This document shows positions 1 to 64,000 of a stretch of 64,000 bases of DNA, piece after piece; the first letter of the stretch is position 1, and every line of letters begins with the position of its first letter. A program made the position numbers and the translations under genes. The notes beneath the pieces are model-generated. The model was not told the DNA's origin. It was given only the letters and a program-made list of their open reading frames with translations, and did not search any database. The stretch is from Candidatus Poribacteria bacterium (GTDB taxonomy: Bacteria; Poribacteria; WGA-4E; WGA-3G), in contig JAPOZO010000030.1 in the NCBI GenBank assembly GCA_026706025.1, positions 1 to 64,000 of the forward strand, given 5' to 3'.

Positions 1-75
1 GACGCCTTAACTTTAACTACAGGAGCGGGCATTCCTCCCAAACCTAAAGGATGGGGTCTCCTGCCCGAAGATTAG
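1..75 (+). CDS. C-terminal end of an unidentified protein (5' partial)
   Basis: The first 24 codons of the window read in one frame and end at TAG (73-75). The visible tail ends in [17 protein letters not shown]. The gene begins upstream of the window, so too little is visible to name a family. It lies 44 bp upstream of uvrA on the same strand, so the two may share a transcript. The only support is an open frame running into the window edge with a plausible protein tail, so confidence is modest. Confidence 0.5.
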
Positions 76-119
76 ATGATTGTGAAAATGACCGATTCAT
101 AGTTTGAAAGGAGAAACGC

Positions 120-2990
120 ATGAGACAAACTGTCGCTGTTAAAGGGGCGCGAGAAAACAATCTACAAAACATTGAACTTGAGATTCCACGAGACCAACTC
201 GTCGTCGTTACGGGTATCAGCGGTTCGGGTAAATCTTCATTGGCATTTGATACTGTTTATGCGGAAGGACAGCGCCGATTCCTCGAATCGATGTCCACGT
301 ACGCCAAACGCTTTATTACACAACTCAAAAAACCAGATGTTGATTTCATTGACGGTTTGTCCCCCGTTGTTTCTATTGAACAGAAAACAATCACGATGAA
401 CCCGCGCTCCACTGTCGGAACGATGACCGATTTGCAGGACTATCTCCGTATGCTCTTTGCAACGATAGGTGTCTCGCATTGTCCGTATTGTGAAATTGAG
501 ATTCCCACCCGTACGCACCATCAGATCTTGGAGCGGATGCTCTCAATGCCAGAAGACACTGAAGTTGAAATTCATGTCCCGGTCTTCAAAATCTACGGCG
601 AAGATTACGACTACCTCTTCGACGACATCCGGACGAAAGGGTGTAGGCACGTCAAAATTGATGGCATTGAACACGACATCAGCGAGGAAATTGAACTTGA
701 TCCAGACCAAGAATATGACCTCCAAGTGATTGTTGACAAATTCTTTGTTAAAAAGGATATTGATAAACAGGTGCTTGCCTCTCTTGAACACGCGATGCTC
801 GTAGGGGAGGGCTTTATGCGATTTGATGTTCAGTTTCCAGAGGATGCCGAGGCGGACGCAATAGAGCGGTTAGAAGGTTTCGGATGTCCAAAGCACGGCA
901 TAATCATGGCTGAACTCGGACCGCATCACTTTACCTTTAACGAACCGACCGGGGCATGTGTAACCTGCTCAGGGCTTGGCACCTACTTACAGGTGCACCC
1001 GAATTTGCTTGTCCCCGACAAGACGCGGAGTATCGCCGACGGTGCCTTCGTCCACCAAGCCTTCAACTATGATCCCGATAGATGGGATGGCAGAACTATG
1101 TTCAGTCTCGCTGCACACTACGGTTTTGACTTGGACACGGCCTTTGCCGATCTACCAGAAGAAGTTGTTGATGTCCTCTATCACGGCACACACGGCGAAG
1201 AATTTCCGATCCGACAACCAGAAGGGGCAAGACCTGTTGAGAAACGTCATCTCGGTCGAAAAATCCGGTTTGATGGTATCATTACCCGGATTGATAGACA
1301 CTATCGCCGTTATCGGAAACAGGGTGAGGCGCACTCCGGCATGGAAGAATATCTCCGAAAAGTGATGGTAGAACGTACCTGCCCCGATTGCAACGGTGCA
1401 AAACTGAAACGACAGCGGCTGCTTGTCACTATTGACGGTCAAACCATCCACAAAGTTGGCGAACTGCATTTTGAGGAATTGCGAGATTTCCTGTTAACTA
1501 TCACAGATATTCCCGAAAAACAGCGTGAAGCCGGCAATCGCGTCATTAATGAACTTGTGACGCGGATTAACCTCCTCCTCGGCATCGGACTCGATTATCT
1601 GAATCTGAATCGCCGTTCCGCAACACTCTCCGGCGGTGAATCCCAACGTATCCGTCTCTCTACGCAGATCGGTTCAGGGTTAATGGGTATGCTCTATGTC
1701 CTTGATGAACCGAGTATCGGTCTCCATCCGAAAGATAACGCCAAGATGATAGAAACGCTACGAAAATTACGGGACATCGGCAACACCGTTATCGTCGTTG
1801 AACACGATGAAAGCACAATTCGCGCCGCAGATCATATCATTGAGCTCGGACCAGGACCGGGGGTCCACGGTGGGAAGGTCGTCGTTCAAGGTGAACTTGA
1901 AACGATTCTTGACTGCACCGAATCTTTAACGGGCCTCTATTTGAGTGGAAGACGAGAGATCCCACTACCAAAGCAACGCCGGAGCTTAAACGGTAAATTC
2001 CTAAGTGTTATCGGTGCCAGAGAAAATAATCTCAGAAGCATTGATGTAGATATACCGGTTGGCGTGTTTATCTGCATTACGGGTGCTTCGGGTTCCGGTA
2101 AGAGTACCCTCGTCAACGAGATTCTCTACAAGAGGCTGCACTCTATCTATCATGACAGTCGGACGCTTTACGGGGCACACGATGAACTCGAAGGACACGA
2201 ACACGTCAGTGATGTGATTAACATTGATCAATCACCGATTGGGCGTTCCGCGCGTTCTAATCCTGCCACATACATCAAGTTTTACGATAATATCCGCAAA
2301 CTCTTTGCCAGCACACCACTCTCGCTCTCAAGAGGTTATACTGCCTCACGGTTCAGTTTCAATGTCAAAGGCGGGCGCTGTGAAGAGTGCCACGGTGAAG
2401 GCACGATCACCACGCAGCTGCACTTTATGCCAGATGTTGAGGTCGTCTGTCCGACTTGTAAAGGGGCACGCTATAATGAAGATACGCTTGACGTTACTTA
2501 TAACGGCAAGAATATCTCTGAGATCCTTAATATGTCAATTGAGGAAGGCGTTGATTTTTTCGCCGATCAGCGATTGATTCACCACAAACTCAACGTCCTC
2601 AACCAACTCGGTATGGGGTACCTCCAGATCGGACACCCTGCGACGATCCTCTCCGGTGGTGAAGCGCAACGGGTAAAGTTAGCGAGCGAACTCGGCAAAC
2701 TCAAGCGAGGCAAACATAACCTATATATCTTAGATGAACCCACCACAGGACTTCATATCGCAGATGTCCAGAGACTCTTGGACAGTCTCAATCGTCTCGT
2801 TGATAACGGACATACGGTGCTTGTGATTGAGCATCATCTGGATGTCATCAAAACCGCCGATTATGTCATCGACCTCGGTCCTGAGGGCGGACATAAAGGT
2901 GGCGAGGTGTTAGCACACGGCACGCCTGAAGAGATTGCAGCAGTCGAAGTCTCCTTCACGGGACAATTTTTGAAGGAATATCTTGTCTGA
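120..2990 (+). CDS. uvrA: Excinuclease ABC subunit A (UvrA)
   Basis: This is the damage-recognition ATPase of nucleotide excision repair; it forms a dimer and loads UvrB onto lesions in the cytoplasm. The 956 aa length is normal for the family. Two ABC ATPase modules are visible: Walker [10 protein letters not shown] at residues 32-40 and GASGSGKST near 655, each with an LSGGE(S/A)QR signature and an ILDEP/VLDEP Walker B. The C-terminal zinc finger is C754-x2-C757 and C777-x2-C780. The N-terminal zinc site reads C256-x2-H259 and C280-x2-C283, so His replaces the usual second Cys. The ATG is preceded by GAAAGGAG. The last ~64 codons are repeated downstream at 3623-3814, on the far side of hicAB. 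Confidence 0.97.
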
Positions 2991-3071
2991 CATAGGCGTA
3001 ATCTTTATGAGGCGAAGAGATAGGTTGTTGTCAAGAGCGAGAAATAGTCCGAATAGTTTACACTTTCGTGA
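2799..3071 (+). repeat. Direct repeat copy A: uvrA 3' end plus hicA 5' end
   Basis: This segment covers the last 64 codons of uvrA, the short spacer and about the first 21 codons of hicA. It recurs about 824 bp downstream at 3623-3894 with roughly 90% identity by eye. Within uvrA the differences are mostly synonymous. Homology begins abruptly at GTTGATAA in both copies and ends at TTTCGTGA. The pair brackets the hicA-hicB module. Confidence 0.9.
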
Positions 3072-3240
3072 GTTTGAAACTTTGCTTTCTCAATGTGGAT
3101 GGACCTTTGACCATCAGACGGGTAGCCATCGTATCTGGTATTCCCCTGTCGGTTACCGTCTGCCTATTCAGTCTAAAAAAGGACAGGCAAAAGGCTATCA
3201 GGTTAAAGAATTTCTCAGGCAATACGACCAGGAGACGTAA
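3007..3240 (+). CDS. hicA: HicA-family toxin (type II toxin-antitoxin)
   Basis: HicA toxins are small mRNA interferases with a double-stranded-RNA-binding-like fold and one catalytic histidine. The 77 aa product has the family core FETLLSQCGW, then GSHRIWYSP with the conserved His, then LPIQSKKGQAKGYQVKEFLRQ. I start at ATG 3007 because the basic N-terminus (RRDRLLSRARNSPNSL) resembles a common HicA form. An upstream in-frame codon at 2983 would overlap uvrA. The stop is one base before the hicB start, the usual HicAB arrangement. The 5' part of this gene lies within the direct repeat shared with 3623-3894, where the corresponding copy is frameshifted. No strong ribosome binding site is visible. 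Confidence 0.8.
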   Translation: MRRRDRLLSRARNSPNSLHFREFETLLSQCGWTFDHQTGSHRIWYSPVGYRLPIQSKKGQAKGYQVKEFLRQYDQET

Positions 3241-3241
3241 A

Positions 3242-3604
3242 ATGAATAAAGATGTATTTGACGGATTCAATATCAACATATTTCTTGACGAAGACGGTGA
3301 TTATTTAGCACATTTTGTTGAGATGCCCAATATATCGGCATTTTCGGATACACCAGAGGGGGCATTGAGGGAACTCGCGATTGCTTGGAAAGGGGTTAAA
3401 GAGAGTTATCAAAAACATCACGAACCTGTCCCAAAAGCACCTGCTCGGCAAGAGCATGAGACACCCGTCAATATCCCTGTTGATCCGCAGCTTTATCGCG
3501 CCTTGGCACGCGAAGCCTCGAAATCAGGAATGAGTCTCTACGCTTTCGTGACGCAAAGATTGAAGTCAACTGTTTCCTCCGTTCAAGAACCATTGGAAGG
3601 ATAA
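3242..3604 (+). CDS. hicB: HicB-family antitoxin
   Basis: This is the antitoxin partner of the preceding hicA; such proteins bind the toxin and repress the operon. The 120 aa product has an N-terminal HicB-like partial RNase-H fold (FNINIFLDEDGDYLAHFVEM, then a SDTPEGALRELAIAWKG helix). Its C-terminus resembles a ribbon-helix-helix DNA-binding segment (PVDPQLYRALAREASKSGMS). I use ATG 3242, one base after the hicA stop, because the longer frame from 3068 simply overlaps hicA. Copy B of the uvrA 3' repeat begins 19 bp downstream. Confidence 0.8.
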   Translation: MNKDVFDGFNINIFLDEDGDYLAHFVEMPNISAFSDTPEGALRELAIAWKGVKESYQKHHEPVPKAPARQEHETPVNIPVDPQLYRALAREASKSGMSLYAFVTQRLKSTVSSVQEPLEG

Positions 3605-3622
3605 AGCAATTCATATCCTATT

Positions 3623-3894
3623 GTTGATAATGAGCATACTGTCCTTGTGATTGAGCATCATCTGGATGTCATCAAAACTGCCGATTATGTCATCGACCTC
3701 GGTCCTGAGGGCGGACATAAAGGTGGCGAGGTGTTAGCACACGGCACCCCTGAAGAGATTGCAGCAGTCAAAGCCTCCTTCACCGGACAATTCTTGAAGG
3801 AATATCTTATCTGAAATTGGTCTGATCTTTATGAGGGGAAAGATAGGTTATTGTCAAAAGCGAGAAATAGACCGAATAATTTACACTTTCGTGA
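3623..3894 (+). pseudogene. Duplicated uvrA 3' fragment plus frameshifted hicA 5' remnant (repeat copy B)
   Basis: Reading from 3623, the uvrA tail is repeated almost unchanged at protein level and ends in [11 protein letters not shown] with a stop at 3812-3814. The spacer and the start of hicA follow. Here the hicA copy has a one-base deletion (AGGGGAAAG against AGGCGAAGAG), which destroys the frame, and homology stops at TTTCGTGA. There is no start codon or 5' portion of uvrA, so it cannot make UvrA by itself. Differences in the uvrA part are mostly synonymous. This suggests that the copy diverged while still part of a working gene, for example as the resident uvrA end displaced by an incoming segment. 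Confidence 0.85.
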
Positions 3895-3913
3895 ATAGGG
3901 CTTACGCACTTTC

Positions 3914-3985
3914 CCGGTAGGTTCGGAATGTAATACAAGGAATGGATTTAGTCTATTCCCAGACTAAATCCCCCAACCGAACCGG
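3914..3985 (+). repeat. Dispersed palindrome family member with enlarged loop
   Basis: The left arm CCGGTAGGTTCGG and right arm CCAACCGAACCGG pair with each other. The loop itself holds a second inverted repeat (GGATTTAGTCT / AGACTAAATCC). Other members are at 14378-14407, 25338-25367, 44753-44880, 54299-54330 and 63560-63589. The following sequence (CCTTGAAGACTTCAAAACC, then a CCCGTAGGG motif) is shared with the DNA after the 44753 copy. Confidence 0.8.
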
Positions 3986-4374
3986 ATTTTACACAAAAAC
4001 CTTGAAGACTTCAAAACCTTCTTGAATCCCGTAGGGTTTATTTGCTTGGGTGTTTCTTTAAGTATCTTTGTAGAAAAACGCTACCTCACAGAACTAAGCC
4101 CCGTAGGGGCGGCATCTACTAAAACGCTTAAGATGGTTGCGATTTTCCTAACATCTCCGAGAGGAGACTTCGATCCCCGCCACCTCTAAAGGAAATTATC
4201 ATGAATCGTTTGCGAAATGACTGCGAAATGACAACGACCGGTAGCTTTATTTTTTACAAGGCATTACGAAATACTTAATGAATGAGGTATCGCTGTTTCA
4301 AAAGCAGCGGCACCTTTGCCTTTTTATCTCTCCTTTTTACATCAGTAAACCAGATGCTGCTGAAATTTTTTCCC
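3986..4374. other. Non-coding spacer with small GTAGGG-type hairpins
   Basis: No credible gene is present. The spacer contains CCCGTAGGG near 4029 and a CCCCGTAGGGGCGGCAT stem-loop near 4099. The latter resembles ACCCTGTAAGGGTGGCAT after the 44753 element, with both arms changed. These look like REP-type hairpins. The remainder is AT-rich leader DNA upstream of the helicase gene. Confidence 0.5.
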
Positions 4375-4404
4375 TTGCAAAATTAATCCCAAATTGTGTA
4401 TACT
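4375..4404 (+). promoter_or_regulatory. Candidate sigma70-type promoter of the helicase gene
   Basis: TTGCAA (4375-4380) and TATACT (4399-4404) are separated by 18 bp, about 100 bp upstream of the TTG start at 4503. The match is good but was found by eye only. Confidence 0.5.
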
Positions 4405-4502
4405 TTATAGCATGAAATTAGAGTACTGTACCGGCTGTTTGTAAGTCTGTTACGGTGCCCCGGTGTGTCCCTCTTTAAATACTGCAAGACAAGGGGTAGA
4501 AC

Positions 4503-6704
4503 TTGACCGATACGCTTTTAAATTCCTTAAATGATGTCCAGCGCGAAGCAGTCCAGCATACCGATGGACCGCTTCTCATTTTGTCTGGTGCGGGCAGCGG
4601 CAAAACGCGCGTCATCACACACCGCATCGCTCACCTCATTAAACACCACAAAGTTTCCCCCTTCCGCATTCTCGCTGTAACCTTTACAAACAAGGCCGCA
4701 AACGAGATGAAGGAGCGGTTAGATGCGCTCGTAGAAGGCGGTGTGAGCCGAGAGCTCTGGGTGTCGACTTTCCATGCGACCTGTGCGCGTATCCTGCGTC
4801 GGGATATTGAGAAGTTAGGCGAGAGCTCTGGGGCTGAAAGCATATCCCGATCCAAAAAACGTGCTTACACCCGCGATTTTACCATCTTTGATACAGGTGA
4901 ACAGGCCACGCTTGTCAAAGATGTGCTCAAGCAGCTCAACTATAGCGATAAGGATTACAACCCGCGCGCGATCCTCAGCCTCATTAGTCGTGCCAAGAAT
5001 GAATCCATTTCGCCGCGGAGGTATCAGGGAATTGCTGATGGCTATTTTGAGAGAGTTGTTGCCGAAGTCTATCCACTTTATCAAGATGCGCTGCGGCTGA
5101 ACAACTCCCTTGATTTTGATGACCTACTGCTTTTCACGGTAGAACTCCTTGATAAAAAAAACGAGGTCTGCAAATTTTATCAGAACAAATTTGAGTATAT
5201 CCTCGTTGATGAGTATCAAGATACCAATCGCTGTCAATATGAACTGGTGCGCTTGTTAACTGGCACGAAACAGAATATCTGTGTCGTTGGGGACGACGAC
5301 CAATCTATTTATGCCTTTCGCGGTGCCGACATCAGGAATATCCTCGATTTTGAGCAGGATTACCCGAACACCCATGTCCTTCGTTTGGAGCAGAATTACC
5401 GTTCCACGCAAAACATCTTGGACGCGGCGTGGAGCGTTGTACAAAACAATAAAGCACGAAAACCGAAAAAACTCTGGACTGAACAGGAAGATGGTGAATT
5501 GATTACCTGTTACGAGGCGATGGACGAAAGTGACGAGGCGGGTTACGTCGGCACACAAATTGAGGATTGGCACGCGGAAGGCGTAGACTACAAAGATTTT
5601 GCTATCTTTTATCGAACCAACGCACAATCCCGAATTTTTGAGGAGGCATTCCGAGCGGCAAACATCCCGTATCAGATTGTCGGGGGTGTCGGTTTCTATG
5701 ATCGGATGGAGATCAAGGATCTACTTGCTTACCTCCGCGTGATGTGCAATCCCAACGATTCCATGAGTCTCCGACGTATTATCAATGTGCCAAGTCGCGG
5801 CATCGGTGCGACAACCCTTGATCGACTCATCAATTTTGCTGCGGCAGAAGATATTACGCTCTTTGAGGCTGTCCAACGTGTCGATGAAATCACCACGATT
5901 AACCGTGGCCTCCAGTCAAAGGTGGAACGTTTCGCTAAAATTTTTGATGAATTCGATGCTGCTGTGCTGCCTGCCGATGCTCTTGATTATGTGTTGAAAG
6001 TAACCGGCTATCTCAAAAATTTGGAGGCACAGGATACCATTGAGGCGCAGAATCGCGTCGAAAACATTGAGGAACTCATTAACGCCGTCATCGAATATGA
6101 GCAGAACGAACCGGAACCGAGCCTTTCGGATTATTTAGAGAACGTGGCACTCATCGCCGATATAGATACGATGGATACCGATAGCACCGATCTGGTGACG
6201 TTGATGACCTTACACAGTGCAAAAGGTTTGGAATTCCCATTCGTTTTTATCGTTGGTACGGAAGAAAAGTATCTACCGCATGGACGTTCCGTTGATGAGG
6301 GAACGGAGGCAGCAATAGAGGAAGAACGCCGCCTCTGTTATGTCGGCATCACGCGCGCGATGGAGCAGCTGTATCTCTCGCACGCCAGATCGCGGAGAAC
6401 TTTTCGAGAAACAGAATATCGCACACCATCTCGCTTCATCTCTGAAATTCCAGAACATCTTATCAAGCATGTTGATCGCTACCGCTCTCCATTTCACGAA
6501 TCGGTAGGCTTGTATGAAGAAGTATCTGAGGATGCAGATGATTACTGCGTTGACCAGATTGTTCATCACCCGCAATTCGGAAGGGGTAAGATAACAAAAA
6601 TCAGTGGTGCAGGGCAGGATGTTTATATCACCGTTCGGTTTAGCCGTGCTGGCATGACAAGGCGATTCGCCGCTTCGCTTGCGCCGCTGACAATGTCTGA
6701 TTAA
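4503..6704 (+). CDS. pcrA: UvrD/PcrA-type superfamily 1 DNA helicase
   Basis: This is a 3'-5' DNA helicase of the UvrD/PcrA/Rep group, acting in excision repair and replication-fork maintenance. The 733 aa length is normal for PcrA. Visible motifs are Q-motif LNDVQREAV, Walker A GAGSGKT (29-35), motif II DEYQD (236-240), motif III GDDDQSIYAFRGA, motif IV QNYRST, motif V TLMTLHSAKGLEFP and motif VI EERRLCYVGITRA. The C-terminal ~50 residues (HHPQFGRGKI...) form the PcrA Tudor-like RNA-polymerase-binding region, which favours PcrA/UvrD over Rep. The start is TTG 4503 after AAGGGGT; no in-frame ATG lies near. It is followed by gatC after 21 bp. Confidence 0.95.
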   Translation: MTDTLLNSLNDVQREAVQHTDGPLLILSGAGSGKTRVITHRIAHLIKHHKVSPFRILAVTFTNKAANEMKERLDALVEGGVSRELWVSTFHATCARILRRDIEKLGESSGAESISRSKKRAYTRDFTIFDTGEQATLVKDVLKQLNYSDKDYNPRAILSLISRAKNESISPRRYQGIADGYFERVVAEVYPLYQDALRLNNSLDFDDLLLFTVELLDKKNEVCKFYQNKFEYILVDEYQDTNRCQYELVRLLTGTKQNICVVGDDDQSIYAFRGADIRNILDFEQDYPNTHVLRLEQNYRSTQNILDAAWSVVQNNKARKPKKLWTEQEDGELITCYEAMDESDEAGYVGTQIEDWHAEGVDYKDFAIFYRTNAQSRIFEEAFRAANIPYQIVGGVGFYDRMEIKDLLAYLRVMCNPNDSMSLRRIINVPSRGIGATTLDRLINFAAAEDITLFEAVQRVDEITTINRGLQSKVERFAKIFDEFDAAVLPADALDYVLKVTGYLKNLEAQDTIEAQNRVENIEELINAVIEYEQNEPEPSLSDYLENVALIADIDTMDTDSTDLVTLMTLHSAKGLEFPFVFIVGTEEKYLPHGRSVDEGTEAAIEEERRLCYVGITRAMEQLYLSHARSRRTFRETEYRTPSRFISEIPEHLIKHVDRYRSPFHESVGLYEEVSEDADDYCVDQIVHHPQFGRGKITKISGAGQDVYITVRFSRAGMTRRFAASLAPLTMSD

Positions 6705-6725
6705 TAAGGAGACGCATTACGAAAA

Positions 6726-7058
6726 ATGGCAACGATTACTACGGAAGGCGTACGCCATGTTGCAAACTTGGCGCGCCTCGAATTTAACGATGAAGAGACA
6801 GAGCACTTTACCGAGCAGCTCGCCCGGATTCTGGAGTATATCGGGAAGTTGAATGAACTCGAAACAGATGATGTACCGCCGACATCGCACATCCATCCGC
6901 ACCAGGTTTTCATTATGGGCTCGCAAGACGGTGCAGCGCATGTCGCCAAACCAGATGTCGTCAAACCTTCCTATCCGCGCGAAGAAGTCCTTGTTAACGC
7001 GCCTGAACCTGAAGAAGGATACTTCGGCGTTCCCAGAGTAGTTGATAGGGATTCTTAA
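6726..7058 (+). CDS. gatC: Asp-tRNA(Asn)/Glu-tRNA(Gln) amidotransferase subunit C
   Basis: GatC clamps GatA to GatB in the GatCAB transamidase, which makes Gln-tRNA(Gln) or Asn-tRNA(Asn) from misacylated precursors. The 110 aa product has the typical opening VRHVANLARLEFNDEE, a helical middle and the tail VDRDS. The length is typical, slightly long. It lies between the helicase and gatA on the same strand. gatB is not in the window. Confidence 0.92.
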   Translation: MATITTEGVRHVANLARLEFNDEETEHFTEQLARILEYIGKLNELETDDVPPTSHIHPHQVFIMGSQDGAAHVAKPDVVKPSYPREEVLVNAPEPEEGYFGVPRVVDRDS

Positions 7059-7201
7059 TCAAAACCCAGGCAACGCGCCGAACCGCAAGGAAAATTAAAA
7101 AAGTTACAAAGAACGATAGTCCGTAATGAAATGGAGGACGGGTTACGTAAAGGCGGTTGAAGTCACCAACCGACCTGACCGAACCGCAAGGAAAGTTAAA
7201 A
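7059..7201 (+). repeat. gatC-gatA spacer with a duplicated leader segment
   Basis: A ~24 bp segment (CCGAACCGCAAGGAAA followed by A/G-TTAAAAA) occurs at 7078-7102 and again at 7179-7202. The second copy supplies the AAGGAAAG ribosome binding site of gatA. The first copy sits in front of no gene. The intervening ~75 bp shows no other recognisable feature. This looks like a small tandem duplication of the gatA leader. Confidence 0.7.
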
Positions 7202-8677
7202 ATGCTTTATGAATTGACGGCGCATGCCTTGCACGAGAAACTCAAGAATCGGGAAATCACCGCTGTAGAGTTAGCGGAATCTGTCTATGCGCGTATTGAT
7301 GCTGTGGAGTCGCATGTCAAAGGTTATTTGACACTAACGAAAGACTTGGCTTTGGAACAGGCGAGTCATGCCGATGCCGGATTTCAAAAAGGCGACGAGA
7401 TGCCGCCGCTCGCGGGTATCCCGATCGCGATTAAAGATGTGATATGCACCAAAGGTGTCCGGACAACCTGCGGTTCTAAAATCCTTGAAAACTTTGTGCC
7501 GCCCTACGATGCAACTGTCATGACAAAACTCCACACGCAGGGAGTTGTTATGGTCGGCAAAACGAACATGGACGAGTTCGCGATGGGCTCTTCTACTGAA
7601 AACTCGGCATATCAGATAACGCATAACCCGTGGAATCTGGACACCATCCCTGGCGGTTCAAGTGGCGGTTCTGCCGCAGTTGTATCCGCGGATACCGCGG
7701 TCTGTTCACTCGGTTCTGACACTGGCGGTTCGATCCGCCAACCCGCAGCACTCTGTGGGGTCGTCGGAATGAAACCGACGTATGGACGTGTCTCCCGTTA
7801 TGGACTTGTCGCTTTCGCTTCTTCACTTGATCAGATCGGTCCCTTTACCAAAGATGTCACCGATTGCGCCTTGTTACTCAACGCCATCTGTGGCAGCGAC
7901 GCCATGGATGCAACCTCTGTTGATGTACCTGTGCCGGATTTTACGCAGAGTCTCATCAACGACGTGAGTGGCTTAAAAATCGGTGTCCCGAAAGAGTATT
8001 TCACACCCGCATTAGACACAGAAATTGCGGATAGCATCCAGCGTGCTATTGCTGTTCTTGAAGGTCTCGGAGCGACTGTTGAGGAAATATCGTTGCCACA
8101 TACGGAGTATGCCATTGCCACGTATTACATCATTGCTCCCGCTGAAGCGAGTGCAAATCTCGCGAGATACGACGGTGTCCGCTATGGATACCGGAACGCT
8201 GACCCGGAAGACCTAATCACAATGTACAAGAAAACACGAAGTGAGGGGTTCGGTGAAGAAGTGAAACGTCGGATCATGCTCGGCACCTTCGCGCTGAGCG
8301 CAGGTTATCAAGATGCCTATTATAAGAAAGCACAGAAGGCGCGGACACTGATCAAATCTGATTTTGATGCCGCGTTTGAGAAAGTTGACGTTATCGCAAC
8401 ACCGACCTCACCTACACCGGCGTTCAAAATAGGAGAGCGGACCGCAGATCCGTTGCAGATGTATCTTTCCGATGTGATGACAACCCCTGCAAGTCACGCT
8501 GGGTTACCGGGTATCTCGCTGCCGTGTGGTTTTGTCCAAAGTGGGCTGCCGGTCGGATTGCAACTGCTCAGCGCGCCTTTTGCAGAAGATAAAGTACTGC
8601 GTGTCGCTTATACTTTTGAACAGAATACCGAACACCATCGGCAGAAACCACAAATCCAAACCAATGGAGCTGTTTGA
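7202..8677 (+). CDS. gatA: Asp-tRNA(Asn)/Glu-tRNA(Gln) amidotransferase subunit A
   Basis: This is the glutamine-hydrolysing subunit of GatCAB. The 491 aa product is an amidase-signature enzyme. The Ser-cisSer-Lys triad is visible as K78 (IAIKDV), S153/S154 in GGSSGGSAA and S177 in [12 protein letters not shown] start at ATG 7202 ([14 protein letters not shown]) because it has AAGGAAAG at the right spacing and matches the family's N-terminus. A TTG at 7157 would add 15 unlike residues. gatC lies directly upstream, and the next gene starts one base after the stop. Confidence 0.96.
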
Positions 8678-8678
8678 A

Positions 8679-9194
8679 ATGAACACTGTGATAGTCCCGT
8701 TTGGCGGACTCCTTGGGGCGATGTTTGGTGGCGTGCTTTGGGCAAAATATATCCAGTGGACAGGACACACTGCGGGCTTCATTGCCATCGGGATCGGTGT
8801 CTTAACGGGAGCAGGGATGCTCCTGACGAGCACCCGAGGTCTACCACAAGACGCGCCGTTAACAGCAAGTTTCGGCTTGCAAGCTGCGCCGAAAACGACA
8901 TGGCGTGTCGTCGGTATGGGGGCTGCAGTTTTCGCCATACTCGGTATCTTTATTGGCAAGTATCTGGATGTCCAGTGGAATGCGGTCGCGCAAATCGCCG
9001 AGCAGCTCCGTCAGGAGAATAATATATCATTGGAACAAGCGATGCCTATTGCGACAACACTTTTCAAGGGACAGTCTGTTTGGGAATTGATGCAGACACG
9101 GATGAGTTGGTTTGACCTGTTTTACGGTGCAGTCGCGGCCTTCGTCGCTTTTCGCATTCCAAATATTCAACGATTACGGAACCTTTTTTATTAA
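8679..9194 (+). CDS. Unidentified small integral membrane protein
   Basis: I do not recognise the family. The 171 aa product shows three likely hydrophobic segments: about residues 3-22 (GGLLGAMFGGVLWA), 29-47 (GFIAIGIGVLTGAGML) and 77-95 (VVGMGAAVFAILGIFIG). A probable re-entry near the end (LFYGAVAAFVAFRI) follows, with a hydrophilic stretch between that includes NISLEQAMPIA. The start could be ATG 8664 (overlapping gatA) or ATG 8679, one base after the gatA stop; I prefer 8679. Position suggests co-transcription with gatA, not a shared role. Confidence 0.7.
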   Translation: MNTVIVPFGGLLGAMFGGVLWAKYIQWTGHTAGFIAIGIGVLTGAGMLLTSTRGLPQDAPLTASFGLQAAPKTTWRVVGMGAAVFAILGIFIGKYLDVQWNAVAQIAEQLRQENNISLEQAMPIATTLFKGQSVWELMQTRMSWFDLFYGAVAAFVAFRIPNIQRLRNLFY

Positions 9195-9287
9195 CTCGGA
9201 CTTACATAGATTCTATGGCGCTGCAGCTCAAATTCCAATCGTGCCTTTTCAGCGCGGATCGGAACATGCCTGCAGGAGGGAGAAAAA

Positions 9288-10733
9288 ATGAAACTGCTAC
9301 TCATACGTTCTGGCTTGCCAACTTCAACCAAAATCTCTTTTCTCATCTTATTATCTGTATTTCTGGTCTGCATGTCACTGCCACTCGGTTGGAGTTCGGA
9401 AGATACCGGAAAAACAGTTGATGATAAAATTTTGGAGAGCCTCGCTCTCTTTTCAGATGTTTTGGCTTATGTCCAACAGTTACATCTTGATACGCCCGAC
9501 AGTAAAGAGATCATAGAAGGGGCGATCAAGGGAATGCTTCGCGAATTAGACCCATACAGTCAATTTATCCCGGATTACCTTGAATTTCAGACCCAGAACC
9601 AAGGTAAGTACGGCGGACTCGGTATGGTCATCGGTGTTCGAGAAGATATGTTGACCGTGGTTACGCCCTTTAAAAATAATCCGGCTGCGCTGGCTGGCGT
9701 TCAAAACGGGGACATTATCAGTCACATTGAAGGTGAATCTACAGCACCACTATCCTTGAGCGATGCTGTAGATCAGCTCCGCGGTGAACCCGGTACCTCT
9801 GTTTCTATTACAATTGTGCGTGAGAACGAAAGCCGTCCGATTGAACTTACGATTACCCGTGATGTCATCCGGATCCCGAGTGTTGAACACGATATTATCG
9901 GAGATAAAATCGGCTACATCAAAATTAATCAGTTTCTTCAGACAACAGCAAATGATGTTGATGAGGCACTTGCTGAGTTCAAGGCACAGCGTACCCGTGG
10001 CGTTATTCTTGACCTCCGCTCAAATCCGGGGGGGTTACTCTCTTCGGCTGTGAATATCGCGAGCGATTTCCTGACACCCGGTCAACTCGTTGTTTACAGT
10101 AAAGGACTGGAGTCCCGTGAGGATTTCCGAGCGGAAGGGATAAAAAGAGAAAACTTTCCACTAATTGTGCTTGTTAATGGTGGCAGCGCGAGTGCTTCTG
10201 AAATCGTTGCGGGTGCCGTAAAAGATCATGGGCGCGGGCTTGTCATGGGCGATAAGACCTTCGGCAAGGCATCTGTCCAACGCGTGTTCCAGTTGCGTAA
10301 TTCAAAAGCTGCCGTGAAATTAACCGTTGCACGTTACTATACACCGAACGACGTTGATATTGACAACGTCGGTATCATCCCGGATGTCGAGTCGGCATCG
10401 TTTAGTCGATCTGAAATACAGATGCAGTCGAAACTCAGAGATCACGAGAAGCTTAAAACCTTCATAGAAGAGAATGGCGACGATGTGTTAGAGAAACTCG
10501 CCGCTGCTGAACATGCCGCTCGTGATGATCTGAAAGCCGAAAAATTTCTACGGAGTTACCAACGCTTGAGCGATGCGCTTACCGAAGAGCAGATTGTTCT
10601 CAGTGATCTCGGTGTTAAATACGCGCTTGCTTTGATCACGGAAACATCCCGTGATGAACTGATGCACGATCCGCAGATCGTCGCCGCTATGAATCAGTTA
10701 AAGGTACTTGAGCTCTTCGGGAACCTAAACTAA
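9288..10733 (+). CDS. ctpA: S41 family carboxy-terminal processing protease (CtpA-like)
   Basis: CtpA/Prc proteases trim or degrade exported proteins from their C-terminus in the envelope. The 481 aa product has an uncleaved or signal-type hydrophobic N-terminus (about 12-30). It then has a PDZ domain (about 105-185, with YGGLGMVIG and [10 protein letters not shown]) and an S41 catalytic domain. The Ser-Lys dyad is S302 in SASASEI and K327 in [10 protein letters not shown], with the usual spacing of 25. [13 protein letters not shown] is the family hallmark. AGGAGGGA precedes the ATG. The C-terminal extension after residue 390 is helical and of unknown role. Confidence 0.93.
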
Positions 10734-10758
10734 TGCCAAAATTAATGGAGATAAGCTG

Positions 10759-12219
10759 ATGCCTGAAGTCCAAACACCGCTATCAAACTATATTGATAGC
10801 ACGTGGCAAAAATCAGCGACGGATGAACTGATTGATGTTACGAATCCAGCAACTGGGGAAGTCCTTGCCCAAGTCCCACTTTCACCTGCTGAGGAAGTGC
10901 ATCAAGCCGCCACTGCTGCCGCCGCTGCGCTCCACGAATGGCGACGTACCCCACCCGTCCAACGCATTCAATACCTCTTTGCCTTAAAAAATCTCTTGGA
11001 AGAAAATATTGACGACATCGCGAGAACGATTACCTTGGAGTGTGGGAAGACGCTTGACGAGGCAAAGGGTGAAATGCGACGCGCCATTGAAAACGTTGAG
11101 GTGGCGTGCGGGATCCCGACGCTCATGCAAGGCACGAACTTAGAGGATATCGCCACCGGTATTGATGAATTTATGATTCGTCAACCTGTTGGCGTATGTG
11201 CTGCAATCGCGCCTTTTAACTTTCCCGGAATGATTACCTTCTGGTTTTTACCGTATGCAATCGCTTGTGGTAACACCTACATCGTCAAACCCTCCGAAAA
11301 AGTACCGCTCACCATGCAAAAGGTGTTCCAACTGCTTGAGCAAACAGGGCTGCCGAAAGGTGTGGTTAACCTCGTTAATGGTGGACGCGAGACGGTAGAT
11401 GCCATCTTGACACATCCGGATATCCGCGGCATAAGTTTTGTCGGTGCCACTGAGACTGCAAAAGCCATCTATGCGAAAGCCGCCGCTAACGGGAAACGCG
11501 TCCAGTGTCAAGGCGGCGCGAAAAATCCGCTAATTATTCTTCCTGATGCTGAGCCGCAGTTCACTGTCAACGCGACAACGGAGAGCGCGTTTGGGTGTGC
11601 TGGTCAGCGGTGTCTCGCTGCATCCCTCGCACTGACTGTCGGGGGCGCACGCAATTGGTTTACAGAAGCCATCGCTGACACTGCTACGGATCGAGTTGTC
11701 GGAAACGGATTGGAGGAAGGGGTTGAAATGGGACCTGTCATCACTGCCGAAAGCAGAAAGCGAATTGAGGGACTCATTCAGGCAGGCACAGATGAAGGCG
11801 CGCAGATCCTCGTTGATGGTAGGTATCCGAGCATCTCCGGTGGTGAAAACGGTAATTTCATCCGTCCGACGATCCTCAACGGGCTTAACCCGGAAGGCGA
11901 GATCGCGAAGACGGAAATCTTCGGACCCGTTTTAGGGCTTATCCATGTTGAAACGATTGACGATGCTATCGCGCTTATCAATAGCGGCAGCTACGGCAAT
12001 ATGGCGTGTCTGTTTACGAGTAGCGGCGCGTCTGCCCGGAAGTTCCGCTATGAAGCAGAAATCGGAAATATCGGCATTAATATCGGGGTCGCTGCCCCGA
12101 TGGCGTTCTTCCCGTTCAGTGGTTGGAAGGATAGTTTCTTTGGAGACCTCCACGGTCAGAGCTGGGATGCTGTAGATTTCTTCACGCAGAAGAAAGTCGT
12201 CGTTGAACGCTGGGCGTAA
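10759..12219 (+). CDS. mmsA: Methylmalonate-semialdehyde dehydrogenase-type CoA-acylating aldehyde dehydrogenase
   Basis: MmsA-type enzymes oxidise methylmalonate or malonate semialdehyde to propionyl- or acetyl-CoA in valine, thymine or myo-inositol catabolism. The 486 aa product has the ALDH landmarks APFNFPGM, the cofactor-binding KPSEKVP, GGAKN in place of the usual general-base Glu motif, and catalytic C285 in GCAGQRC. Absence of the ELGGK glutamate is characteristic of the CoA-dependent MMSDH group. An IolE/IolG-like pair lies about 9.5 kb downstream, so an inositol route is possible. The ATG follows GGAGATAAGCTG. Confidence 0.88.
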
Positions 12220-12241
12220 CGCCGATTTTCACTGGCATGGT

Positions 12242-14134
12242 TTACCACGGATGCTTGTATGACGGTGCATTCACAAAACGCTCCATCCCCAATTCCAAAT
12301 CAATCTCTGTATTCGGCGGCAGTTGGACGCGGAGATACATACCATTGACTGGAACTGTTTGCACCGTCTCACCGGTATTGACGCGTGCTGAAGTGAAGTT
12401 ATGCTCACCCATCGCACCTGCCTGCATAATAACCTCTCTTGATGTTGTTTTATTAAGATTGACAAGCTGCAACCCCGTTGTATCCGCTGTCAGCTTGGTA
12501 ACCAATGCCCCGACATCCGGTGGGAGTCCGGGTCGTTTCTGCTGTACGTCAAAGTGCCGCAGCCGTGCCACGAGTAAACCGCCGTTGTAATGCGGCAACG
12601 GACCGCCACACGTCAGCTGAACGAGTCCTTCACATGTAACGGGGTTGCGCCGCTGGAAATAGGCATCCCCATAGTTTGCTGGATCTTCATCATCGTTTGC
12701 CATGAAGTCGAGCCGTGCCTGAACTTGGGAGATGTTGTGGTTAAGGATTGCTGCTGGGTATTCGGGATATTCACCCCGCATATACGCCAACCACGCACCG
12801 TCGTGTCCACCGCTATCCTTGATATGATGCCACGCGTTGATGTCGAATTTCGATCCCGTCTTTTTCGAGATTTTCGCTGCGCGTTCTTGATCCGCTGAAG
12901 CCATTGACATTGCCCATAGATGCGCGACATCTGAGGCGTGCATCGGCATGAATTCAAACCAACCGTCTACTTGCAGAGCCGTTCCATCCGCGTTTGTAAT
13001 CGGGTATTGTAACCACGCCCCCGGGACGTAATTAACCTTACCCGGATCCCCGTACTTCTGTGGGACGTAAAGCAGGTCATCCTTCTCAATACCGCGTTGA
13101 ATTAAAACATCAATCTGTGAGCGCGGAAAATCGAGATACGCTAAATCTCGCCAGAGCAACATCGCATTCTGCGCAGCGATACCTACCGCTTGCCCAACGC
13201 TATGCCATCCATGCGGCCAACTCCATCCGTAGTAAGAGCCGTACCATTTACCGTCTATATGTTCACCAATCTTACCTGAGAGTCCGACATTATCGGGGAC
13301 GATACCACCATTTTCCGCTGTACGTTCTATCCATGCATCAACATATTCCTGTACCCACGCTTTGTATTTTTCTTCACCAGTCAATAAGTATGCATTGGTA
13401 GCAAGGGTCGTAGCAGCGAGGTTGACGATTGTGTCTCCTGCGCCTTGCCGTTCACGGATGCGTTGTCCCATGCGCGTGCGCAGTGCCTCATTTTCCCTGA
13501 CGGCTTCATGGCTCCTGCCTCCCGGTATATCGTAAAACGGCATGTTGTAGCCGTCCCAGGGCCAATATGGATGTCCAGCAAAAGCCCAGAACGCTGGTCC
13601 CTTACTCCCATTCATAGCGCACTTGATAATTTTATGTTCTGCATCATAGTTTTGTGCGTCCGGGTCTTCGTTCATGAAGAACCCAGCAAACCGTTTTGCC
13701 CGTTCCAGGTGCTTAGCGTTTGACGGGTCTGCCATGCAGAGCATGTAAAAGAGGTAGTTCCCTTCGCCTTGATGAAACCAGTCATAACCGGGTTGGTATT
13801 CTTTCACCACCATCGGGTAACCGTGACCGGAACCATACCGCGCCATATCGTTTGTGATGACATCGAATTCCGTGTCTGCGTCAATCAAGAATTGCGCATC
13901 GCCACCGAGGATATAAAAAAGCGGCCAGTTATGGAAACTCTCATAAGCATCATCAAGTCCGTCAATGCTCTGAAAATCTGGATGTGTTGGCCAATACAAC
14001 GTTCCATCTGGACGTGTGTATCTCTTCAAAACCTGCGGAGCCGCGTCATTGATTTTATTAATCAGTTCACGTTCAAGGACGGCCCACGTTGGTGGTGTCT
14101 GGAGTTGTGTCTGTGCTTCAATCGTTGGGAACAT
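12242..14134 (-). CDS. Predicted alpha/alpha-barrel (six-hairpin-like) protein, possibly carbohydrate-active
   Basis: I cannot name the family with certainty. The 630 aa product has no signal peptide. It is rich in Trp, Tyr, His and Gly motifs typical of alpha/alpha-toroid glycosidases and lyases: DDAYESFHNWPLFYILGG near 60, GYDWFHQGEGNYLFYMLCMA near 115, FAGHPYWPWDGYNMP, WYGSYYGWSWPHGWHSVGQA near 295. The last ~120 residues look like a beta-sandwich (LVKLTADTTGLQLVNLNKTT...). A heparinase II/III-like or unsaturated-glycan hydrolase is possible but unproven. The start has AGGAG at good spacing. It is convergent with mmsA, 22 bp between their stops. Confidence 0.75.
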   Translation of the reverse strand: MFPTIEAQTQLQTPPTWAVLERELINKINDAAPQVLKRYTRPDGTLYWPTHPDFQSIDGLDDAYESFHNWPLFYILGGDAQFLIDADTEFDVITNDMARYGSGHGYPMVVKEYQPGYDWFHQGEGNYLFYMLCMADPSNAKHLERAKRFAGFFMNEDPDAQNYDAEHKIIKCAMNGSKGPAFWAFAGHPYWPWDGYNMPFYDIPGGRSHEAVRENEALRTRMGQRIRERQGAGDTIVNLAATTLATNAYLLTGEEKYKAWVQEYVDAWIERTAENGGIVPDNVGLSGKIGEHIDGKWYGSYYGWSWPHGWHSVGQAVGIAAQNAMLLWRDLAYLDFPRSQIDVLIQRGIEKDDLLYVPQKYGDPGKVNYVPGAWLQYPITNADGTALQVDGWFEFMPMHASDVAHLWAMSMASADQERAAKISKKTGSKFDINAWHHIKDSGGHDGAWLAYMRGEYPEYPAAILNHNISQVQARLDFMANDDEDPANYGDAYFQRRNPVTCEGLVQLTCGGPLPHYNGGLLVARLRHFDVQQKRPGLPPDVGALVTKLTADTTGLQLVNLNKTTSREVIMQAGAMGEHNFTSARVNTGETVQTVPVNGMYLRVQLPPNTEIDLELGMERFVNAPSYKHPW

Positions 14135-14235
14135 CGTCTCTTTGCTCCTAATAGAAGTATGAAGTCTTTAGGTTGCAGTTGGTTGTAGTATATCATATTT
14201 TTATGTGTTCGTGAAATTTATGTTTTGCCTATCAG

Positions 14236-14459
14236 CAGGGCTATTTAGTTTTCGGTTTTTTCGTTCAATTTTAGACCTCCGGGGTCCCCACCCATTACTG
14301 GAAAGAGGACAAGGTTGAACGTCTTATCATCGCTCCACTAGCACGCCGGGGTCCCCACCCGTTACTGGAAAGAGGACCCGGTAGGTGCGGTTTCCTAACC
14401 GCACCGGATCCTGAAAAAGGACGAGAAACTCCATAATTTCTTAAAACTGAATGGCTCTG
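14236..14459 (+). mobile_element. MITE-like palindromic element 1
   Basis: The left end CAGGGCTATTTAGTTTT and right end AAAACTGAATGGCTCTG are imperfect inverted repeats about 224 bp apart. The element encodes no protein. It contains a 32-bp direct repeat pair (14279-14377) and the TGCGGTT/AACCGCA palindrome (14378-14407). Related elements with the same ends are at 25289-25434 and 54235-54380. Structure suggests a non-autonomous mobile element, but no target-site duplication is clear. Confidence 0.65.
14279..14377 (+). repeat. 32-bp repeat pair separated by 35 bp (CRISPR-like unit)
   Basis: A 32-bp sequence beginning CCGGGGTCCCCACCC and ending TTACTGGAAAGAGGAC occurs at 14279-14310 and 14346-14377 with one mismatch. 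The 35 bp between them are unique. The dimensions and the inner GGGGTCCCC palindrome resemble a one-spacer CRISPR unit. There are only two repeats, and no cas gene is in the window. A simple direct duplication inside the mobile element is equally likely. Confidence 0.5.
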
Positions 14460-14476
14460 TGTCTATCAGAAACAAT

Positions 14477-14506
14477 TTGCGATTTCAACGTGTATTATGG
14501 TATAAT
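14477..14506 (+). promoter_or_regulatory. Candidate promoter of the accessory island's first gene
   Basis: TTGCGA (14477-14482) and a perfect TATAAT (14501-14506) are 18 bp apart, 87 bp before the ATG at 14593. They lie just beyond the right end of MITE-like element 1. Confidence 0.5.
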
Positions 14507-14592
14507 TGCGTGTAGGTAATTATCCAGCAAATAGGGTTTGGATGTAAATGTGAAAACGGATATGCCATATACATGGTTCCCGGAGACAGAGA

Positions 14593-15063
14593 ATGGACAT
14601 CTTAGAGGTGACAGATCCTGAGATTTATGAGCTTGGGACTAAAAAACTTACAGAGCAAATGGGTACGACGTATACCACGCAGTTTCTCCAGAAATGCAAA
14701 CCACGCGACTATGATTACACTGCTGAGCGACATAAATGGCTAGCTGATGACCCGGATATCCTCACGATGGCAAAGCAGATTCAAGAGACAAAAGTGTTGC
14801 AAGCAAAGGAAGAACGCGTTAAAGCTGAAAGAATTGCCGCGTGGCGAAGTGGTTTATTAGAACTCACCGATATTGAGGTCTATGAACTCGGGCTTAAAAT
14901 CCTTGCCGATGACCTTGGTGCTTACGGGTTGTTGCAGTTCATCACGCAGCATTTCAAACAACTCAATAGTGATCAACCTATTGACAAGCCGCAGCCCCAG
15001 TCAGATAATGATATTAGTTTGGCACAGACTGAACAGGTGCCAACAACCGAACCACACGATTAG
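14593..15063 (+). CDS. Small protein with an internal tandem duplication, antitoxin-like context
   Basis: The function is not known. The 156 aa product consists of two related halves: residues 1-~45 (LEVTDPEIYELGTKKLTEQM, then TTQFLQ) and ~93-130 (LELTDIEVYELGLKILADDL, then LLQFI). The first half continues with a DYDYTAERHKWL motif, which I recall from single-domain proteins of cyanobacteria and other environmental bacteria that often sit beside toxin-like genes. The ATG is preceded by CCGGAGA. Three further genes follow closely, suggesting an operon into the FRG-TPR gene. Confidence 0.65.
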   Translation: MDILEVTDPEIYELGTKKLTEQMGTTYTTQFLQKCKPRDYDYTAERHKWLADDPDILTMAKQIQETKVLQAKEERVKAERIAAWRSGLLELTDIEVYELGLKILADDLGAYGLLQFITQHFKQLNSDQPIDKPQPQSDNDISLAQTEQVPTTEPHD

Positions 15064-15084
15064 CGGGTGATGGAGAGCCAGACA

Positions 15085-15291
15085 ATGAAACAGAATAAAT
15101 TTCCACCTGGCTGGAATGAAGAACGCGTGCAGAGCGTCATTGATTATTACGAAAATCAGACCGAAGATGAAGCCGTCGCTGAAGATGAAGCTGCATCGCA
15201 GAATGAATTCGGCATGTTGATAGAAGTCCTTGCGGAATTGGGACCCGCGGTTTGCGAGTGGATACTTGCGTCCTTAATTGATAATCAGTGA
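15085..15291 (+). CDS. Small acidic antitoxin-like protein
   Basis: The 68 aa product opens PPGWNEERVQSVIDYYENQT and is followed by DEAVAEDEAA. This pattern is recurrent in small environmental-bacterial proteins thought to be antitoxins; that link is from memory and is not proven here. The C-terminus is a hydrophobic helix (FGMLIEVLAELGPAVCEWIL). I start at ATG 15085 because GGAGAG lies 8 bp upstream; GTG 15067 and ATG 15070 are weaker. No obvious toxin is adjacent, as the next gene encodes an FRG-TPR protein 20 bp downstream. Confidence 0.6.
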   Translation: MKQNKFPPGWNEERVQSVIDYYENQTEDEAVAEDEAASQNEFGMLIEVLAELGPAVCEWILASLIDNQ

Positions 15292-15311
15292 ATAGGAGCA
15301 CACAGCACATA

Positions 15312-17288
15312 ATGAACGACAAATCCGATTCTCAAAATGAACTCAATAGGGTTTTGGAAAAAATTCAAGAAATAGTTGAAAAATCTGCTGACGGAGACTA
15401 CATCTATCGCGGTGAACCTGAATGTTATCCTAAAATCTCTTCAAATCTCTATCGCGAGCACCCGCGTCCAGAAGCGGAAGATTTTGAGATAGAGATTTCT
15501 CAGGCAAAAATTCTGGAAGAAGTGAAAACATATATCGGCAAGACAGACCCAATTGACGAAACAGACGAAATTGAAATTCTAACTGAACTCCAGCACTTTG
15601 GGGGAAAAACTAACCTAATTGACTTTACAGAAGACTATCTCATTGCCTTATTTTTTGCCTGTGATGGTGCCCATGAAAAATCCGGTAGAGTTATTTTGCT
15701 CAAAACGGAATCGGTAGATTACGAAATTAAGAAACCTCGGAGGACGATTAATCGTGTTGAATCTCAGAAAAGTATCTTTGTTCAATCACCCAAAGGTTTT
15801 ATTGAACCCAGCAATCAAATTGTTATCCCAGCAAAGCTTAAAGACCTTTTACTAAACTACCTGCGAAAATATCACAGAATATCAGTTGAAACTGTCTATA
15901 ACGACCTCCACGGATTTATTAGGCGGAGTGCTTACGCGGAATTTCTTAAAGGTTTATCCTGTCAAACTAGGGTGGATGAAGCTAATACTGAAAAAGAAAA
16001 ACAAGAACTTTCTGAAGATGCTATTAAACATTATACCGAAGCTTTACGACTCAAGCCAGGATATCCCGAGGCCTATAACAATCGTGGCAATTCTTATCGT
16101 TATATCAACGAACATGACCTTGCTATACAAGACTATAATAGGGCTTTACAATTCAAACCAGACCTTGCCCAAGCCTATGTTAATCGCATTATTGTCTATT
16201 ACCATAAAGCCGAGTACAGTCTAGTTGTTGAAAACTGTACTAAATTAATACAATTGAAACCAGGATCTGCTTGGTCCTACTCTCGACGTGCTGCTGCCTA
16301 CGAGCAACAAGGGAACTATAACCAAGCAATCAGAGACTATGATCAGGTTTTACAACTGACTCCAGATCACTCTCAAACATATCTCAGACGCGGTTTTGCC
16401 TATGATAGCATAGGTAAGCAGGATCTTGCAATCGCTAACTACAGCGAAGCTATAAAACACGACCCAGAGTTTGCTCAGGCATATTGCAGCCGAGGCCTAA
16501 TTTACTATGATAAAGATGCTCTTGAAAAGGCAATTGCTGACTACAGCGAAGCTATAAAACACGACCCAGAGCTTGCTCAGGCATATTATAATCGCGGTAT
16601 TGCTTATCGAAAAAAAGGCAAGGATAATATTGCTATCAAGGACTATAACACGGTAATACAACTAAAGCCGGATCTTGCCGAAGTTTATAACGAGCGCGGT
16701 GTTGTTTACAGCGAAAATGGCTACGTTGATCTAGCAATGCAAGACTATAATATGGCAATAGAAATTAAGTCGGACTTTGCTGAAGCATATAATAATCGAG
16801 GTATTGCTTATTGCAAAAAGGGCGAACATGACGCGGCGATCAGTGACTATAATATGGCGATAGAACTAGATACTGATGATTACTATGCCTATAACAATCG
16901 CGGCATCACTTACAATGCAAAAAGTGAACATAATAGAGCTATCCAAGACTACACCATGGCAATAAAATTGAAACCAAACCTCTCCGAAGCTTATACTAAT
17001 CGTGCTCTATCTTACTTCTGTGTAGGAAAAACTAATTTGGCTATTGAAGACTTTAATAAGAGTATAAAACTAGATCCCAAGTTTGCATTGGCCTACTGCA
17101 AACGCGGTGAAGTATGGTTACACCTGAAAGAATGGGAAAGAGTCAGAGCAGACCTAACTTTTGCCAAGAAGAATGGTGTCGATATTATCGCTTCATTTCA
17201 TAATGACTACGAAAGCGTTGAAGACTTTGAGAAAAGAAATGATGTTCAGTTACCGGAAGACATCAAGGCAATGTTGAGGCAGCGGTGA
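15312..17288 (+). CDS. FRG-domain protein with long TPR array
   Basis: The 658 aa product has an N-terminal FRG domain (about residues 30-215). It carries the domain's hallmarks YIYRGEPECYPKISS, LQHFGGKTNLIDFT and ALFFACDG. A basic linker follows, then about 11 tetratricopeptide repeats (about 230-620) of the YNNRGIAY...KGEHDAAI type. FRG domains are often found in mobile or defence loci, but their activity is not well defined. TPRs mediate protein binding. ATG 15312 is chosen over GTG 15288 because AGGAG lies at 15294. Two TPRs are nearly identical at DNA level (16440-16484 and 16542-16586). The stop overlaps the start of the broken relative. Confidence 0.85.
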   Translation: MNDKSDSQNELNRVLEKIQEIVEKSADGDYIYRGEPECYPKISSNLYREHPRPEAEDFEIEISQAKILEEVKTYIGKTDPIDETDEIEILTELQHFGGKTNLIDFTEDYLIALFFACDGAHEKSGRVILLKTESVDYEIKKPRRTINRVESQKSIFVQSPKGFIEPSNQIVIPAKLKDLLLNYLRKYHRISVETVYNDLHGFIRRSAYAEFLKGLSCQTRVDEANTEKEKQELSEDAIKHYTEALRLKPGYPEAYNNRGNSYRYINEHDLAIQDYNRALQFKPDLAQAYVNRIIVYYHKAEYSLVVENCTKLIQLKPGSAWSYSRRAAAYEQQGNYNQAIRDYDQVLQLTPDHSQTYLRRGFAYDSIGKQDLAIANYSEAIKHDPEFAQAYCSRGLIYYDKDALEKAIADYSEAIKHDPELAQAYYNRGIAYRKKGKDNIAIKDYNTVIQLKPDLAEVYNERGVVYSENGYVDLAMQDYNMAIEIKSDFAEAYNNRGIAYCKKGEHDAAISDYNMAIELDTDDYYAYNNRGITYNAKSEHNRAIQDYTMAIKLKPNLSEAYTNRALSYFCVGKTNLAIEDFNKSIKLDPKFALAYCKRGEVWLHLKEWERVRADLTFAKKNGVDIIASFHNDYESVEDFEKRNDVQLPEDIKAMLRQR

Positions 17289-17710
17289 ATCTGAAACCCA
17301 AATCTGCCTTTTCTAACAGGGAGTTTGATGAAGTGGTAACTCACAAACCTAAAGATACCGAGTCATATTACAATCGTGGCATCGCTTACTACGAAAAACG
17401 TGAGTATGATAAAGCCATCGCAGACTTTAGCGAGGTCATAAAGCGCAACTCCGATCATGCCGATGCCTATTACAATCGCGGCAATGCTTATTGCGATGAG
17501 GTTGATTGTGATAAAGCCATCGCAGACTACACCTATCGCGGTGAACGTGAATGTTATTCCAAAGTTTCCTTAAGTCTCTATGGGGAAAATCCAAATCCAG
17601 GGGCGGAAGATTTTGATATGGAAATTACTGAACGGACATGGAGAATGCCCAAAGCGCGCCCTCTCGTTGTTCTAAATCTGAAAGGGACATTGTATGGCAA
17701 AAACGATTAA
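17285..17710 (+). pseudogene. Scrambled remnant of a second TPR/FRG gene
   Basis: The open frame (141 codons from GTG 17285) holds about two TPRs (YYNRGIAYYEKREYDKAIAD and a second copy). It then jumps straight into an FRG N-terminus (YTYRGERECYSKVSLSLYGE, GAEDFDMEI) that stops after ~35 residues and continues in unrelated sequence. The order TPR then FRG is the reverse of the upstream intact gene. The FRG piece closely resembles that gene's start (YIYRGEPECYPKIS). This is best explained as the fused remains of a tandem FRG-TPR copy. It may still be translated, since it starts at the upstream stop (GTGA). Confidence 0.7.
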
Positions 17711-18272
17711 AAAGTTCATAATGGAATTCTTTATGAACAATCCGAATGAAGAGTTCAAACCGGGGGACGTTGACAAATGGGTAACAGCACAACGAGAAAA
17801 AATAGGAGAGCCCGCCGAAGACGTTAAGAGAGCTCTCAGAGAGCTTGGTTTAAAAGGAAGATTATTTAGACCTCGACGCGGCATCTATATGTATGTCCCA
17901 AACCAAGACAACGAGAGAAAATTGCAGGATTTTTCGCCAGCAGTTAAGCAGGATATTCTCAAAAAATACAATTATCGGTGTGCTGTCTGTGGTCAAGGGA
18001 AAGAGGACGGTGTTGAAATTGCTGTTGACCACAAGACTCCAAGAGAAAAAGGTGGCACAAATGACATTGAAAACGGGCAAATCCTCTGCACCAGACACAA
18101 CAACTTGAAGAAAACCTACTCACAGACGGAAGCTGGCAAACGGGTTTTCATAGATATATACAACACCGCAGTGGCAAGTAACGACCAGCCAATGATCGCA
18201 TTCTGCCAGTCTGTTTTTGACGCGTATGACGAACACCATGTCAACGGACACATAGAGCGTCCTGATAAATAG
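17694..18272 (+). CDS. HNH endonuclease 1, probable restriction enzyme
   Basis: The 192 aa product has an N-terminal helical, winged-helix-like part (1-80) that probably contacts DNA. A zinc-stabilised HNH nuclease follows: C96-x2-C99, D112-H113 and C132-x2-H135, then the conserved tail SQTEAGKRVFIDIY and VNGHIERPD. It is clearly paralogous to the 192 aa protein at 19203; the two share starts (MAKTI), length and tail. With the methyltransferase between them it forms a likely type II restriction-modification locus. Its start lies inside the preceding remnant frame. Cleavage specificity cannot be read from sequence. Confidence 0.82.
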   Translation: MAKTIKKFIMEFFMNNPNEEFKPGDVDKWVTAQREKIGEPAEDVKRALRELGLKGRLFRPRRGIYMYVPNQDNERKLQDFSPAVKQDILKKYNYRCAVCGQGKEDGVEIAVDHKTPREKGGTNDIENGQILCTRHNNLKKTYSQTEAGKRVFIDIYNTAVASNDQPMIAFCQSVFDAYDEHHVNGHIERPDK

Positions 18273-18313
18273 GAGAAAGGTTCGATTTTCTACTTCTGCC
18301 TTCTCGATTTTTC

Positions 18314-18343
18314 TTTACATACTTTATGTTGGTGTGGTATATT
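18314..18343 (+). promoter_or_regulatory. Candidate promoter of the methyltransferase
   Basis: TTTACA (18314-18319) and TATATT (18338-18343) are 18 bp apart and sit in the gap between HNH endonuclease 1 and the methyltransferase. A separate promoter here would allow the methylase and second nuclease to be expressed independently of the first nuclease. Confidence 0.5.
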
Positions 18344-18418
18344 AATTCGGTAGAATACATTAGCACGGTCTTACCTATAGAACCTTCCAACACCTACCTT
18401 AGTACATAGGAGATAGAT

Positions 18419-19222
18419 GTGACTTTTACCGACGAACAATTTACAATAATCAATGAGAATGTGCTAACGACACGCGCTATTAAAAAAGACAGCATCGACC
18501 TCATCGTTACATCACCACCTTATAACGTTGATATAGAATATAACTCAAATGACGATGACCTTTCTTATGCCGACTATCTTGCTTTTTCTAAGAAATGGTT
18601 CACGCGTTGTTTTAGATGGCTTAAGTCTGATGGACGTTTCTGCCTTAATATCCCATTAGATAAAAATAAAGGTGGTCAACAACACGTTGGTGCAGATCTG
18701 ACGAAACTCGCGACTGCTGTTGGATTTCAGTACCACTCTACCATCGTTTGGAACGAAGGTAACATTTCCAGACGAACTGCTTGGGGATCTTGGATGAGAG
18801 CATCCGCTCCCTATGTCATTGCCCCTGTTGAGTTGATTGTTGTCCTTTACAAAGATCAGTGGAAAAAAACAAGCGGAAGCGGTGAATCCGATATAAATCG
18901 AGAGGAGTTCATGGAATGGACAAATGGTCTTTGGACTTTCCCCGGTGAGAGTAAAAAACGGATTGGGCACCCCGCGCCTTTTCCAATAGAGCTCCCGCGT
19001 CGCTGTATCAAACTCTTTAGTTACGTAGGGGACACAGTCCTTGACCCGTTTATGGGAAGTGGAACGACATTAGTCGCTGCATGTTTAAACGAACGCTATG
19101 GTATCGGAATTGAGGTTGATCGGGATTACTGCAAACTCGCAAAAGATCGGATAGGACAAGCTACGGATCAATTACATCTATTTGAAGGAGAGGAAGTATC
19201 GCATGGCGAAGACAATTCGTGA
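18419..19222 (+). CDS. DNA methyltransferase (N6-adenine or N4-cytosine, beta class)
   Basis: This is the modification enzyme of the putative restriction system; it methylates an exocyclic amino group using S-adenosylmethionine. The 267 aa product has catalytic motif IV TSPPYN (31-36) before SAM-binding motif I DPFMGSGTT (209-217), the beta-class order. LPRRCIKLFS precedes motif I as in many such enzymes. The start is GTG 18419 after AGGAG. The 3' end overlaps the second HNH gene by 20 bp, indicating translational coupling. The target base and site are unknown. Confidence 0.92.
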   Translation: MTFTDEQFTIINENVLTTRAIKKDSIDLIVTSPPYNVDIEYNSNDDDLSYADYLAFSKKWFTRCFRWLKSDGRFCLNIPLDKNKGGQQHVGADLTKLATAVGFQYHSTIVWNEGNISRRTAWGSWMRASAPYVIAPVELIVVLYKDQWKKTSGSGESDINREEFMEWTNGLWTFPGESKKRIGHPAPFPIELPRRCIKLFSYVGDTVLDPFMGSGTTLVAACLNERYGIGIEVDRDYCKLAKDRIGQATDQLHLFEGEEVSHGEDNS

Positions 19223-19781
19223 ACTTGTGATGGAGTATTTCGTCAATCATCCGAACGAAGAGCTTTCTCATGGACCTGTGGTTGATTGGGTGACGGAACA
19301 GTATGTCCAAGAACACGGTAGCCCACCGAGGGATCCGTGGCGAACCATTAGACAACTCCATCAGGAGGGGAAACTGATCAAGGTACGGCAGGGCGTTTAC
19401 AAGTACGACCCGAATTACGAACATGAGGTTGTGTTATTTGAATTTTCTCCGCGGGACAGAGAAGTCATTTTTGAACGTGATGGTCATCGTTGTGTTGTCT
19501 GTGGACGCGGACCTAGAGATGGTGTTGCGCTTGCTGCTGACCATATCAAACCCAAAGATAGGGGGGGCACAAATACGATTGGGAACGGTCAAACTCTCTG
19601 TTATGAACATAATTTGCGCAAGCGTAACTATTCGCAGACCGAGGCAGGCAAAAGGTATTTTATTAGGATGTACGAGACAGCATTGGAAAATCAAGACGAA
19701 AAGATAATAGCGTTTTGCCAGGCGGTTTTTGATGTTTACGATGAGCATAATGTTAACGGCCATATTGATCGTCCTGACTAG
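19203..19781 (+). CDS. HNH endonuclease 2, paralogue of endonuclease 1
   Basis: The 192 aa product has the same plan as the gene at 17694: N-terminal helix-rich domain, then HNH core C97-x2-C100, D113-H114, C133-x2-H136, then SQTEAGKRYFIRMY and VNGHIDRPD. I start at ATG 19203 (MAKTIRELVMEYF), which matches the paralogue's MAKTI start and has GGAGAGGAAG upstream; the longer frame from 19182 has no such support. It overlaps the methyltransferase by 20 bp. Two divergent nucleases with one methylase may form a heterodimer, or one may be redundant. Confidence 0.85.
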   Translation: MAKTIRELVMEYFVNHPNEELSHGPVVDWVTEQYVQEHGSPPRDPWRTIRQLHQEGKLIKVRQGVYKYDPNYEHEVVLFEFSPRDREVIFERDGHRCVVCGRGPRDGVALAADHIKPKDRGGTNTIGNGQTLCYEHNLRKRNYSQTEAGKRYFIRMYETALENQDEKIIAFCQAVFDVYDEHNVNGHIDRPD

Positions 19782-19855
19782 AAGAATAATGTGTTTAATG
19801 TTTAACATTTTACTTCAATCCAATATAGATAGAACACTTTGGAAAGGAGAATTGA

Positions 19856-21625
19856 ATGAAAAGCCAACTTTACTCGTTACGTCCCCTTAGTATTGGTAGT
19901 TTACTAGAGAAATTAGAGTCTAATGAAATTGCTATTCCTGCTATCCAGAGACCTTTTGTCTGGAAAGATCCCAGAGTTTGTGATTTCATAGATTCACTTT
20001 ACCGTGGTTATCCTATTGGGTATATTATTACCTGGCCGAAATCAGGTGTCACCCTCAAGGATGGTTCTAAATCCATCCGTGAATTCGTTTTGATTGACGG
20101 ACAGCAACGGACAATGGCTCTGGGGACTGCGTTGCAAGGAAAAAGTATCTTAGACGATAGATATGAACCTAAAAAAGTTCGTATTTCCTTTCATCCTGTT
20201 AAGGGTGAATTTAAAGTGTTTAAGAAGGATATTGAAAACGATTCGGAATGGATTTCTGATATTTCTACTATCTTCAATGCTAACACGAGCTACGGATTAA
20301 TCAATGATTACTGTGAGAAAAATCAAGAGGTTAACAAAGATAAAGTCGCCGAAAGTATAGAACACCTCCAAGGGATTCGTAGCAACCTTTTAGGTGTTAT
20401 AGAGCTAAGTGAGCATCTGGATGTGGAGACTGTTGCTGAAATTTTTGCTCGCATCAATCAGAAGGGAGTAGCACTTGATTCTGCTGACTTTATTATGTCC
20501 AAAATGGCCGCTAGTGAACAGTTTAACGGGCATCTATTGCATAAATCCATTGATTATTTCTGTCATCTTGCAAATAAACGACAAGCATATGATGAATTGT
20601 TGAAAGATGATGCATTTGTCCAAACAGATTATTTTCGCGGAATGAAATGGTTAGGGAAGTGGGATAATAAAAAAATCTACGTTCCTGATTACAAAGACAT
20701 GCTTCGGGTAGTTTTCACAATGAAGTTTGAGCGTGGGAACTTAAAAGAGTTGGTAGATCGTCTTTCGGGGAAAACTATGGAGGAGTCGTTTCATAAACTT
20801 GAGGACGGAATTAAGCAGTACATAAATGAAACCAATTTCAAACGTTTCATTATGATATTGGACTCGGCTGGGTTCATAGATGCTTCAATGACTACAGCAA
20901 CGAATGCGGTGAACTGTGCTTATATTTTGTATTTAACATTACGTGCCAAAAATGTTAACTCTGGGCAAATTGAAAAGTTGGTGCGACGATGGTTTGTTAT
21001 GACAGTTCTTATAGGGCGATACAGTAGAGCACCACAATCTACTTTCGGTGACGATATCCGTGGGTTCACCTCAAAAGAGGGAGCAGGAGCATATCTTGAA
21101 AAAATCGAAGAAGCTGAACTTTCTGACACATTCTGGAAGGTTCAAATTCCAGATGGATTGAACAGGTCAGGAAATAAAAGTGTGCATCTTAATGTGTTTC
21201 TGGCAAGCCAAGTCAAGGGAAATGACAAAGGATTTCTATCAAGCGATATTACGGTGCAAGGTCTCTTTAAAGGTCAGAAGGATATGCACCACATTTTTCC
21301 GAAGAAGTATTTGCAGAGATTAGATGTTGAAAAGAGCCTTCACAACCAACTTGCGAATAAGGTAGTAATGCAAGGAGAAATCAATAAAGCGATCCGTGAT
21401 ACAGAACCGGTAGTGTACTTTTCAAAGCTGCAAGCAGGATGTGGAAATGGTGAACCTCCGTACGGAGCGGTAGACAATCTTGGGGATCTAAAAGCAAATT
21501 TTGATGACCACTGTATTCCCTTTGATGGTGTAGATGTATCTATCTTTAAAGACTACGATGAGTTTCTGAAGAAACGTAGAGAACTTATGGCTGAAAAGAT
21601 AAAGAGTTACTACTATTCCTTGTAG
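19856..21625 (+). CDS. DUF262 (GmrSD-type) nuclease-like protein
   Basis: DUF262 proteins share a ParB/Srx-like NTP-binding fold. When joined to DUF1524 they form GmrSD-type modification-dependent restriction enzymes. The 589 aa product has IPAIQRPFVWK near residue 30 and the family signature DGQQR at 81-85. A C-terminal MHHIFPKKYL (477-486) fits the HNH-like DUF1524 motif. It carries both halves in one chain. It follows the restriction-modification genes by 74 bp, has AAAGGAG before the ATG, and extends the defence island. It may cut modified foreign DNA, which would complement the classical restriction enzyme. Confidence 0.85.
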   Translation: MKSQLYSLRPLSIGSLLEKLESNEIAIPAIQRPFVWKDPRVCDFIDSLYRGYPIGYIITWPKSGVTLKDGSKSIREFVLIDGQQRTMALGTALQGKSILDDRYEPKKVRISFHPVKGEFKVFKKDIENDSEWISDISTIFNANTSYGLINDYCEKNQEVNKDKVAESIEHLQGIRSNLLGVIELSEHLDVETVAEIFARINQKGVALDSADFIMSKMAASEQFNGHLLHKSIDYFCHLANKRQAYDELLKDDAFVQTDYFRGMKWLGKWDNKKIYVPDYKDMLRVVFTMKFERGNLKELVDRLSGKTMEESFHKLEDGIKQYINETNFKRFIMILDSAGFIDASMTTATNAVNCAYILYLTLRAKNVNSGQIEKLVRRWFVMTVLIGRYSRAPQSTFGDDIRGFTSKEGAGAYLEKIEEAELSDTFWKVQIPDGLNRSGNKSVHLNVFLASQVKGNDKGFLSSDITVQGLFKGQKDMHHIFPKKYLQRLDVEKSLHNQLANKVVMQGEINKAIRDTEPVVYFSKLQAGCGNGEPPYGAVDNLGDLKANFDDHCIPFDGVDVSIFKDYDEFLKKRRELMAEKIKSYYYSL

Positions 21626-21715
21626 TATAAGTTCAGAAGATTTAAATGATGGATGATACAACTGAACCTATCCAATCAATTTCAAGGCGTTGTATAGGAA
21701 GGAATAACTAGCTTA

Positions 21716-22609
21716 ATGAAAATAGCAAATGCCCCATGTTCATGGGGCGTGCTTGAGTTTGAATTAGACGGCGAAGCACCCGACTATACACAGGTGTTAG
21801 ACGAAATGCAAGCCATCGGTTACATCGGCACCGAATTAGGCGATTGGGGCTTTATGCCGACGAACGCAGGGCAGCTCCGCGACGAACTTGCGAAGCGACA
21901 ATTAACACTGTTGGGTGCATTTGTAAGTGTCGCACTCGCAGATGCGGAAACGCACACAGCGGGGGAAGCAACAGCATTGCGTCACGCCCGCTTGTTAGCG
22001 GATGTCGGCGGAAAAACGCCGTTCATCGTGCTTTCAGACGACAACGCTACGACAGAACTCCGCACCCACTATGCCGGCCGCGTCCGACCTGAACACGGAT
22101 TAACACCAGCACAGTGGGATACGTTTGTACAGGGTGTGCACGGTATCGCGCAGTCGGTGAAAGACGAAACTGGACTTCGCACCGTTTTTCATCCGCACTG
22201 CGCCGGATACATAGAGACAGCAGCAGAGATTGACACACTCATGGAACGCACGGATCGGAACCTTGTCGGGTTGTGTTTCGATACCGGGCATTACCGATTC
22301 GGTGGCGGTGATCCGCTTGAAGCATTTGCTCGGCACGCGGACCGGATCTGGCACGTCCATTTCAAGGATTGCCATCCAGACATCGCTGCCTGTTCTCGGA
22401 AAAATGAGTGGGATTACTTTATCTCTGTCGGCAACGGTGTTTTTTGTGAACTCGGCAAAGGAGATGTCGATTTTCCGGCGTTCCTTGCTGAATTGCGAAA
22501 TCGAGATTACGACGGTTGGATCGTTGTAGAGCAGGATGTCCTGCCAGGCATGGGGAGTCCTTACGAGAGCGCAGCGCGGAATCTGCGGTATCTGAATTCG
22601 ATTCTATGA
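21716..22609 (+). CDS. Sugar phosphate isomerase/epimerase, IolE (inosose dehydratase)-like
   Basis: This is a TIM-barrel AP-endonuclease-2-like protein of 297 aa. The start NAPCSWGVLEFEL matches the opening of myo-inosose-2-dehydratases (CSWGV). Putative metal-site segments include LGAFVSV, FHPHCAGYIE, LCFDTGHYRFGGGD and HVHFKD. VVEQD near the C-terminus is typical. Followed 36 bp later by an inositol-2-dehydrogenase-type gene, it probably handles inositol or a related polyol. The exact substrate is not settled, because these families are diverse in sugar-rich genomes. Confidence 0.85.
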   Translation: MKIANAPCSWGVLEFELDGEAPDYTQVLDEMQAIGYIGTELGDWGFMPTNAGQLRDELAKRQLTLLGAFVSVALADAETHTAGEATALRHARLLADVGGKTPFIVLSDDNATTELRTHYAGRVRPEHGLTPAQWDTFVQGVHGIAQSVKDETGLRTVFHPHCAGYIETAAEIDTLMERTDRNLVGLCFDTGHYRFGGGDPLEAFARHADRIWHVHFKDCHPDIAACSRKNEWDYFISVGNGVFCELGKGDVDFPAFLAELRNRDYDGWIVVEQDVLPGMGSPYESAARNLRYLNSIL

Positions 22610-22645
22610 CAATAAACGTACAGCATCGGAGTTAGGAGACTTTTG

Positions 22646-23665
22646 ATGAACAGTTCTTCAAAAATTCGTGTGGGTGTTATTGGGGTAGGGCGCATCGGCA
22701 AGCTTCACATTGAACACCTCGCCCAGAATATACCAGAAGCCGAACTCGTCGCGATTTGCAGCTTGAACCGTCCCATTGCTGAATCCGTTGCTGAACAGTA
22801 TAATGTCCCGATGGTGACAACCGATTATAACACGCTCTTGTCAGACGCTCGAATTGATGCCGTGCTTGTCACCTCCTCAACGCATACACATGTCGAAATC
22901 AGCCAAGCCGCCGCGAAGGCAGGGAAACACATCTTTTGCGAGAAACCGATCGCGTTTGACTTGGAACAGATTGACGAAACCTTGGCGATTGTAGAAAAGG
23001 CTGGCGTGAAGTTTCAGGTCGGTTTCAATCGTAGATTTGATGCGAGTTTTAAGAGAATCCGTGAAGCTGTCGCCTCTGGCGAGATTGGTGAACCACACAT
23101 CATGCGTATTACGAGCCGAGACCCAGCACCACCGCCCATTGAATACGTCAAGGTCTCCGGCGGCATTTTTCTTGACATGACGATCCACGATTTCGATATG
23201 GCACGCTATCTGATTAGGGACGAGGTTGTTGAAGTCTACGCAACAGGCGGGGTACGTGTTGATCCGAAAATCGGCGAGGCAGGCGACATTGATACGACGG
23301 TTATCACCTTACAATTCCAGAATGGGGTTATCGGGACAATTGATAACAGCAGAGAAGCTGTCTACGGCTACGACCAGCGGGTTGAGGTTTTCGGTTCAAA
23401 GGGGATGGTTACGGCGGCGAATCCACCGACGGATACTGTTACCTTCAGCGGCAGTGAGGGGAGCCGTGCCGCATCGCCTCCATATTTCTTTCTCGAACGT
23501 TACAAACCGGCATTTCTCTCGGAATTACAAGCCTTCTTTACATCCATTCGGGATGATACACTGCCACCCGTTACAGGGACGGATGGTCGCGCACCTGTTG
23601 TGATTGGTATCGCAGCCTTGAAATCGCTGCGCGAAAATCGTCCTGTCCTCTTGTCAGAAATTTAG
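22646..23665 (+). CDS. iolG: Gfo/Idh/MocA oxidoreductase, inositol 2-dehydrogenase-like
   Basis: This NAD(P)-dependent dehydrogenase has an N-terminal Rossmann fold (VGVIGVGRIGKLH, residues ~8-20) and the family EKP motif (FCEKPIAFD, lysine near residue 97). The C-terminal domain has the catalytic-region pattern GGIFLDMTIHDFDMARYL. Those features and the NRRFD segment match inositol 2-dehydrogenases. The length is 339 aa. I take ATG 22646 with TTAGGAGAC upstream, not the preceding TTG. It is paired with the IolE-like gene and converges with the ABC genes. The gene symbol is by similarity only. Confidence 0.85.
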   Translation: MNSSSKIRVGVIGVGRIGKLHIEHLAQNIPEAELVAICSLNRPIAESVAEQYNVPMVTTDYNTLLSDARIDAVLVTSSTHTHVEISQAAAKAGKHIFCEKPIAFDLEQIDETLAIVEKAGVKFQVGFNRRFDASFKRIREAVASGEIGEPHIMRITSRDPAPPPIEYVKVSGGIFLDMTIHDFDMARYLIRDEVVEVYATGGVRVDPKIGEAGDIDTTVITLQFQNGVIGTIDNSREAVYGYDQRVEVFGSKGMVTAANPPTDTVTFSGSEGSRAASPPYFFLERYKPAFLSELQAFFTSIRDDTLPPVTGTDGRAPVVIGIAALKSLRENRPVLLSEI

Positions 23666-23672
23666 TCGTTCT

Positions 23673-24407
23673 TTACTCCCCCTCACCACCGACTTCACCG
23701 ACTTCGATTTCAATCTCATCGCGCTTCCTGATACGCTCCACGAGACCGTCGCGGATGTCCACAATCCGATCAGATACATCGAGCATCTTCAGGTCGTGTG
23801 TTGCTGAAATTACAGTAACGCCTTGTTCTGTATTCAAACGTTTAATGAGATCAATAATCTCGCGTCCCGTAATGGTATCAAGGTTCGCTGTCGGTTCATC
23901 GGCGAGGACGATGCTTGGATCGTTCGCGAGTGCTCTGGCAATAGCGACACGTTGACGCTGACCGCCTGAGAGTTCATCGGGTAGGTGATACATTCTGTCC
24001 CCTAAGCCGACCATATCCAGTAACTTTTCCGCTTTTTCATTGCGTTCTCTCTCAGAAATCCCTGCGAAAATCATAGGCAGCGTTACGTTACCGTGCGCGC
24101 TCCGCACGTGCAGCAAGTTGTAACTCTGAAAAATGTAACCCACGCGGTGGCACCGAAACGCTGCAATCTGTCTTTGGGAAAGTTGGGACATATTTTGCCC
24201 ATCGATGTAGACCTGACCCTCTGTGGGTCGGTCGAGCGCGCCAATCATGTTAAAAAGCGTGGATTTACCGGAACCGGAGGGACCCATGAGCGAGATATAC
24301 TCTCCACGTTCAATCTCAATATTGATGCCGTCCAAAGCACGAAGAATATTTGAACCCATACGATATTCTTTGACAACATCTTCAGTTTTCACAACGATAT
24401 CATTCAT
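23673..24407 (-). CDS. ABC transporter ATP-binding protein, LolD/MacB type
   Basis: The 244 aa ATPase has Walker A GPSGSGKST (42-50), signature LSGGQRQRVAIARAL and Walker B IVLADEPTANLD, characteristic of the LolD/MacB/FtsE group. The C-terminus is a short charged extension. It sits downstream of an FtsX-like permease (14 bp gap, same strand), with which it should form one exporter or mechanotransmission complex. GGAGGAATTT precedes the ATG. The substrate is unknown. Confidence 0.93.
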   Translation of the reverse strand: MNDIVVKTEDVVKEYRMGSNILRALDGINIEIERGEYISLMGPSGSGKSTLFNMIGALDRPTEGQVYIDGQNMSQLSQRQIAAFRCHRVGYIFQSYNLLHVRSAHGNVTLPMIFAGISERERNEKAEKLLDMVGLGDRMYHLPDELSGGQRQRVAIARALANDPSIVLADEPTANLDTITGREIIDLIKRLNTEQGVTVISATHDLKMLDVSDRIVDIRDGLVERIRKRDEIEIEVGEVGGEGE

Positions 24408-24421
24408 AAATTCCTCCGTGC

Positions 24422-25099
24422 CTATACCTCGGTACGCATCGCTTCAGCGGGTGGGAGTTTCGCAGCACGCCACGCTGGGAACGATGAACCAATCACTGCC
24501 AAAATCATACCGAGTATGCACCCAAGCAAAATGACGACGATCACGCCGAGCTGCATCGGTCCGTTTTCAGGCTGTGCCGGTAATAACGGGAAATAAAAAA
24601 ATAAGTCTAACCCATAGTCTTTAAGTCCTAAAAGCACTGCACCTAATGTTCCGATGAGCGCACCGATAAGTGCCCCAGAAAACCCTTGGAACCCTGATTC
24701 AAGTAGGAACAGTCTAACCACGAATCCATCTAACGCACCGAGACATTTCATTGTGCCAATCTCGCGAAAACGTTCTGTTACTGCCATCAACATTGAGTTG
24801 GCGATACCTACCACACAGACAATCAATGACATAACAATGAGCCATATATCTTTTGTGGAAATGCCTTGTTCCGTTGTCTCTTCAAAAGTGTTGATTGTTG
24901 ATTGTCGTCCGCTCTCCTGTAGCGCGACTCCGATTTCGTTATTTGTCCATACCGAAACCAGAAACGCAATACCCAATGTAATACCGGCTGTCGTGATTAT
25001 TGAACGACCAAAACGGATTTTCAAACTCTGAAAACTAATCCGTAGCGATTCTACGAAAGGCAGATCAATCTGTTCTTCGATGGGTGTTCTTTGCTGCAA
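24422..25099 (-). CDS. Short FtsX-like ABC permease without a large periplasmic domain
   Basis: The 225 aa product has an N-terminal transmembrane helix (about 35-52, SIITTAGITLGIAFLVSVW), only a ~40-residue loop, and the FtsX-type triple-helix C-terminus. The latter includes ERFREIGTMKCLGAL and the terminal WRAAKLPPAEAMR. In MacB-type proteins the first loop is a ~200-residue periplasmic domain, so this is a stripped form. The start is TTG 25099, preceded by AAGGAGATAG; no ATG fits. It is translated just ahead of its ATPase partner. Confidence 0.85.
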   Translation of the reverse strand: MQQRTPIEEQIDLPFVESLRISFQSLKIRFGRSIITTAGITLGIAFLVSVWTNNEIGVALQESGRQSTINTFEETTEQGISTKDIWLIVMSLIVCVVGIANSMLMAVTERFREIGTMKCLGALDGFVVRLFLLESGFQGFSGALIGALIGTLGAVLLGLKDYGLDLFFYFPLLPAQPENGPMQLGVIVVILLGCILGMILAVIGSSFPAWRAAKLPPAEAMRTEV

Positions 25100-25288
25100 A
25101 TCTCTATCTCCTTATTTTTTCTGTCTATAAAAGTATTGTATCAAATTTACAATTTCAAGTCAAGTTTTTCATGCATACATGATAGCCTCACCCAGTTCTC
25201 CCTTAATTTTCTTCTTCCACAAATAGGTGTTTACTGTAGGAGCGACCTCCGGATCGCGACTCCCACTGACCACTGATGGCTGACTGCT
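25100..25288. other. Intergenic DNA with GTAGGAGCGAC and CTGACNNCTGA tract
   Basis: This is AT-rich leader DNA of the permease, then a dispersed-repeat tract (TGTAGGAGCGACCTCC, then ACTGACCACTGATGGCTGA). The tract resembles 32605-32652 and leads straight into MITE-like element 2. No gene is seen. Confidence 0.5.
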
Positions 25289-25434
25289 CAGGGCTATTTA
25301 GTTTTCCGTTTTTTATTCCGATTTTGGACCCCCAGGCCCGGTAGGTGCGTGTTTCTAACCGCACTGGATCTTTAAAAGGAGATATGAAATAGGAGATATG
25401 AAATCGGATAATTTCTTAAAACTAAATGATCCTG
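25289..25434 (+). mobile_element. MITE-like palindromic element 2
   Basis: The ends CAGGGCTATTTAGTTTT and AAAACTAAATGATCCTG are inverted repeats 146 bp apart. The centre carries the dispersed hairpin (25338-25367, arms GTGCG-GTT / AACCGCAC with a bulge). The ends match elements at 14236 and 54235. A short direct repeat AGGAGATATGAAAT occurs in its right half. No coding capacity. Confidence 0.7.
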
Positions 25435-25453
25435 GTTGACTGCCTCTATGGCA

Positions 25454-25482
25454 TTGACTTTTCAATTTTGGGCTGTTATACT
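25454..25482 (+). promoter_or_regulatory. Candidate promoter of the 25505 gene
   Basis: TTGACT (25454-25459) and TATACT (25477-25482) have the ideal 17 bp spacing. The -10 box is only 22 bp before the ATG, implying a very short leader. Confidence 0.5.
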
Positions 25483-25504
25483 GAATGCGAGGTAGGACAA
25501 ACCG

Positions 25505-26098
25505 ATGCTCCGAAAATCTTTTTCTATTCTACTGCTATTATTGTGCTACGGGATTCCGATTTCAGCACACGATGCTTTCTATCCACACCATCGTGAGGAT
25601 TTTGAGAACATGGCGCGCCGTCGCGAATTACGAATGACTGTTCTGCTCAGCACGGCAGCTTTTCTCTCTGTTCTTGGGGCGGTCGTCTACATTGCCTTGC
25701 GAAAAAGCACAGATGATAGTGATGTGGAAGAAGTTGATGCAAAAACGGTTCAGGAACATTTGGAACACGCCACGAATAGTGCCGTGGGTGCTGCACGACA
25801 GTCTCTTGACACGAAAGGGGACATCGCAGATGCTGCCATAGCGTGCTTCACAACCTACGCTGAGGCATTTGGTGTGACATGGCGACCACCGTCTTATGGA
25901 CAGCGTCGTCCTGAATCGGTGCCGTATCAGATACGATGCAAGATTGGAGCAGATGTCGTCACTCTCAGCATTGACAGTGAAGTCGTTCAATTGAAGGCGG
26001 AACACACGCCGTCTAAAATAGGTTTGAGTTCGCAAGGCGCAGCGAAAAGTGTAAGCGCGACTGTTGCCCTGAGAAGATTGAGCGAGGGAGAGGGATAG
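25505..26098 (+). CDS. Unknown secreted or membrane-anchored protein
   Basis: I do not recognise this family. The 197 aa product begins with a signal-peptide-like stretch (SILLLLLCYGIPISAHD, cleavage plausible after residue ~21). It has a second hydrophobic helix (about 45-64, VLLSTAAFLSVLGAVVYIAL) and then a soluble domain. That domain includes a helical part and a beta-rich end (PYQIRCKIGADVVTLSIDSE). The layout suggests a single-pass envelope protein with its C-terminus outside or inside depending on signal cleavage. It is convergent with larB, and its own promoter is visible. Confidence 0.6.
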   Translation: MLRKSFSILLLLLCYGIPISAHDAFYPHHREDFENMARRRELRMTVLLSTAAFLSVLGAVVYIALRKSTDDSDVEEVDAKTVQEHLEHATNSAVGAARQSLDTKGDIADAAIACFTTYAEAFGVTWRPPSYGQRRPESVPYQIRCKIGADVVTLSIDSEVVQLKAEHTPSKIGLSSQGAAKSVSATVALRRLSEGEG

Positions 26099-26108
26099 GG
26101 TGTTGAAC

Positions 26109-26858
26109 TTATGCCGTGAGTCGGTTGATGAGTGAAGCACTGTAACCTGCGCCGAAACCGTTATCGATGTTTACAACGGTGACACCGGAGGCACAACTAT
26201 TGAGCATGCCTAACAACGCAGCGAGTCCTCCGAAACTTGCGCCGTAACCGATACTCGTAGGTACAGCAATGACGGGACAGTTCACTAACCCACCGACAAC
26301 GCTCGGCAGCGCGCCTTCCATCCCGGCAACAACGATGATAACGCGGGCTGTTAAAAGTTTCTCGTGATTGCTGATGAGGCGGTGTAACCCTGCCACGCCG
26401 ACATCATAAAGGCGTTCCGGTAGGTTTCCCATCATCAGTGCTGTTTCAGCCGCTTCCTCTGCAACAGGTAGGTCGGACGTACCAGCGGAAACAACGAGAA
26501 TCCCCGGCGCGCCTTCATCTTCAGACTGCCTGACGGTAATCGTACGTCCGAGGTCGTTATAGCGTGCTGCGGACTGGATTGTTTTCACCGCTTCATACAT
26601 GTCGGGGGTGGCGCGAGTTGCGAGAAGGGGGTGCCCGGCGGAGAGGATACGTTCACTAATCTGTTTGACCTGTTCAACTGTCTTCCCTTGACAAAAGATG
26701 ACTTCCGGGAACCCGGTGCGAAGTTGACGATGGTGATCAATTTTTGAGAACCCTAAGTCTTCAAACGGAAGTGTGCGAAGAGATTGCAGCGCGTCATCCA
26801 CTGCAATCTCTCCACCTTTAACCTCTTCAAGCAGGGTTCTTAACTTTTCAATGTCCAT
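26109..26858 (-). CDS. larB: Nickel-pincer cofactor biosynthesis protein LarB
   Basis: LarB carboxylates and hydrolyses nicotinic acid adenine dinucleotide in the first step of nickel-pincer cofactor synthesis for lactate racemase-like enzymes. The 249 aa product has the LarB N-terminus ([19 protein letters not shown], then FCQGKT). A PurE-like C-terminal domain follows with [32 protein letters not shown] and [10 protein letters not shown]. No larA, larC or larE is in the window, so the partners must be elsewhere. The ribosome binding site is weak. Confidence 0.93.
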
Positions 26859-26951
26859 TCATTTAACGATACGTACGTCCGCTGCGCATTACATTCGTAA
26901 GGGCGGGACGGATCCCACCACAATTAAAGTTAGTATTCTAAGAAGGGATGC

Positions 26952-27362
26952 TTAGGCTTTCTCAGAAGTCTCTTCCTCGGTTCCGTCATTGCCGCCAACG
27001 CCCGGGATGGATTCAGCAATTTTAGCGCGAACATCTGCAGAAACTTTACGACCGGTGTCCACAGCAGTTTTTACCTGTTCTCCTGCTTCATGGAGACGTT
27101 CTTTTCCGGTGTCTACGATGCCGTGAACGCTCTCTTTACCCTGTTCCACGAGGGTATGAGCACCTTCTCGTGCACTACTGGCAGCTTGTTGCGCTAATTC
27201 AACCGTCCGGTTTTTCGCGTCTACTGAGGTGTCGCGAATTTTCTGTCGAGTCTCCTTACCCGAACTGGGGGCATAGAGCAGACTGATGACAGCTCCTGCC
27301 ATAAAGCCTGTGAAAAAAGCGAAAACCATTGTTAGCCCGTTGTTCTGTCCATTATTGCTCAT
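26952..27362 (-). CDS. YtxH-like single-pass membrane protein
   Basis: The 136 aa product has one N-terminal hydrophobic segment (about 10-30, LTMVFAFFTGFMAGAVISLLYAP). A SSGKETRQKIRD motif and a long Lys/Glu/Ala amphipathic helical tail follow. This is the YtxH domain plan; those proteins are stress-associated envelope proteins of unclear function. The tail carries 11-residue-like repeats (VEQGKESVHGIVDTGKERLHE) reminiscent of LEA/apolipoprotein helices. AAAGGAT lies ahead of the ATG. It is followed on the same strand by another membrane coiled-coil protein upstream at 27599-28156. Confidence 0.8.
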   Translation of the reverse strand: MSNNGQNNGLTMVFAFFTGFMAGAVISLLYAPSSGKETRQKIRDTSVDAKNRTVELAQQAASSAREGAHTLVEQGKESVHGIVDTGKERLHEAGEQVKTAVDTGRKVSADVRAKIAESIPGVGGNDGTEEETSEKA

Positions 27363-27598
27363 TTTTTTATCCTTTCTACTCGGTTAAATCTATTTTCATG
27401 TCGCTTACAAGCCAAAACTTATGAATTACAGAAATGGTGCTACTTGCAAGCCAAACTTAGTGTTAAAGTTTACGAAAATCAGCGTTAAAAGTTTCAATTC
27501 TCACATTTATATCTTACTGTAATTTAAAAGTGCGGTTCTATCATGATTGAACGTTTTAATGCTTCATAAAGATGACATTCAAATTTTGCCTGATTCAC

Positions 27599-28156
27599 TT
27601 ACTCGTTAGACGCTTCGGATACCCTTGTCTCTTCTTCTAAGTTCTGTGACTGTCCGGTGGCGAAACTATCCCAACCCGCTTTAATGCCTTGCCACAAACT
27701 TACAACATCAGCCAGTGAGACCGCTATCTGGTTACGGAAAAACGTCGCTTGTTCAATCGTCTGACCAGAAAAACCACTCACTTTCTGAACCAATTCTTCG
27801 AGTTGTTGGATGCTTTGATTCAAGGCACTACTCATTTCTTGGATATTATGCACAGTCGGTTGAATTTCCGACTCGCTGATCCCTTGTAAGGACGCTGTCA
27901 ATCCGTTTAGGTTTTGTAGCAGCTGGGGTAGCTCCTCGTTTACCTCTTTCACAGTCTTATCCACATCAGTGATCAATTCACCGATTTCTTGGTTGACCAT
28001 GTTTTCTATGGAGTTCAACGTGTTTCGGATGCTATTCAGCGAATTGCGGAGACTACCGACTGCCGCGCAGAGATACCCCGCAAGTGCTGTGAGCGCAAGT
28101 AACGAAACACCGAGGCTAAATTTCCAGAAAATTGAACCAATAAGGTTCCAATCCAT
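27599..28156 (-). CDS. DUF948-like membrane protein with coiled coil
   Basis: The 185 aa product has an N-terminal transmembrane helix (about 12-33, KFSLGVSLLALTALAGYLCA). A long heptad-rich region follows (SLRNSLNSIRNTLNSIENMV, DVDKTVKEVNEELPQLLQNL) and then a shorter helical end. The plan matches DUF948 proteins, which are often neighbours of YtxH proteins. I place the start at ATG 28156 because AAAGGAGGAATT precedes it; the open frame extends 27 codons further without a ribosome site. The role is unknown, probably envelope organisation. Confidence 0.75.
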   Translation of the reverse strand: MDWNLIGSIFWKFSLGVSLLALTALAGYLCAAVGSLRNSLNSIRNTLNSIENMVNQEIGELITDVDKTVKEVNEELPQLLQNLNGLTASLQGISESEIQPTVHNIQEMSSALNQSIQQLEELVQKVSGFSGQTIEQATFFRNQIAVSLADVVSLWQGIKAGWDSFATGQSQNLEEETRVSEASNE

Positions 28157-28246
28157 AATTCCTCCTTTACACATTCGCTTTAGAGACTGTTTTGTGGTGA
28201 ATAACTCTTCAAGCGCGTTTACACTAAAAAGCCACAACCTACAGAC

Positions 28247-30904
28247 TTAAGTTTGAAGTTGTTTTTTCACGATTTCACCCGCTGCATCAATTGCCGCGTT
28301 CACTTTGTCTGGGTTTTTACCGCCACCTTGCGCGAGTTCAGGGCGACCACCACCGCGACCGTCTGCTAACTGTGTTAATTCAGAGATAATTTTGCCTGCC
28401 TGCAAACCACGATTTTTCACCAAATCTGAGGTTACACCGACCACAAAAGCGACCTCATTTCCAGTCACAGCAGCAAGTGCGACAACACCGGATTCTAAGC
28501 GGGTTTTGAGTTCATCAACGAGCCGACGCAACCCGTCTCTATCTGTGTCCGCAACACACGAAGCGACAACCCGAACATCTTCTACAAGTGTCGCGCTTTT
28601 CACTAAGGCATCAACATTCCCAAGTGCGTGTTGGCTTTTAAGTTGTTGAAGTTCCTGTTCCAATTCCCGTTGTTCTTGCAATAGCCGTTCAATCCGTTCA
28701 AGCAAATCCGTTTTCGGTGCTTTCAACAGGCCCGCTGCGTCGGAAAGCAGCGCAGTCTCCTCTTGAATATTATCCACTGCTGCGCTTCCCGTCAGTGCCT
28801 CAACGCGTCGGACACCTGCGGCGATACTGCTCTCACTCATAAGTTTCACGAAACCGAGTTCGCCAGTTGCACCGACATGCGTGCCACCACAGAGTTCAAC
28901 GCTATAGTCTCCAGCTTGCACGACGCGAACAATATCTCCATACTTATCCCCGAAGAAGGCTAATGCCCCTTTCGCTTTCGCGTCATCCAGTGGCATTTCA
29001 TTAATAGAGAGTGCATCATTCTCGCGGATTTTAGCGTTCACATATTCCTCGATGTCGCGCAGCTGCTCCGCTGAAACAGATTCGTAGTGTGAAAAGTCAA
29101 ATCGGAGTCTACCGGCTTCAACGAGTGAACCTGCCTGCCCGACATGTGTTCCGAGTATTTGCCGTAATCCGCTGTGTAAGAGATGGGTTGCGGTGTGGCT
29201 CACTGCAACGGCACTTCGGTGTTCGGTATCAATTTTTGCCTGCACAGCGGTATAAGGTATAATTTCACCGGAAAGCACCTTACATTTATGGACAACCAGA
29301 TCAGCAGAAGGTCTAAGTGTGTCTTGCACAGCCAATTTCGCGTTTTGGCTCTCAATTGTACCGACATCGCCCACTTGTCCACCAGACTCGCCATAGAAAG
29401 GCGTGCGATTCAACAGCACGAACACCTCGTTGCCCGCTTGCGCACTACCTATCGATTCCGCGTCGGCAATTAAAGCGACAACCTCTGCATCAATGTGGTC
29501 TTGCGTGTAACCAACAAATTCCGTTTCACCATGCTCTTTAAGGACTTCTGCATAGATAGAAATCTCTTCGTCTTTAGTACCGCCTCTCGCCTCCCATACT
29601 GCCCGTCCACGCGCCCGTTGCTCTTCCATGCTATCGGCAAAGCCGGCATCGTCTACAGTAAACCCACGTTCACGGGCGAGCATCTGGGTCAAATCGAGTG
29701 GGAAACCGAACGTATCGTGCAACTCAAAGGCACGCTTGCCATCAAGTTCGGTGTTGTTTTCCGTTGTGAGTGTATCAAACGATTGATCAAGGAGTTCTAA
29801 GCCGCGTTCAATTGTCTGATGAAAGCGGTTTTCTTCACCCTGAATCGTTCGGGTAATAAATTCACGCCGTGGTAGAACATCAGGAAATACATCGCCGAGC
29901 AGTTCGACAACGTTATCAACGAGTCGGTAGATAAAGGCTTCGTCCATCTCTAATTTTTTGCCGTAAAGCACGGCACGTCGTAAAATTCGACGGATGACGT
30001 AACCGCGTCCCTCGTTAGAGGGCATCACACCGTCCCCGATTGCGAACGTCAGACACCGGATATGATCCGCGATAACTCGATGGGGTAAGCCACGTTCATC
30101 ATCAAAATAGGCGGTGTCTGTCATATCAGCAATAGTTGACAAGAGCGGTGTAAAGAGGTCCGTCTTGTAGTTTGAATCGACACCTTGCAATATGGAGGTA
30201 ATCCGCTCAAAGCCCATGCCTGTATCTACATGTGTCGCAGGCAGCCGTTCAAGCGCACCGCTTTCGTTGCGATTGTATTGAATAAACACCAGATTCCAGA
30301 TTTCTCGGAACCGATCGCTGATGTTCGGACCGGTGTTCGGGTCATTCGCGGTTTCAGGATAGGCTTCAACACCCATATCAACAAAAAGTTCGCTGCAGGG
30401 GCCGCAAGGGCCCGTCTCTCCCATTTCCCAAAAATTGTCCTTATCGCAGCGACGGATACGCGAGAGCGGGATGTCTGTCTCTTGGAGCCAAAGTTTCTCT
30501 GCTTCGTCATCTTCAAGATAAACTGTTGCCCAGAGGAGTTCCTTTGGAATCTGCCAGAGTTCGGTTACCAGTTCCCATGCAAAGGCGATCGCTTCCTGTT
30601 TGTAATAATCGCCAAATGACCAGTTTCCTAACATCTCAAAGAAGGTATGATGGCTTGGCGAATAACCGACCTCTTCAAGATCATTATGTTTACCACTGAC
30701 GCGTAAACATTTTTGCGTATCCACAGCACGCGTGTACTCCCGCTGCCCGATACCGAGAAACACATCTTTGAATTGGTTCATACCGGCGTTGGTAAACAAC
30801 AGCGTCGGATCATCTGCTGGTATCAAGGATGCACTCGGAACGATCGCGTGTCCGTGTTTGCGGAAGTATTCTAAGAAACTATCTCTGATTTCATCTGATG
30901 TCAT
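28247..30904 (-). CDS. alaS: Alanyl-tRNA synthetase
   Basis: AlaRS charges tRNA(Ala) and edits mischarged Ser and Gly. The 885 aa product has all expected parts. The class II catalytic domain has FLEYFRKHGHAIVPSASLIP and TNAGMNQFKDVFLG; the tRNA-recognition domain follows. The editing domain has the HTATHLLHSGLR zinc-site motif and the second Cys/His motif CGGTHV. The C-terminal DHHA1-type domain ends RGGGRPELAQGGG. I start at residue MTSDEIRDSF (30904) because the promoter at 30936-30965 would start transcription after the longer ATG at 30937. AGGAG also lies 11 bp upstream of the chosen start. Confidence 0.97.
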   Translation of the reverse strand: MTSDEIRDSFLEYFRKHGHAIVPSASLIPADDPTLLFTNAGMNQFKDVFLGIGQREYTRAVDTQKCLRVSGKHNDLEEVGYSPSHHTFFEMLGNWSFGDYYKQEAIAFAWELVTELWQIPKELLWATVYLEDDEAEKLWLQETDIPLSRIRRCDKDNFWEMGETGPCGPCSELFVDMGVEAYPETANDPNTGPNISDRFREIWNLVFIQYNRNESGALERLPATHVDTGMGFERITSILQGVDSNYKTDLFTPLLSTIADMTDTAYFDDERGLPHRVIADHIRCLTFAIGDGVMPSNEGRGYVIRRILRRAVLYGKKLEMDEAFIYRLVDNVVELLGDVFPDVLPRREFITRTIQGEENRFHQTIERGLELLDQSFDTLTTENNTELDGKRAFELHDTFGFPLDLTQMLARERGFTVDDAGFADSMEEQRARGRAVWEARGGTKDEEISIYAEVLKEHGETEFVGYTQDHIDAEVVALIADAESIGSAQAGNEVFVLLNRTPFYGESGGQVGDVGTIESQNAKLAVQDTLRPSADLVVHKCKVLSGEIIPYTAVQAKIDTEHRSAVAVSHTATHLLHSGLRQILGTHVGQAGSLVEAGRLRFDFSHYESVSAEQLRDIEEYVNAKIRENDALSINEMPLDDAKAKGALAFFGDKYGDIVRVVQAGDYSVELCGGTHVGATGELGFVKLMSESSIAAGVRRVEALTGSAAVDNIQEETALLSDAAGLLKAPKTDLLERIERLLQEQRELEQELQQLKSQHALGNVDALVKSATLVEDVRVVASCVADTDRDGLRRLVDELKTRLESGVVALAAVTGNEVAFVVGVTSDLVKNRGLQAGKIISELTQLADGRGGGRPELAQGGGKNPDKVNAAIDAAGEIVKKQLQT

Positions 30905-30935
30905 GTGTGAATTTTCTCCTATCACGCCTATTCTC

Positions 30936-30965
30936 ATTATAATCTATATCTTATAGATAAATCAA
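30936..30965 (-). promoter_or_regulatory. Candidate alaS promoter
   Basis: On the minus strand, TTGATT (30960-30965) and TATAAT (30936-30941) are 18 bp apart. The expected start of transcription, near 30929, leaves a short leader before the ATG at 30904. Confidence 0.55.
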
Positions 30966-31019
30966 GATAAAACAGATACAAAAATCGATTGTGTAGCTTG
31001 TGTATGATGTGCTAAAAGG

Positions 31020-31700
31020 TTAAAAGATCTCCTCAAGTACCTGCCGAACAATGTCAGAACCGAACCCGCGCCGCGCCAAGAATCCGTGGAGTCGTCGCTT
31101 CGCGACATGGGTCGGCAGTCTTTTATACTGCTTCGCTCGTTTTTGGGCGATTTCAAGTGCGACTTTTGTCTCGTCTTCAACCTCTACTGTTGCTATGACC
31201 TGTTCCGCTATTTCTTTGTCTATACCTTTGTCAACCAATTCGTGCTTGAGCAGCGTTTTCCCTCGCGGATTTGATTTTTGTCTGCGGGCTATCCAATTCT
31301 CTGCGTACTTCCGGTCGCGAATATGCCCTGAACGAATCAATTCCGTAATAGATGTTTCAATCGCGGTTGCCGAAAAACCTTCCCGTTCGAGGTGCCGTTT
31401 CATTTCACTTTTGGTATATATTTTCGGCTTAAGTGTGGGGCGCGGGGTTTCTTGTTCATCCGCTGTGGTATTATCTTTCGCTTCACGGAGCAACCTTAGC
31501 GCATGGTTCTTCGCGCGCATCACTTCATCCGCTGCAATTATCTTTTCGATGGCTTCGGGGTCAATCTCTAAACCGATACGCAGCCCAAATTTTTCAATTA
31601 GGGCTGCATGAATCACAAGAAACGGAGCACCGTTGAGAAAGAGTTGTTGATGTGAAGGCAATTCAGGTGATGCCTGAATATCAGTAATTTTTTGTTTCAT
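31020..31700 (-). CDS. recX: RecX-family regulatory protein
   Basis: RecX binds RecA filaments and limits recombination activity. The 226 aa product has an N-terminal region common in RecX (LFLNGAPFLVIHAALIEKFG). Helical repeats of the RecX domain follow: YTKSEMKRHLEREGFSATAI, DRKYAENWIARRQKSNPRGK, LKHELVDKGIDKEIAEQVI and RLHGFLARRGFGSDIVRQVL. recA is not adjacent. The ATG lacks a strong ribosome site. Upstream of its start is a dispersed inverted repeat at 31707-31860. Confidence 0.9.
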   Translation of the reverse strand: MKQKITDIQASPELPSHQQLFLNGAPFLVIHAALIEKFGLRIGLEIDPEAIEKIIAADEVMRAKNHALRLLREAKDNTTADEQETPRPTLKPKIYTKSEMKRHLEREGFSATAIETSITELIRSGHIRDRKYAENWIARRQKSNPRGKTLLKHELVDKGIDKEIAEQVIATVEVEDETKVALEIAQKRAKQYKRLPTHVAKRRLHGFLARRGFGSDIVRQVLEEIF

Positions 31701-31706
31701 AATGGC

Positions 31707-31860
31707 TCTCGGCTTTCGGAGACTATCAGCCGTCAGCGGTCAGAAATCTGAGTCAACGCCGAATGCATATATGGCGTTCAGCAGGTAGACTGTGGCAGTT
31801 AACATTTCTGCCGCTGCCACAGGTTCCTCTTTGCCGAAAGCCGACTGTTGACGGCTATTC
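31707..31860. repeat. Imperfect inverted repeat between recX and the ThuA gene
   Basis: The outer arms TCTCGGCTTTCGG (31707-31719) and CCGAAAGCCGAC (31834-31845) are complementary. AGCCGTCAGCGG and TGACGGCT tracts lie inside, plus an inner GTGGCAG / CTGCCAC stem. It resembles the element at 49790-49880 (CATCGGCTTTCAG / CTGACAGCCGATG). No coding sequence. Confidence 0.6.
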
Positions 31861-31862
31861 GT

Positions 31863-32495
31863 CTATTCACCGCCGTTGCTGCCGGCCCAGAGGGCACCGC
31901 GCTCCAACAGCGTCCCAAACATCTCATGCTGACATGCTGAGGCATCGTGACCGAGTGCAAGGTAGAAAACTTTACCTTCACCCCAATTCTTTGTCCATGC
32001 CACGGGGGCTGCGGCACCTTTCCACAAGGCTGATGCCAGTATATGATTCCGAGGATCATAATCGAGGATGTACTGCTCGTCCGTCACGACGAATTCGTCG
32101 AGCCCTTCCGTAATTTCGTGTTCACTATCAACAATGCTAACCTGATAGTCGCGGTAACGTGGATGTGTAACGAAATAGCCACCTACCATTGAACGGTATT
32201 CTGGGCAGCCGCGAAACGAGTCTGCCGCCGAATGTATACCGACGTATCCCTTACCCGAAGCAATATGATTGAGCAAACCGTTCTTCTGTGCGTCCGAAAT
32301 CTCGCCTATTGTGTAATAGAAAACGATGAGATCATACGGATCCAAGTTCGGTGAAACAAGCGCGTCAAGGTCTTCCTCGACTCTCGTGATCTCAAATTCA
32401 TCTCGCTGTGAAAGCACATTCACGATTGCGTCGCTACAACCTTTCCAATCGTGAATTGCGCCACCCGCAAAAACAAGTGTGTTGATTTTTCCCAT
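31863..32495 (-). CDS. ThuA-domain protein
   Basis: ThuA-like proteins are class I glutamine-amidotransferase-fold proteins linked to sugar (trehalose-like) metabolism. The 210 aa product shows VFAGGAIHDWKGCSDAI, FYYTIGEI, the typical GKGYVGIHSAADSF elbow, GGYFVTHPRYRDYQV and KVFYLALGHDASA. It is complete for the domain, with no signal peptide. AGGAGG precedes the ATG with good spacing. Genes of this family abound in polysaccharide-degrading bacteria. The substrate is unknown. Confidence 0.9.
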   Translation of the reverse strand: MGKINTLVFAGGAIHDWKGCSDAIVNVLSQRDEFEITRVEEDLDALVSPNLDPYDLIVFYYTIGEISDAQKNGLLNHIASGKGYVGIHSAADSFRGCPEYRSMVGGYFVTHPRYRDYQVSIVDSEHEITEGLDEFVVTDEQYILDYDPRNHILASALWKGAAAPVAWTKNWGEGKVFYLALGHDASACQHEMFGTLLERGALWAGSNGGE

Positions 32496-32533
32496 GAGTT
32501 AGCCTCCTTGCTAAATGATATGCTATTATAGCA

Positions 32534-32562
32534 CACCTGCAAAAATGCAGGCAAACTTTTTT
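32534..32562. terminator. Terminator-like hairpin
   Basis: CCTGCA-AAAA-TGCAGG is followed by CAAACTTTTTTT on the plus strand. It lies between two divergently transcribed genes, upstream of the ThuA gene, so no plus-strand transcript obviously needs it. It could stop antisense transcription. Confidence 0.35.
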
Positions 32563-32660
32563 TGGCATTAACAGCATCACTCAGTTCCACCATAGTTCCG
32601 ATTCCTTGTAGGAGCGATTCCACTAACTGCCGACTGCTGACGGCTGACTGCCTCTCTAAT

Positions 32661-32689
32661 TTGCACCATAAGAGGTCTTGTGATATAAT
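32661..32689 (+). promoter_or_regulatory. Candidate promoter of the WD40-protease array
   Basis: TTGCAC (32661-32666) and a perfect TATAAT (32684-32689) are 17 bp apart, 51 bp before the first array gene. The genes at 32741, 34815 and 36097 could be one transcript. Confidence 0.6.
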
Positions 32690-32740
32690 GAAAGGAATGT
32701 TAGAAACACCCACTGCCTCGGTATCTCTAAAGGAATTAAA

Positions 32741-34804
32741 ATGGAACGAAGAAGCGTTTTATCTCGATCCCTTATCGTAGTTGCTGTACTCATCGGCATA
32801 TTTGTTCTACTTTCATTGCGCCGGTGGAACATCGATCACCCGCGACTGACACCGCGTACAGTTGAAATCCCAAGCGCAATTCGTCAGAAATTCTCAGAGC
32901 CACCACACAAACCTGAGCTGCTCGCAACGTCAGAGCACGGTAGTTCTATTGACGCTGTCGCATTTTCACCTATGGATGCGTCACTTGTTGCCAGTTCATC
33001 TGTGGTGGGTCGTGCAGCACGGACAGTAAAGTTGTGGAATTTAAACGGGACGAGCGAACCTGTGGAAGTACTCGGTGGTAATACTTTCGCTTTTTCTCCG
33101 GATGGCGGATCCCTTGCTATTGCAAGTGGCGTGAGGGCGAGTCGGTTGTGGCATATAGATACGAAGAAATCTATCAGTAACTTTGGTTCAGGTGCTTATG
33201 AAATCGCCTTTTCGCCAGATGGACGATGGATTGCAAATGATAGTATCGGGGTGAAGTTGTGGGACGCTCGCACGCCGAGAGCGGTAACAGCAGGTGTTGT
33301 TTTGTCGCGTGGGGGCTCTGTGGAGAAACTTGCCTTTTCACCCGATGGCAAGTTATTGGCCATCGCGAAACGAATCAGTGGCGACGTGACTATTTGGGAT
33401 ATTGAGAGTCAACAGGTTATCAAAACACTAAAGCAAGATGCAAGGTGGACGCGGGCTCTCAAGTTTTCGCCGAACATGGAGAATCTATTGCTTGCCGTGG
33501 CAGACAATAACGGAAACATTGAACTATACACCTTGCCGGACTGGCATCTCCACGCCACAATCACAACAGCACCTGTCAAGGATCTTGCCTTTACACCGGA
33601 TGCAAAGATACTTGTCAGTGGTGGTATTGGAGATGTAGAGTTTTGGAATTTGGAGAGTGGTGAGCGTATCGCCTTTATAGAAGGCCCCACCCGTTGTTGG
33701 GCTAATGCTGTTGACTTCTCAGCAGATGGAACCGCACTCGCAAGTGGTTGGAGTGATGGCGTCTTGCGCGTCTGGAATACTTCGCAGTATCTGAACCTAC
33801 AGGAATCAGTTTCCCAAGATGTCGTACGGTTAATCTATTTTCTGCCGAGTGACCGCGCCGCTCAGCCGGATATCACCGAGAAGTTGGACAAGTTGATAAA
33901 AGAGGTGCAGCAGTTTTACGCCGACCAGATGGCGCACCACGGATTCGGAAAAAAAACCTTTACTTTTGAGAAAAATGAGGACGGGCGCGCGAAGGTGTAT
34001 CTTGTGGAAGGTCAGTACACTGATAAATACTACCTTAAGGGAACCTCTGGAAAAATCAGAAAAGAAATTAATGAGAAATTTGATGCGTCAAAAGATGTCC
34101 ATCTTATTGCTGTGGATATCAGTAGTGAAAGAATTAACCTTCAGCGTGAAGGCGTAATCGCCGTAGGTGGTCTCACACCCGTTGGACTCGACTATAAAAA
34201 AGGCTTATGGAGCGCACGAGCAGGCGGTGCTATTGTGCCAGCGTCCGGCGATGATGGGTTCAATTGGGAAACGATTGCCCATGAACTCGGACACGCCTTT
34301 GGGTTAAAACACGATTTTCGGGATGCCAGCTACCTGATGTCCTACGGTCAAGCCCAAAAGCGGTTGTCCGAAGGCAATGCTGAATGGTTGGATAAAAGCC
34401 GCTACTTTAATCCCGGTCGACTGTTTTTTAATCAACCCGCCGCAATTGAGATAGTCCCTTTCTCGGTCAATTCTTCTAAGTTGAAAAACCTCCGATTTCA
34501 TCTCAAAGATGTTGATGGTCTCCATCAAGCAATGTTGCTAATCCCTCCGACTGCGGATACGCCACCGCCAGGGTACCAGTGGGACAAAAACCCAGAAGAC
34601 AATAAGAGAAGTTGGAAAAGGCAGCAGAGAGGAAAATCCTTTGTGCTACATGACTACCGGTCTCTGGATGCCCAGAAAGAGGTTACTGTTGAATTTAACC
34701 TACCAGAACCGAGAGAGAACCGTCTTGAACTTCGGATTATTGATGTACACGGCAATATCACCTATCGGAGGTTTGATCTCAAAGAGATAAGCAGAAAAAA
34801 ATAA
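32741..34804 (+). CDS. Membrane-anchored WD40 protein with metzincin-type zinc protease domain (array gene 1)
   Basis: The 687 aa product starts with a signal-anchor helix (about 6-23, SLIVVAVLIGIFVLLSL). WD40/PD40 blades follow (about 60-350, repeated AFSPDG and LWD motifs). A ~130 aa linker (VVRLIYFLPSD, FYADQMAHHGFGKKTFTFE) leads to a protease domain with H514-E515-x2-H518-x5-H524 (HELGHAFGLKHD) and a Met-turn-like YLMSYG. A beta-sandwich tail follows. The HExxHxxGxxH plus Met-turn plan is that of metzincins. The anchor suggests a periplasmic or surface location, with the propeller perhaps docking substrates. AAAGGAAT precedes the ATG. Confidence 0.85.
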   Translation: MERRSVLSRSLIVVAVLIGIFVLLSLRRWNIDHPRLTPRTVEIPSAIRQKFSEPPHKPELLATSEHGSSIDAVAFSPMDASLVASSSVVGRAARTVKLWNLNGTSEPVEVLGGNTFAFSPDGGSLAIASGVRASRLWHIDTKKSISNFGSGAYEIAFSPDGRWIANDSIGVKLWDARTPRAVTAGVVLSRGGSVEKLAFSPDGKLLAIAKRISGDVTIWDIESQQVIKTLKQDARWTRALKFSPNMENLLLAVADNNGNIELYTLPDWHLHATITTAPVKDLAFTPDAKILVSGGIGDVEFWNLESGERIAFIEGPTRCWANAVDFSADGTALASGWSDGVLRVWNTSQYLNLQESVSQDVVRLIYFLPSDRAAQPDITEKLDKLIKEVQQFYADQMAHHGFGKKTFTFEKNEDGRAKVYLVEGQYTDKYYLKGTSGKIRKEINEKFDASKDVHLIAVDISSERINLQREGVIAVGGLTPVGLDYKKGLWSARAGGAIVPASGDDGFNWETIAHELGHAFGLKHDFRDASYLMSYGQAQKRLSEGNAEWLDKSRYFNPGRLFFNQPAAIEIVPFSVNSSKLKNLRFHLKDVDGLHQAMLLIPPTADTPPPGYQWDKNPEDNKRSWKRQQRGKSFVLHDYRSLDAQKEVTVEFNLPEPRENRLELRIIDVHGNITYRRFDLKEISRKK

Positions 34805-34814
34805 CGAGCCTAAT

Positions 34815-36107
34815 ATGCAATTCAAAAAACCGTTACTGCTGTTCATCGCGTCTGTTTTTGTTCTCGGTATCTTGGGATTTTCCATCTGGTATCGGTGGAA
34901 CACCGATCAGAAATTAGCGCAACAACGAATTCCAGAACTGACACCGAGTGCCGAGTTTAATCACAGATCCCCTCAGATTGGAGATGTTGCAATTTCACCT
35001 GTCAACTCAGATCTGATCGCGAGTGTGGGTCCTATAACTTCAGACACCTTTACAAGCAACGGTGAGGGTAGCGTCCTAAAAGCGTGGGATCCACGTGACA
35101 ATAAGGGTAGCAGCATAAAAGTATGGAATCGCAATAACACAAAAACTCCAGTCCTAACGCTGATCGACCACCGCGGCAAAGACGATCGGGGTTTCAACAT
35201 GATTGACTATATCGCGTTTTCGGCGATGGGTGAACGGCTTATCAGTAGAAATGCTTCCACACTTGTGTTTTGGGATGCAGCTTCAGGTGCTAAAATTGAT
35301 GTTTTTGATATCCCCTATGGCACAGCGGCTTTTTCACCCAACGGACACCTCCTCGCGACTGCCTCTAACGACATCAAACTCTGGGATATCCGCAACCTCA
35401 AAGAGATAAAACCGATAGTCGTATTACCACCAAAGATGGGCGGACAGCCGCTGTCACATGAAGAGGCACGGTCAGCCCGTCATCACAATGAGACAATCTA
35501 CGAGAGATATGATTTGGTTGACTTTTCATCAGATGGAAAGTGGATCGCCGCTGGTGGAAGCATGAACAAGTTTAATAACATAGGGCAAGGTGTGGTGAAA
35601 ATCTGGGATCTACAACACAGGCAACTTGTCAAAATTTTTCCAAGAGAACTGCCGAAAGGTGTCGAAATTAAACCCAAAACGGATTACACCGATATCCAAT
35701 CCATTAAATTCTCTCCGGACAACCGTTTTTTTGCGAGTGTAGGTTCGTACGGATACACGATATGGACACTTCCAGGGTGGTATATCCACTGCAATGTCCG
35801 CGCGCAAACCGCTGGCGAACCGATATTTTTTTTACTTGATGATGGGACACAAATCGGCACCGGTGTCGGTGAACCAGTTCAGTTCTTCAAAGATCTGGCA
35901 TTTTCACCTGATGGTAAGATGTACGCAGTTGCAGAGAGTAGGACAGTAACCCTCTACTCAACTGAAAGTGGTACCCCTATCGCCTTACTGAACGGTGGCA
36001 GATTTTTAGACGTAGTGAAATTCTCACAGGACGGTAGCACACTTGTCAGTGGAGGCATTGATGGCATTGTCCGGCTTTGGGGTGTAGGAGGGCTAAATGA
36101 AAAGTAA
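34815..36107 (+). CDS. Membrane-anchored WD40 protein lacking the protease domain (array gene 2)
   Basis: The 430 aa product has an N-terminal anchor (about 5-24, LLLFIASVFVLGILGFSIWY) and WD40/PD40 blades to the end (AFSPNGHLLATASNDIKLWD, FSQDGSTLVSGGIDGIVRLW). It stops exactly where the paralogues continue into linker and protease domains. Blades carry longer loops than its neighbours. It could compete with or regulate the proteases, or be a partial gene. It begins 10 bp after gene 1, and its end overlaps gene 3 by 11 bp. No frameshifted protease remnant follows, because gene 3 begins at once. Confidence 0.8.
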   Translation: MQFKKPLLLFIASVFVLGILGFSIWYRWNTDQKLAQQRIPELTPSAEFNHRSPQIGDVAISPVNSDLIASVGPITSDTFTSNGEGSVLKAWDPRDNKGSSIKVWNRNNTKTPVLTLIDHRGKDDRGFNMIDYIAFSAMGERLISRNASTLVFWDAASGAKIDVFDIPYGTAAFSPNGHLLATASNDIKLWDIRNLKEIKPIVVLPPKMGGQPLSHEEARSARHHNETIYERYDLVDFSSDGKWIAAGGSMNKFNNIGQGVVKIWDLQHRQLVKIFPRELPKGVEIKPKTDYTDIQSIKFSPDNRFFASVGSYGYTIWTLPGWYIHCNVRAQTAGEPIFFLLDDGTQIGTGVGEPVQFFKDLAFSPDGKMYAVAESRTVTLYSTESGTPIALLNGGRFLDVVKFSQDGSTLVSGGIDGIVRLWGVGGLNEK

Positions 36108-38154
36108 AAGATTGTTCCTGTTGTTCGTGATTTTGGCTATAGTTGTTGGCGGCGTAGTATTTTTTAAGGTGCGTCCACAGTATCAAGCTTTGGGCCCGCA
36201 GGAGTTCGCGAAACTTCCCGAAAAGCCTGCGCTCCTTGCTAAGTTTAACCACGGGCCCAGTCCTATTAACTCTGTGGTATTTTCACCAGTCGATGCTTCT
36301 CTTGTCGCAAGTGCAGGTATTCATGGAATCATAAAGTTGTGGAACATAAATAACACAGACCTTCCATTGAGGATCCTCAATCACCCCGCAAATTATACAT
36401 TCATTGCTTTTTCTCCAAATGGAGAATTGCTGGCGAGTGCAGGCAATGGTGAGGAACTCATTTTGTGGGATGTCGCCTCAGGAAACAAAGTTAACACTAT
36501 TAAGGGCAATTTTGGATCTTTTGCCTTTTCGCCAGATGGAGATCAATTGGCGACATCCTATAAGTATGGAAAGGAAGTGAAACTCTGGAATATTCGGAAT
36601 CCAAAGAAAATCATTGAGGTGGCTACCCTACCCTTCGATGAAGCAAAAAGAGTCAATAGTTATACATGTACAGTAGACATTTCACCAGATGGAAAATTGA
36701 TTGTTATTGGATACGCGAACGGAACGGTGAACGTTTGGAATCTACAGACGAAACAACATGTAAAAACATTGAAAACGACTTTTGCAGAGATGGAGATTCT
36801 CAAGTTTTCACCAAACAACAGATTCTTGGTATGTAGCGGCCCTGAGGGTTACATGCGTGACGGTATCCGCTATAAAGGGAACACCGCTATGCGCTACATT
36901 ATGTGGTCATTACCTGAGTGGCAACGCCACAACGAGGTGCAAAATGGATATATTGAAAATTTTACCATTTCGCCTGATGGGAAAATGTGTGCCCGGGCAA
37001 ATACATATCTTGGGTTTCTTTCTCGTAGAGGAGTAGAAATCTGGTCAACTGCAAGTGGAGCAACGATTACCTCACTACCGACCAAGGCGCGGGATGTTGC
37101 CTTCTCACCCGATGGAAAAATGCTCGCGACTGCTGGTGAAGAGGGTATTCTCCGGTTGTGGGAATTTACACCGCAGCAATTAACATATACCACTGCGCCT
37201 GCTGATGTTATACGGATAGTTTACCTCCTGCCAAAGGATAAAGAACCACGGATAGGTATCTCGAAGAAACTGGACAAATCAATAAGAAAGGTTCAAGACT
37301 TCTATGCCAAAGAGATGGAACGCCACGGATTCGGTAGAAAAACTTTTGGGTTTGAAACGGATGAAAATGGCAGGGTAAAGATTTATTTTCTTAAAGAGGG
37401 ACAAATTATACATTATGATATGTCAAACGGTATCTGGCTCGCAGTAGCAGAGGACCTCTCAGGATCTATTGCTTGGGGACCGAAAATAATCGATGCCGGT
37501 CATAACCAGACATTTGCATACCCAAAAAATAATGTGGACCGTGTTAAAGACAATATCTGGATGGACGGAATTGAAGGTGCCTTTCATGGTAAACTTATAT
37601 TTTATGCCGCTAAAGTTTTCAATTGGAAAACTATCGCGTATACACTTAGGGAGGCATTCGGTTTGTCCTATGATGATTTTGTATATGAGCCAGACGCTTT
37701 GAAACGTTTCTTGTCCCGTGTAAACAGTATGATGCCTTGGGAAATAGACAGGGAAAAATTGTCCAAATGTGAAGCCGAGTGGTTGGATAAGAGTCGTTTC
37801 TTTAACCCAAACCAACCCTTCTTTAATAGATGCCCCGAAATTGAAATGAGTGTGTCCGAACCGGATGTAAAAAATTCGCGACGTTTTCAATTTGAGATTG
37901 CAGATGAAGATGGGATATATCAAGCACAACTGTTTGTATCAAGACAAGTTCAGAATCGATATATGACATGGCAAAGGGAGTTTCATGAAGGATGTCATCT
38001 GTTAAACGGTAAAAAGAGGGCTATGGTTGAATTTAGGATAACTGATGCCGCTGTCAAAGATGTTGAACTTCGGATGATTGATATATTTGGTAACATTGCG
38101 TCAAGAAAATTCCAAATTAAGGACGAGACATCGGAATCACCAGAAAACCTTTAG
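36097..38154 (+). CDS. WD40 protein with catalytically dead metzincin-like domain (array gene 3)
   Basis: The 685 aa product shares the full plan of gene 1: anchor (about 6-22), propeller, linker (VIRIVYLLPKD, FYAKEMERHGFGRKTFGFE), protease-like domain and tail (FRITDAAVKDVELRMIDIFG). The zinc motif reads YTLREAFGLSY at 515-525, where active paralogues have HELGHAFGLKH. Both metal-binding His of HExxH, the catalytic Glu and the third His are therefore all replaced (Y515, T516, E519, Y525). Flanking residues are conserved, so it aligns without gaps there. It is a predicted pseudoprotease with an intact frame. GGAGGGCTAA precedes the ATG, inside gene 2. Confidence 0.85.
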   Translation: MKSKRLFLLFVILAIVVGGVVFFKVRPQYQALGPQEFAKLPEKPALLAKFNHGPSPINSVVFSPVDASLVASAGIHGIIKLWNINNTDLPLRILNHPANYTFIAFSPNGELLASAGNGEELILWDVASGNKVNTIKGNFGSFAFSPDGDQLATSYKYGKEVKLWNIRNPKKIIEVATLPFDEAKRVNSYTCTVDISPDGKLIVIGYANGTVNVWNLQTKQHVKTLKTTFAEMEILKFSPNNRFLVCSGPEGYMRDGIRYKGNTAMRYIMWSLPEWQRHNEVQNGYIENFTISPDGKMCARANTYLGFLSRRGVEIWSTASGATITSLPTKARDVAFSPDGKMLATAGEEGILRLWEFTPQQLTYTTAPADVIRIVYLLPKDKEPRIGISKKLDKSIRKVQDFYAKEMERHGFGRKTFGFETDENGRVKIYFLKEGQIIHYDMSNGIWLAVAEDLSGSIAWGPKIIDAGHNQTFAYPKNNVDRVKDNIWMDGIEGAFHGKLIFYAAKVFNWKTIAYTLREAFGLSYDDFVYEPDALKRFLSRVNSMMPWEIDREKLSKCEAEWLDKSRFFNPNQPFFNRCPEIEMSVSEPDVKNSRRFQFEIADEDGIYQAQLFVSRQVQNRYMTWQREFHEGCHLLNGKKRAMVEFRITDAAVKDVELRMIDIFGNIASRKFQIKDETSESPENL

Positions 38155-38280
38155 CTTCAAAAATCATATCATAAACAGATTGTATAACGAGCACCGAGGA
38201 TTTCATAAAATAAAATACTATTATGAGATAATCGCTAACATCTGCTATTTCATTATTTCTAATGCTAAAAGGAAAATGAA

Positions 38281-40248
38281 TTGCGTTCCAAAAAACTTTT
38301 ACCTTTCTATGTGTTAATCACGCTTCTTGTCTCTGGTCTCATCGGTCTCTATATCTTTTGGAAAATCGACCCATCGAACCAAAAATTTGCGCAACCACCA
38401 GAAAAACTCACGCCGATTGCCGAGTTCAACCACGAAGCTCGGATTTACGATGTCGCTTTTTCGCCTGTGGATGCCTCGCTTGTCGCGGGTGCCGACGATA
38501 ATAACACAATAAAGTTGTGGCACTTCGCCAACACTGTAGCACCTCAAGCAATTCTCAGGGGGCACATTGGTCCGGTTAAATCAATTGCTTTCTCACCTGA
38601 TGGGAAATTGCTCGCGAGTGCGGGTTTCTTTTATAGTCGGGTTATATTATGGGATGTGCTTTCGGCAACGAAAATCAATTCCCTTGAGACTCCCGCCATA
38701 GCAGTCGCTATTTCGTCGGATGGGTACTATTTGGCGACTGCCGGTAGGCACTTGAAACTCTGGGACATTCGTAATCCAAAGGAGATAGCGGAGGTTGAGA
38801 CGTTCCCACACGATAAATCGGTGCTACTTTGGACGGTTAACTTCTCACCCGATGGGAAGTGGCTCGCGTGCGGAGATGAAAATGGCAGACTCAAAGTTTG
38901 GGATATACAGCATAAGAAACTTGTCCGATCCGTGAAAGCAAATTCCGATGAAATCCGATCTGTTCGATTTTCTGCTGACGGTCGCTTTCTCGCGAGTACT
39001 GGATTATATAGCCATACGCTATGGCGTTTACCAGAGTGGCAACTTCACGGCAAGATAATTGGCGAAGGGATAGGCGTAGATGTCGATTTTTCTCCTGATG
39101 GCAAAATGTACTCGACCCCTAATCTCAGAGGAGTGATCCTCCGTTCCGCTACGAGTGGTGCGCGAATTGTTTCGCTTGAAAGTACTACAGGCGCAATCAG
39201 ATCTATTGATTTTTCACCAAATGGGAATATGCTTGCCAGTGGTGGTAAAGATGAGACGCTTCGTTTGTGGAATGTTTCAGCACAGCAATTAACAAGGATT
39301 GACACCACCCAACACGATGTCGTTCGACTGATCTACTTTCTTTCCAAGGAGCGTCCACCGCAGCGCAGCATCATTGTCAAATTGGATAGACTGATAAGAC
39401 AAGCCCAACGTTTTTACGCCATTCAGATGAAAAGCCATGGGTTTGAGAGAAAAACCTTTACTTTTGAGACTGATGCCCATCGTAAAGCAAAGGTATATCT
39501 CCTCAAAGCACAACGTCCTGACGATTATTATCACGAAGATACTATTAAAAAGATCAGAACAGAGGTCACCAAACATTTTGATCGCTCAAAAAACATCCTG
39601 CTCATTGCTGTAGATATTAAAAGTGGTATATTTTTTGGCAAAGATAGCACAACATCTGGGGTAGGTGGTGTTACACCCTTTACATACGACAATGAACTGA
39701 ACAGATCACTCCATGGTGGGAGTGCTTTCGTTTCTGCTTCCCATAACGATTTAGAGTGGGATACGATTGCCCATGAACTCGGGCACGCTTTTGGTTTACA
39801 ACACGATTTTCGTGGACGTAATCGCAGCATTATGTCTTACGCAAGTGGAAGGTATGAATTGTCGAAATGTGCTGCTGAATGGTTGGATAAAAACCGATTC
39901 TTTAATCCGAATCAACCCTTTTTTGATAAACGCGCCACAATAGAGATGCTCTCACTCTCCAATGCTTCTGATGCCCCCACCCTCCAATTTGAGGTTACTG
40001 ATGAAGATGGGCTTCATCAAGTCCAACTGATTGTGCCAACAACCCGGCGCGACCCCGTCACGAAACAAGGTTTCAAGCTGCACAGTTGTCAATCGCTAAA
40101 TGGAGCGGAAAAGGCTACAGTTACATTTGAATTGCCAAAAACTTCTGTCAAGGAAATTGAACTCTGGATGATGGACCTGCACGGAAACATTGTATGGAGA
40201 GAATTTGACCTCAGCAAGGATTCAGCACAACTGTCTGAAGAGCCTTAG
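38281..40248 (+). CDS. Membrane-anchored WD40 protein with metzincin-type zinc protease domain (array gene 4)
   Basis: The 655 aa product has an anchor (about 8-24, LITLLVSGLIGLYIF), a WD40 propeller, and a linker (VVRLIYFLSKE, FYAIQMKSHGFERKTFTFE). The protease domain has H498-E499-x2-H502-x5-H508 (HELGHAFGLQHD) and Met-turn SIMSYA. The tail is a beta domain. It is more compact than gene 1 but equally intact at the active site. The start is TTG 38281 after AAAGGAAA; no ATG is in frame nearby. It is separated from gene 3 by 126 bp and is followed 22 bp later by coaD. Confidence 0.85.
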   Translation: MRSKKLLPFYVLITLLVSGLIGLYIFWKIDPSNQKFAQPPEKLTPIAEFNHEARIYDVAFSPVDASLVAGADDNNTIKLWHFANTVAPQAILRGHIGPVKSIAFSPDGKLLASAGFFYSRVILWDVLSATKINSLETPAIAVAISSDGYYLATAGRHLKLWDIRNPKEIAEVETFPHDKSVLLWTVNFSPDGKWLACGDENGRLKVWDIQHKKLVRSVKANSDEIRSVRFSADGRFLASTGLYSHTLWRLPEWQLHGKIIGEGIGVDVDFSPDGKMYSTPNLRGVILRSATSGARIVSLESTTGAIRSIDFSPNGNMLASGGKDETLRLWNVSAQQLTRIDTTQHDVVRLIYFLSKERPPQRSIIVKLDRLIRQAQRFYAIQMKSHGFERKTFTFETDAHRKAKVYLLKAQRPDDYYHEDTIKKIRTEVTKHFDRSKNILLIAVDIKSGIFFGKDSTTSGVGGVTPFTYDNELNRSLHGGSAFVSASHNDLEWDTIAHELGHAFGLQHDFRGRNRSIMSYASGRYELSKCAAEWLDKNRFFNPNQPFFDKRATIEMLSLSNASDAPTLQFEVTDEDGLHQVQLIVPTTRRDPVTKQGFKLHSCQSLNGAEKATVTFELPKTSVKEIELWMMDLHGNIVWREFDLSKDSAQLSEEP

Positions 40249-40270
40249 TTTCATCAGAAAGGAAATCATA

Positions 40271-40783
40271 ATGCCGAAAAAAATCGCTATCTTCCCCGCC
40301 AGTTTCGACCCTGTCACCAACGGACACGCTGACCTCATTGACCGTATTTGCAACCTTGATGTCTTTGACCAACTCATCGTTGCTATTGGTGTAAATCCAG
40401 AAAAACCAGCGCGTTTTACGCTTGAGGAGCGCACTGAGATGCTTAAAACCGTCATTGAACCGTATCCGCAAGCCACAATTGATGGTTATACCGGGTTGAC
40501 GGTACATTATGCACAAACACGTGGCGCGTGTGCTATCATCCGAGGACTCCGCGAAATCTCCGATTTTGAATGGGAATTCAAGATGGCACGGATGAATCAG
40601 CAGATCGCACCAGACATTGATACCGTCTTTATGATGGCAAATACACAATATGCGCACATTAGTTCAACGCTCGTGATGGAGGTCGTCCAGATGGCACAGC
40701 AAAAGTTAAGCGAGAAGAAGTTACAAGAGATGGTGCCAGCAATTGTGGTCGAATTTATCAAGAAGAAATTTGATGTATTATAA
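40271..40783 (+). CDS. coaD: Phosphopantetheine adenylyltransferase
   Basis: CoaD transfers AMP to 4'-phosphopantetheine in coenzyme A synthesis. The 170 aa product shows the nucleotidyltransferase core FPASFDPVTNGHADLI with the T/HxGH motif. It also shows LRGLREISDFEWEFKMARMN (as RGLR...DFE) and ISSTLVMEVVQ, the family's ISS motif. I start at ATG 40271 (GAAAGGAAATCATA upstream), not the longer frame that overlaps the array gene. The length is slightly above the usual ~160. Confidence 0.95.
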   Translation: MPKKIAIFPASFDPVTNGHADLIDRICNLDVFDQLIVAIGVNPEKPARFTLEERTEMLKTVIEPYPQATIDGYTGLTVHYAQTRGACAIIRGLREISDFEWEFKMARMNQQIAPDIDTVFMMANTQYAHISSTLVMEVVQMAQQKLSEKKLQEMVPAIVVEFIKKKFDVL

Positions 40784-40923
40784 AGGGTTATCACGCATCA
40801 GAGGCCGATTATTAGTTAAGAGATGATTAGCGACAATCATACCAAACTTGGAGGGCACCACGGAGGGGTAAATTGTTACAGAGTCCTCTTAACTGAAAAC
40901 TGATAACCGATAACTGAAAACTA
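40784..40923. repeat. Spacer with TCTTAACTGAAAACTGATAACCG tract
   Basis: This gap between convergent genes has a reiterated AACTGAAAACTGATAACCGA-type tract, and TTAGTTAAGAGA / TCCTCTTAACTGA complementary segments about 80 bp apart. A related segment (ATCAGTTAAGAGGA) occurs near 57252. It probably belongs to a dispersed palindrome family. No gene. Confidence 0.45.
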
Positions 40924-43281
40924 TTAAAACCGATTGTCCAAACTCACACTCACATTAAAGCCGGGCGCGTTTACGCCGGAACCGTGCGGACGATACCGCT
41001 GGTTGAGCAGGTTTTCAAGTGCTAATGTCAAACGTGTGGATTCAAAGAGTTTGACCCCGCCACGAATATTGAGCGTCCACCATCCCGGTGTACCGGCATC
41101 TATAGCATTGCCATTAGCGTCAAATTCAACTTCCGCCGGATCGCGTGTCTTTCCTTGTATCCGCGGGTCGCGGATGTCGCTCCGGTTTAGTCGCCGCTGT
41201 TCCGCTGCACCCCGTACATAGAACGTTCCCCAAAACTGGGTGTTCAACGGTTCCCACTGGATACCGACAATACCGTTCAACGGCGGTTCTCTTCGAGTAC
41301 GTGCTTCCCACGGTTTCTCCGGATCGGGTGCTTTGCCACCAATCTTGAGGACTTCGCCACGTAGGAGTGCTGCATTACCAAAAACCGACCAAGCGGGGAG
41401 AATTGGGATGCGTCCGGCGACTTCAACCCCCTGATATTGTGCCTCATCAACGTTATCAAACACGAGGACATCAATACCATCGTATTCCTTGATTAGGTCT
41501 TGGTGGAGTTGCGGTAGCGTTTTCCCTTGATACGCTTCTTGAACAGATTTGCGCGCAACTAAACCACTAACTCGACTGTAGAACAGTGTTAAGGCACCAC
41601 GGAAGTAGGAATGTTGTGCCTTGAGACCACCTTCAACTGTCCATGAAGTCTCAGGTCTCAGGTCCGGACTCGGTGCCGTGACACCCTCATTGGTGACTTC
41701 CACCGCCGTTGTATCGTTCAACGAAGGCGCACGGAAGGCTGTGCCAAAATTGCCGACGACATTCAAGTACTCCGTCAAACCGACGACCACCCCGGCACTT
41801 CCTGTTAAACTGCTGTCGAATACATTGAACTCGTCAAAAGCCGGATCTCGGACGGAGAGGTCTGCATTGGTTTGATAAAACGTCGCGCGTCCACCCAGTA
41901 TGAGTTCTACCCGCTCATGAACCTGAATTTCATCTTGAAGATACAGGCTTGCATCCCAAAACTGAGATCCGCTAATAAAGCGTCCCTTTTCTTCGTCAAT
42001 ATCTTCTTTGCCCGCATCAGTTTTGACGGTACGGCTCTGTATCGTATCAAGGTAGAATTCAGCACCACCGACCAAACGTTGACGCGGAAGGATCGAACTG
42101 ACCGTTTGCGTACTCAAACCGAGGGTGTTAACAGTATCGTATCGCTGCCGTCGAGCTGTTGCACCGCGTACCACCTCGTTTCGTCCCTCTTTTTGACGAT
42201 GATAAGAGGCTGTCACTCGGAACGTGTCAATGTTCGCTTCTACTGGATTAACTATATAGTTGGCATAAGCGAGGTCACGATCTTGCGGTTCAAAAAAGAA
42301 CTCGGCAAACTCCTGCGGTGCGATCTTATCATACCGCGGTGTTTGCGGCTGCCGCCACATCTGGTAAGCAATGTTGATAGTGCTTGTGTCGTTAAGTTGA
42401 TACCCAAATTTTGCATCGGTGTTAAAGGCACTCCAACCTAACGGACCTTCAGTGTCAATAAGCCATCTGTCAGGAATATTATCCTTTGGTAGTTCACGCA
42501 CCTCATCATAATCATAGAGCTTCACCCCACTCGGCATATCGTCCACTATTTCATACTTCCGATTCTTGTAGTGGAGGTCATATCCACTTCCGGGATTTAC
42601 GTCACCGTAGTCTCGCACGCCGCCACCAACGATGAATCCGAATCGACCTCGGTTCCCTGTTACCTCTAACCGACCGAGTTTTTCCTGTGTGGCAGTTGAG
42701 TAGCGAGCAAGCAGTCGTGGATGTATAGCCAAAGTTTCTTGCGATGGATTGATCGGTACTGCTTTTGTAAAGAAACTAACAACACCTCCCATTGCACCAC
42801 TACCATATAGCATAGAACTTGAACCGAGTAATACTTCAGCGCGTTCTAACATTTCTGGTGCGATGGTTGCTGTGTATTGGTTTGGTCCTGAGCGAAATGT
42901 CGAATTATTGAGACGGACCCAATCAACCTGTATCAACGTCTGGTAACCGGTTAAGCTTCGGAGCATCGGTGAACCTTGTCCGACTGTCGTCTCCTGAGCG
43001 ATTACGCCGACAGAATCACGAAGTAGGTTCGGCGCGTGTTCTACGTTGGACCGTTCCAATTGTTTTAAATCCAGAACTGTAATGGCGTTAGGGGTTTTGA
43101 AAGGCTCTTTCTCAGCACGTATGGCTGTTACCGTCACCTCCGGCACCTCCACAACTTTCTCCTCGTCCACAATTTTTTTGTCGGCTTTTTTATCAGCATG
43201 TTTTCTCGCGACCGTAGATGGCATCCAAATTGTGAATAGCATTAAGTTTAGAATAATAAAAAAATAAAGCGATTTTTGCAT
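40924..43281 (-). CDS. TonB-dependent outer-membrane receptor
   Basis: The 785 aa product has a signal peptide (about 1-25). A TonB-box/plug start follows (VEVPEVTVTAIRAEKEPFKT, ITVLDLKQLERSN). The plug domain has LIQVDWVRLNNSTF, ERAEVLLGSSSMLYGSGAMG and GVVSFFTKA. A ~600-residue beta-barrel ends in aromatic NRF. Such receptors import siderophores, vitamins or glycans. The plug of the haemin/siderophore-like group fits, but the ligand cannot be told. AGGAG precedes the ATG. No partner transporter is next to it. Confidence 0.93.
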   Translation of the reverse strand: MQKSLYFFIILNLMLFTIWMPSTVARKHADKKADKKIVDEEKVVEVPEVTVTAIRAEKEPFKTPNAITVLDLKQLERSNVEHAPNLLRDSVGVIAQETTVGQGSPMLRSLTGYQTLIQVDWVRLNNSTFRSGPNQYTATIAPEMLERAEVLLGSSSMLYGSGAMGGVVSFFTKAVPINPSQETLAIHPRLLARYSTATQEKLGRLEVTGNRGRFGFIVGGGVRDYGDVNPGSGYDLHYKNRKYEIVDDMPSGVKLYDYDEVRELPKDNIPDRWLIDTEGPLGWSAFNTDAKFGYQLNDTSTINIAYQMWRQPQTPRYDKIAPQEFAEFFFEPQDRDLAYANYIVNPVEANIDTFRVTASYHRQKEGRNEVVRGATARRQRYDTVNTLGLSTQTVSSILPRQRLVGGAEFYLDTIQSRTVKTDAGKEDIDEEKGRFISGSQFWDASLYLQDEIQVHERVELILGGRATFYQTNADLSVRDPAFDEFNVFDSSLTGSAGVVVGLTEYLNVVGNFGTAFRAPSLNDTTAVEVTNEGVTAPSPDLRPETSWTVEGGLKAQHSYFRGALTLFYSRVSGLVARKSVQEAYQGKTLPQLHQDLIKEYDGIDVLVFDNVDEAQYQGVEVAGRIPILPAWSVFGNAALLRGEVLKIGGKAPDPEKPWEARTRREPPLNGIVGIQWEPLNTQFWGTFYVRGAAEQRRLNRSDIRDPRIQGKTRDPAEVEFDANGNAIDAGTPGWWTLNIRGGVKLFESTRLTLALENLLNQRYRPHGSGVNAPGFNVSVSLDNRF

Positions 43282-43364
43282 AGTAGTTTTCTCCTACGGA
43301 ATTTACTTTTCTGTGTCCTCGGCATCCTATGCCATCTACAACCAACCTCTATCAATGTTATAAT

Positions 43365-43377
43365 ATGCAAATTGCAT
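43365..43377. promoter_or_regulatory. Possible operator palindrome upstream of the TonB receptor
   Basis: ATGCAA-A-TTGCAT is a perfect 13-bp palindrome about 85-95 bp upstream of the receptor start. It lies within the AT-rich gap shared with the divergent 43583 gene. Ligand-responsive regulation of TonB receptors is common, but I cannot assign a regulator. The rest of 43282-43582 shows no gene. Confidence 0.3.
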
Positions 43378-43582
43378 GCCACCCAAAATTTTGCTTGAAA
43401 TTGGTGAATTTCAACCCATTTTCGTCATAATTTGTGCTATGGTGTTCATTTTTTGAACAATTTTTATCAGATGCGGTCCGGCATATCCGCATCTCGCGTC
43501 AAAAATTAACGCTTGCGTTTTGCCATAGTTTGTGATAGGTTACACATTATATAACTCCGTAAACCCAAAAGAGGTTCAACAA

Positions 43583-44611
43583 ATGGCACATTTCAGGTTG
43601 GCTTTCGTTTTAATGGCATTCGCGATCCTGTATACGGGGATCGCTGTGCCGGAAGATCAAGATACGTCAAAGGGCGGTACAATCATAGGGGATATTCAAG
43701 ACACAACACTTCGTGAAAATTACCTGGGCGGGGTTCGGGTTGTATGTGTAAACGCAGACGGTGCAGAGTTTGAAACGCACTCTGATAAAGACGGACATTT
43801 TGAACGTGCAGGTTTACCCGCAGGTCAGTACGTTGTCAACATCTATAAGCCCGGATACGAAGACCGTGTAGGAAAACCTGTTTCAGTTATTGATGATGGA
43901 CGGCATTATGTCCCACTAACGATGAACATATCCAAGAACCCCAACGGTAACAGCAACGGGGGCGGTGTCCTTCGGTTCTGGGCTTACAATCGCACTAAAT
44001 CCGGAGGGCCAATGGAGGGGCTTGAGATTATAATTACCGGAACTGTTGGCGTTGATTCACCAGTAGTGACTGGTATTTCCGGCGCACACGGACTATTTCA
44101 AAGTGACAAATTGTCTCCGGGAACCTACATCGTAACGCTCATCAAAAATGATTATTCTCTTGTTTGCCCAATGACTGTTCAGGCGGGCAGAATTACCGAT
44201 GCCCGTATATTCCTCCCAATTCCCGATAAAAACACGGATGCCAATGTTCCACAAGCACAGGAATCGGAGTGGGCAGATGCAAAAAATGTTATCCACGGCA
44301 GGATTTTTGAAATGGTGCCTTCTTATACTTTGTTGAGTAATGTTAAGGTTGTGATTGAGGACGCAAACCGGATTGTGTTTAGTGACACATCCAATGCCGA
44401 TGGTGAATACGAGTGTCGGGGTTTGTCAGCAGGTCGCTATCTCATTAGCCTCCATAAAGACGGATATATTGAGAAAGAAGGGATGCCCCTAATTGTTACG
44501 AACAATGGAAACCATGCTCTGGGGGTTACTGAAGAAGGTATGTTTGTCAGTTATGCCGTGGTTGCCGACGGAAGCACCTTTAAACTCACACATGGAATGC
44601 GGAAAAAATAG
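43583..44611 (+). CDS. Secreted protein with carboxypeptidase-regulatory-like domains (paralogue 1)
   Basis: The 342 aa product has a signal peptide (AHFRLAFVLMAFAILYTGIA). Three Ig-like carboxypeptidase-regulatory (CarboxypepD_reg/Cna-B-like) domains follow, each with the hallmark ending: GLPAGQYVVNIYKPGYEDR, LSPGTYIVTLIKNDY and LSAGRYLISLHKDGYIEK. Each opens with a G-x-I/V-x-D/G strand. These domains are structural modules of cell-surface proteins. I start at ATG 43583 (AGAGGTT upstream) and not at the GTG 51 bp earlier. It lacks the C-terminal membrane helix found in paralogue 2. Confidence 0.8.
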   Translation: MAHFRLAFVLMAFAILYTGIAVPEDQDTSKGGTIIGDIQDTTLRENYLGGVRVVCVNADGAEFETHSDKDGHFERAGLPAGQYVVNIYKPGYEDRVGKPVSVIDDGRHYVPLTMNISKNPNGNSNGGGVLRFWAYNRTKSGGPMEGLEIIITGTVGVDSPVVTGISGAHGLFQSDKLSPGTYIVTLIKNDYSLVCPMTVQAGRITDARIFLPIPDKNTDANVPQAQESEWADAKNVIHGRIFEMVPSYTLLSNVKVVIEDANRIVFSDTSNADGEYECRGLSAGRYLISLHKDGYIEKEGMPLIVTNNGNHALGVTEEGMFVSYAVVADGSTFKLTHGMRKK

Positions 44612-44752
44612 AATTGCTAAATGGACGCGCTTTCAAAGCGTCCTTACCGATGATAGGTTGACTGGGGGATTTAAAAAAGAAAAAAGATGGGGCATTTTAG
44701 GGGACCCTCATAAGTGTCAATTTTAGAAACAACAACCGTCTCAGACCCAGGT
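44612..44752. other. Spacer after paralogue 1
   Basis: It contains a GGACGC / GCGTCC hairpin (44623-44643) close behind the stop, without a T-run. It also contains a segment GCATTTTAGGGGACCCTCAT (44693-44712) that closely matches the start of paralogue 2 (45043-45063, ACATTTTAGGGGGACCCTCAT). No gene. Confidence 0.45.
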
Positions 44753-44880
44753 CCGGTAGGTTCGGTTTTGCGGCGTACGCGAAGAAACACTTTCTTCGCA
44801 TTGGATTTTAGCGTTTGCAATACGCAGAAATACCCAAACAAAAACACCCCAAATGCGATCTGCATTCCTAACCGAACCGG
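44753..44880 (+). repeat. Dispersed palindrome family member with 99-bp loop
   Basis: The left arm CCGGTAGGTTCGGTT (44753-44767) and right arm CCTAACCGAACCGG (44867-44880) match the compact hairpin at 63560 but are separated by ~99 bp. The loop contains further inverted repeats (GCGTACGC, CGAAGAAA/TTTCTTCG). The flank after it (CCTTGAAGACTTCAAAACCC, then CCCGTAGGG and CCCTGTAAGGGTGGCAT) parallels 3995-4110. The stretch to 44997 has no gene. Confidence 0.75.
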
Positions 44881-44997
44881 ATACGACGCGGAAACCTTGA
44901 AGACTTCAAAACCCTCTTCAGTCCCGTAGGGAGGTTATGTTTATAGAAGGACGTTTGAAAGAAGTATTCAACCCTGTAAGGGTGGCATGTTTATATT

Positions 44998-46218
44998 ATG
45001 TATGCTAAAGTGCTGCAAAAAATCGCTAAATTGACACCTATGGTACATTTTAGGGGGACCCTCATTTTAGTTGTGTGTATAGCTCTGTATATCGCTGGAG
45101 CCACCGCGCAGGAATCAGACACACTGGATGAAAAAGGCATTGTCCGTGGATATATTATAGATACAACTCCCGCGCAGCTGCCTATTGCTGGTGTGCGTGT
45201 TCAGATTGACAACGGAGAAGGGCATATTTTTGAAACAACGACTGCCGAAACAGGTGTATTCGTATACACAGATATACCCGCGGATGATTATCTGATTAAT
45301 ATCCACAAGTCTGGATACCAGAGTCGAATGGGAAAGCCTTTGGTGGTCACAAGCGGTGGTGTTCATTCTGTTCCACTTACAATGAACAAACAAGAGGATA
45401 TATTTACCAAATTCCGGAATTTGTTCAGATCTGAAGAACAGCAAGGCGGCACGCTTCAATTACAAGTTACAACACCATCTCCGCAATCTGTTCCGATTGA
45501 AAATGCTAAAGTTACAATTTCGCAAATTCGTGGCAAAGGCAGCTTCCCAACAAATAATATCCGAATCACAGACGCGAGCGGAGAGTATCGGCACGACAAT
45601 TTACCATCAGGGCACTACTTCGTTACCGTTCGTAAGGACAGTTATCATACTACTTTTCCAATACCTGTCGAAGAAAATCGGATGGTGACTGCTGCTGTAG
45701 AATTTCCTATCTCTAATGGGACCGCGGACATCAACGTTTTACCTCCACACGAGACAGAAACAAAATGGGTGATTCGTGGTAAGATTTTTGAGATCGACTT
45801 CCAACAAACGCCAGTAAGCGATGTCGAAGTCCGGATTAGGGGTAGCAACTTGAAACACCCTAAAGTTGCTTATTCCAATGCGGATGGCGAATATGAGTTT
45901 GGCTTGCTTCCAGAGCACTACAGCATTTTCCTTGATAAAGATGGGTATGAGGAGGACGCAAGTGTCCGTACTGAAGTAGCTGTTAAGATTAGGCAAAGCA
46001 GTGTCACTGTGATTAAAGAAGGCATGTTCGTTGTTTACGAGACAGTTGCGAAAGGGAATGTACTTGCGCTTAAACACGGCATATCGAGAAAAAGTTTTTT
46101 CAAGAAATATGGAAAAACGATTGAGGGCGCGCTTTTCGGAGCAATCATCAGTGGTATATTAAGCTTTTTTATTTCAAGGTATTTAAACAAACGTCAACCA
46201 AAACACAGTTGGGAGTAA
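44998..46218 (+). CDS. Envelope protein with carboxypeptidase-regulatory-like domains and C-terminal anchor (paralogue 2)
   Basis: The 406 aa product has a signal peptide (TLILVVCIALYIAGATAQES). It has three CarboxypepD_reg-like domains ending DIPADDYLINIHKSGYQSR, NLPSGHYFVTVRKDSYH and LLPEHYSIFLDKDGYEED. A conserved VIKEGMFVVYETVAKG segment is shared with paralogue 1. The C-terminal transmembrane helix (FGAIISGILSFFISRYL) is followed by a basic tail. Paralogue 1 lacks that helix, so one is released and one anchored. ATG 44998 is used; ATG 45040 (MVHFRGTLIL) is an alternative closer to the signal peptide. The next gene starts 2 bp after the stop. Confidence 0.8.
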   Translation: MYAKVLQKIAKLTPMVHFRGTLILVVCIALYIAGATAQESDTLDEKGIVRGYIIDTTPAQLPIAGVRVQIDNGEGHIFETTTAETGVFVYTDIPADDYLINIHKSGYQSRMGKPLVVTSGGVHSVPLTMNKQEDIFTKFRNLFRSEEQQGGTLQLQVTTPSPQSVPIENAKVTISQIRGKGSFPTNNIRITDASGEYRHDNLPSGHYFVTVRKDSYHTTFPIPVEENRMVTAAVEFPISNGTADINVLPPHETETKWVIRGKIFEIDFQQTPVSDVEVRIRGSNLKHPKVAYSNADGEYEFGLLPEHYSIFLDKDGYEEDASVRTEVAVKIRQSSVTVIKEGMFVVYETVAKGNVLALKHGISRKSFFKKYGKTIEGALFGAIISGILSFFISRYLNKRQPKHSWE

Positions 46219-46220
46219 AT

Positions 46221-47222
46221 ATGGCAAAAGAGAAATTAAACTTTGCGTTCATAGGATGCGGTGGCAATGCACGTGGACACGGACGCAGCGTCTCAAGCGT
46301 CGAAGACGTGGAGATTGTTGCGCTTGCAGATCCGAGCGCGGGTTCACTCAATGCGTTCAAAGAGACTGTCGGTTTAGACGATTCGGTACCGACCTACGCC
46401 GACCATGTTGAGATGTTAGCCGCTGCCAAACCCGACGCTGTCGTCATTAGTTCGCCGCACGGTCTACATTTCCAACATATCATGGATGCCCTTGATGCCG
46501 GATGCCATGTTCATACCGAGAAGCCGATGGTTTGCACGGTGGATCATGCTAAGCAGGTGATGGCGAAGGTGGAAGAAACCGGCTTGCACCTGATGATCGG
46601 CTACCAACGCCATCTAAGTCCTACCTACCAATACTGCCGCAAAGTTGTCCAGAGTGGTGAACTTGGACCTGTCAACTTCGTCTCCGCACATCAATCGCAG
46701 AATTGGTATCGCAATCAGCAGGGAAAATGGCGACAAGACCCATTCCTCGGTGGTGGCGGTCAACTGAACGACTCTGGCAGCCATCTTATTGACATCTTGC
46801 TCTGGGTGCTGGAAGCGAGTCCGGATACCGTCTTCGCGATGATAGATAACTTAGACATTGAAGTGGATGTCCTCACGGCAATGTCAATCAAGTTTGATAC
46901 GGGTGCCTTGTGCAATATCAGCATTGTCGGACATGCCTACGGTGGCGTGCAAGAAGCATTTTCTATCTGGTTAGAGGAAGGCGCGCTTCACCTTCGCGAA
47001 GGCAAACTCCTTCGTCAGGAACAGTCAGGATCGCCAGAACCTGTTGACGCATCTGAACTGCCGGCATCAGGGAACAAGGATGTTGCCTTCATCGAGCTGA
47101 TTCGCGGTGAACGGACGGAGAACCCGATCGGTGTCGAAAACGGGTTACGTGTCATCCAATTAACTGAAGCCGCTTGGCAGTCTGCCGAACTCGGTAAACC
47201 CGTCAAGGTGGATCTGAGTTAA
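46221..47222 (+). CDS. Gfo/Idh/MocA family oxidoreductase
   Basis: The 333 aa NAD(P)-dependent dehydrogenase has Rossmann start FAFIGCGGNARGHGRS, the catalytic-lysine motif HTEKPMVCT, and a C-terminal sheet domain with GGGGQLNDSGSHLIDILLWV. Members oxidise or reduce sugars, inositols and their derivatives. ATG 46221 has GGGAGTAA upstream; the longer frame from 46209 overlaps the preceding gene. It is followed 4 bp later by an ABC ATPase, with a PhyH-like oxygenase and a second Gfo/Idh/MocA gene further on: a small-molecule catabolic cluster of unknown substrate. Confidence 0.92.
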   Translation: MAKEKLNFAFIGCGGNARGHGRSVSSVEDVEIVALADPSAGSLNAFKETVGLDDSVPTYADHVEMLAAAKPDAVVISSPHGLHFQHIMDALDAGCHVHTEKPMVCTVDHAKQVMAKVEETGLHLMIGYQRHLSPTYQYCRKVVQSGELGPVNFVSAHQSQNWYRNQQGKWRQDPFLGGGGQLNDSGSHLIDILLWVLEASPDTVFAMIDNLDIEVDVLTAMSIKFDTGALCNISIVGHAYGGVQEAFSIWLEEGALHLREGKLLRQEQSGSPEPVDASELPASGNKDVAFIELIRGERTENPIGVENGLRVIQLTEAAWQSAELGKPVKVDLS

Positions 47223-47226
47223 GCTA

Positions 47227-47991
47227 ATGTTTGATGTCCAAAACCTGTGCAAGTCTTTTGGAAAAAAGCCGTTTCTCATGGAACTTACGTTTCAGGTGCC
47301 AGCCGGTGGGTGTCTCATTCTGCTCGGCAGAAACGGCGCAGGTAAAACGCTTCTGCTCAACATCTTGGCAACTTTAGTTGAGCCGACATCGGGTAGCGTT
47401 TCTATTGATGGTGTTGATGCGCTTGCAAATACAAAACAGGTCCGTCCGTTGATCGGATATATACCGGTAGCATTTCAAGGATACCCTGAGTTACCTGTCG
47501 TAGATTATCTCAATTTTTTCGCAGCTGCATACAAATTAGAGAAACGCGAACGTGCCTCAGCAATTGATGCTGTACTTGAATTAATGGACATCCAACACCT
47601 GCGCGACATCAAAATTGAGGTGCTGTCAACTGGGGAGCGGCAACGCCTCTTATTTGCCAAAACTTTTCTTCATGAACCGCAACTGTGGCTGCTCGACGAA
47701 CCGCTCGCCCCTCTTGATCCCGGCGGACAGGTCGAGATGTTAGAATTGATCGGTGAACTCCAAGCGATGGGCAAGACCGTCGTAATTGCTACCAATCGTC
47801 TTGAAGATGTTCATCGGTTGTGCGATACGGGTTCACAAGACGGGACGTTTGTGGGAATACTGAAAGATGGACAATTTACTGCGTTCAAGAAATTTAACGA
47901 ATTGCGCAATGAGAATGCTGAAGCCGATACCGCAGATTCCCTCTCATCAAATTGGTTTTACGAATTCTACTTGGAGGTTACAAAACCGTAA
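47227..47991 (+). CDS. ABC transporter ATP-binding protein without a linked permease
   Basis: The 254 aa ATPase has Walker A GRNGAGKT (34-41), a signature of the form LSTGERQRLLFAKTF in place of LSGGQ, Walker B LWLLDEPLAPLD, and a switch-like VIATNRLED. It resembles the drug/antibiotic or CcmA-type exporter ATPases. No permease gene is adjacent: the flanking genes are oxidoreductases. The stop codon overlaps the next start (TAATG), indicating translational coupling to the PhyH-like gene. Confidence 0.88.
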   Translation: MFDVQNLCKSFGKKPFLMELTFQVPAGGCLILLGRNGAGKTLLLNILATLVEPTSGSVSIDGVDALANTKQVRPLIGYIPVAFQGYPELPVVDYLNFFAAAYKLEKRERASAIDAVLELMDIQHLRDIKIEVLSTGERQRLLFAKTFLHEPQLWLLDEPLAPLDPGGQVEMLELIGELQAMGKTVVIATNRLEDVHRLCDTGSQDGTFVGILKDGQFTAFKKFNELRNENAEADTADSLSSNWFYEFYLEVTKP

Positions 47992-48764
47992 TGTCAGATA
48001 TAGGACAATTCTTTCAGGAAAACGGATACTATTTCGCCAAAGGGGTCTACGCCGCCGAAGAAATTCAGGCGATGGAAAGCGACTTTGATCGGGTCGTGGA
48101 CCAGCTCCTCAAAAGCGATGAGAATGTCAACGCACGGTGGGGTGGCAGATTGATGGATGCCCTTGACGGTGGCGAATCTGTTATCATCCATACCCACAAT
48201 ATCCAGAGTTTCTCTGGGGTCTGGATGCAGGCGTTCTTGCAGGAGAAGTTTCTTGATGCCACAGAAGCCATCCTCGGACCGGATATTATGCTCCACCATT
48301 CCAAACTCTTCTGTAAGCCACCGGAAACAGGCGCGCCCTTCCCGATGCACCAAGATTGGCAATATTTTCCGTCTGTCAAAGACAGCATGATAGCCGCGAT
48401 TATCTACGTCTCGGAGGCTACCGATGAAATGGGGTGTGTACGCGTCTATCCCGGTTCCCACAAGCAGCTCGGACGCACAGATGGCATGATGGGCAGTGGG
48501 AAAAACGCTGAAGTTACGGACCGATACCCGATTGAGAACGCAACCGTTTTGGAGGCGGAACCCGGAGACGTGCTTTTCTTTAGTTACTTCACGCTCCACG
48601 GTTCGATGCCGAACCATTCCAACAAAACCCGAAAAAGTGTACTCGTTCAGATGCTCGCTGGTGACGATGAAATTGAAGGTGAAAACCGACACACCAATGT
48701 CAAACTGGTGCTTCGTGGCTGGAACCATCTCGCAACCCGATCCTCTGTTGGAAGAATTATATAA
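47991..48764 (+). CDS. Phytanoyl-CoA dioxygenase (PhyH) family protein
   Basis: This is an Fe(II)/2-oxoglutarate-dependent oxygenase of 257 aa. The iron-binding facial triad is visible as H120-x-D122 (MHQDWQY) and H203 (TLHGSMPNHS), with the 2-oxoglutarate-binding Arg at R214 (NKTRKS). YPGSHKQLG and EAEPGDVLFF are typical of the family. Members hydroxylate a wide range of small molecules, so the substrate is unknown. I start at ATG 47991 (overlapping the ABC stop), which begins the family's usual DIGQFFQENGYYFAKG. Confidence 0.92.
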   Translation: MSDIGQFFQENGYYFAKGVYAAEEIQAMESDFDRVVDQLLKSDENVNARWGGRLMDALDGGESVIIHTHNIQSFSGVWMQAFLQEKFLDATEAILGPDIMLHHSKLFCKPPETGAPFPMHQDWQYFPSVKDSMIAAIIYVSEATDEMGCVRVYPGSHKQLGRTDGMMGSGKNAEVTDRYPIENATVLEAEPGDVLFFSYFTLHGSMPNHSNKTRKSVLVQMLAGDDEIEGENRHTNVKLVLRGWNHLATRSSVGRII

Positions 48765-48782
48765 CAAAAGGAGAATTAATAA

Positions 48783-49778
48783 ATGATTAGAGTGGGTAAG
48801 ATTAGTATGGCGCATGTCCACGCTGGTGGCTACGCCCGAAGAATCCACGAAAACCCTGAAACTGAACTTGTCGCTGTCTGGGACGAAGAAGAATACGGCG
48901 GTAGAAGTGCAGCGGAACAATACGAGGTTCCATTCTACACCGATCTTGATGAGATGCTCAGCCGCGACGACATAGACGCAGTCGCTGTTGACGCAATCAC
49001 ATCCGACCATCCGCGGGTAATGATCGCCGCAGCTGAAGCCGGTAAACACATCTTCACCGAGAAAGCACTCGCGATTACCGTCGCGGAGTGCGATCCGATT
49101 ATTGAAGCCGTTGAGAAAGCCGGTGTAAAGTTCATGATTTCGCTGCCTTCTCGCGCGAACCCCGAAATCCTGTTTGCGAAAAAGGCAATCGACGACGGAC
49201 TCCTCGGTGACATCACATTCGGTAGAGGACGGATTGCACATTCCGCTGCACTGGACAGTTGGTTCAGCGGCACGAGCGCATGGTTCGCAGATCCAGTACG
49301 TGCCGGTGGCGGCGCACTTTTCGATTTAGGGTGTCACCGCGTTGATGTTATCCGATGGTTAATGGGTGAACCTAAGAGTGCTATCGCCAAAATTAACAAC
49401 TTTACAGGCAATTTCCCGATCGACGACAACAGCGTTTCGGTTGTTGAATTCGCCAACAAAGCACTCGGTGTGATTGATGTTGCGTGGACGCACCGCTCCG
49501 GTCCAAATATGCTTGAGATTTACGGCACAGAAGGTTCGTTTGCTGCAGGGCACGGCGAAATGCATTTTGAAACCCGAAAACTCTCTGATGAAGAAAAGGC
49601 AGAATACATCGCCAACGCACCAGCTGCACCTCCCGAACCGATGCAACAGTGGATCAACGCGATCCTTCGCGACGAACCGATGACGATTACGATCCAAGAT
49701 GGACGTAACCTCACGGAGTTAATGCAGGCATTCTACATCTCCTCTGAACAGGGAGAGTCAGTCGATTTCCCACTCTAA
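48783..49778 (+). CDS. Gfo/Idh/MocA family oxidoreductase with altered EKP motif
   Basis: The 331 aa product has a Rossmann-like N-terminus (RVGKISMAHVHAGGYARRI) whose usual GxGxxG is not clear. The catalytic-region motif is HIFTEKALA, where the family norm is EKP. The substrate domain has GGGALFDLGCHRVDVIRWLMG. Loss of the Gly-rich loop and the EKP proline hints at a changed cofactor mode or function, but the lysine itself remains. AAAGGAGAAT precedes the ATG. It is 18 bp after the PhyH-like gene and probably co-transcribed. Confidence 0.88.
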   Translation: MIRVGKISMAHVHAGGYARRIHENPETELVAVWDEEEYGGRSAAEQYEVPFYTDLDEMLSRDDIDAVAVDAITSDHPRVMIAAAEAGKHIFTEKALAITVAECDPIIEAVEKAGVKFMISLPSRANPEILFAKKAIDDGLLGDITFGRGRIAHSAALDSWFSGTSAWFADPVRAGGGALFDLGCHRVDVIRWLMGEPKSAIAKINNFTGNFPIDDNSVSVVEFANKALGVIDVAWTHRSGPNMLEIYGTEGSFAAGHGEMHFETRKLSDEEKAEYIANAPAAPPEPMQQWINAILRDEPMTITIQDGRNLTELMQAFYISSEQGESVDFPL

Positions 49779-49789
49779 ATAGCCATTAG

Positions 49790-49880
49790 CCATCGGCTTT
49801 CAGCAGGACGTGTGGCTGTTGCTATCGTTTTGGCCGCCACGAACGGTTCTTACTGACAGCCGATGGCTGACCGCTGATGG
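49790..49880. repeat. Inverted repeat CATCGGCTTTCAG / CTGACAGCCGATG
   Basis: The arms AGCCATCGGCTTTCAG and CTGACAGCCGATGGCT flank ~50 bp that hold TGGCTGTTGC and GGCCGCCAC. A trailing GACCGCTGATGGCC lies just before the next gene. It is related to the repeats at 31707 and 57238 by their GCTGAC/GTCAGC tracts. The element separates the oxidoreductase cluster from the metallohydrolase. Confidence 0.65.
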
Positions 49881-49898
49881 CCAAAATTGAGGTGCATT

Positions 49899-52394
49899 AT
49901 GCAAGACTACCAACCTATTTCACTTTCTGCTTTGTGCAATGTCGGTACAGAGATTATCGGCGAGAACGCAACGCCAAGTGTCGGGGCACAGACATTCCAC
50001 GGGCTTCCTTTTGAAATTGCTGAAGGGGCAACCTGTTTCTTAGGATTCGGCGAAGGTGTTAACACCGACCCCATTCAAGTCTCTGTCAGTGCAAGTCCGA
50101 AGCGGGTGATTTTTGTGCATCGGCTGCTTGAGTCGCGCATCCCTGAAGGCGAACCGATCGGTAGGCTCATTGCCAATTATGTTTTCCATTATACCGATGG
50201 TGAAACCGAGAGTGTACCGATTCGCGAACGCTTTGAGATTGGCAGTGTGCCACAGGGATGGGGACAACAGACGTTCCTTGCGATACCTGACCGGCAGGAA
50301 AGTTTGGCATCTCGGCACGAGGGACCTTGGGGATCCGCGGGCAACCGGCAAACCGAGGTGAGCCAAGGAACACCGCGCGACTACTATCTGTGGATCTGGA
50401 AGAATCCGAGGGACGGCGTTGAGGTCGCCTCAATTGAAATCCAACCGCAGGAACGGCGTTTTATTATTGCGGCAATCACGCTCGGTTCTCTCGACGAAGA
50501 CCCGATACCGCGTCGTCCCCGCCGCGAAGTCAAGATCACGCTTCCTCAGTCTGATGATGCCGACAAACCGTTTGATATGGAAGTCAATGTTGACCGGGGC
50601 GTTGCGACTTATCCGTATCCGTTACCGGAGAACGCCCCGGATGCCTTTATCAACGATGATTTCAAAGGCTGGGGCGAATCCCAAAACAACAAAAGCAGCC
50701 CTGCCTATGTTGAAGTGTCCGCGACTCCCTCCGCCAGTGTTGAAGTTAAGAACCAAGGTGAGACACTCGGCACGGTCAATTGGGGAGAAGTAGAAGAAAA
50801 GGGTGTCGTTCAACCCAACGAACGCGTCAAGGTAGAGGTTATCGACTCTGGCAGGAACTGGGTGCATACCACCGTGATTGATGAAGACACAGGCGAACCC
50901 GTGCCGTGTCGCGTCCACTTCCGTTCCCCACACGGCGTGCCTTACGCACCACATGGACACCACGCACACGTCAACTCAAACATGGGCACATGGCACGTCG
51001 ATGTTGGCGGTGATGTACGACTCGGACAGATTAGCTACGCCTACATTGACGGCACGTGTCAAGGATGGCTGCCTCGCGGAGACGTTATTGTTGATGTCGC
51101 CCGCGGTTTTGAATACACGCCTTTGCGAACCACCGTCAACATAAAACCGGGGCAACGTGAGTTGACGCTCCGCTTAAAGCGGTGGTGCAATATGAACGCC
51201 GAACGCTATTTCAGCGGCGATACACACGTCCATTTTCTTTCTACGCAGGGCGCGCATACCGAAGCGCAAGGCGAAGACCTCGGCGTTGTGAATCTTCTCC
51301 TCTCGCAATGGGGGCATCTCTTCACGAATACAGAGGAATTTATCGGAAGACCTACGACCTCCGCCGATGGACGAAGCATTGTCTATGCGACGCAGGAAAA
51401 CCGTCAGCACCTTCTCGGGCATCTCACGCTCCTCGGTTTAAAAGAACAGGTCGCACCGTGGTGTTCAGATGGTCCCGGAGAAGCCGAACTCGGTGGGAAC
51501 ATGGAAGTCACACTCTCGCACTGGGCGGATGCATGTCACGCGCAGGGTGGCACCGTCGTCTTACCGCACATTCCGAACCCAAATTGCGAACCAGCAACAC
51601 TCATCGCTACTGGACGTGTAGATGCCGTCGAATACCTCACCAATGCCATGTATGGGCACCTTGAGTACTATCGTTATCTCAACTGTGGGTATAAACTGCC
51701 GCTCGTCGGTGGCACGGATAAAATGAGTAGCGATGTCCCGGTAGGTGTTTATCGCACCTACGTTCACATCCCTGACAACGAAGAATTCAATTACGATAAC
51801 TGGTGCAAATACATGAGTGCCGGAAACACTTTCCTCAGCGGCGGTCCCATGATACGGCTTACTGTTGATGGACAACCCATCGGTAGCACGATTAACCTAC
51901 CCGGTAACGGCGGCACTGTGGAAGTGGAAGCCGCCGCGGATTCTATCTTCCCGATCCATACCTTGCAGATTATTCAGGCAGGGCAGGTCGTCGCTTCCAC
52001 TGAGGAGAAAGATGGCAAAGCGCATCTACGCCTGAAAGCGAATCTGAAAGTGGACAAACACTCCTGGATTGCGGCGCGATGCGGTGGACCTAACTACGCC
52101 CAAGCGGTTCCACACCACGACGGATGGGGACGCGGTATCATTGCGCATACCTCGCCGGTCTATATTGCTGTTGGCGGTGAATGGTGGATGTTTGACCCAG
52201 AAACAGCAAACTATATGCTGACCTTGATTGAAGGTGGATTGTCCTATATTCAGCAGACAGCACGCCATCATGAACACGGCACTGTGACACACCACCACGG
52301 CGAGGATGACCATCTGGAATTCCTCTCTCGTCCGTTCCAAGAGGCACGAGAGGCAATCCACCGCCGGATGCATCACTTGGGTATCCCGCATTAG
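49899..52394 (+). CDS. CehA/McbA-type metallohydrolase-like protein
   Basis: The 831 aa product has an N-terminal beta-rich half (1-~430) with a carbohydrate-binding-like feel. The hydrolase part begins at ERYFSGDTHVHFLSTQ, where D441, H443 and H445 form the PHP/CehA metal motif. Further candidate ligands lie in VVLPHIPNPN, LPLVGGTDKMSSDVPVG and the His-rich end (RHHEHGTVTHHHGED). CehA-type enzymes are secreted or cytoplasmic phosphoesterase/carbamate-hydrolase relatives. No signal peptide is seen here. I start at ATG 49899 with TTGAGGTG upstream, not TTG 49887. The natural substrate is unknown. Confidence 0.8.
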   Translation: MQDYQPISLSALCNVGTEIIGENATPSVGAQTFHGLPFEIAEGATCFLGFGEGVNTDPIQVSVSASPKRVIFVHRLLESRIPEGEPIGRLIANYVFHYTDGETESVPIRERFEIGSVPQGWGQQTFLAIPDRQESLASRHEGPWGSAGNRQTEVSQGTPRDYYLWIWKNPRDGVEVASIEIQPQERRFIIAAITLGSLDEDPIPRRPRREVKITLPQSDDADKPFDMEVNVDRGVATYPYPLPENAPDAFINDDFKGWGESQNNKSSPAYVEVSATPSASVEVKNQGETLGTVNWGEVEEKGVVQPNERVKVEVIDSGRNWVHTTVIDEDTGEPVPCRVHFRSPHGVPYAPHGHHAHVNSNMGTWHVDVGGDVRLGQISYAYIDGTCQGWLPRGDVIVDVARGFEYTPLRTTVNIKPGQRELTLRLKRWCNMNAERYFSGDTHVHFLSTQGAHTEAQGEDLGVVNLLLSQWGHLFTNTEEFIGRPTTSADGRSIVYATQENRQHLLGHLTLLGLKEQVAPWCSDGPGEAELGGNMEVTLSHWADACHAQGGTVVLPHIPNPNCEPATLIATGRVDAVEYLTNAMYGHLEYYRYLNCGYKLPLVGGTDKMSSDVPVGVYRTYVHIPDNEEFNYDNWCKYMSAGNTFLSGGPMIRLTVDGQPIGSTINLPGNGGTVEVEAAADSIFPIHTLQIIQAGQVVASTEEKDGKAHLRLKANLKVDKHSWIAARCGGPNYAQAVPHHDGWGRGIIAHTSPVYIAVGGEWWMFDPETANYMLTLIEGGLSYIQQTARHHEHGTVTHHHGEDDHLEFLSRPFQEAREAIHRRMHHLGIPH

Positions 52395-52487
52395 TTAACC
52401 GAATTTGCGAAATAGGCGTTTTAGACGGATGTATGAGAAAAGTCTACACTTCAACTAATCCGCGATCATCCGCGATTCAAAAGTAAT

Positions 52488-53966
52488 ATGATGAAAAACC
52501 GCTTCTACCCAATCTTAATAACCCTGTTTATGACACTTTCCTTCACAAATATCGGTTGTGTCCAGGATTCGCCGCAATGGCCTTTACCTGAAGGGGCTAA
52601 AGCACGACTCGGGAAAGGAAGCACACATGAGATTAAGTATTCACCAGATGGTGCCACGCTGGCAGTAGCGAGTAGTATCGGAATTTGGCTCTACGATGCC
52701 GAGAGTGGTGAAGAGGTGTCGCTGCTGACAGGGCATACGAATAAGGTCAGTAGCATGGCGTTTAGCCCCGATGGACAGACAATCGCAAGCATAGGGGATT
52801 GGGATGACGACACGATCCGTCTGTGGGATGTTGACATAGAGCAACAACTGAAAACACTCACTGGGCATACGGGTGATGTCAATAGCATATCGTTTAGCCC
52901 CGATGGACAGACAATCGCAAGCGCGAGTGAGGACGGTACCATCCGTCTGTGGGATGTTACTACAGGGCGGAACCTGAAAACAACACTCATCTGGCATGCA
53001 GATAGGGTCAGGAGCGTGTCGTTTAGTCCTGATGGACAGACAATCGCAAGCATAGGGGATTGGGATGACGACACGATCCATCTGTGGGACGTTGACATAG
53101 AGCAGCAACTGAAAACACTCACTGGGCATACAAGTGCGGTCAATAGCGTATCGTTTAGCCCCGACGGACAAACGATCGCAAGCGCGAGTGAGGACGACAC
53201 GATCCGTCTGTGGGATGTTGGCACAGGGCAGCAACTGAAAACACTCATTGGGCATACGGATAGGGTCAGGAGCGTGATGTTTAGCCCCGACGGACAAATG
53301 ATCGCAAGCGCGAATGAGGACGATATCATCCGTCTGTGGGACGTTGATACCGGTGGAGAGATAAAAACTCTTATAGGGTATACGAGTGATGTTGAGAGCG
53401 TAGCGTTCAGTCCTGATGGCAAGATGATCGCATCAGTGTATAAGTCTGATATCGTGCGGCTGTGGCATTTTGACGCGGCTTATTCGCAAATACCATTTTC
53501 ACAATATTCTCTTCTTGACGACCTATTGCCTTTTGAGCCTACCGTTAGTTTGTGGGACGTTGTTACTGGTAGAGAGATATTGACACTCACTGGACATGCG
53601 GGCCGAGGTGAAGTCTTGAGCGTGTCGTTTAGCCCTGATGGAAATACGCTCGCAGGCGGGAGTTCGGAAGGTACGATCCGTTTGTGGGACGTTGACACGG
53701 GGCAGCAACTGAAAACACTCACTGGGCATACGGATGATGTCAATAGTGTATCCTTTAGCCCCGATGGAAACACACTCGCCTCGGTGAGTGATGACGACAC
53801 TATTCGTTTATGGGACGCTGCCACTGGCAGAGAGATACTGATACTCACTGGGCATACGGATGATATCAATAGCGTATCCTTTAGTCCCGATGGAAATACG
53901 CTCGCATCAGGGAGTAGGGACGGAACCGTGCTGCTGTGGGAACTCGCGCCGACACTCGTGGAGTAG
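52488..53966 (+). CDS. WD40 repeat protein, possible lipoprotein
   Basis: The 492 aa product starts with a signal sequence (FYPILITLFMTLSFTNIGC), where the Cys near 25 could be lipidated although the lipobox (TNIGC) is imperfect. About ten WD40 blades follow, nearly uniform: HTxxVxSVSFSPDGQTIASxSEDDTIRLWDV. They are highly similar at DNA level; for instance 52761-52870 and 53022-53131 differ at about five of 110 positions. A propeller or a double propeller would form outside the inner membrane. No catalytic domain. An in-frame secretion-tail remnant lies just downstream (54006-54185). Confidence 0.88.
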   Translation: MMKNRFYPILITLFMTLSFTNIGCVQDSPQWPLPEGAKARLGKGSTHEIKYSPDGATLAVASSIGIWLYDAESGEEVSLLTGHTNKVSSMAFSPDGQTIASIGDWDDDTIRLWDVDIEQQLKTLTGHTGDVNSISFSPDGQTIASASEDGTIRLWDVTTGRNLKTTLIWHADRVRSVSFSPDGQTIASIGDWDDDTIHLWDVDIEQQLKTLTGHTSAVNSVSFSPDGQTIASASEDDTIRLWDVGTGQQLKTLIGHTDRVRSVMFSPDGQMIASANEDDIIRLWDVDTGGEIKTLIGYTSDVESVAFSPDGKMIASVYKSDIVRLWHFDAAYSQIPFSQYSLLDDLLPFEPTVSLWDVVTGREILTLTGHAGRGEVLSVSFSPDGNTLAGGSSEGTIRLWDVDTGQQLKTLTGHTDDVNSVSFSPDGNTLASVSDDDTIRLWDAATGREILILTGHTDDINSVSFSPDGNTLASGSRDGTVLLWELAPTLVE

Positions 53967-54005
53967 GAGAAAAGACTGGTTCCAAGGTTGACATTAGAGT
54001 ATTAA

Positions 54006-54185
54006 CCTGTCAGGATATATGAATCTCGGAGCCGTGCGGCGTATTCGGATGGCAAGAACGCAGTGGGTGAACCTATCGCCAGTGGTATCTACTTCTATAC
54101 CCTCACGGCAGGTGATTTCACGGCTACCGGCAAAGTGTTGATACAGAGGTGGATTTATGCGGTGGGCATTCTGTCCGCCGCATAA
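54006..54185 (+). pseudogene. Orphan C-terminal FlgD-like/T9SS-type tail remnant
   Basis: The reading frame here gives DGKNAVGEPIASGIYFYTLT followed by AGDFTATGKVLIQRW. This is the typical end of large secreted proteins in this kind of genome, where a FlgD-Ig-like domain serves as a C-terminal secretion or anchoring signal. It has no start codon. It is in the same frame as the upstream WD40 gene but is separated by two stops (TAG 53964, TAA 54003). Either the WD40 gene lost this tail, or this is debris from another deleted gene. Confidence 0.65.
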
Positions 54186-54234
54186 ATCCTATTTTCTACC
54201 AGTTCTGTGTTGGTATTACCTGACACCCTTCAAG

Positions 54235-54380
54235 ACAGGGTTATTTAGTTTTAAATAAATTATCGGATTCTCTAAATTTTTGATTTTTCTTTTTCAAGCC
54301 CGGTTCGGTTAGGAAACCGAACCTACCGGGCCTGGGTGTCCAAAATTGGACTCAAAAACAGAAAACTAAATCGTCCTGAC
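54235..54380 (+). mobile_element. MITE-like palindromic element 3
   Basis: The ends GACAGGGTTATTTAGTTTT and GAAAACTAAATCGTCCTGAC are inverted repeats 146 bp apart, the same length as element 2. The core has the perfect hairpin CCCGGTTCGGTTAGG-based palindrome (54299-54330), lying in the opposite orientation to the other copies. No coding capacity. It sits between the secretion-tail remnant and the toxin-antitoxin pair. Confidence 0.75.
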
Positions 54381-54397
54381 CTTCAAGATGATACCGT

Positions 54398-54427
54398 TTG
54401 CTATCTAAATTCTGTGTATGGTATAAT
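54398..54427 (+). promoter_or_regulatory. Candidate promoter of the MazF/PemK-type module
   Basis: TTGCTA (54398-54403) and a perfect TATAAT (54422-54427) are 18 bp apart, about 115 bp before the antitoxin start at 54542, immediately outside MITE-like element 3. Confidence 0.5.
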
Positions 54428-54541
54428 AACTGAGGTTTCGTGGTCCTTGTATGCTCGACGTGTGGCAGTGAAAACCACGTTTCGGTGTCATTGATAGATT
54501 ACACAAGCGGACGAATTGAGACCTATACGGAGGAATTTGAT

Positions 54542-54892
54542 ATGGGTACCCCTACTAAAAAGTTGAAGAAAGAGGAAGTTGAAGCAAAACAGCCCCTTGA
54601 GGAGCGCGCGTCTGCGCGCGGCTTGGAAGGTGCTTATGATGATGACGAACCCGAATATACACTCGATATGCTCATCGCAGTAAATCCTGACTATAAAGGC
54701 TCTCCCGAGAAGTGTAACGCCACATCACACCTCCCCGCGCGTGGTTTGGAAGGTGCTTATGATGATGACGAACCCGAATATACACTCGATATGATCGCTG
54801 CACTAAACCCTGACTATGAAGGCACTGATAAGAAATGTGCTTCCGAGAAACGCGAGTGTACAACAGAAAGGAAACCTAATGAAGGAGCGTGA
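54542..54892 (+). CDS. Antitoxin-like protein with a 41-codon tandem duplication
   Basis: The 116 aa acidic product contains the motif ARGLEGAYDDDEPEYTLDM twice (near residues 24 and 65), each followed by a similar NPDY segment. The DNA repeats nearly exactly with a 123-bp period (from 54620 and 54743). No DNA-binding domain is obvious. It is placed directly before, and overlapping by 14 bp, a MazF/PemK-like toxin, so an antitoxin role is inferred from context. I start at ATG 54542 (GGAGGAATTT upstream). A longer frame from 54440 adds a CxxC-containing segment and is less supported. Confidence 0.65.
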   Translation: MGTPTKKLKKEEVEAKQPLEERASARGLEGAYDDDEPEYTLDMLIAVNPDYKGSPEKCNATSHLPARGLEGAYDDDEPEYTLDMIAALNPDYEGTDKKCASEKRECTTERKPNEGA

Positions 54893-55220
54893 TGTAATTG
54901 TTGTCTATTTAAAGGATACCGAGGGCCAGCTAAAGCTGAGACCAGCGGTTTGCCTACGACAGTTGCCACACAATTATCACGCTTTCATTGCTTGTGGCCT
55001 AACGACGAGATTACAATATTGTGTTGAAGGTTTCGACGAAATTGTCACGCCTCAAGACGATAATCTCGAGAGGCTTAGGGAAACCTCCCTAATTCGACTT
55101 GGCTTTCTAAGTCAAATACAGATGGATGAGATCGTAGGACACATCGGCTCTATTTCGGAGGAACGGCACAAACGGCTGTTGAAAAAATTGAGCGATTATC
55201 TCGAAGAAGTGAGCGAATGA
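54879..55220 (+). CDS. MazF/PemK-like toxin
   Basis: These toxins are small endoribonucleases with an SH3-like barrel. The 113 aa product shows the family's first strands (RDVIVVYLKDTEGQLKLRPAV) with the LRPAV core. A variable middle follows, then FDEIVTPQDDN and a helix SLIRLGFLSQIQMDEIVGHI, in line with PemK-like proteins that end in an alpha helix. ATG 54879 lies inside the end of the antitoxin gene, the usual coupled arrangement. The match is moderate, as MazF-like families are divergent, so the enzyme activity is unproven. Confidence 0.7.
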   Translation: MKERDVIVVYLKDTEGQLKLRPAVCLRQLPHNYHAFIACGLTTRLQYCVEGFDEIVTPQDDNLERLRETSLIRLGFLSQIQMDEIVGHIGSISEERHKRLLKKLSDYLEEVSE

Positions 55221-55289
55221 TGGATAGCCTGGTAGACTTGGATTATGACCTTGTTCTTAACCGTGCTGATTGAAACATAGGAGACCAAC

Positions 55290-56264
55290 ATGCCAAAAGA
55301 ATTAGTAGCTATCGCCCCTCGGCAACCCGTCTTGAGGGAGTACGAGGATGGTCCCGTCCCCGCGGATAGCGTCCGCGTTCAAGTCGAATTCGGCGCACCC
55401 AAACGCGGCACCGAACTGACAGCATACTACGGATACAACAGCGCAAATTTTCCGATGGGACTGGGGAATATGTGCGTCGGAAAAATTATTGAAATCGGGG
55501 ACGAGGTTGAAGGTTTTGAGATTGGGGAACGCATCACCAGCCACGGGCACCTCAAAGAAACGCATACCTGGCGCGCAGGTAGCGTCCTCAAGATGCCCGA
55601 CCACATGACATGGAAAGAGGCGGTCTGCTATGATCCATTACACTTTGCCATGTCTGCGATTCGTGATGGAAAAGTCCGCGTTGGTGAGCGGGTCGCTGTT
55701 TTTGGATTGGGTGCCATTGGATTGATGACGGTGCAGATGGCACGGGTCGCAGGGGCTGATTTCGTCGCTGCTGTGGACCCGCTCGAAAGACGGCGGAGAG
55801 TCGCCGAAAAGACCGGCGCGGAACTTGTTATTGATCCCACTGCCTCCAATACTGGCGAAGTGCTCAAAGAAGCGACGGGTGGGCTTGGCGTTGATGTGGC
55901 TGTAGAAACCAGTGCAGTCTACCCAGCACTTGATGACGCGCTCCGCAGCGTCACTTTTGAAGGAACAATCGTCTACGCTGGACGCGCAAAAGAATGCACA
56001 GGTGGACTCGACCTCGGTGCTGTCGCGCACGTTAACATTCCGAATATCATCTTTGCGCGTGCTAACAGCGACCCGAACCGCGATCATCCACGTTGGAATT
56101 TCAGACGTATTGTTGATACTTGCTGGAAATGGCTTGAAGAAGGGCGATTTGACTGTGAAGGTGTCGTTGACCCGGTCGTACCGTTTGAAGATTCCGTTGA
56201 AGCATACATAGAGATGGACAATCACCCCGAACGGAGTGTCAAATTGGGAGTGTCCTTTGGGTAG
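55290..56264 (+). CDS. MDR-family dehydrogenase lacking the catalytic zinc cysteine
   Basis: The 324 aa medium-chain dehydrogenase/reductase has the GroES-like domain and a Rossmann fold with VAVFGLGAIGLMTVQMARVA. At the position where zinc enzymes have CGTD/CGSD it reads KRGTELTAYYG, so the catalytic zinc ligand is missing, and no structural four-Cys lobe is seen. YDPLHFAMSAIRDG precedes the cofactor domain. It resembles BchC-like or sugar-oxidising MDR proteins common next to Gfo/Idh/MocA genes. It converges with an EamA transporter. GGAGACCAAC precedes the ATG. Confidence 0.88.
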   Translation: MPKELVAIAPRQPVLREYEDGPVPADSVRVQVEFGAPKRGTELTAYYGYNSANFPMGLGNMCVGKIIEIGDEVEGFEIGERITSHGHLKETHTWRAGSVLKMPDHMTWKEAVCYDPLHFAMSAIRDGKVRVGERVAVFGLGAIGLMTVQMARVAGADFVAAVDPLERRRRVAEKTGAELVIDPTASNTGEVLKEATGGLGVDVAVETSAVYPALDDALRSVTFEGTIVYAGRAKECTGGLDLGAVAHVNIPNIIFARANSDPNRDHPRWNFRRIVDTCWKWLEEGRFDCEGVVDPVVPFEDSVEAYIEMDNHPERSVKLGVSFG

Positions 56265-56294
56265 ATATACGGAAGCAGCCTGTCCGTTGATGGG

Positions 56295-57185
56295 CTACTG
56301 ATATGCAATCAAAAAAATGCCAAGTACCATCACGACAGCTGCGATCAAGCGGCGTTTTGTATACGCCTCTTTCAAGGCGTACCCACCGAGCAAGACAACG
56401 AAGATGACAGAACACTGCCGAACCGCGGTCACATAACTAACCTTTTCTGTCATCAAAACGTAGAGGATGAGCGAATAGGAGGTCAATGAAAGTCCAACAA
56501 CAACAAGACTCCGCTTCCATTCTGTTCGTCCAATCTCTGCAATCTGCTGGTGTGGAAACCGGGCGAGGCAGGACAGACCGTAAAAGACTTGCGAGATACT
56601 GTTCTCCATTAAATAGTAGGTCACGGCTCGCCACAAAGGAACATCCGTAGAATAGCGATGAAATTCGGACATCCCCTGCTTGTCTATCAGTGAATATCCA
56701 ATGACGCTTGCCAGGGTTGCATAAGCCCAGAGCGCATCCGGTTCGCGAAGGAAGCGAAGGAACGTTTTGAATTGGATACGTGCTTCGCGTTGTTGACAGA
56801 GTACTATGGATGCCATCACACATAGGATACCTATCAAGCCTTGTGCGGAAATGCGTTCGTTGAGAAAAATAAAGGCAAATAGTGGTAAGAATGCTGGTGC
56901 AGCGCGCGTAATCGGATAAACAAACGAAATCTCGCCAACTGTATAGGCATGCGTCAAAAACAGACGGTAGAACAGATGAACCAGTGCGGAACCAGCAATA
57001 TAGACCCATACGGATTTGGGAATTACCGGTTGCTTGATACCAAAGGCAACGAGTGCTATCGCTACGGTGTAAAACCCACACCAAAAAAAGAGGATGCGTG
57101 TGTCTCTGCTGGATTTGCTATAGAAATTCCATAAAGCGTGGCAAAATGCTGACAACAGAATTAAAGCAATTGAAGTAAATGCCAT
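56295..57185 (-). CDS. EamA/DMT family transporter
   Basis: The 296 aa product is almost wholly hydrophobic, with about ten predicted helices arranged as two EamA repeats (first ends FLNERISAQGLIGILCVMASI; second ends LGGYALKEAYTKRRLIAAVV). The doubled signature is typical of drug/metabolite exporters. The function of this member is unknown. AAAGGTCCC precedes the ATG. Confidence 0.9.
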   Translation of the reverse strand: MAFTSIALILLSAFCHALWNFYSKSSRDTRILFFWCGFYTVAIALVAFGIKQPVIPKSVWVYIAGSALVHLFYRLFLTHAYTVGEISFVYPITRAAPAFLPLFAFIFLNERISAQGLIGILCVMASIVLCQQREARIQFKTFLRFLREPDALWAYATLASVIGYSLIDKQGMSEFHRYSTDVPLWRAVTYYLMENSISQVFYGLSCLARFPHQQIAEIGRTEWKRSLVVVGLSLTSYSLILYVLMTEKVSYVTAVRQCSVIFVVLLGGYALKEAYTKRRLIAAVVMVLGIFLIAYQ

Positions 57186-57237
57186 GGGACCTTTCGTTAT
57201 TTGTAGATACAGGGTCTGTATCTGTTCGTTAATAACT

Positions 57238-57350
57238 GTCAGCCACCGGTAATCAGTTAAGAGGAGTTCGTTTAGTATTAATCTCTTGAAACTGACTGCT
57301 GAAAGGATTTTTGAAAAAATCCGCCCTGACTGCTGACTACTATTTCAGGA
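57238..57350. repeat. CTGAC/GTCAG tract with A/T hairpin
   Basis: It contains GTCAGCCACCGGTAATCAG, then TTAAGAGGA and AATCTCTTGAAACTGACTGCTGA. A perfect GGATTTTT-G-AAAAATCC stem (57303-57320) and CTGACTGCTGACTAC follow. It shares motifs with 25260, 32630, 40890 and 49870, forming a dispersed family between genes. Confidence 0.5.
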
Positions 57351-57357
57351 GGTAATT

Positions 57358-58314
57358 ATGTTCAAAAAATGGAAAAAATACCAGCCTTTTATTCTGTTTG
57401 GGCTTGTCTTTGGCGTACTTGCCCTCACAGCAACCGTTACCCTCACACAAGAATCGTGGTTCCCTTCCGAATGGGGGGCGGATGATCGGCGCGGTGCCGT
57501 CAACCGTCTAACACCAGAGAAAGTATTGGAAGCAGCGAGTCTGATTAAAACCGGTGAAGTCTTTCAACTCGGTAGAGTTTATGAGAGTGGTATTCCTGTC
57601 TTTGGGACGCGGCACTATAGTTTACGAATTCCGGCGATGTCAGGACCTCTCGGTGAAAACAAAACAACGTGGTTCGAGGAAATCTTCAGCGGCGAAATCG
57701 GTCAGATCGGCACCCAATTCGATGGTCTCGGGCACATCGGGATCGGCGACCTCTACTACAACGGGTTAGACCAGCACGATTTCGCCAAAGCCGAAGGACT
57801 CACGGAACTCGGTGTTGAGAATGTGGGCCCCATTGTAACGCGAGGTGTGCTAATTGATGTCGCTGGCTATAAAGGCGTTGAAGTCCTCGGCGATAGTTAT
57901 GAGATTACACGCGCCGACCTGGAGGGTGCCCTGAAGAAGCAGGGGGTCGAGATTACCCCCGGCGATGTCGTTATCATCCACACCGGTTGGGGTAAATTCT
58001 GGATGATAGATAATGATCGTTACGGCACCACAGAACCCGGCATTGGCTTGGAAGCAGGGCAATACCTCGTTGATCAGAAAATTGTGATGCTGTGTGCCGA
58101 TAATTGGGGCATCGAGGTCGTCCCGAACCCTGATGAAACGCTTGCGTTTCCGGTGCATCAACTGTTTATTGTCAAACACGGTATTTACAATCTTGAAAAT
58201 ATCATCACAGAGGAGTTAGCGGCGGCGAAGGTTTACGAGTTCGCCTTCAGTTTCGCACCGCTGCGTCTCAAAGGCGCGACGGGTTCCCCCGGCAATCCGA
58301 TCGCCATTCGATAG
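57358..58314 (+). CDS. Cyclase family protein (kynurenine-formamidase-like)
   Basis: The 318 aa product has an N-terminal hydrophobic segment (about 10-30, FILFGLVFGVLALTATVTLT). The cyclase fold follows: QFDGLGHIGIGD aligns with the HxGTHxD metal motif, though the first positions differ (FDGLGH). GDVVIIHTGWGKFW and VMLCADNWGIEVVPN are family segments. The C-terminal LNPLRLKGATGSP pattern is seen as LRLKGATGSPGNPIA. Such enzymes hydrolyse formamides or other amides/lactones in the cytoplasm, but the leader suggests export. The ATG has AGGAGGTAATT upstream. Confidence 0.88.
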   Translation: MFKKWKKYQPFILFGLVFGVLALTATVTLTQESWFPSEWGADDRRGAVNRLTPEKVLEAASLIKTGEVFQLGRVYESGIPVFGTRHYSLRIPAMSGPLGENKTTWFEEIFSGEIGQIGTQFDGLGHIGIGDLYYNGLDQHDFAKAEGLTELGVENVGPIVTRGVLIDVAGYKGVEVLGDSYEITRADLEGALKKQGVEITPGDVVIIHTGWGKFWMIDNDRYGTTEPGIGLEAGQYLVDQKIVMLCADNWGIEVVPNPDETLAFPVHQLFIVKHGIYNLENIITEELAAAKVYEFAFSFAPLRLKGATGSPGNPIAIR

Positions 58315-58324
58315 TTTCTTATAG

Positions 58325-58348
58325 TGGGACAGCAGTGCTGCTGTCCCA
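58325..58348 (+). terminator. Perfect 12-bp inverted repeat, probable terminator
   Basis: TGGGACAGCAG-TG-CTGCTGTCCCA is a perfect palindrome (58325-58348) starting about 10 bp after the cyclase stop, followed by a pyrimidine-rich CCCTTCTTTTTTC. The strong stem and T-rich tail fit a rho-independent terminator. Confidence 0.6.
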
Positions 58349-58536
58349 TAATCCCTTCTTTTTTCTATCTGCGTCTGCACAAATCCGTGCAGCTATCTTC
58401 CCGTTTGCCCCGTTTCGTGCAGTCTGTACACACGCCAAACCCACTAAATCCGCTATATCTCCGGTTCTTTCCCTTATTTTATATTGGCACAGAAATTGCT
58501 ACCTATTTGACAACATAACTTTAGGGGAGATTTTCC

Positions 58537-59496
58537 ATGAAACTGCTACGTGTTTTCTTTTTCTACTGCTTAAGTTTAGGATTACTGTGTTCTGTTTCTG
58601 CGAAACCGCTCACGACTGAGAAAATTGTATTTTCGTCAAATCGAAATGGCAACTTTGAAATTTATATGATGAATCCCGATGGCAGTCAACAGGTTAGATT
58701 AACTAAGCATCGCGCGAACGATTTAGATCCGGTCTTTTCACCGACAGGAGAAGAGATCCTCTTTGTTTCCGAGCGAAGCGGAGAGCGTGATCTTTATATT
58801 ATGCGTGCTGATGGACTCGGTGAGCGACCCGTGTTTCGCACGGCACCTGCATACAGAGATGACCCCGCCTGGTCCCCTGATGGGAAAAAAATTGCTTACA
58901 TGCAACTTGACCATGAGGCTAAACAGACAAGCGTCTATACTGCCAGAGCAGATGGAACGTCGGTAACCCGCGTTGTTGAAATGGAAAAAGCGAACGGCGA
59001 AGAGCCCGTTTGGTCCCCAGATGGAACAGAAATCGCGTTTGTTGTGGTAGATGAGATCCGTTGGGCGAGTCGTCAAATACGATTTATTAACCTAAAAACC
59101 CGCAAACAACGGACATTCCTGCCGGAGGATACTCCGAGAATGCGGCAACCCGCGTGGTCACCTGCTAATAACAAAATCGCCTTTGTTTGGATTAGACCAG
59201 AACATCGTCAACAGTCCATATTTATTGCCAACCGAGATGGCAGTGGACTTCAACAGATTGTTGACGTGCTGGCACTCTCACCCGCTTGGTCGCCGTCTAG
59301 TGATGAACTGGTCTATTCACAAGCGACCGGAAACGGGACGCAAATCTTCAAAATCAATTTGGTGACGCATGGTGTCACACAACTTACGCATGATGGCAGC
59401 AATTATGCCGGCGATTGGTTTGACCCATCTGCTTTACCCGTTTCACCACAACCCCAGTTGTTCACAACCACATGGGGTGAAATCAAAACTGAATGA
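58537..59496 (+). CDS. TolB-like PD40 beta-propeller, secreted
   Basis: The 319 aa product has a signal peptide (VFFFYCLSLGLLCSVSA, cleavage after residue ~23) and about six PD40 (WD40-like) repeats. These have the TolB-type lead motif FSSNRNGNFEIYMMNPDGSQ and the recurrent DPVFSPTGEEI and PVWSPDGTEIAF segments. It lacks TolB's N-terminal domain, so it is a stand-alone propeller. TTAGGGGAGA lies before the ATG. Two lipoprotein genes follow on the same strand. Confidence 0.88.
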   Translation: MKLLRVFFFYCLSLGLLCSVSAKPLTTEKIVFSSNRNGNFEIYMMNPDGSQQVRLTKHRANDLDPVFSPTGEEILFVSERSGERDLYIMRADGLGERPVFRTAPAYRDDPAWSPDGKKIAYMQLDHEAKQTSVYTARADGTSVTRVVEMEKANGEEPVWSPDGTEIAFVVVDEIRWASRQIRFINLKTRKQRTFLPEDTPRMRQPAWSPANNKIAFVWIRPEHRQQSIFIANRDGSGLQQIVDVLALSPAWSPSSDELVYSQATGNGTQIFKINLVTHGVTQLTHDGSNYAGDWFDPSALPVSPQPQLFTTTWGEIKTE

Positions 59497-59607
59497 TTAT
59501 GTATGCCAAAAATGCTAAATCCATCTATTCTATCAATATCGCGTAAGTCCTATTGGCATAGAAATCGCTATTTATCTGATAAAGTTAACAGGGAGGTGTT
59601 CATTGTG

Positions 59608-60090
59608 ATGACCCGAATTTTCCAGCAGACCTTTTTAAAAATAAGCAGGTTTGCGTTAACTTTACATTTCACGTTTATTGCGAGCATTTTACTGATAGGG
59701 TGTACAGCACCGGCGCATTTGAGGCATGGGGCACATCCTTCTACTTCAGAACTCTCGCCAGATGAGAAAATGCAGCAAACTATAGCCAGATGGAAAGGTA
59801 TACACATCTCAAAGGCTGTTCAGAAATGGGGATCACCGGATGAGGTTAACGGTGACGGGACAGGATCGCACATCTATATCTGGCAGGTGCCCGTGCAGAC
59901 ATTCCTTGCCCCACAGCGTCACCGAATCCTTTCCAAGCGATACCCCAACGGCTTAAACGGAGTATCAGGAACAATTTTACAGACAGATTACACCTACGAA
60001 CTCACATTTTATGCGCGTCCAGACGGTATAATTTCCAAAACACTCATCAAGAAGAATTATGACCCCGCGAGTGAACTCAAGTGGAAGTAG
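59608..60090 (+). CDS. Lipoprotein of unknown function (pair member 1)
   Basis: The 160 aa product has a lipoprotein signal (LTLHFTFIASILLIGC, Cys near residue 31). A helical stretch (DEKMQQTIARWKGIHISKAV) and a QKWGSPDEV...GSHIYIWQVP domain follow. This resembles small bacterial proteins with a 'trace-and-fold' IYIWQ motif of unknown role. I start at ATG 59608 because GGGAGGTG lies upstream and the frame's longer N-terminus has no ribosome site. It is paralogous to the gene at 60129. Confidence 0.75.
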   Translation: MTRIFQQTFLKISRFALTLHFTFIASILLIGCTAPAHLRHGAHPSTSELSPDEKMQQTIARWKGIHISKAVQKWGSPDEVNGDGTGSHIYIWQVPVQTFLAPQRHRILSKRYPNGLNGVSGTILQTDYTYELTFYARPDGIISKTLIKKNYDPASELKWK

Positions 60091-60128
60091 GGGCAAATTT
60101 CCTTTAAAAGTAGGATAGGAGTTTTGAA

Positions 60129-60617
60129 ATGAACAGATTCACATTCGCTTTATATTTTTTGTTTATCGCAGGCTTCTTGGCTGCCGGGTGTACGGCATCG
60201 AAGCATTTGATGAATGCCCCCGAACCTTCACGAGAGCAGAAAGAAATACAACGGAAAGAAGTACAGCGAATCTTGGAAGTGTGGCACGGAAGGCGCATTT
60301 CAACAGCGATTCAAAAATGGGGGACACCTCATGGAATCAGTAACACTGACACAGGTTCAAAAATTTACATCTGGCAGAAACCCTCGTTGACTTTTCTACA
60401 GCAAGCACATCGCGAGATCATTTCCGATAGACAGCCAGTGAACCTCGGACGCCGGGTAACACAGACACCCGATACAACAATTAAAATGTATCAACTTATG
60501 TTTTATACGGACCCAAAGGGTGTAATTTACAAAATTTCGGCGAAAAGAGATTTGAACCCCAGTGCCGGTTCTCGGAGTTCCCATTTTTCTCAAGAGAAGC
60601 CGGGGGGCACAAAATAA
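60129..60617 (+). CDS. Lipoprotein of unknown function (pair member 2)
   Basis: The 162 aa product has a clear lipobox (GFLAAGC, Cys at residue 21). The same body plan as pair member 1 follows: IQRKEVQRILEVWHGRRIST, then IQKWGTPHGI and GSKIYIWQKPS. Its C-terminus ends in a Ser/Gly-rich tail. The two genes lie 38 bp apart and appear to be a tandem duplication that has diverged. AGGAG precedes the ATG. No function is known. Confidence 0.75.
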   Translation: MNRFTFALYFLFIAGFLAAGCTASKHLMNAPEPSREQKEIQRKEVQRILEVWHGRRISTAIQKWGTPHGISNTDTGSKIYIWQKPSLTFLQQAHREIISDRQPVNLGRRVTQTPDTTIKMYQLMFYTDPKGVIYKISAKRDLNPSAGSRSSHFSQEKPGGTK

Positions 60618-60621
60618 TACG

Positions 60622-61485
60622 ATGAAACTACCGACGATCTCCATCGCATCCCATCGCGTCACGCGCCTCATTATCGGTGGCAATCCGTATAGTGGCATCT
60701 CGCACCGCTCTGCCGCGGCATCCAAAGCCATGATAGATTACTATACGACGCACCAAATTATCGCAGACCTTCGGCAAGCGGAGGAGAACGGCATTAATAC
60801 TGTCCTCGCGCGTGCCGATAGGCATATCATGCGTGTCCTCAACGAATACTGGAACACAGGTGGTACAATCCAGTGGATTGCCCAGACTCCGAAGGATACA
60901 GAATACGCCGATCTCGACGAATACCTACAGATTATCGCACGTTATAAACCAATTGCTATCTACCATCACGGTGGCACGACCGATAAATTGTCCGCAGAGG
61001 GACGACTCGGTTCATTACGCGAAGGTCTCAAATACATCCGCGATCTCGGTTGTGCTGTCGGACTCGGTACGCATGATCCGCAAGTCCTCAAGTATTGCTA
61101 CACTGAAGGATATGATGTTGACTTTTATGTCTGTGCGTTGTATAATCATACAAGACATAGAGAACTCTATCTACCGGATGATCGGTACGCGGCATTTGCC
61201 GCTATAAAGGCGATACCGCTACCGATAATCGCTATAAAGGTATTAGCCGCTGGCAGGAACAAACCGCGTGAGGCATTTCAACTCGCGATCGAAAATATTA
61301 AACCGACAGACGCAATGGCAGTCGGAATGTACACGCAATTTCAGCCCGACCAGATCCACCAGAATGCAATAACTGTTGCTGAACTCATTGAAGAAGTAGA
61401 CAATGAAACGAATTGTAGAACCGGAAGTTATGGACACAGCGGAAGCCGCCGAGGCATACGATGCGATGGGGCACGGGGAGGTTGA
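60622..61485 (+). CDS. Unidentified TIM-barrel-like protein
   Basis: The 287 aa product is not recognised with certainty. It starts with TISIASHRVTRLIIGGNPYS and has ENGINTVLARAD, IYHHGGTTDKLSAEG, GCAVGLGTHDP, DVDFYVCALYNHT and IIAIKVLAAGRNKP. The alternating strand-helix pattern looks like an aldo/keto-reductase or other TIM barrel, with the end of a typical AKR (IKVLAAGR). The last ~28 codons overlap the start of the methyltransferase in another frame and read as non-conserved, so a natural end near residue 260 lost by a frameshift is possible. Confidence 0.65.
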   Translation: MKLPTISIASHRVTRLIIGGNPYSGISHRSAAASKAMIDYYTTHQIIADLRQAEENGINTVLARADRHIMRVLNEYWNTGGTIQWIAQTPKDTEYADLDEYLQIIARYKPIAIYHHGGTTDKLSAEGRLGSLREGLKYIRDLGCAVGLGTHDPQVLKYCYTEGYDVDFYVCALYNHTRHRELYLPDDRYAAFAAIKAIPLPIIAIKVLAAGRNKPREAFQLAIENIKPTDAMAVGMYTQFQPDQIHQNAITVAELIEEVDNETNCRTGSYGHSGSRRGIRCDGARGG

Positions 61486-62056
61486 CCAAGCCTTTGTTAA
61501 CCGCGTTGTCGCACTCGGTGCCAGCACTGGACATTTTCTTGATGTCGGCACCGGTCCCGCCCAGATACCCATCCTCCTCGCGCAATGCTGTCCCAATATC
61601 CACATCACCGCCATCGACCTATCCGAAGAGATGCTAAAAATAGCCAAACGCCACGTCGCAGATGCCGGTCTCACCGATAGGATAACCCTTGAACTCGTCG
61701 ATGCCAAAACCTTACCCTATCCCGACAATACCTTTGACGGACTCATCTCCAACAGCATCGTGCATCACATCCACGACGCGATGAAAGCACTCCAAGAGAT
61801 GGGCAGAGTTGCGCGGCCCAAAGGGGTTGTTCTCATCCGCGACCTCATCCGCCCTGAAACACCCGCAGATGCACAAACCTTTGTGGATCTATATGCCGCA
61901 GATGACACCCCATATCAACAGAAGTTGTACTATGACTCCTTCCGCGCCGCCTTCACCACTGCCGAAGTCGATGAAATGCTGACCCAGATAGACATGCCGG
62001 ATGCGGTTGTCGTTCAAAGCACCGATAGGCATTGGTCGATTGAGCGTGTTGGATGA
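61403..62056 (+). CDS. SAM-dependent class I methyltransferase
   Basis: The 217 aa product shows motif I FLDVGTGPAQIPILL, post-I ITAIDLSEEMLKIA, motif II DAKTLPYPDNTFDGLIS and motif III-like RVARPKGVVLIRDLIRP, typical of UbiE/Methyltransf_11-type enzymes. The substrate is unknown. ATG 61403 lies inside the end of the preceding gene (83 bp overlap), which is unusually long and may reflect a frameshift in that gene's tail. Confidence 0.88.
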   Translation: MKRIVEPEVMDTAEAAEAYDAMGHGEVDQAFVNRVVALGASTGHFLDVGTGPAQIPILLAQCCPNIHITAIDLSEEMLKIAKRHVADAGLTDRITLELVDAKTLPYPDNTFDGLISNSIVHHIHDAMKALQEMGRVARPKGVVLIRDLIRPETPADAQTFVDLYAADDTPYQQKLYYDSFRAAFTTAEVDEMLTQIDMPDAVVVQSTDRHWSIERVG

Positions 62057-62158
62057 TTGTCTGAATCAGGATTTACAAGATGATAGGATTTATAGGATAA
62101 CCCAACTTGCTACCTAACGCGTTTTATACATTTGATGAAACCGTTTTGGTCGGTTCTC

Positions 62159-62308
62159 CACTCCAGCGGAGTGATATATCTATAACCCAAGTCGCTACCA
62201 ACAGGTTTTACACACTTCAGAAAGGGTTTTTCGTCTTTTTCCCCACCCCAGAGGGGTGATATATCTATAGAAAATGGTATATTTACGCGATTGCACTCCA
62301 GCGGAGTG
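62159..62308. repeat. Three REP-like hairpins with covarying arms
   Basis: CACTCC-AGC-GGAGTG occurs at 62159-62173 and 62294-62308. CACCCC-AGA-GGGGTG, with both arms changed together, is at 62244-62258. The first two hairpins (62159 and 62244) are followed by ATATATCTATA, and the units are ~85 and ~50 bp apart. The covariation points to a structure selected as RNA or DNA hairpin. The 62057-62394 gap holds no gene. Confidence 0.75.
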
Positions 62309-62394
62309 CTATGTGGATAAAAAGGTGGCAACTTGCGTTAGGATAACGGAAGTTCGCGCGGTTGGGCACTCCCTATGTAATGACAGGTTCATAT

Positions 62395-62649
62395 TCAATC
62401 ACTAATGAAATCTCCAGTTTGCCATTCGATGCGTTCGTCTGCCGTTTCTTCATAATGAGTTTTCATTTCTTCCGCCTGTTGTGCCAGAACTTGGCGACGT
62501 TCGTCTACCGAAAGACGCATGAACGCCGCTTGAGGTGACTGTAGGTCCCCTACTGCTAACTCAGCCAACAAGCAGTACGCTAACGGTAACTCCGTTTCTG
62601 GGATTTTTGTGACTAACTGCTGGACCTCAGCGTATGTGATTGTTTTCAT
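62395..62649 (-). CDS. Orphan antitoxin-like protein
   Basis: The 84 aa product shows MKTITYAEVQQLVTKIPETE at the start. The end is RRQVLAQQAEEMKTHYEETADERIEWQTGDF, which I recall as a recurrent pattern in antitoxins that precede PIN- or PemK-type toxins. Here the DNA downstream on its strand is only the REP-like hairpin region, so the toxin partner is absent. The ribosome binding site is AGAAAAGAAA-like and weak. Confidence 0.55.
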   Translation of the reverse strand: MKTITYAEVQQLVTKIPETELPLAYCLLAELAVGDLQSPQAAFMRLSVDERRQVLAQQAEEMKTHYEETADERIEWQTGDFISD

Positions 62650-62775
62650 TTTCTTTTCTTGTCATAATTGTGATAAAGTACACAACACGTTACAACGCAA
62701 CATTTTCAACTCCGATCGCCCGTAGGTGAAAAATTTTATCCTTTCGTTAGTTTTTGTATAAGTTCAACAAACTAT

Positions 62776-63330
62776 TCAATTACCCACTAAACTGCATTCT
62801 CCAAGGATTACATAAAAAAAACTTTTACCTGTATTTGTATAAGTGCCTTTGCGCAATCCTCCAAACTTTACGTCCCGCAAATCTCCGGAGAAATTGGGAT
62901 CCTGTTTTATCACATACCCCCGTATTTTTACAAAATCACCCACCTTGAGATTATTCAGTGGATCCACCGCTGGCCTAAGGAGGAATTTACAAAGGACCTC
63001 AGCAGAAGGATTGTTGTTGTTACCCGAATAAAGTTTCGATTCATCAACATGCAACCAAATAGAATGATTGAATTGGTTAACGTAGTTATCCGATTCTTCT
63101 TTACGGTGTTGTTTTATAGTTCCTGTTACTATGAAGGAACGTCCACTATAGAGAGAGCCTGCATAGGTTTCGTCGGCGTGACTTGCATCCCTCATATAAT
63201 GAGACATCAATTCTGTAGCACTCACGGATCGCTCTACAAAACGCTTCTGTTTCTGTGATTCACAACCCTGTAGCATACCTATTTCCAACACCAATAGAAC
63301 AAATACCATAATTTTACTAAAAAATTTCAT
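62776..63330 (-). CDS. Lipoprotein with OB-fold-like (tRNA_anti-like) domain
   Basis: The 184 aa product has a lipoprotein signal (FVLLVLEIGMLQGC, Cys near residue 23). Its body resembles small OB-fold 'tRNA_anti-like' proteins: YAGSLYSGRSFIVTGTIKQH, SIWLHVDESKLYSG, VLCKFLLR, LKVGDFVKIRGYV. They usually bind ligands rather than RNA. I start at ATG 63330 because GGAGG lies 10 bp before it; the ATG at 63339 is only one base after that site. The gene is upstream of a dispersed hairpin on the far side. Confidence 0.75.
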   Translation of the reverse strand: MKFFSKIMVFVLLVLEIGMLQGCESQKQKRFVERSVSATELMSHYMRDASHADETYAGSLYSGRSFIVTGTIKQHRKEESDNYVNQFNHSIWLHVDESKLYSGNNNNPSAEVLCKFLLRPAVDPLNNLKVGDFVKIRGYVIKQDPNFSGDLRDVKFGGLRKGTYTNTGKSFFYVILGECSLVGN

Positions 63331-63518
63331 CGGAAACATACCTCCATTGGTTAGTAAACTACCTTTTTAACACCAAAAAGGCACTGACAATAGAAGGTTG
63401 ACAGAAAATAATGATGCTATAGCAGATCGAGAACCCTCTAATCGGGCACCATTGCAGTTTATTATGAAAATCATATCATATTATGTCGAAACTATCAAGA
63501 ACCGAATCGGGCAGAGCT
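63331..63518. other. Leader of the OB-fold gene and unassigned DNA
   Basis: AT-rich, with a duplicated-looking TACCTTTTTAACACC / AAAAAGG hairpin near 63361. No gene or clear element is seen up to the inverted-repeat element. Confidence 0.4.
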
Positions 63519-63627
63519 ATTTATAGTGAATTTTAAAAATAAAGAGACACTTTCATTCCCCGGTAGGTTCGGTTTCCTAACCGAACCGGTGCGGAGTGTC
63601 CTATTAATTCTAAACTTTACTATAATT
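63519..63627 (+). mobile_element. Palindromic element 4 (divergent ends)
   Basis: The left side TTATAGTGAATTTTA...AGAGACACT and right side AGTGTCC...TTTACTATAA form long imperfect inverted repeats. They enclose the compact dispersed hairpin at 63560-63589 (TTCGGTT-TCCT-AACCGAA inside CCGG ends). The ends differ from elements 1-3, so the same core hairpin sits in two different palindromic contexts. Confidence 0.6.
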
Positions 63628-63664
63628 TTCGGTTTCCTTCCTTGTCCGGAGCGGACGAAATGCC

Positions 63665-63693
63665 TTGACATTCACCTTGGAGTGTGTTAATAT
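63665..63693 (+). promoter_or_regulatory. Candidate promoter of the last gene
   Basis: TTGACA (63665-63670) and TAATAT (63688-63693) have 17 bp spacing, about 40 bp before the ATG at 63732. Confidence 0.5.
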
Positions 63694-63731
63694 GTGATTA
63701 TTGAATTTGGAGCAAAGGATGTGAGAGAAGA

Positions 63732-64000
63732 ATGAACGATGGGTTTGACGATGAACAGGACTCATCGCAATCACCGAGTGAAATAGAGGGTCGTGTACCG
63801 GAATTAAACGCTCGACAGCGTGAAATTTACCAAAATCTGAAATCTATTGGTCCTGAAATAGCAGCCTATTATCTGGATGGAATCCGAATTCTACAACGCG
63901 AAGACTTAGAAACAGCAGCAAGTCTTTTAGCACATGTTGCTCGGGAAATTGACGGTGGTTTAAGAGATATTTTATCCAGTGACGAAGTCAAGAGACATAT
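63732..64000 (+). CDS. Unknown protein, N-terminal part (3' partial)
   Basis: The open frame runs from ATG 63732 to the window edge, giving about 89 residues. It starts with an acidic, Ser-rich leader (MNDGFDDEQDSSQSPSEIEG). A helical region follows with IYQNLKSIGPEIAAYYLDGI and LETAASLLAHVAREIDGGL. No signal peptide is present. I do not recognise the family. AGAGAAGA precedes the ATG, and a good promoter lies just upstream, so the gene is likely real. Confidence 0.65.
   Translation, partial: MNDGFDDEQDSSQSPSEIEGRVPELNARQREIYQNLKSIGPEIAAYYLDGIRILQREDLETAASLLAHVAREIDGGLRDILSSDEVKRH

Follow-up and report, generated by a model that had tools for sequence, protein, structure and literature searches.

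A tandem array of membrane-anchored WD40 proteins in Poribacteria with live, dead and missing OgpA-type metzincin domains

Introduction

What do four neighboring genes do that all appear to encode an anchored WD40 propeller, when only two of them add an intact HExxH protease motif? The genes lie in a window of 64,000 nucleotides (the whole stretch analyzed; positions 1 to 64,000 of contig JAPOZO010000030.1, assembly GCA_026706025.1) from a Candidatus Poribacteria bacterium, a member of a group known to live as symbionts of sponges. WD40 and LRR 'eukaryote-like' proteins have long been noted in Poribacteria (PMC3909097). An initial annotation, made from the sequence alone, proposed that the array forms a multi-component surface protease system. 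We asked to which family the protease belongs, how widely it occurs, and whether the four genes are kept as one unit.

Results

Four plus-strand open reading frames stand in tandem at 32741-40248 (Table 1). Their N-terminal helices and their matches to PF00400 (WD40; E 1e-16 to 1e-43 across all four) bear out the reading of the array as four anchored WD40 paralogues in a row, and motifs together with domain homology agree with its division into live metzincins (genes 1 and 4), a domain-less copy (gene 2) and a dead copy (gene 3). The TTG start of gene 4 is common to most orthologues.

Table 1. Coordinates and parts of the array genes and their borders in the window
Feature	Position	Strand	Description
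thuA-like gene	31863..32495	-	left border of the array slot
gene 1	32741..34804	+	687 aa
gene 1, N-terminal parts	aa ~6-25; aa ~55-350		membrane helix; WD40 seven-bladed propeller
gene 1, protease part	aa ~360-560		OgpA-type metzincin catalytic domain, HELGHAFGLKH at aa 514-524
gene 1, C-terminal part	aa ~565-680		beta-sandwich
gene 2	34815..36107	+	430 aa; membrane helix and WD40 propeller; ends after the propeller, no protease domain
gene 2/gene 3 junction	36085..36107	+	Shine-Dalgarno-like GGAGG within the end of gene 2; 11-nt overlap; ATGAAAAGTAA
gene 3	36097..38154	+	685 aa; membrane helix, propeller, dead OgpA-type domain, conserved beta-sandwich
gene 4	38281..40248	+	655 aa, TTG start; membrane helix, WD40 propeller, intact OgpA-type metzincin (HELGHAFGLQH, aa 498-508), beta-sandwich
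coaD (phosphopantetheine adenylyltransferase)	40271..40783	+	follows gene 4 by 22 nt; borders the slot on the right

Genes 1 and 4 bear the signature of metzincin clan MA(M), a helix with HExxHxxGxxH/D and, downstream of it, a Met-turn (SYLMSYG and RSIMSYA, respectively); gene 3 lacks it. Both live genes exceed the curated Pfam cut-offs for Reprolysin_4/_5 and for PF12044. Searched as a single sequence against the PDB with phmmer, gene 1 finds two O-glycopeptidases, OgpA (E 1.2e-11) and AMUC_1438 (E 3e-9), and a profile search covers the catalytic region of AMUC_1438 (E 1.7e-15) and of OgpA (E 1.6e-13). This homology is far beyond chance and, by sequence, makes the protease a member of the OgpA/AMUC_1438 metzincin family. 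It was the PDB sequence search that named the family; Pfam and NCBIfam gave short metzincin matches only, without a family name. A chance origin of the HExxH motif is ruled out by homology across the full domain, and an M60-like (PF13402) mucinase because no such match appeared among their Pfam hits even with E values as high as 5. The initial annotation had known of no family joining a WD40 propeller to a metzincin: the fusion is indeed undescribed in the papers we searched, on WD40 proteins and metalloproteases in Poribacteria and on mucinases in sponge symbionts, but the protease itself belongs to a known family.

In gene 1 as modeled by AF2 (mean pLDDT 82.9), HELGH falls in a helix at residues 509-519, as expected of the zinc site of a metzincin. 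This helix is preceded by the beta-alpha-beta-alpha-beta-beta-beta order described for OgpA (PMC7518263), and strands 568-679 form a beta-sandwich after the catalytic domain; the Met-turn loop is modeled with low confidence (pLDDT ~58). The structural outcome named by the initial annotation as refuting its reading was thus not obtained. When both full-length models were submitted to Foldseek, WD40 propellers filled the best 50 matches and no metzincin was among the matches listed. The metzincin fold is accordingly assigned from homology at the sequence level, together with the zinc helix and secondary-structure order.

We then surveyed Poribacteria genomes for the domain. It occurs in 71 of the 73 genomes of this Poribacteria order, at 1-20 copies each, and in 2 of 12 other genomes of the phylum. 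The relatives within the order are mostly secreted and fused to WD40 or LRR repeats, and such fusions are common throughout the order. Dispersed relatives (e.g., L049, L053 and L058) carry the same protease domain at about 35-50% identity, many with a WD40 propeller before or after it. They differ from the array copies in lying outside the array, in often having an extra C-terminal ~210 aa, and in having a cleavable signal peptide, of SFAQ type in most, where the array copies retain an uncleaved N-terminal helix. The genome also encodes many other WD40 proteins.

Because the N-terminal helix is uncleaved and a TonB-type outer-membrane receptor gene lies close by, the anchored proteins are suggested to face the periplasm from the inner membrane, with their N termini presumably inside, rather than to stand on the cell surface as first annotated. 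The helix of gene 1 is flanked by positive charge on both sides, which leaves its topology ambiguous.

The slot between the thuA-like gene and coaD is empty in 12 related genomes and holds one to four genes in 19. Gene 4 stands alone in six, genes 1 and 4 are the sole occupants in two, and genes 2 and 3 occur without gene 1 or gene 4 in two (G035 and G026). Genes 1 and 4 have been gained and lost independently, and in many species are single or paired without genes 2 and 3. Copies at the slot undergo birth-and-death, and of the four genes only 2 and 3 are conserved as a unit. These two genes co-occur in seven genomes, are found only together and overlap by 11 nt every time, with gene 2 directly 5' of gene 3 wherever both are assembled. 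The overlap reads ATGAAAARTAA in six species, and its length is kept in the seventh. Genes 2 and 3 would be translationally coupled, yielding tethered propellers with the protease domain gone in one and dead in the other.

Homology in gene 3 spans the whole protease domain, in which the zinc motif position reads YTLREAFGLSYD and the zinc ligands and catalytic Glu are lost. All six full-length copies are dead, and His514 is replaced by Tyr in each; they form one clade (100/100 support), sister to gene 4. Gene 3 retains 33 of the 54 positions invariant among 19 active copies; its losses cluster at the zinc site, and its beta-sandwich keeps 15 of 17 invariant positions. Gene 3 evolves faster than the live copies. 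In pairwise NG86 estimates, which ignore shared ancestry and in which dS is partly saturated, median omega in active copies is 0.17-0.18 for the catalytic domain versus 0.26-0.28 for the propeller, an order that is reversed in gene 3 (0.27 versus 0.23). Across genes 2 and 3, frames are open in several species at a median dS near 1, with omega of 0.2-0.5 by region, and gene 3 is still under purifying selection. Gene 3 is frameshifted in G012, fragments lie at a contig edge in G004, and in a seventh species (G026) the protease part of gene 3 has been deleted exactly and in frame, sparing its propeller and the C-terminal tail KDETPKSPENP, with the propeller of gene 2 kept as well.

Discussion

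We think it probable that the products of genes 1 and 4 are exported endopeptidases of the OgpA type, tethered to the membrane, whose propellers are binding platforms, and that genes 2 and 3 form a non-catalytic propeller pair. Proteolysis would be zinc-dependent, and the propeller, lying between anchor and protease, would hold a substrate or partner. Genes 2 and 3 could serve as a binding unit, whether scaffold, substrate presenter, decoy or regulator, that the active copies at the slot do not need. Our tentative extension, possible rather than likely, is that they are a pseudoprotease pair, kept by selection, that presents substrate to or restrains live OgpA-type enzymes elsewhere in the envelope. 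Against this picture, the fast evolution of gene 3 and its frameshift in G012 make slow decay possible. That both genes are functionless relics of ordinary tandem-duplicate decay would fit this frameshift, the deletion in G026, the fragments in G004 and an omega that is raised in the dead domain relative to live copies; we nonetheless consider it unlikely, given frames open at such divergence under constraint, an overlap and ribosome-binding site that stay the same, and a deletion clean enough to spare propeller and tail. Still less likely is a single four-part surface complex whose propellers come together and bring substrate to genes 1 and 4. In its favor are the tandem arrangement, the common architecture and anchor type, and the coupling of genes 2 and 3, but slots with gene 4 alone, genes 1 and 4, genes 2 and 3 only, or none show that partners are not obligatory. 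The multi-component system first proposed is accordingly not borne out, and we reject an obligate four-gene complex from gene order, since the four genes are not kept together across species.

What the live enzymes cut is a separate matter. They might form an O-glycopeptidase system that cleaves sponge mucin-like glycoproteins beside their O-glycans, in the way that OgpA cuts mucin, with the propellers and dead copy binding the glycoprotein, a reading that we regard as doubtful. The hallmark of O-glycopeptidases of this family is a cut N-terminal to an O-glycosylated Ser/Thr. The closest solved relatives of the live enzymes need an O-glycan (PMC7518263, PMC9513282), and one Poribacteria order shows an expansion of the domain, in a phylum described as predominating in the extracellular matrix of sponges (PMC3909097). 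Further, an aromatic residue just before the zinc motif is conserved (Trp at -5), and Tyr430/431, which aligns near the sugar-stacking Tyr116 of OgpA, never varies among active copies but is missing from the dead ones. However, the sugar-pocket residues Phe166 and Trp199 of OgpA and the sugar-site residues Tyr171 and Tyr217 of AMUC_1438 are not conserved at aligned positions in the sequence alignment; the counterpart of the OgpA Trp lies one residue away, and most copies have a non-aromatic residue in place of the Phe. Moreover, AMUC_1438 relatives come mainly from environmental bacteria and have unknown substrates (PMC9513282), and intact mucin would be out of reach of a protein anchored so as to face the periplasm. 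A general envelope protease, processing or clearing the cell's own proteins with no role on host proteins, would suit the anchor type, the predicted periplasmic side and a genome whose many WD40 proteins are perhaps scaffolds of its own envelope; but a slot with zero to four genes and a lineage-specific expansion do not resemble the pattern of a housekeeping protease, and we judge this reading rather improbable.

These results assign an abundant group of Poribacteria proteins, hitherto undescribed, to a family of enzymes familiar from bacteria that degrade gut mucin. They suggest that Poribacteria attack proteins, perhaps glycoproteins, through many OgpA-type proteases with WD40 or LRR binding parts; if so, the long-noted 'eukaryote-like' proteins of this phylum gain a testable job. 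The slot, with its zero to four copies, offers a natural series in which the protease is first live, then dead, then gone so that a bare propeller remains, steps that are visible side by side in living species.

Of the systems described so far, OgpA (Akkermansia muciniphila AMUC_1119; PDB 6Z2D/6Z2O/6Z2P) shares with the window proteins the HExxH...H site, the Met-turn, a beta-sandwich directly after the catalytic domain and, in the gene 1 model, the secondary-structure order (PMC7518263). Unlike OgpA, they place a membrane helix and WD40 propeller in front, and one paralogue is dead and another lacks the protease domain. AMUC_1438, also from A. muciniphila (PDB 8DEK/8DF2, PF12044-like), is the best profile match and accords with the PF12044 matches in the window genes; it is a secreted enzyme that bears a carbohydrate-binding module at its C terminus and has no WD40 domain, whereas the window proteins are anchored and carry one. 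Reports of WD40 domains in bacteria mostly concern domains adjacent or fused to kinases, not metzincins (PMC5587647). The propeller itself resembles that of the prokaryotic WD40 protein PkwA (5YZV), likewise seven-bladed and the best Foldseek match among those listed. For the dead copy, a parallel by analogy only, without homology to the window genes, is offered by the iRhoms, eukaryotic pseudoproteases that are membrane-tethered dead relatives kept beside live ones.

An array of anchored WD40 proteins with metzincin-type domains

We found four paralogous ORFs in tandem, each encoding a few basic residues, one strongly hydrophobic N-terminal helix and a WD40 propeller (PF00400), with no signal-peptidase site found in any of the four proteins. 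The gene 1 and gene 3 models match WD40 structures with seven blades. In genes 1 and 4 the propeller is followed by a domain that contains HELGHAFGLxH and a Met-turn; gene 2 encodes no domain beyond the propeller, and gene 3 keeps the entire protease domain, in which the zinc motif position reads YTLREAFGLSYD. The initial annotation, which had described one membrane helix and a propeller in all four paralogues and an intact, absent or dead protease, is thus confirmed as an observation; its interpretation as a whole is partly supported.

WD40-encoding ORFs in the window
Feature	Position	Strand	Product
Gene 1	32741-34804	+	ORF, 687 aa
Gene 2	34815-36107	+	ORF, 430 aa
Gene 3	36097-38154	+	ORF, 685 aa
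Gene 4	38281-40248	+	ORF, 655 aa
Further ORF	52488-53966		492 aa, WD40 repeats resembling those of gene 4

The start codon of gene 4 is a TTG preceded by an AGGA-type site; most orthologues retain this TTG. The coaD start lies 22 nt after gene 4 (40246-40300), and in other occupied slots, too, coaD closely follows the final array gene.

Pfam matches to the protease domain are short (reprolysin and PF12044). Against sequences of solved structures, the gene 1 domain matches the Akkermansia muciniphila proteins OgpA (6Z2O, E 1.2e-11) and AMUC_1438 (8DEK, E 3e-9); a profile built from 15 relatives gives E 1.6e-13 and 1.7e-15, respectively. The AF2 model of gene 1 (mean pLDDT 82.9; about 58 in the Met-turn loop) predicts strand 362-368, helix 378-399, strand 419-423, helix 435-443, strands 453-458, 475-482 and 489-500, helix 509-519, helix 544-552 and a beta-sandwich starting at 568. 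HELGH falls within helix 509-519, and the element order is that of the O-glycopeptidases.

Genes 2 and 3 form a retained, deactivated pair

Because the gene 3 copies form a single clade (100/100) on a long stem, sister to gene 4, catalysis would most simply have been lost once. The first zinc histidine is Tyr in 6/6 full-length copies. Gene 3 keeps 33/54 positions invariant across 19 active array copies; lost positions (13/15 in the catalytic part) cluster near the zinc site, and the beta-sandwich retains 15/17. Median omega (NG86, pairwise, ignoring shared ancestry and with dS partly near saturation) is 0.17, 0.18 and 0.27 for the catalytic parts of genes 1, 4 and 3, and 0.23-0.28 for the propellers of genes 1, 3 and 4 (0.39 in gene 2). 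Constraint is therefore stronger on protease than propeller in live copies, whereas the reverse holds in gene 3. Selection on the dead domain is relaxed yet not absent.

Genes 2 and 3 are one unit. A genus-wide search placed gene 2 in seven genomes, and an assembled gene 3 is present in exactly these seven; in G004, gene 3 exists only as broken pieces at contig edges. The junction reads ATGAAAARTAA in six genomes, with a GGAG-/GGGG-type ribosome-binding site within the gene 2 end; in the seventh, the overlap is likewise 11 nt long. In G026 the gene 3 protease and sandwich are precisely deleted: the propeller (77% identical) joins straight to the tail KDETPKSPENP, which closes full-length gene 3 proteins elsewhere (window version IKDETPESPENL), with coaD next, and in this genome both genes encode bare tethered propellers. 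What is surprising is that two deactivated propellers are retained as a pair and that living species still show the stages in between.

Array content varies within a conserved slot

In the genus, the slot is bordered by a thuA-like gene (adjoining recX and alaS) and coaD. Both borders lie on a single contig in 31/38 genomes; 12 of these slots are empty of family genes (gap ~160-640 bp) and 19 hold one to four.

Family genes in the slot
Content	Genomes
Gene 4	G002, G010, G011, G016, G025, G027
Gene 1-like copy	G019, G021, G029, G032, G034 (G019 and G032 inferred from gap size and domain matches)
Genes 1+4	G001, G018
Genes 1+2+3	G017
Genes 2+3+4	G023
Genes 2+3	G035, G026
Genes 1+2+3+3b, first gene 3 frameshifted	G012
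Genes 1+2+3+4	window
Genes 2+3+4, running up to contig edge	G008

In G012 (locus L092, 7233-9307), gene 3 is split by a frameshift, either through real decay or through an assembly error, and a second full-length dead copy follows it. Genes 1 and 4 are gained and lost independently of each other, which counts against an obligate four-part machine, and the single multi-component surface protease system proposed initially is not borne out. coaD is essential for making coenzyme A and may be transcribed together with the array.

Protease-repeat fusions across the order

The window's own genome holds about 15 copies of the protease domain, classed by Pfam and tblastn matches as WD40-protease (array and contigs C20, C63, C65, C73), protease-LRR (C34, C56, C59, C88), protease-WD40 (C64, C69), a single stand-alone copy (C20) and a divergent, partial copy (C66). 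The last (locus L059, 1849-4407) combines an OgpA-like N-terminus with LamG, cohesin, dockerin and FlgD-Ig domains. In this genome, dockerins and cohesins are found on proteins bearing OgpA-type protease domains at L054 and L059. WD40 matches in this genome number in the hundreds.

The domain occurs in 71/73 genomes of the order (1-20 copies each) and in 2/12 genomes elsewhere in the phylum (one copy apiece). Among 19 sampled loci from other genera, motif counts place a WD40 propeller N-terminal of the protease in 15 and LRRs C-terminal in 4, and most carry classical signal peptides. Secreted WD40-OgpA proteins of several genera (L111-L114, L118, L119, L123, L124, L127, L128) have in common an additional C-terminal part of ~207-215 aa, in which no WD40 or LRR motifs were found. 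Since WD40 and LRR fusions recur in the window's own genome and in other genera, protease-repeat fusion is a conserved habit of this order. All array members and the C63 copy form one clade (100/100), and the array is a membrane-anchored offshoot of these fusions. Poribacteria were reported earlier to be rich in WD40 and LRR proteins, without a link to a protease (PMC3909097).

Location, function and comparison with O-glycopeptidases

The array proteins are probably exported, because secreted relatives bear the same domains after signal peptides. Surface exposure, as initially proposed, is not supported: an adjoining gene for a TonB-type receptor points to an outer membrane, and proteins whose N-terminal helix stays uncleaved would remain at the inner membrane, on its periplasmic side. 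On our best reading, the products of genes 1 and 4 would be zinc endopeptidases, exported and tethered, whose propeller serves as a binding platform; genes 2 and 3 would encode a co-translated, non-catalytic propeller pair.

O-glycan specificity of the array proteases is only a lead. OgpA Phe166 and Trp199 have no aromatic counterpart at the aligned positions; the array Trp is one residue off, at -5 from the first zinc His. All active copies have Tyr430/431, which align near OgpA Tyr116, whereas the dead copies have lost them. OgpA and AMUC_1438 are O-glycopeptidases in which a metzincin catalytic domain precedes a beta-sandwich (PMC7518263, PMC9513282), an arrangement that the gene 1 model shares.
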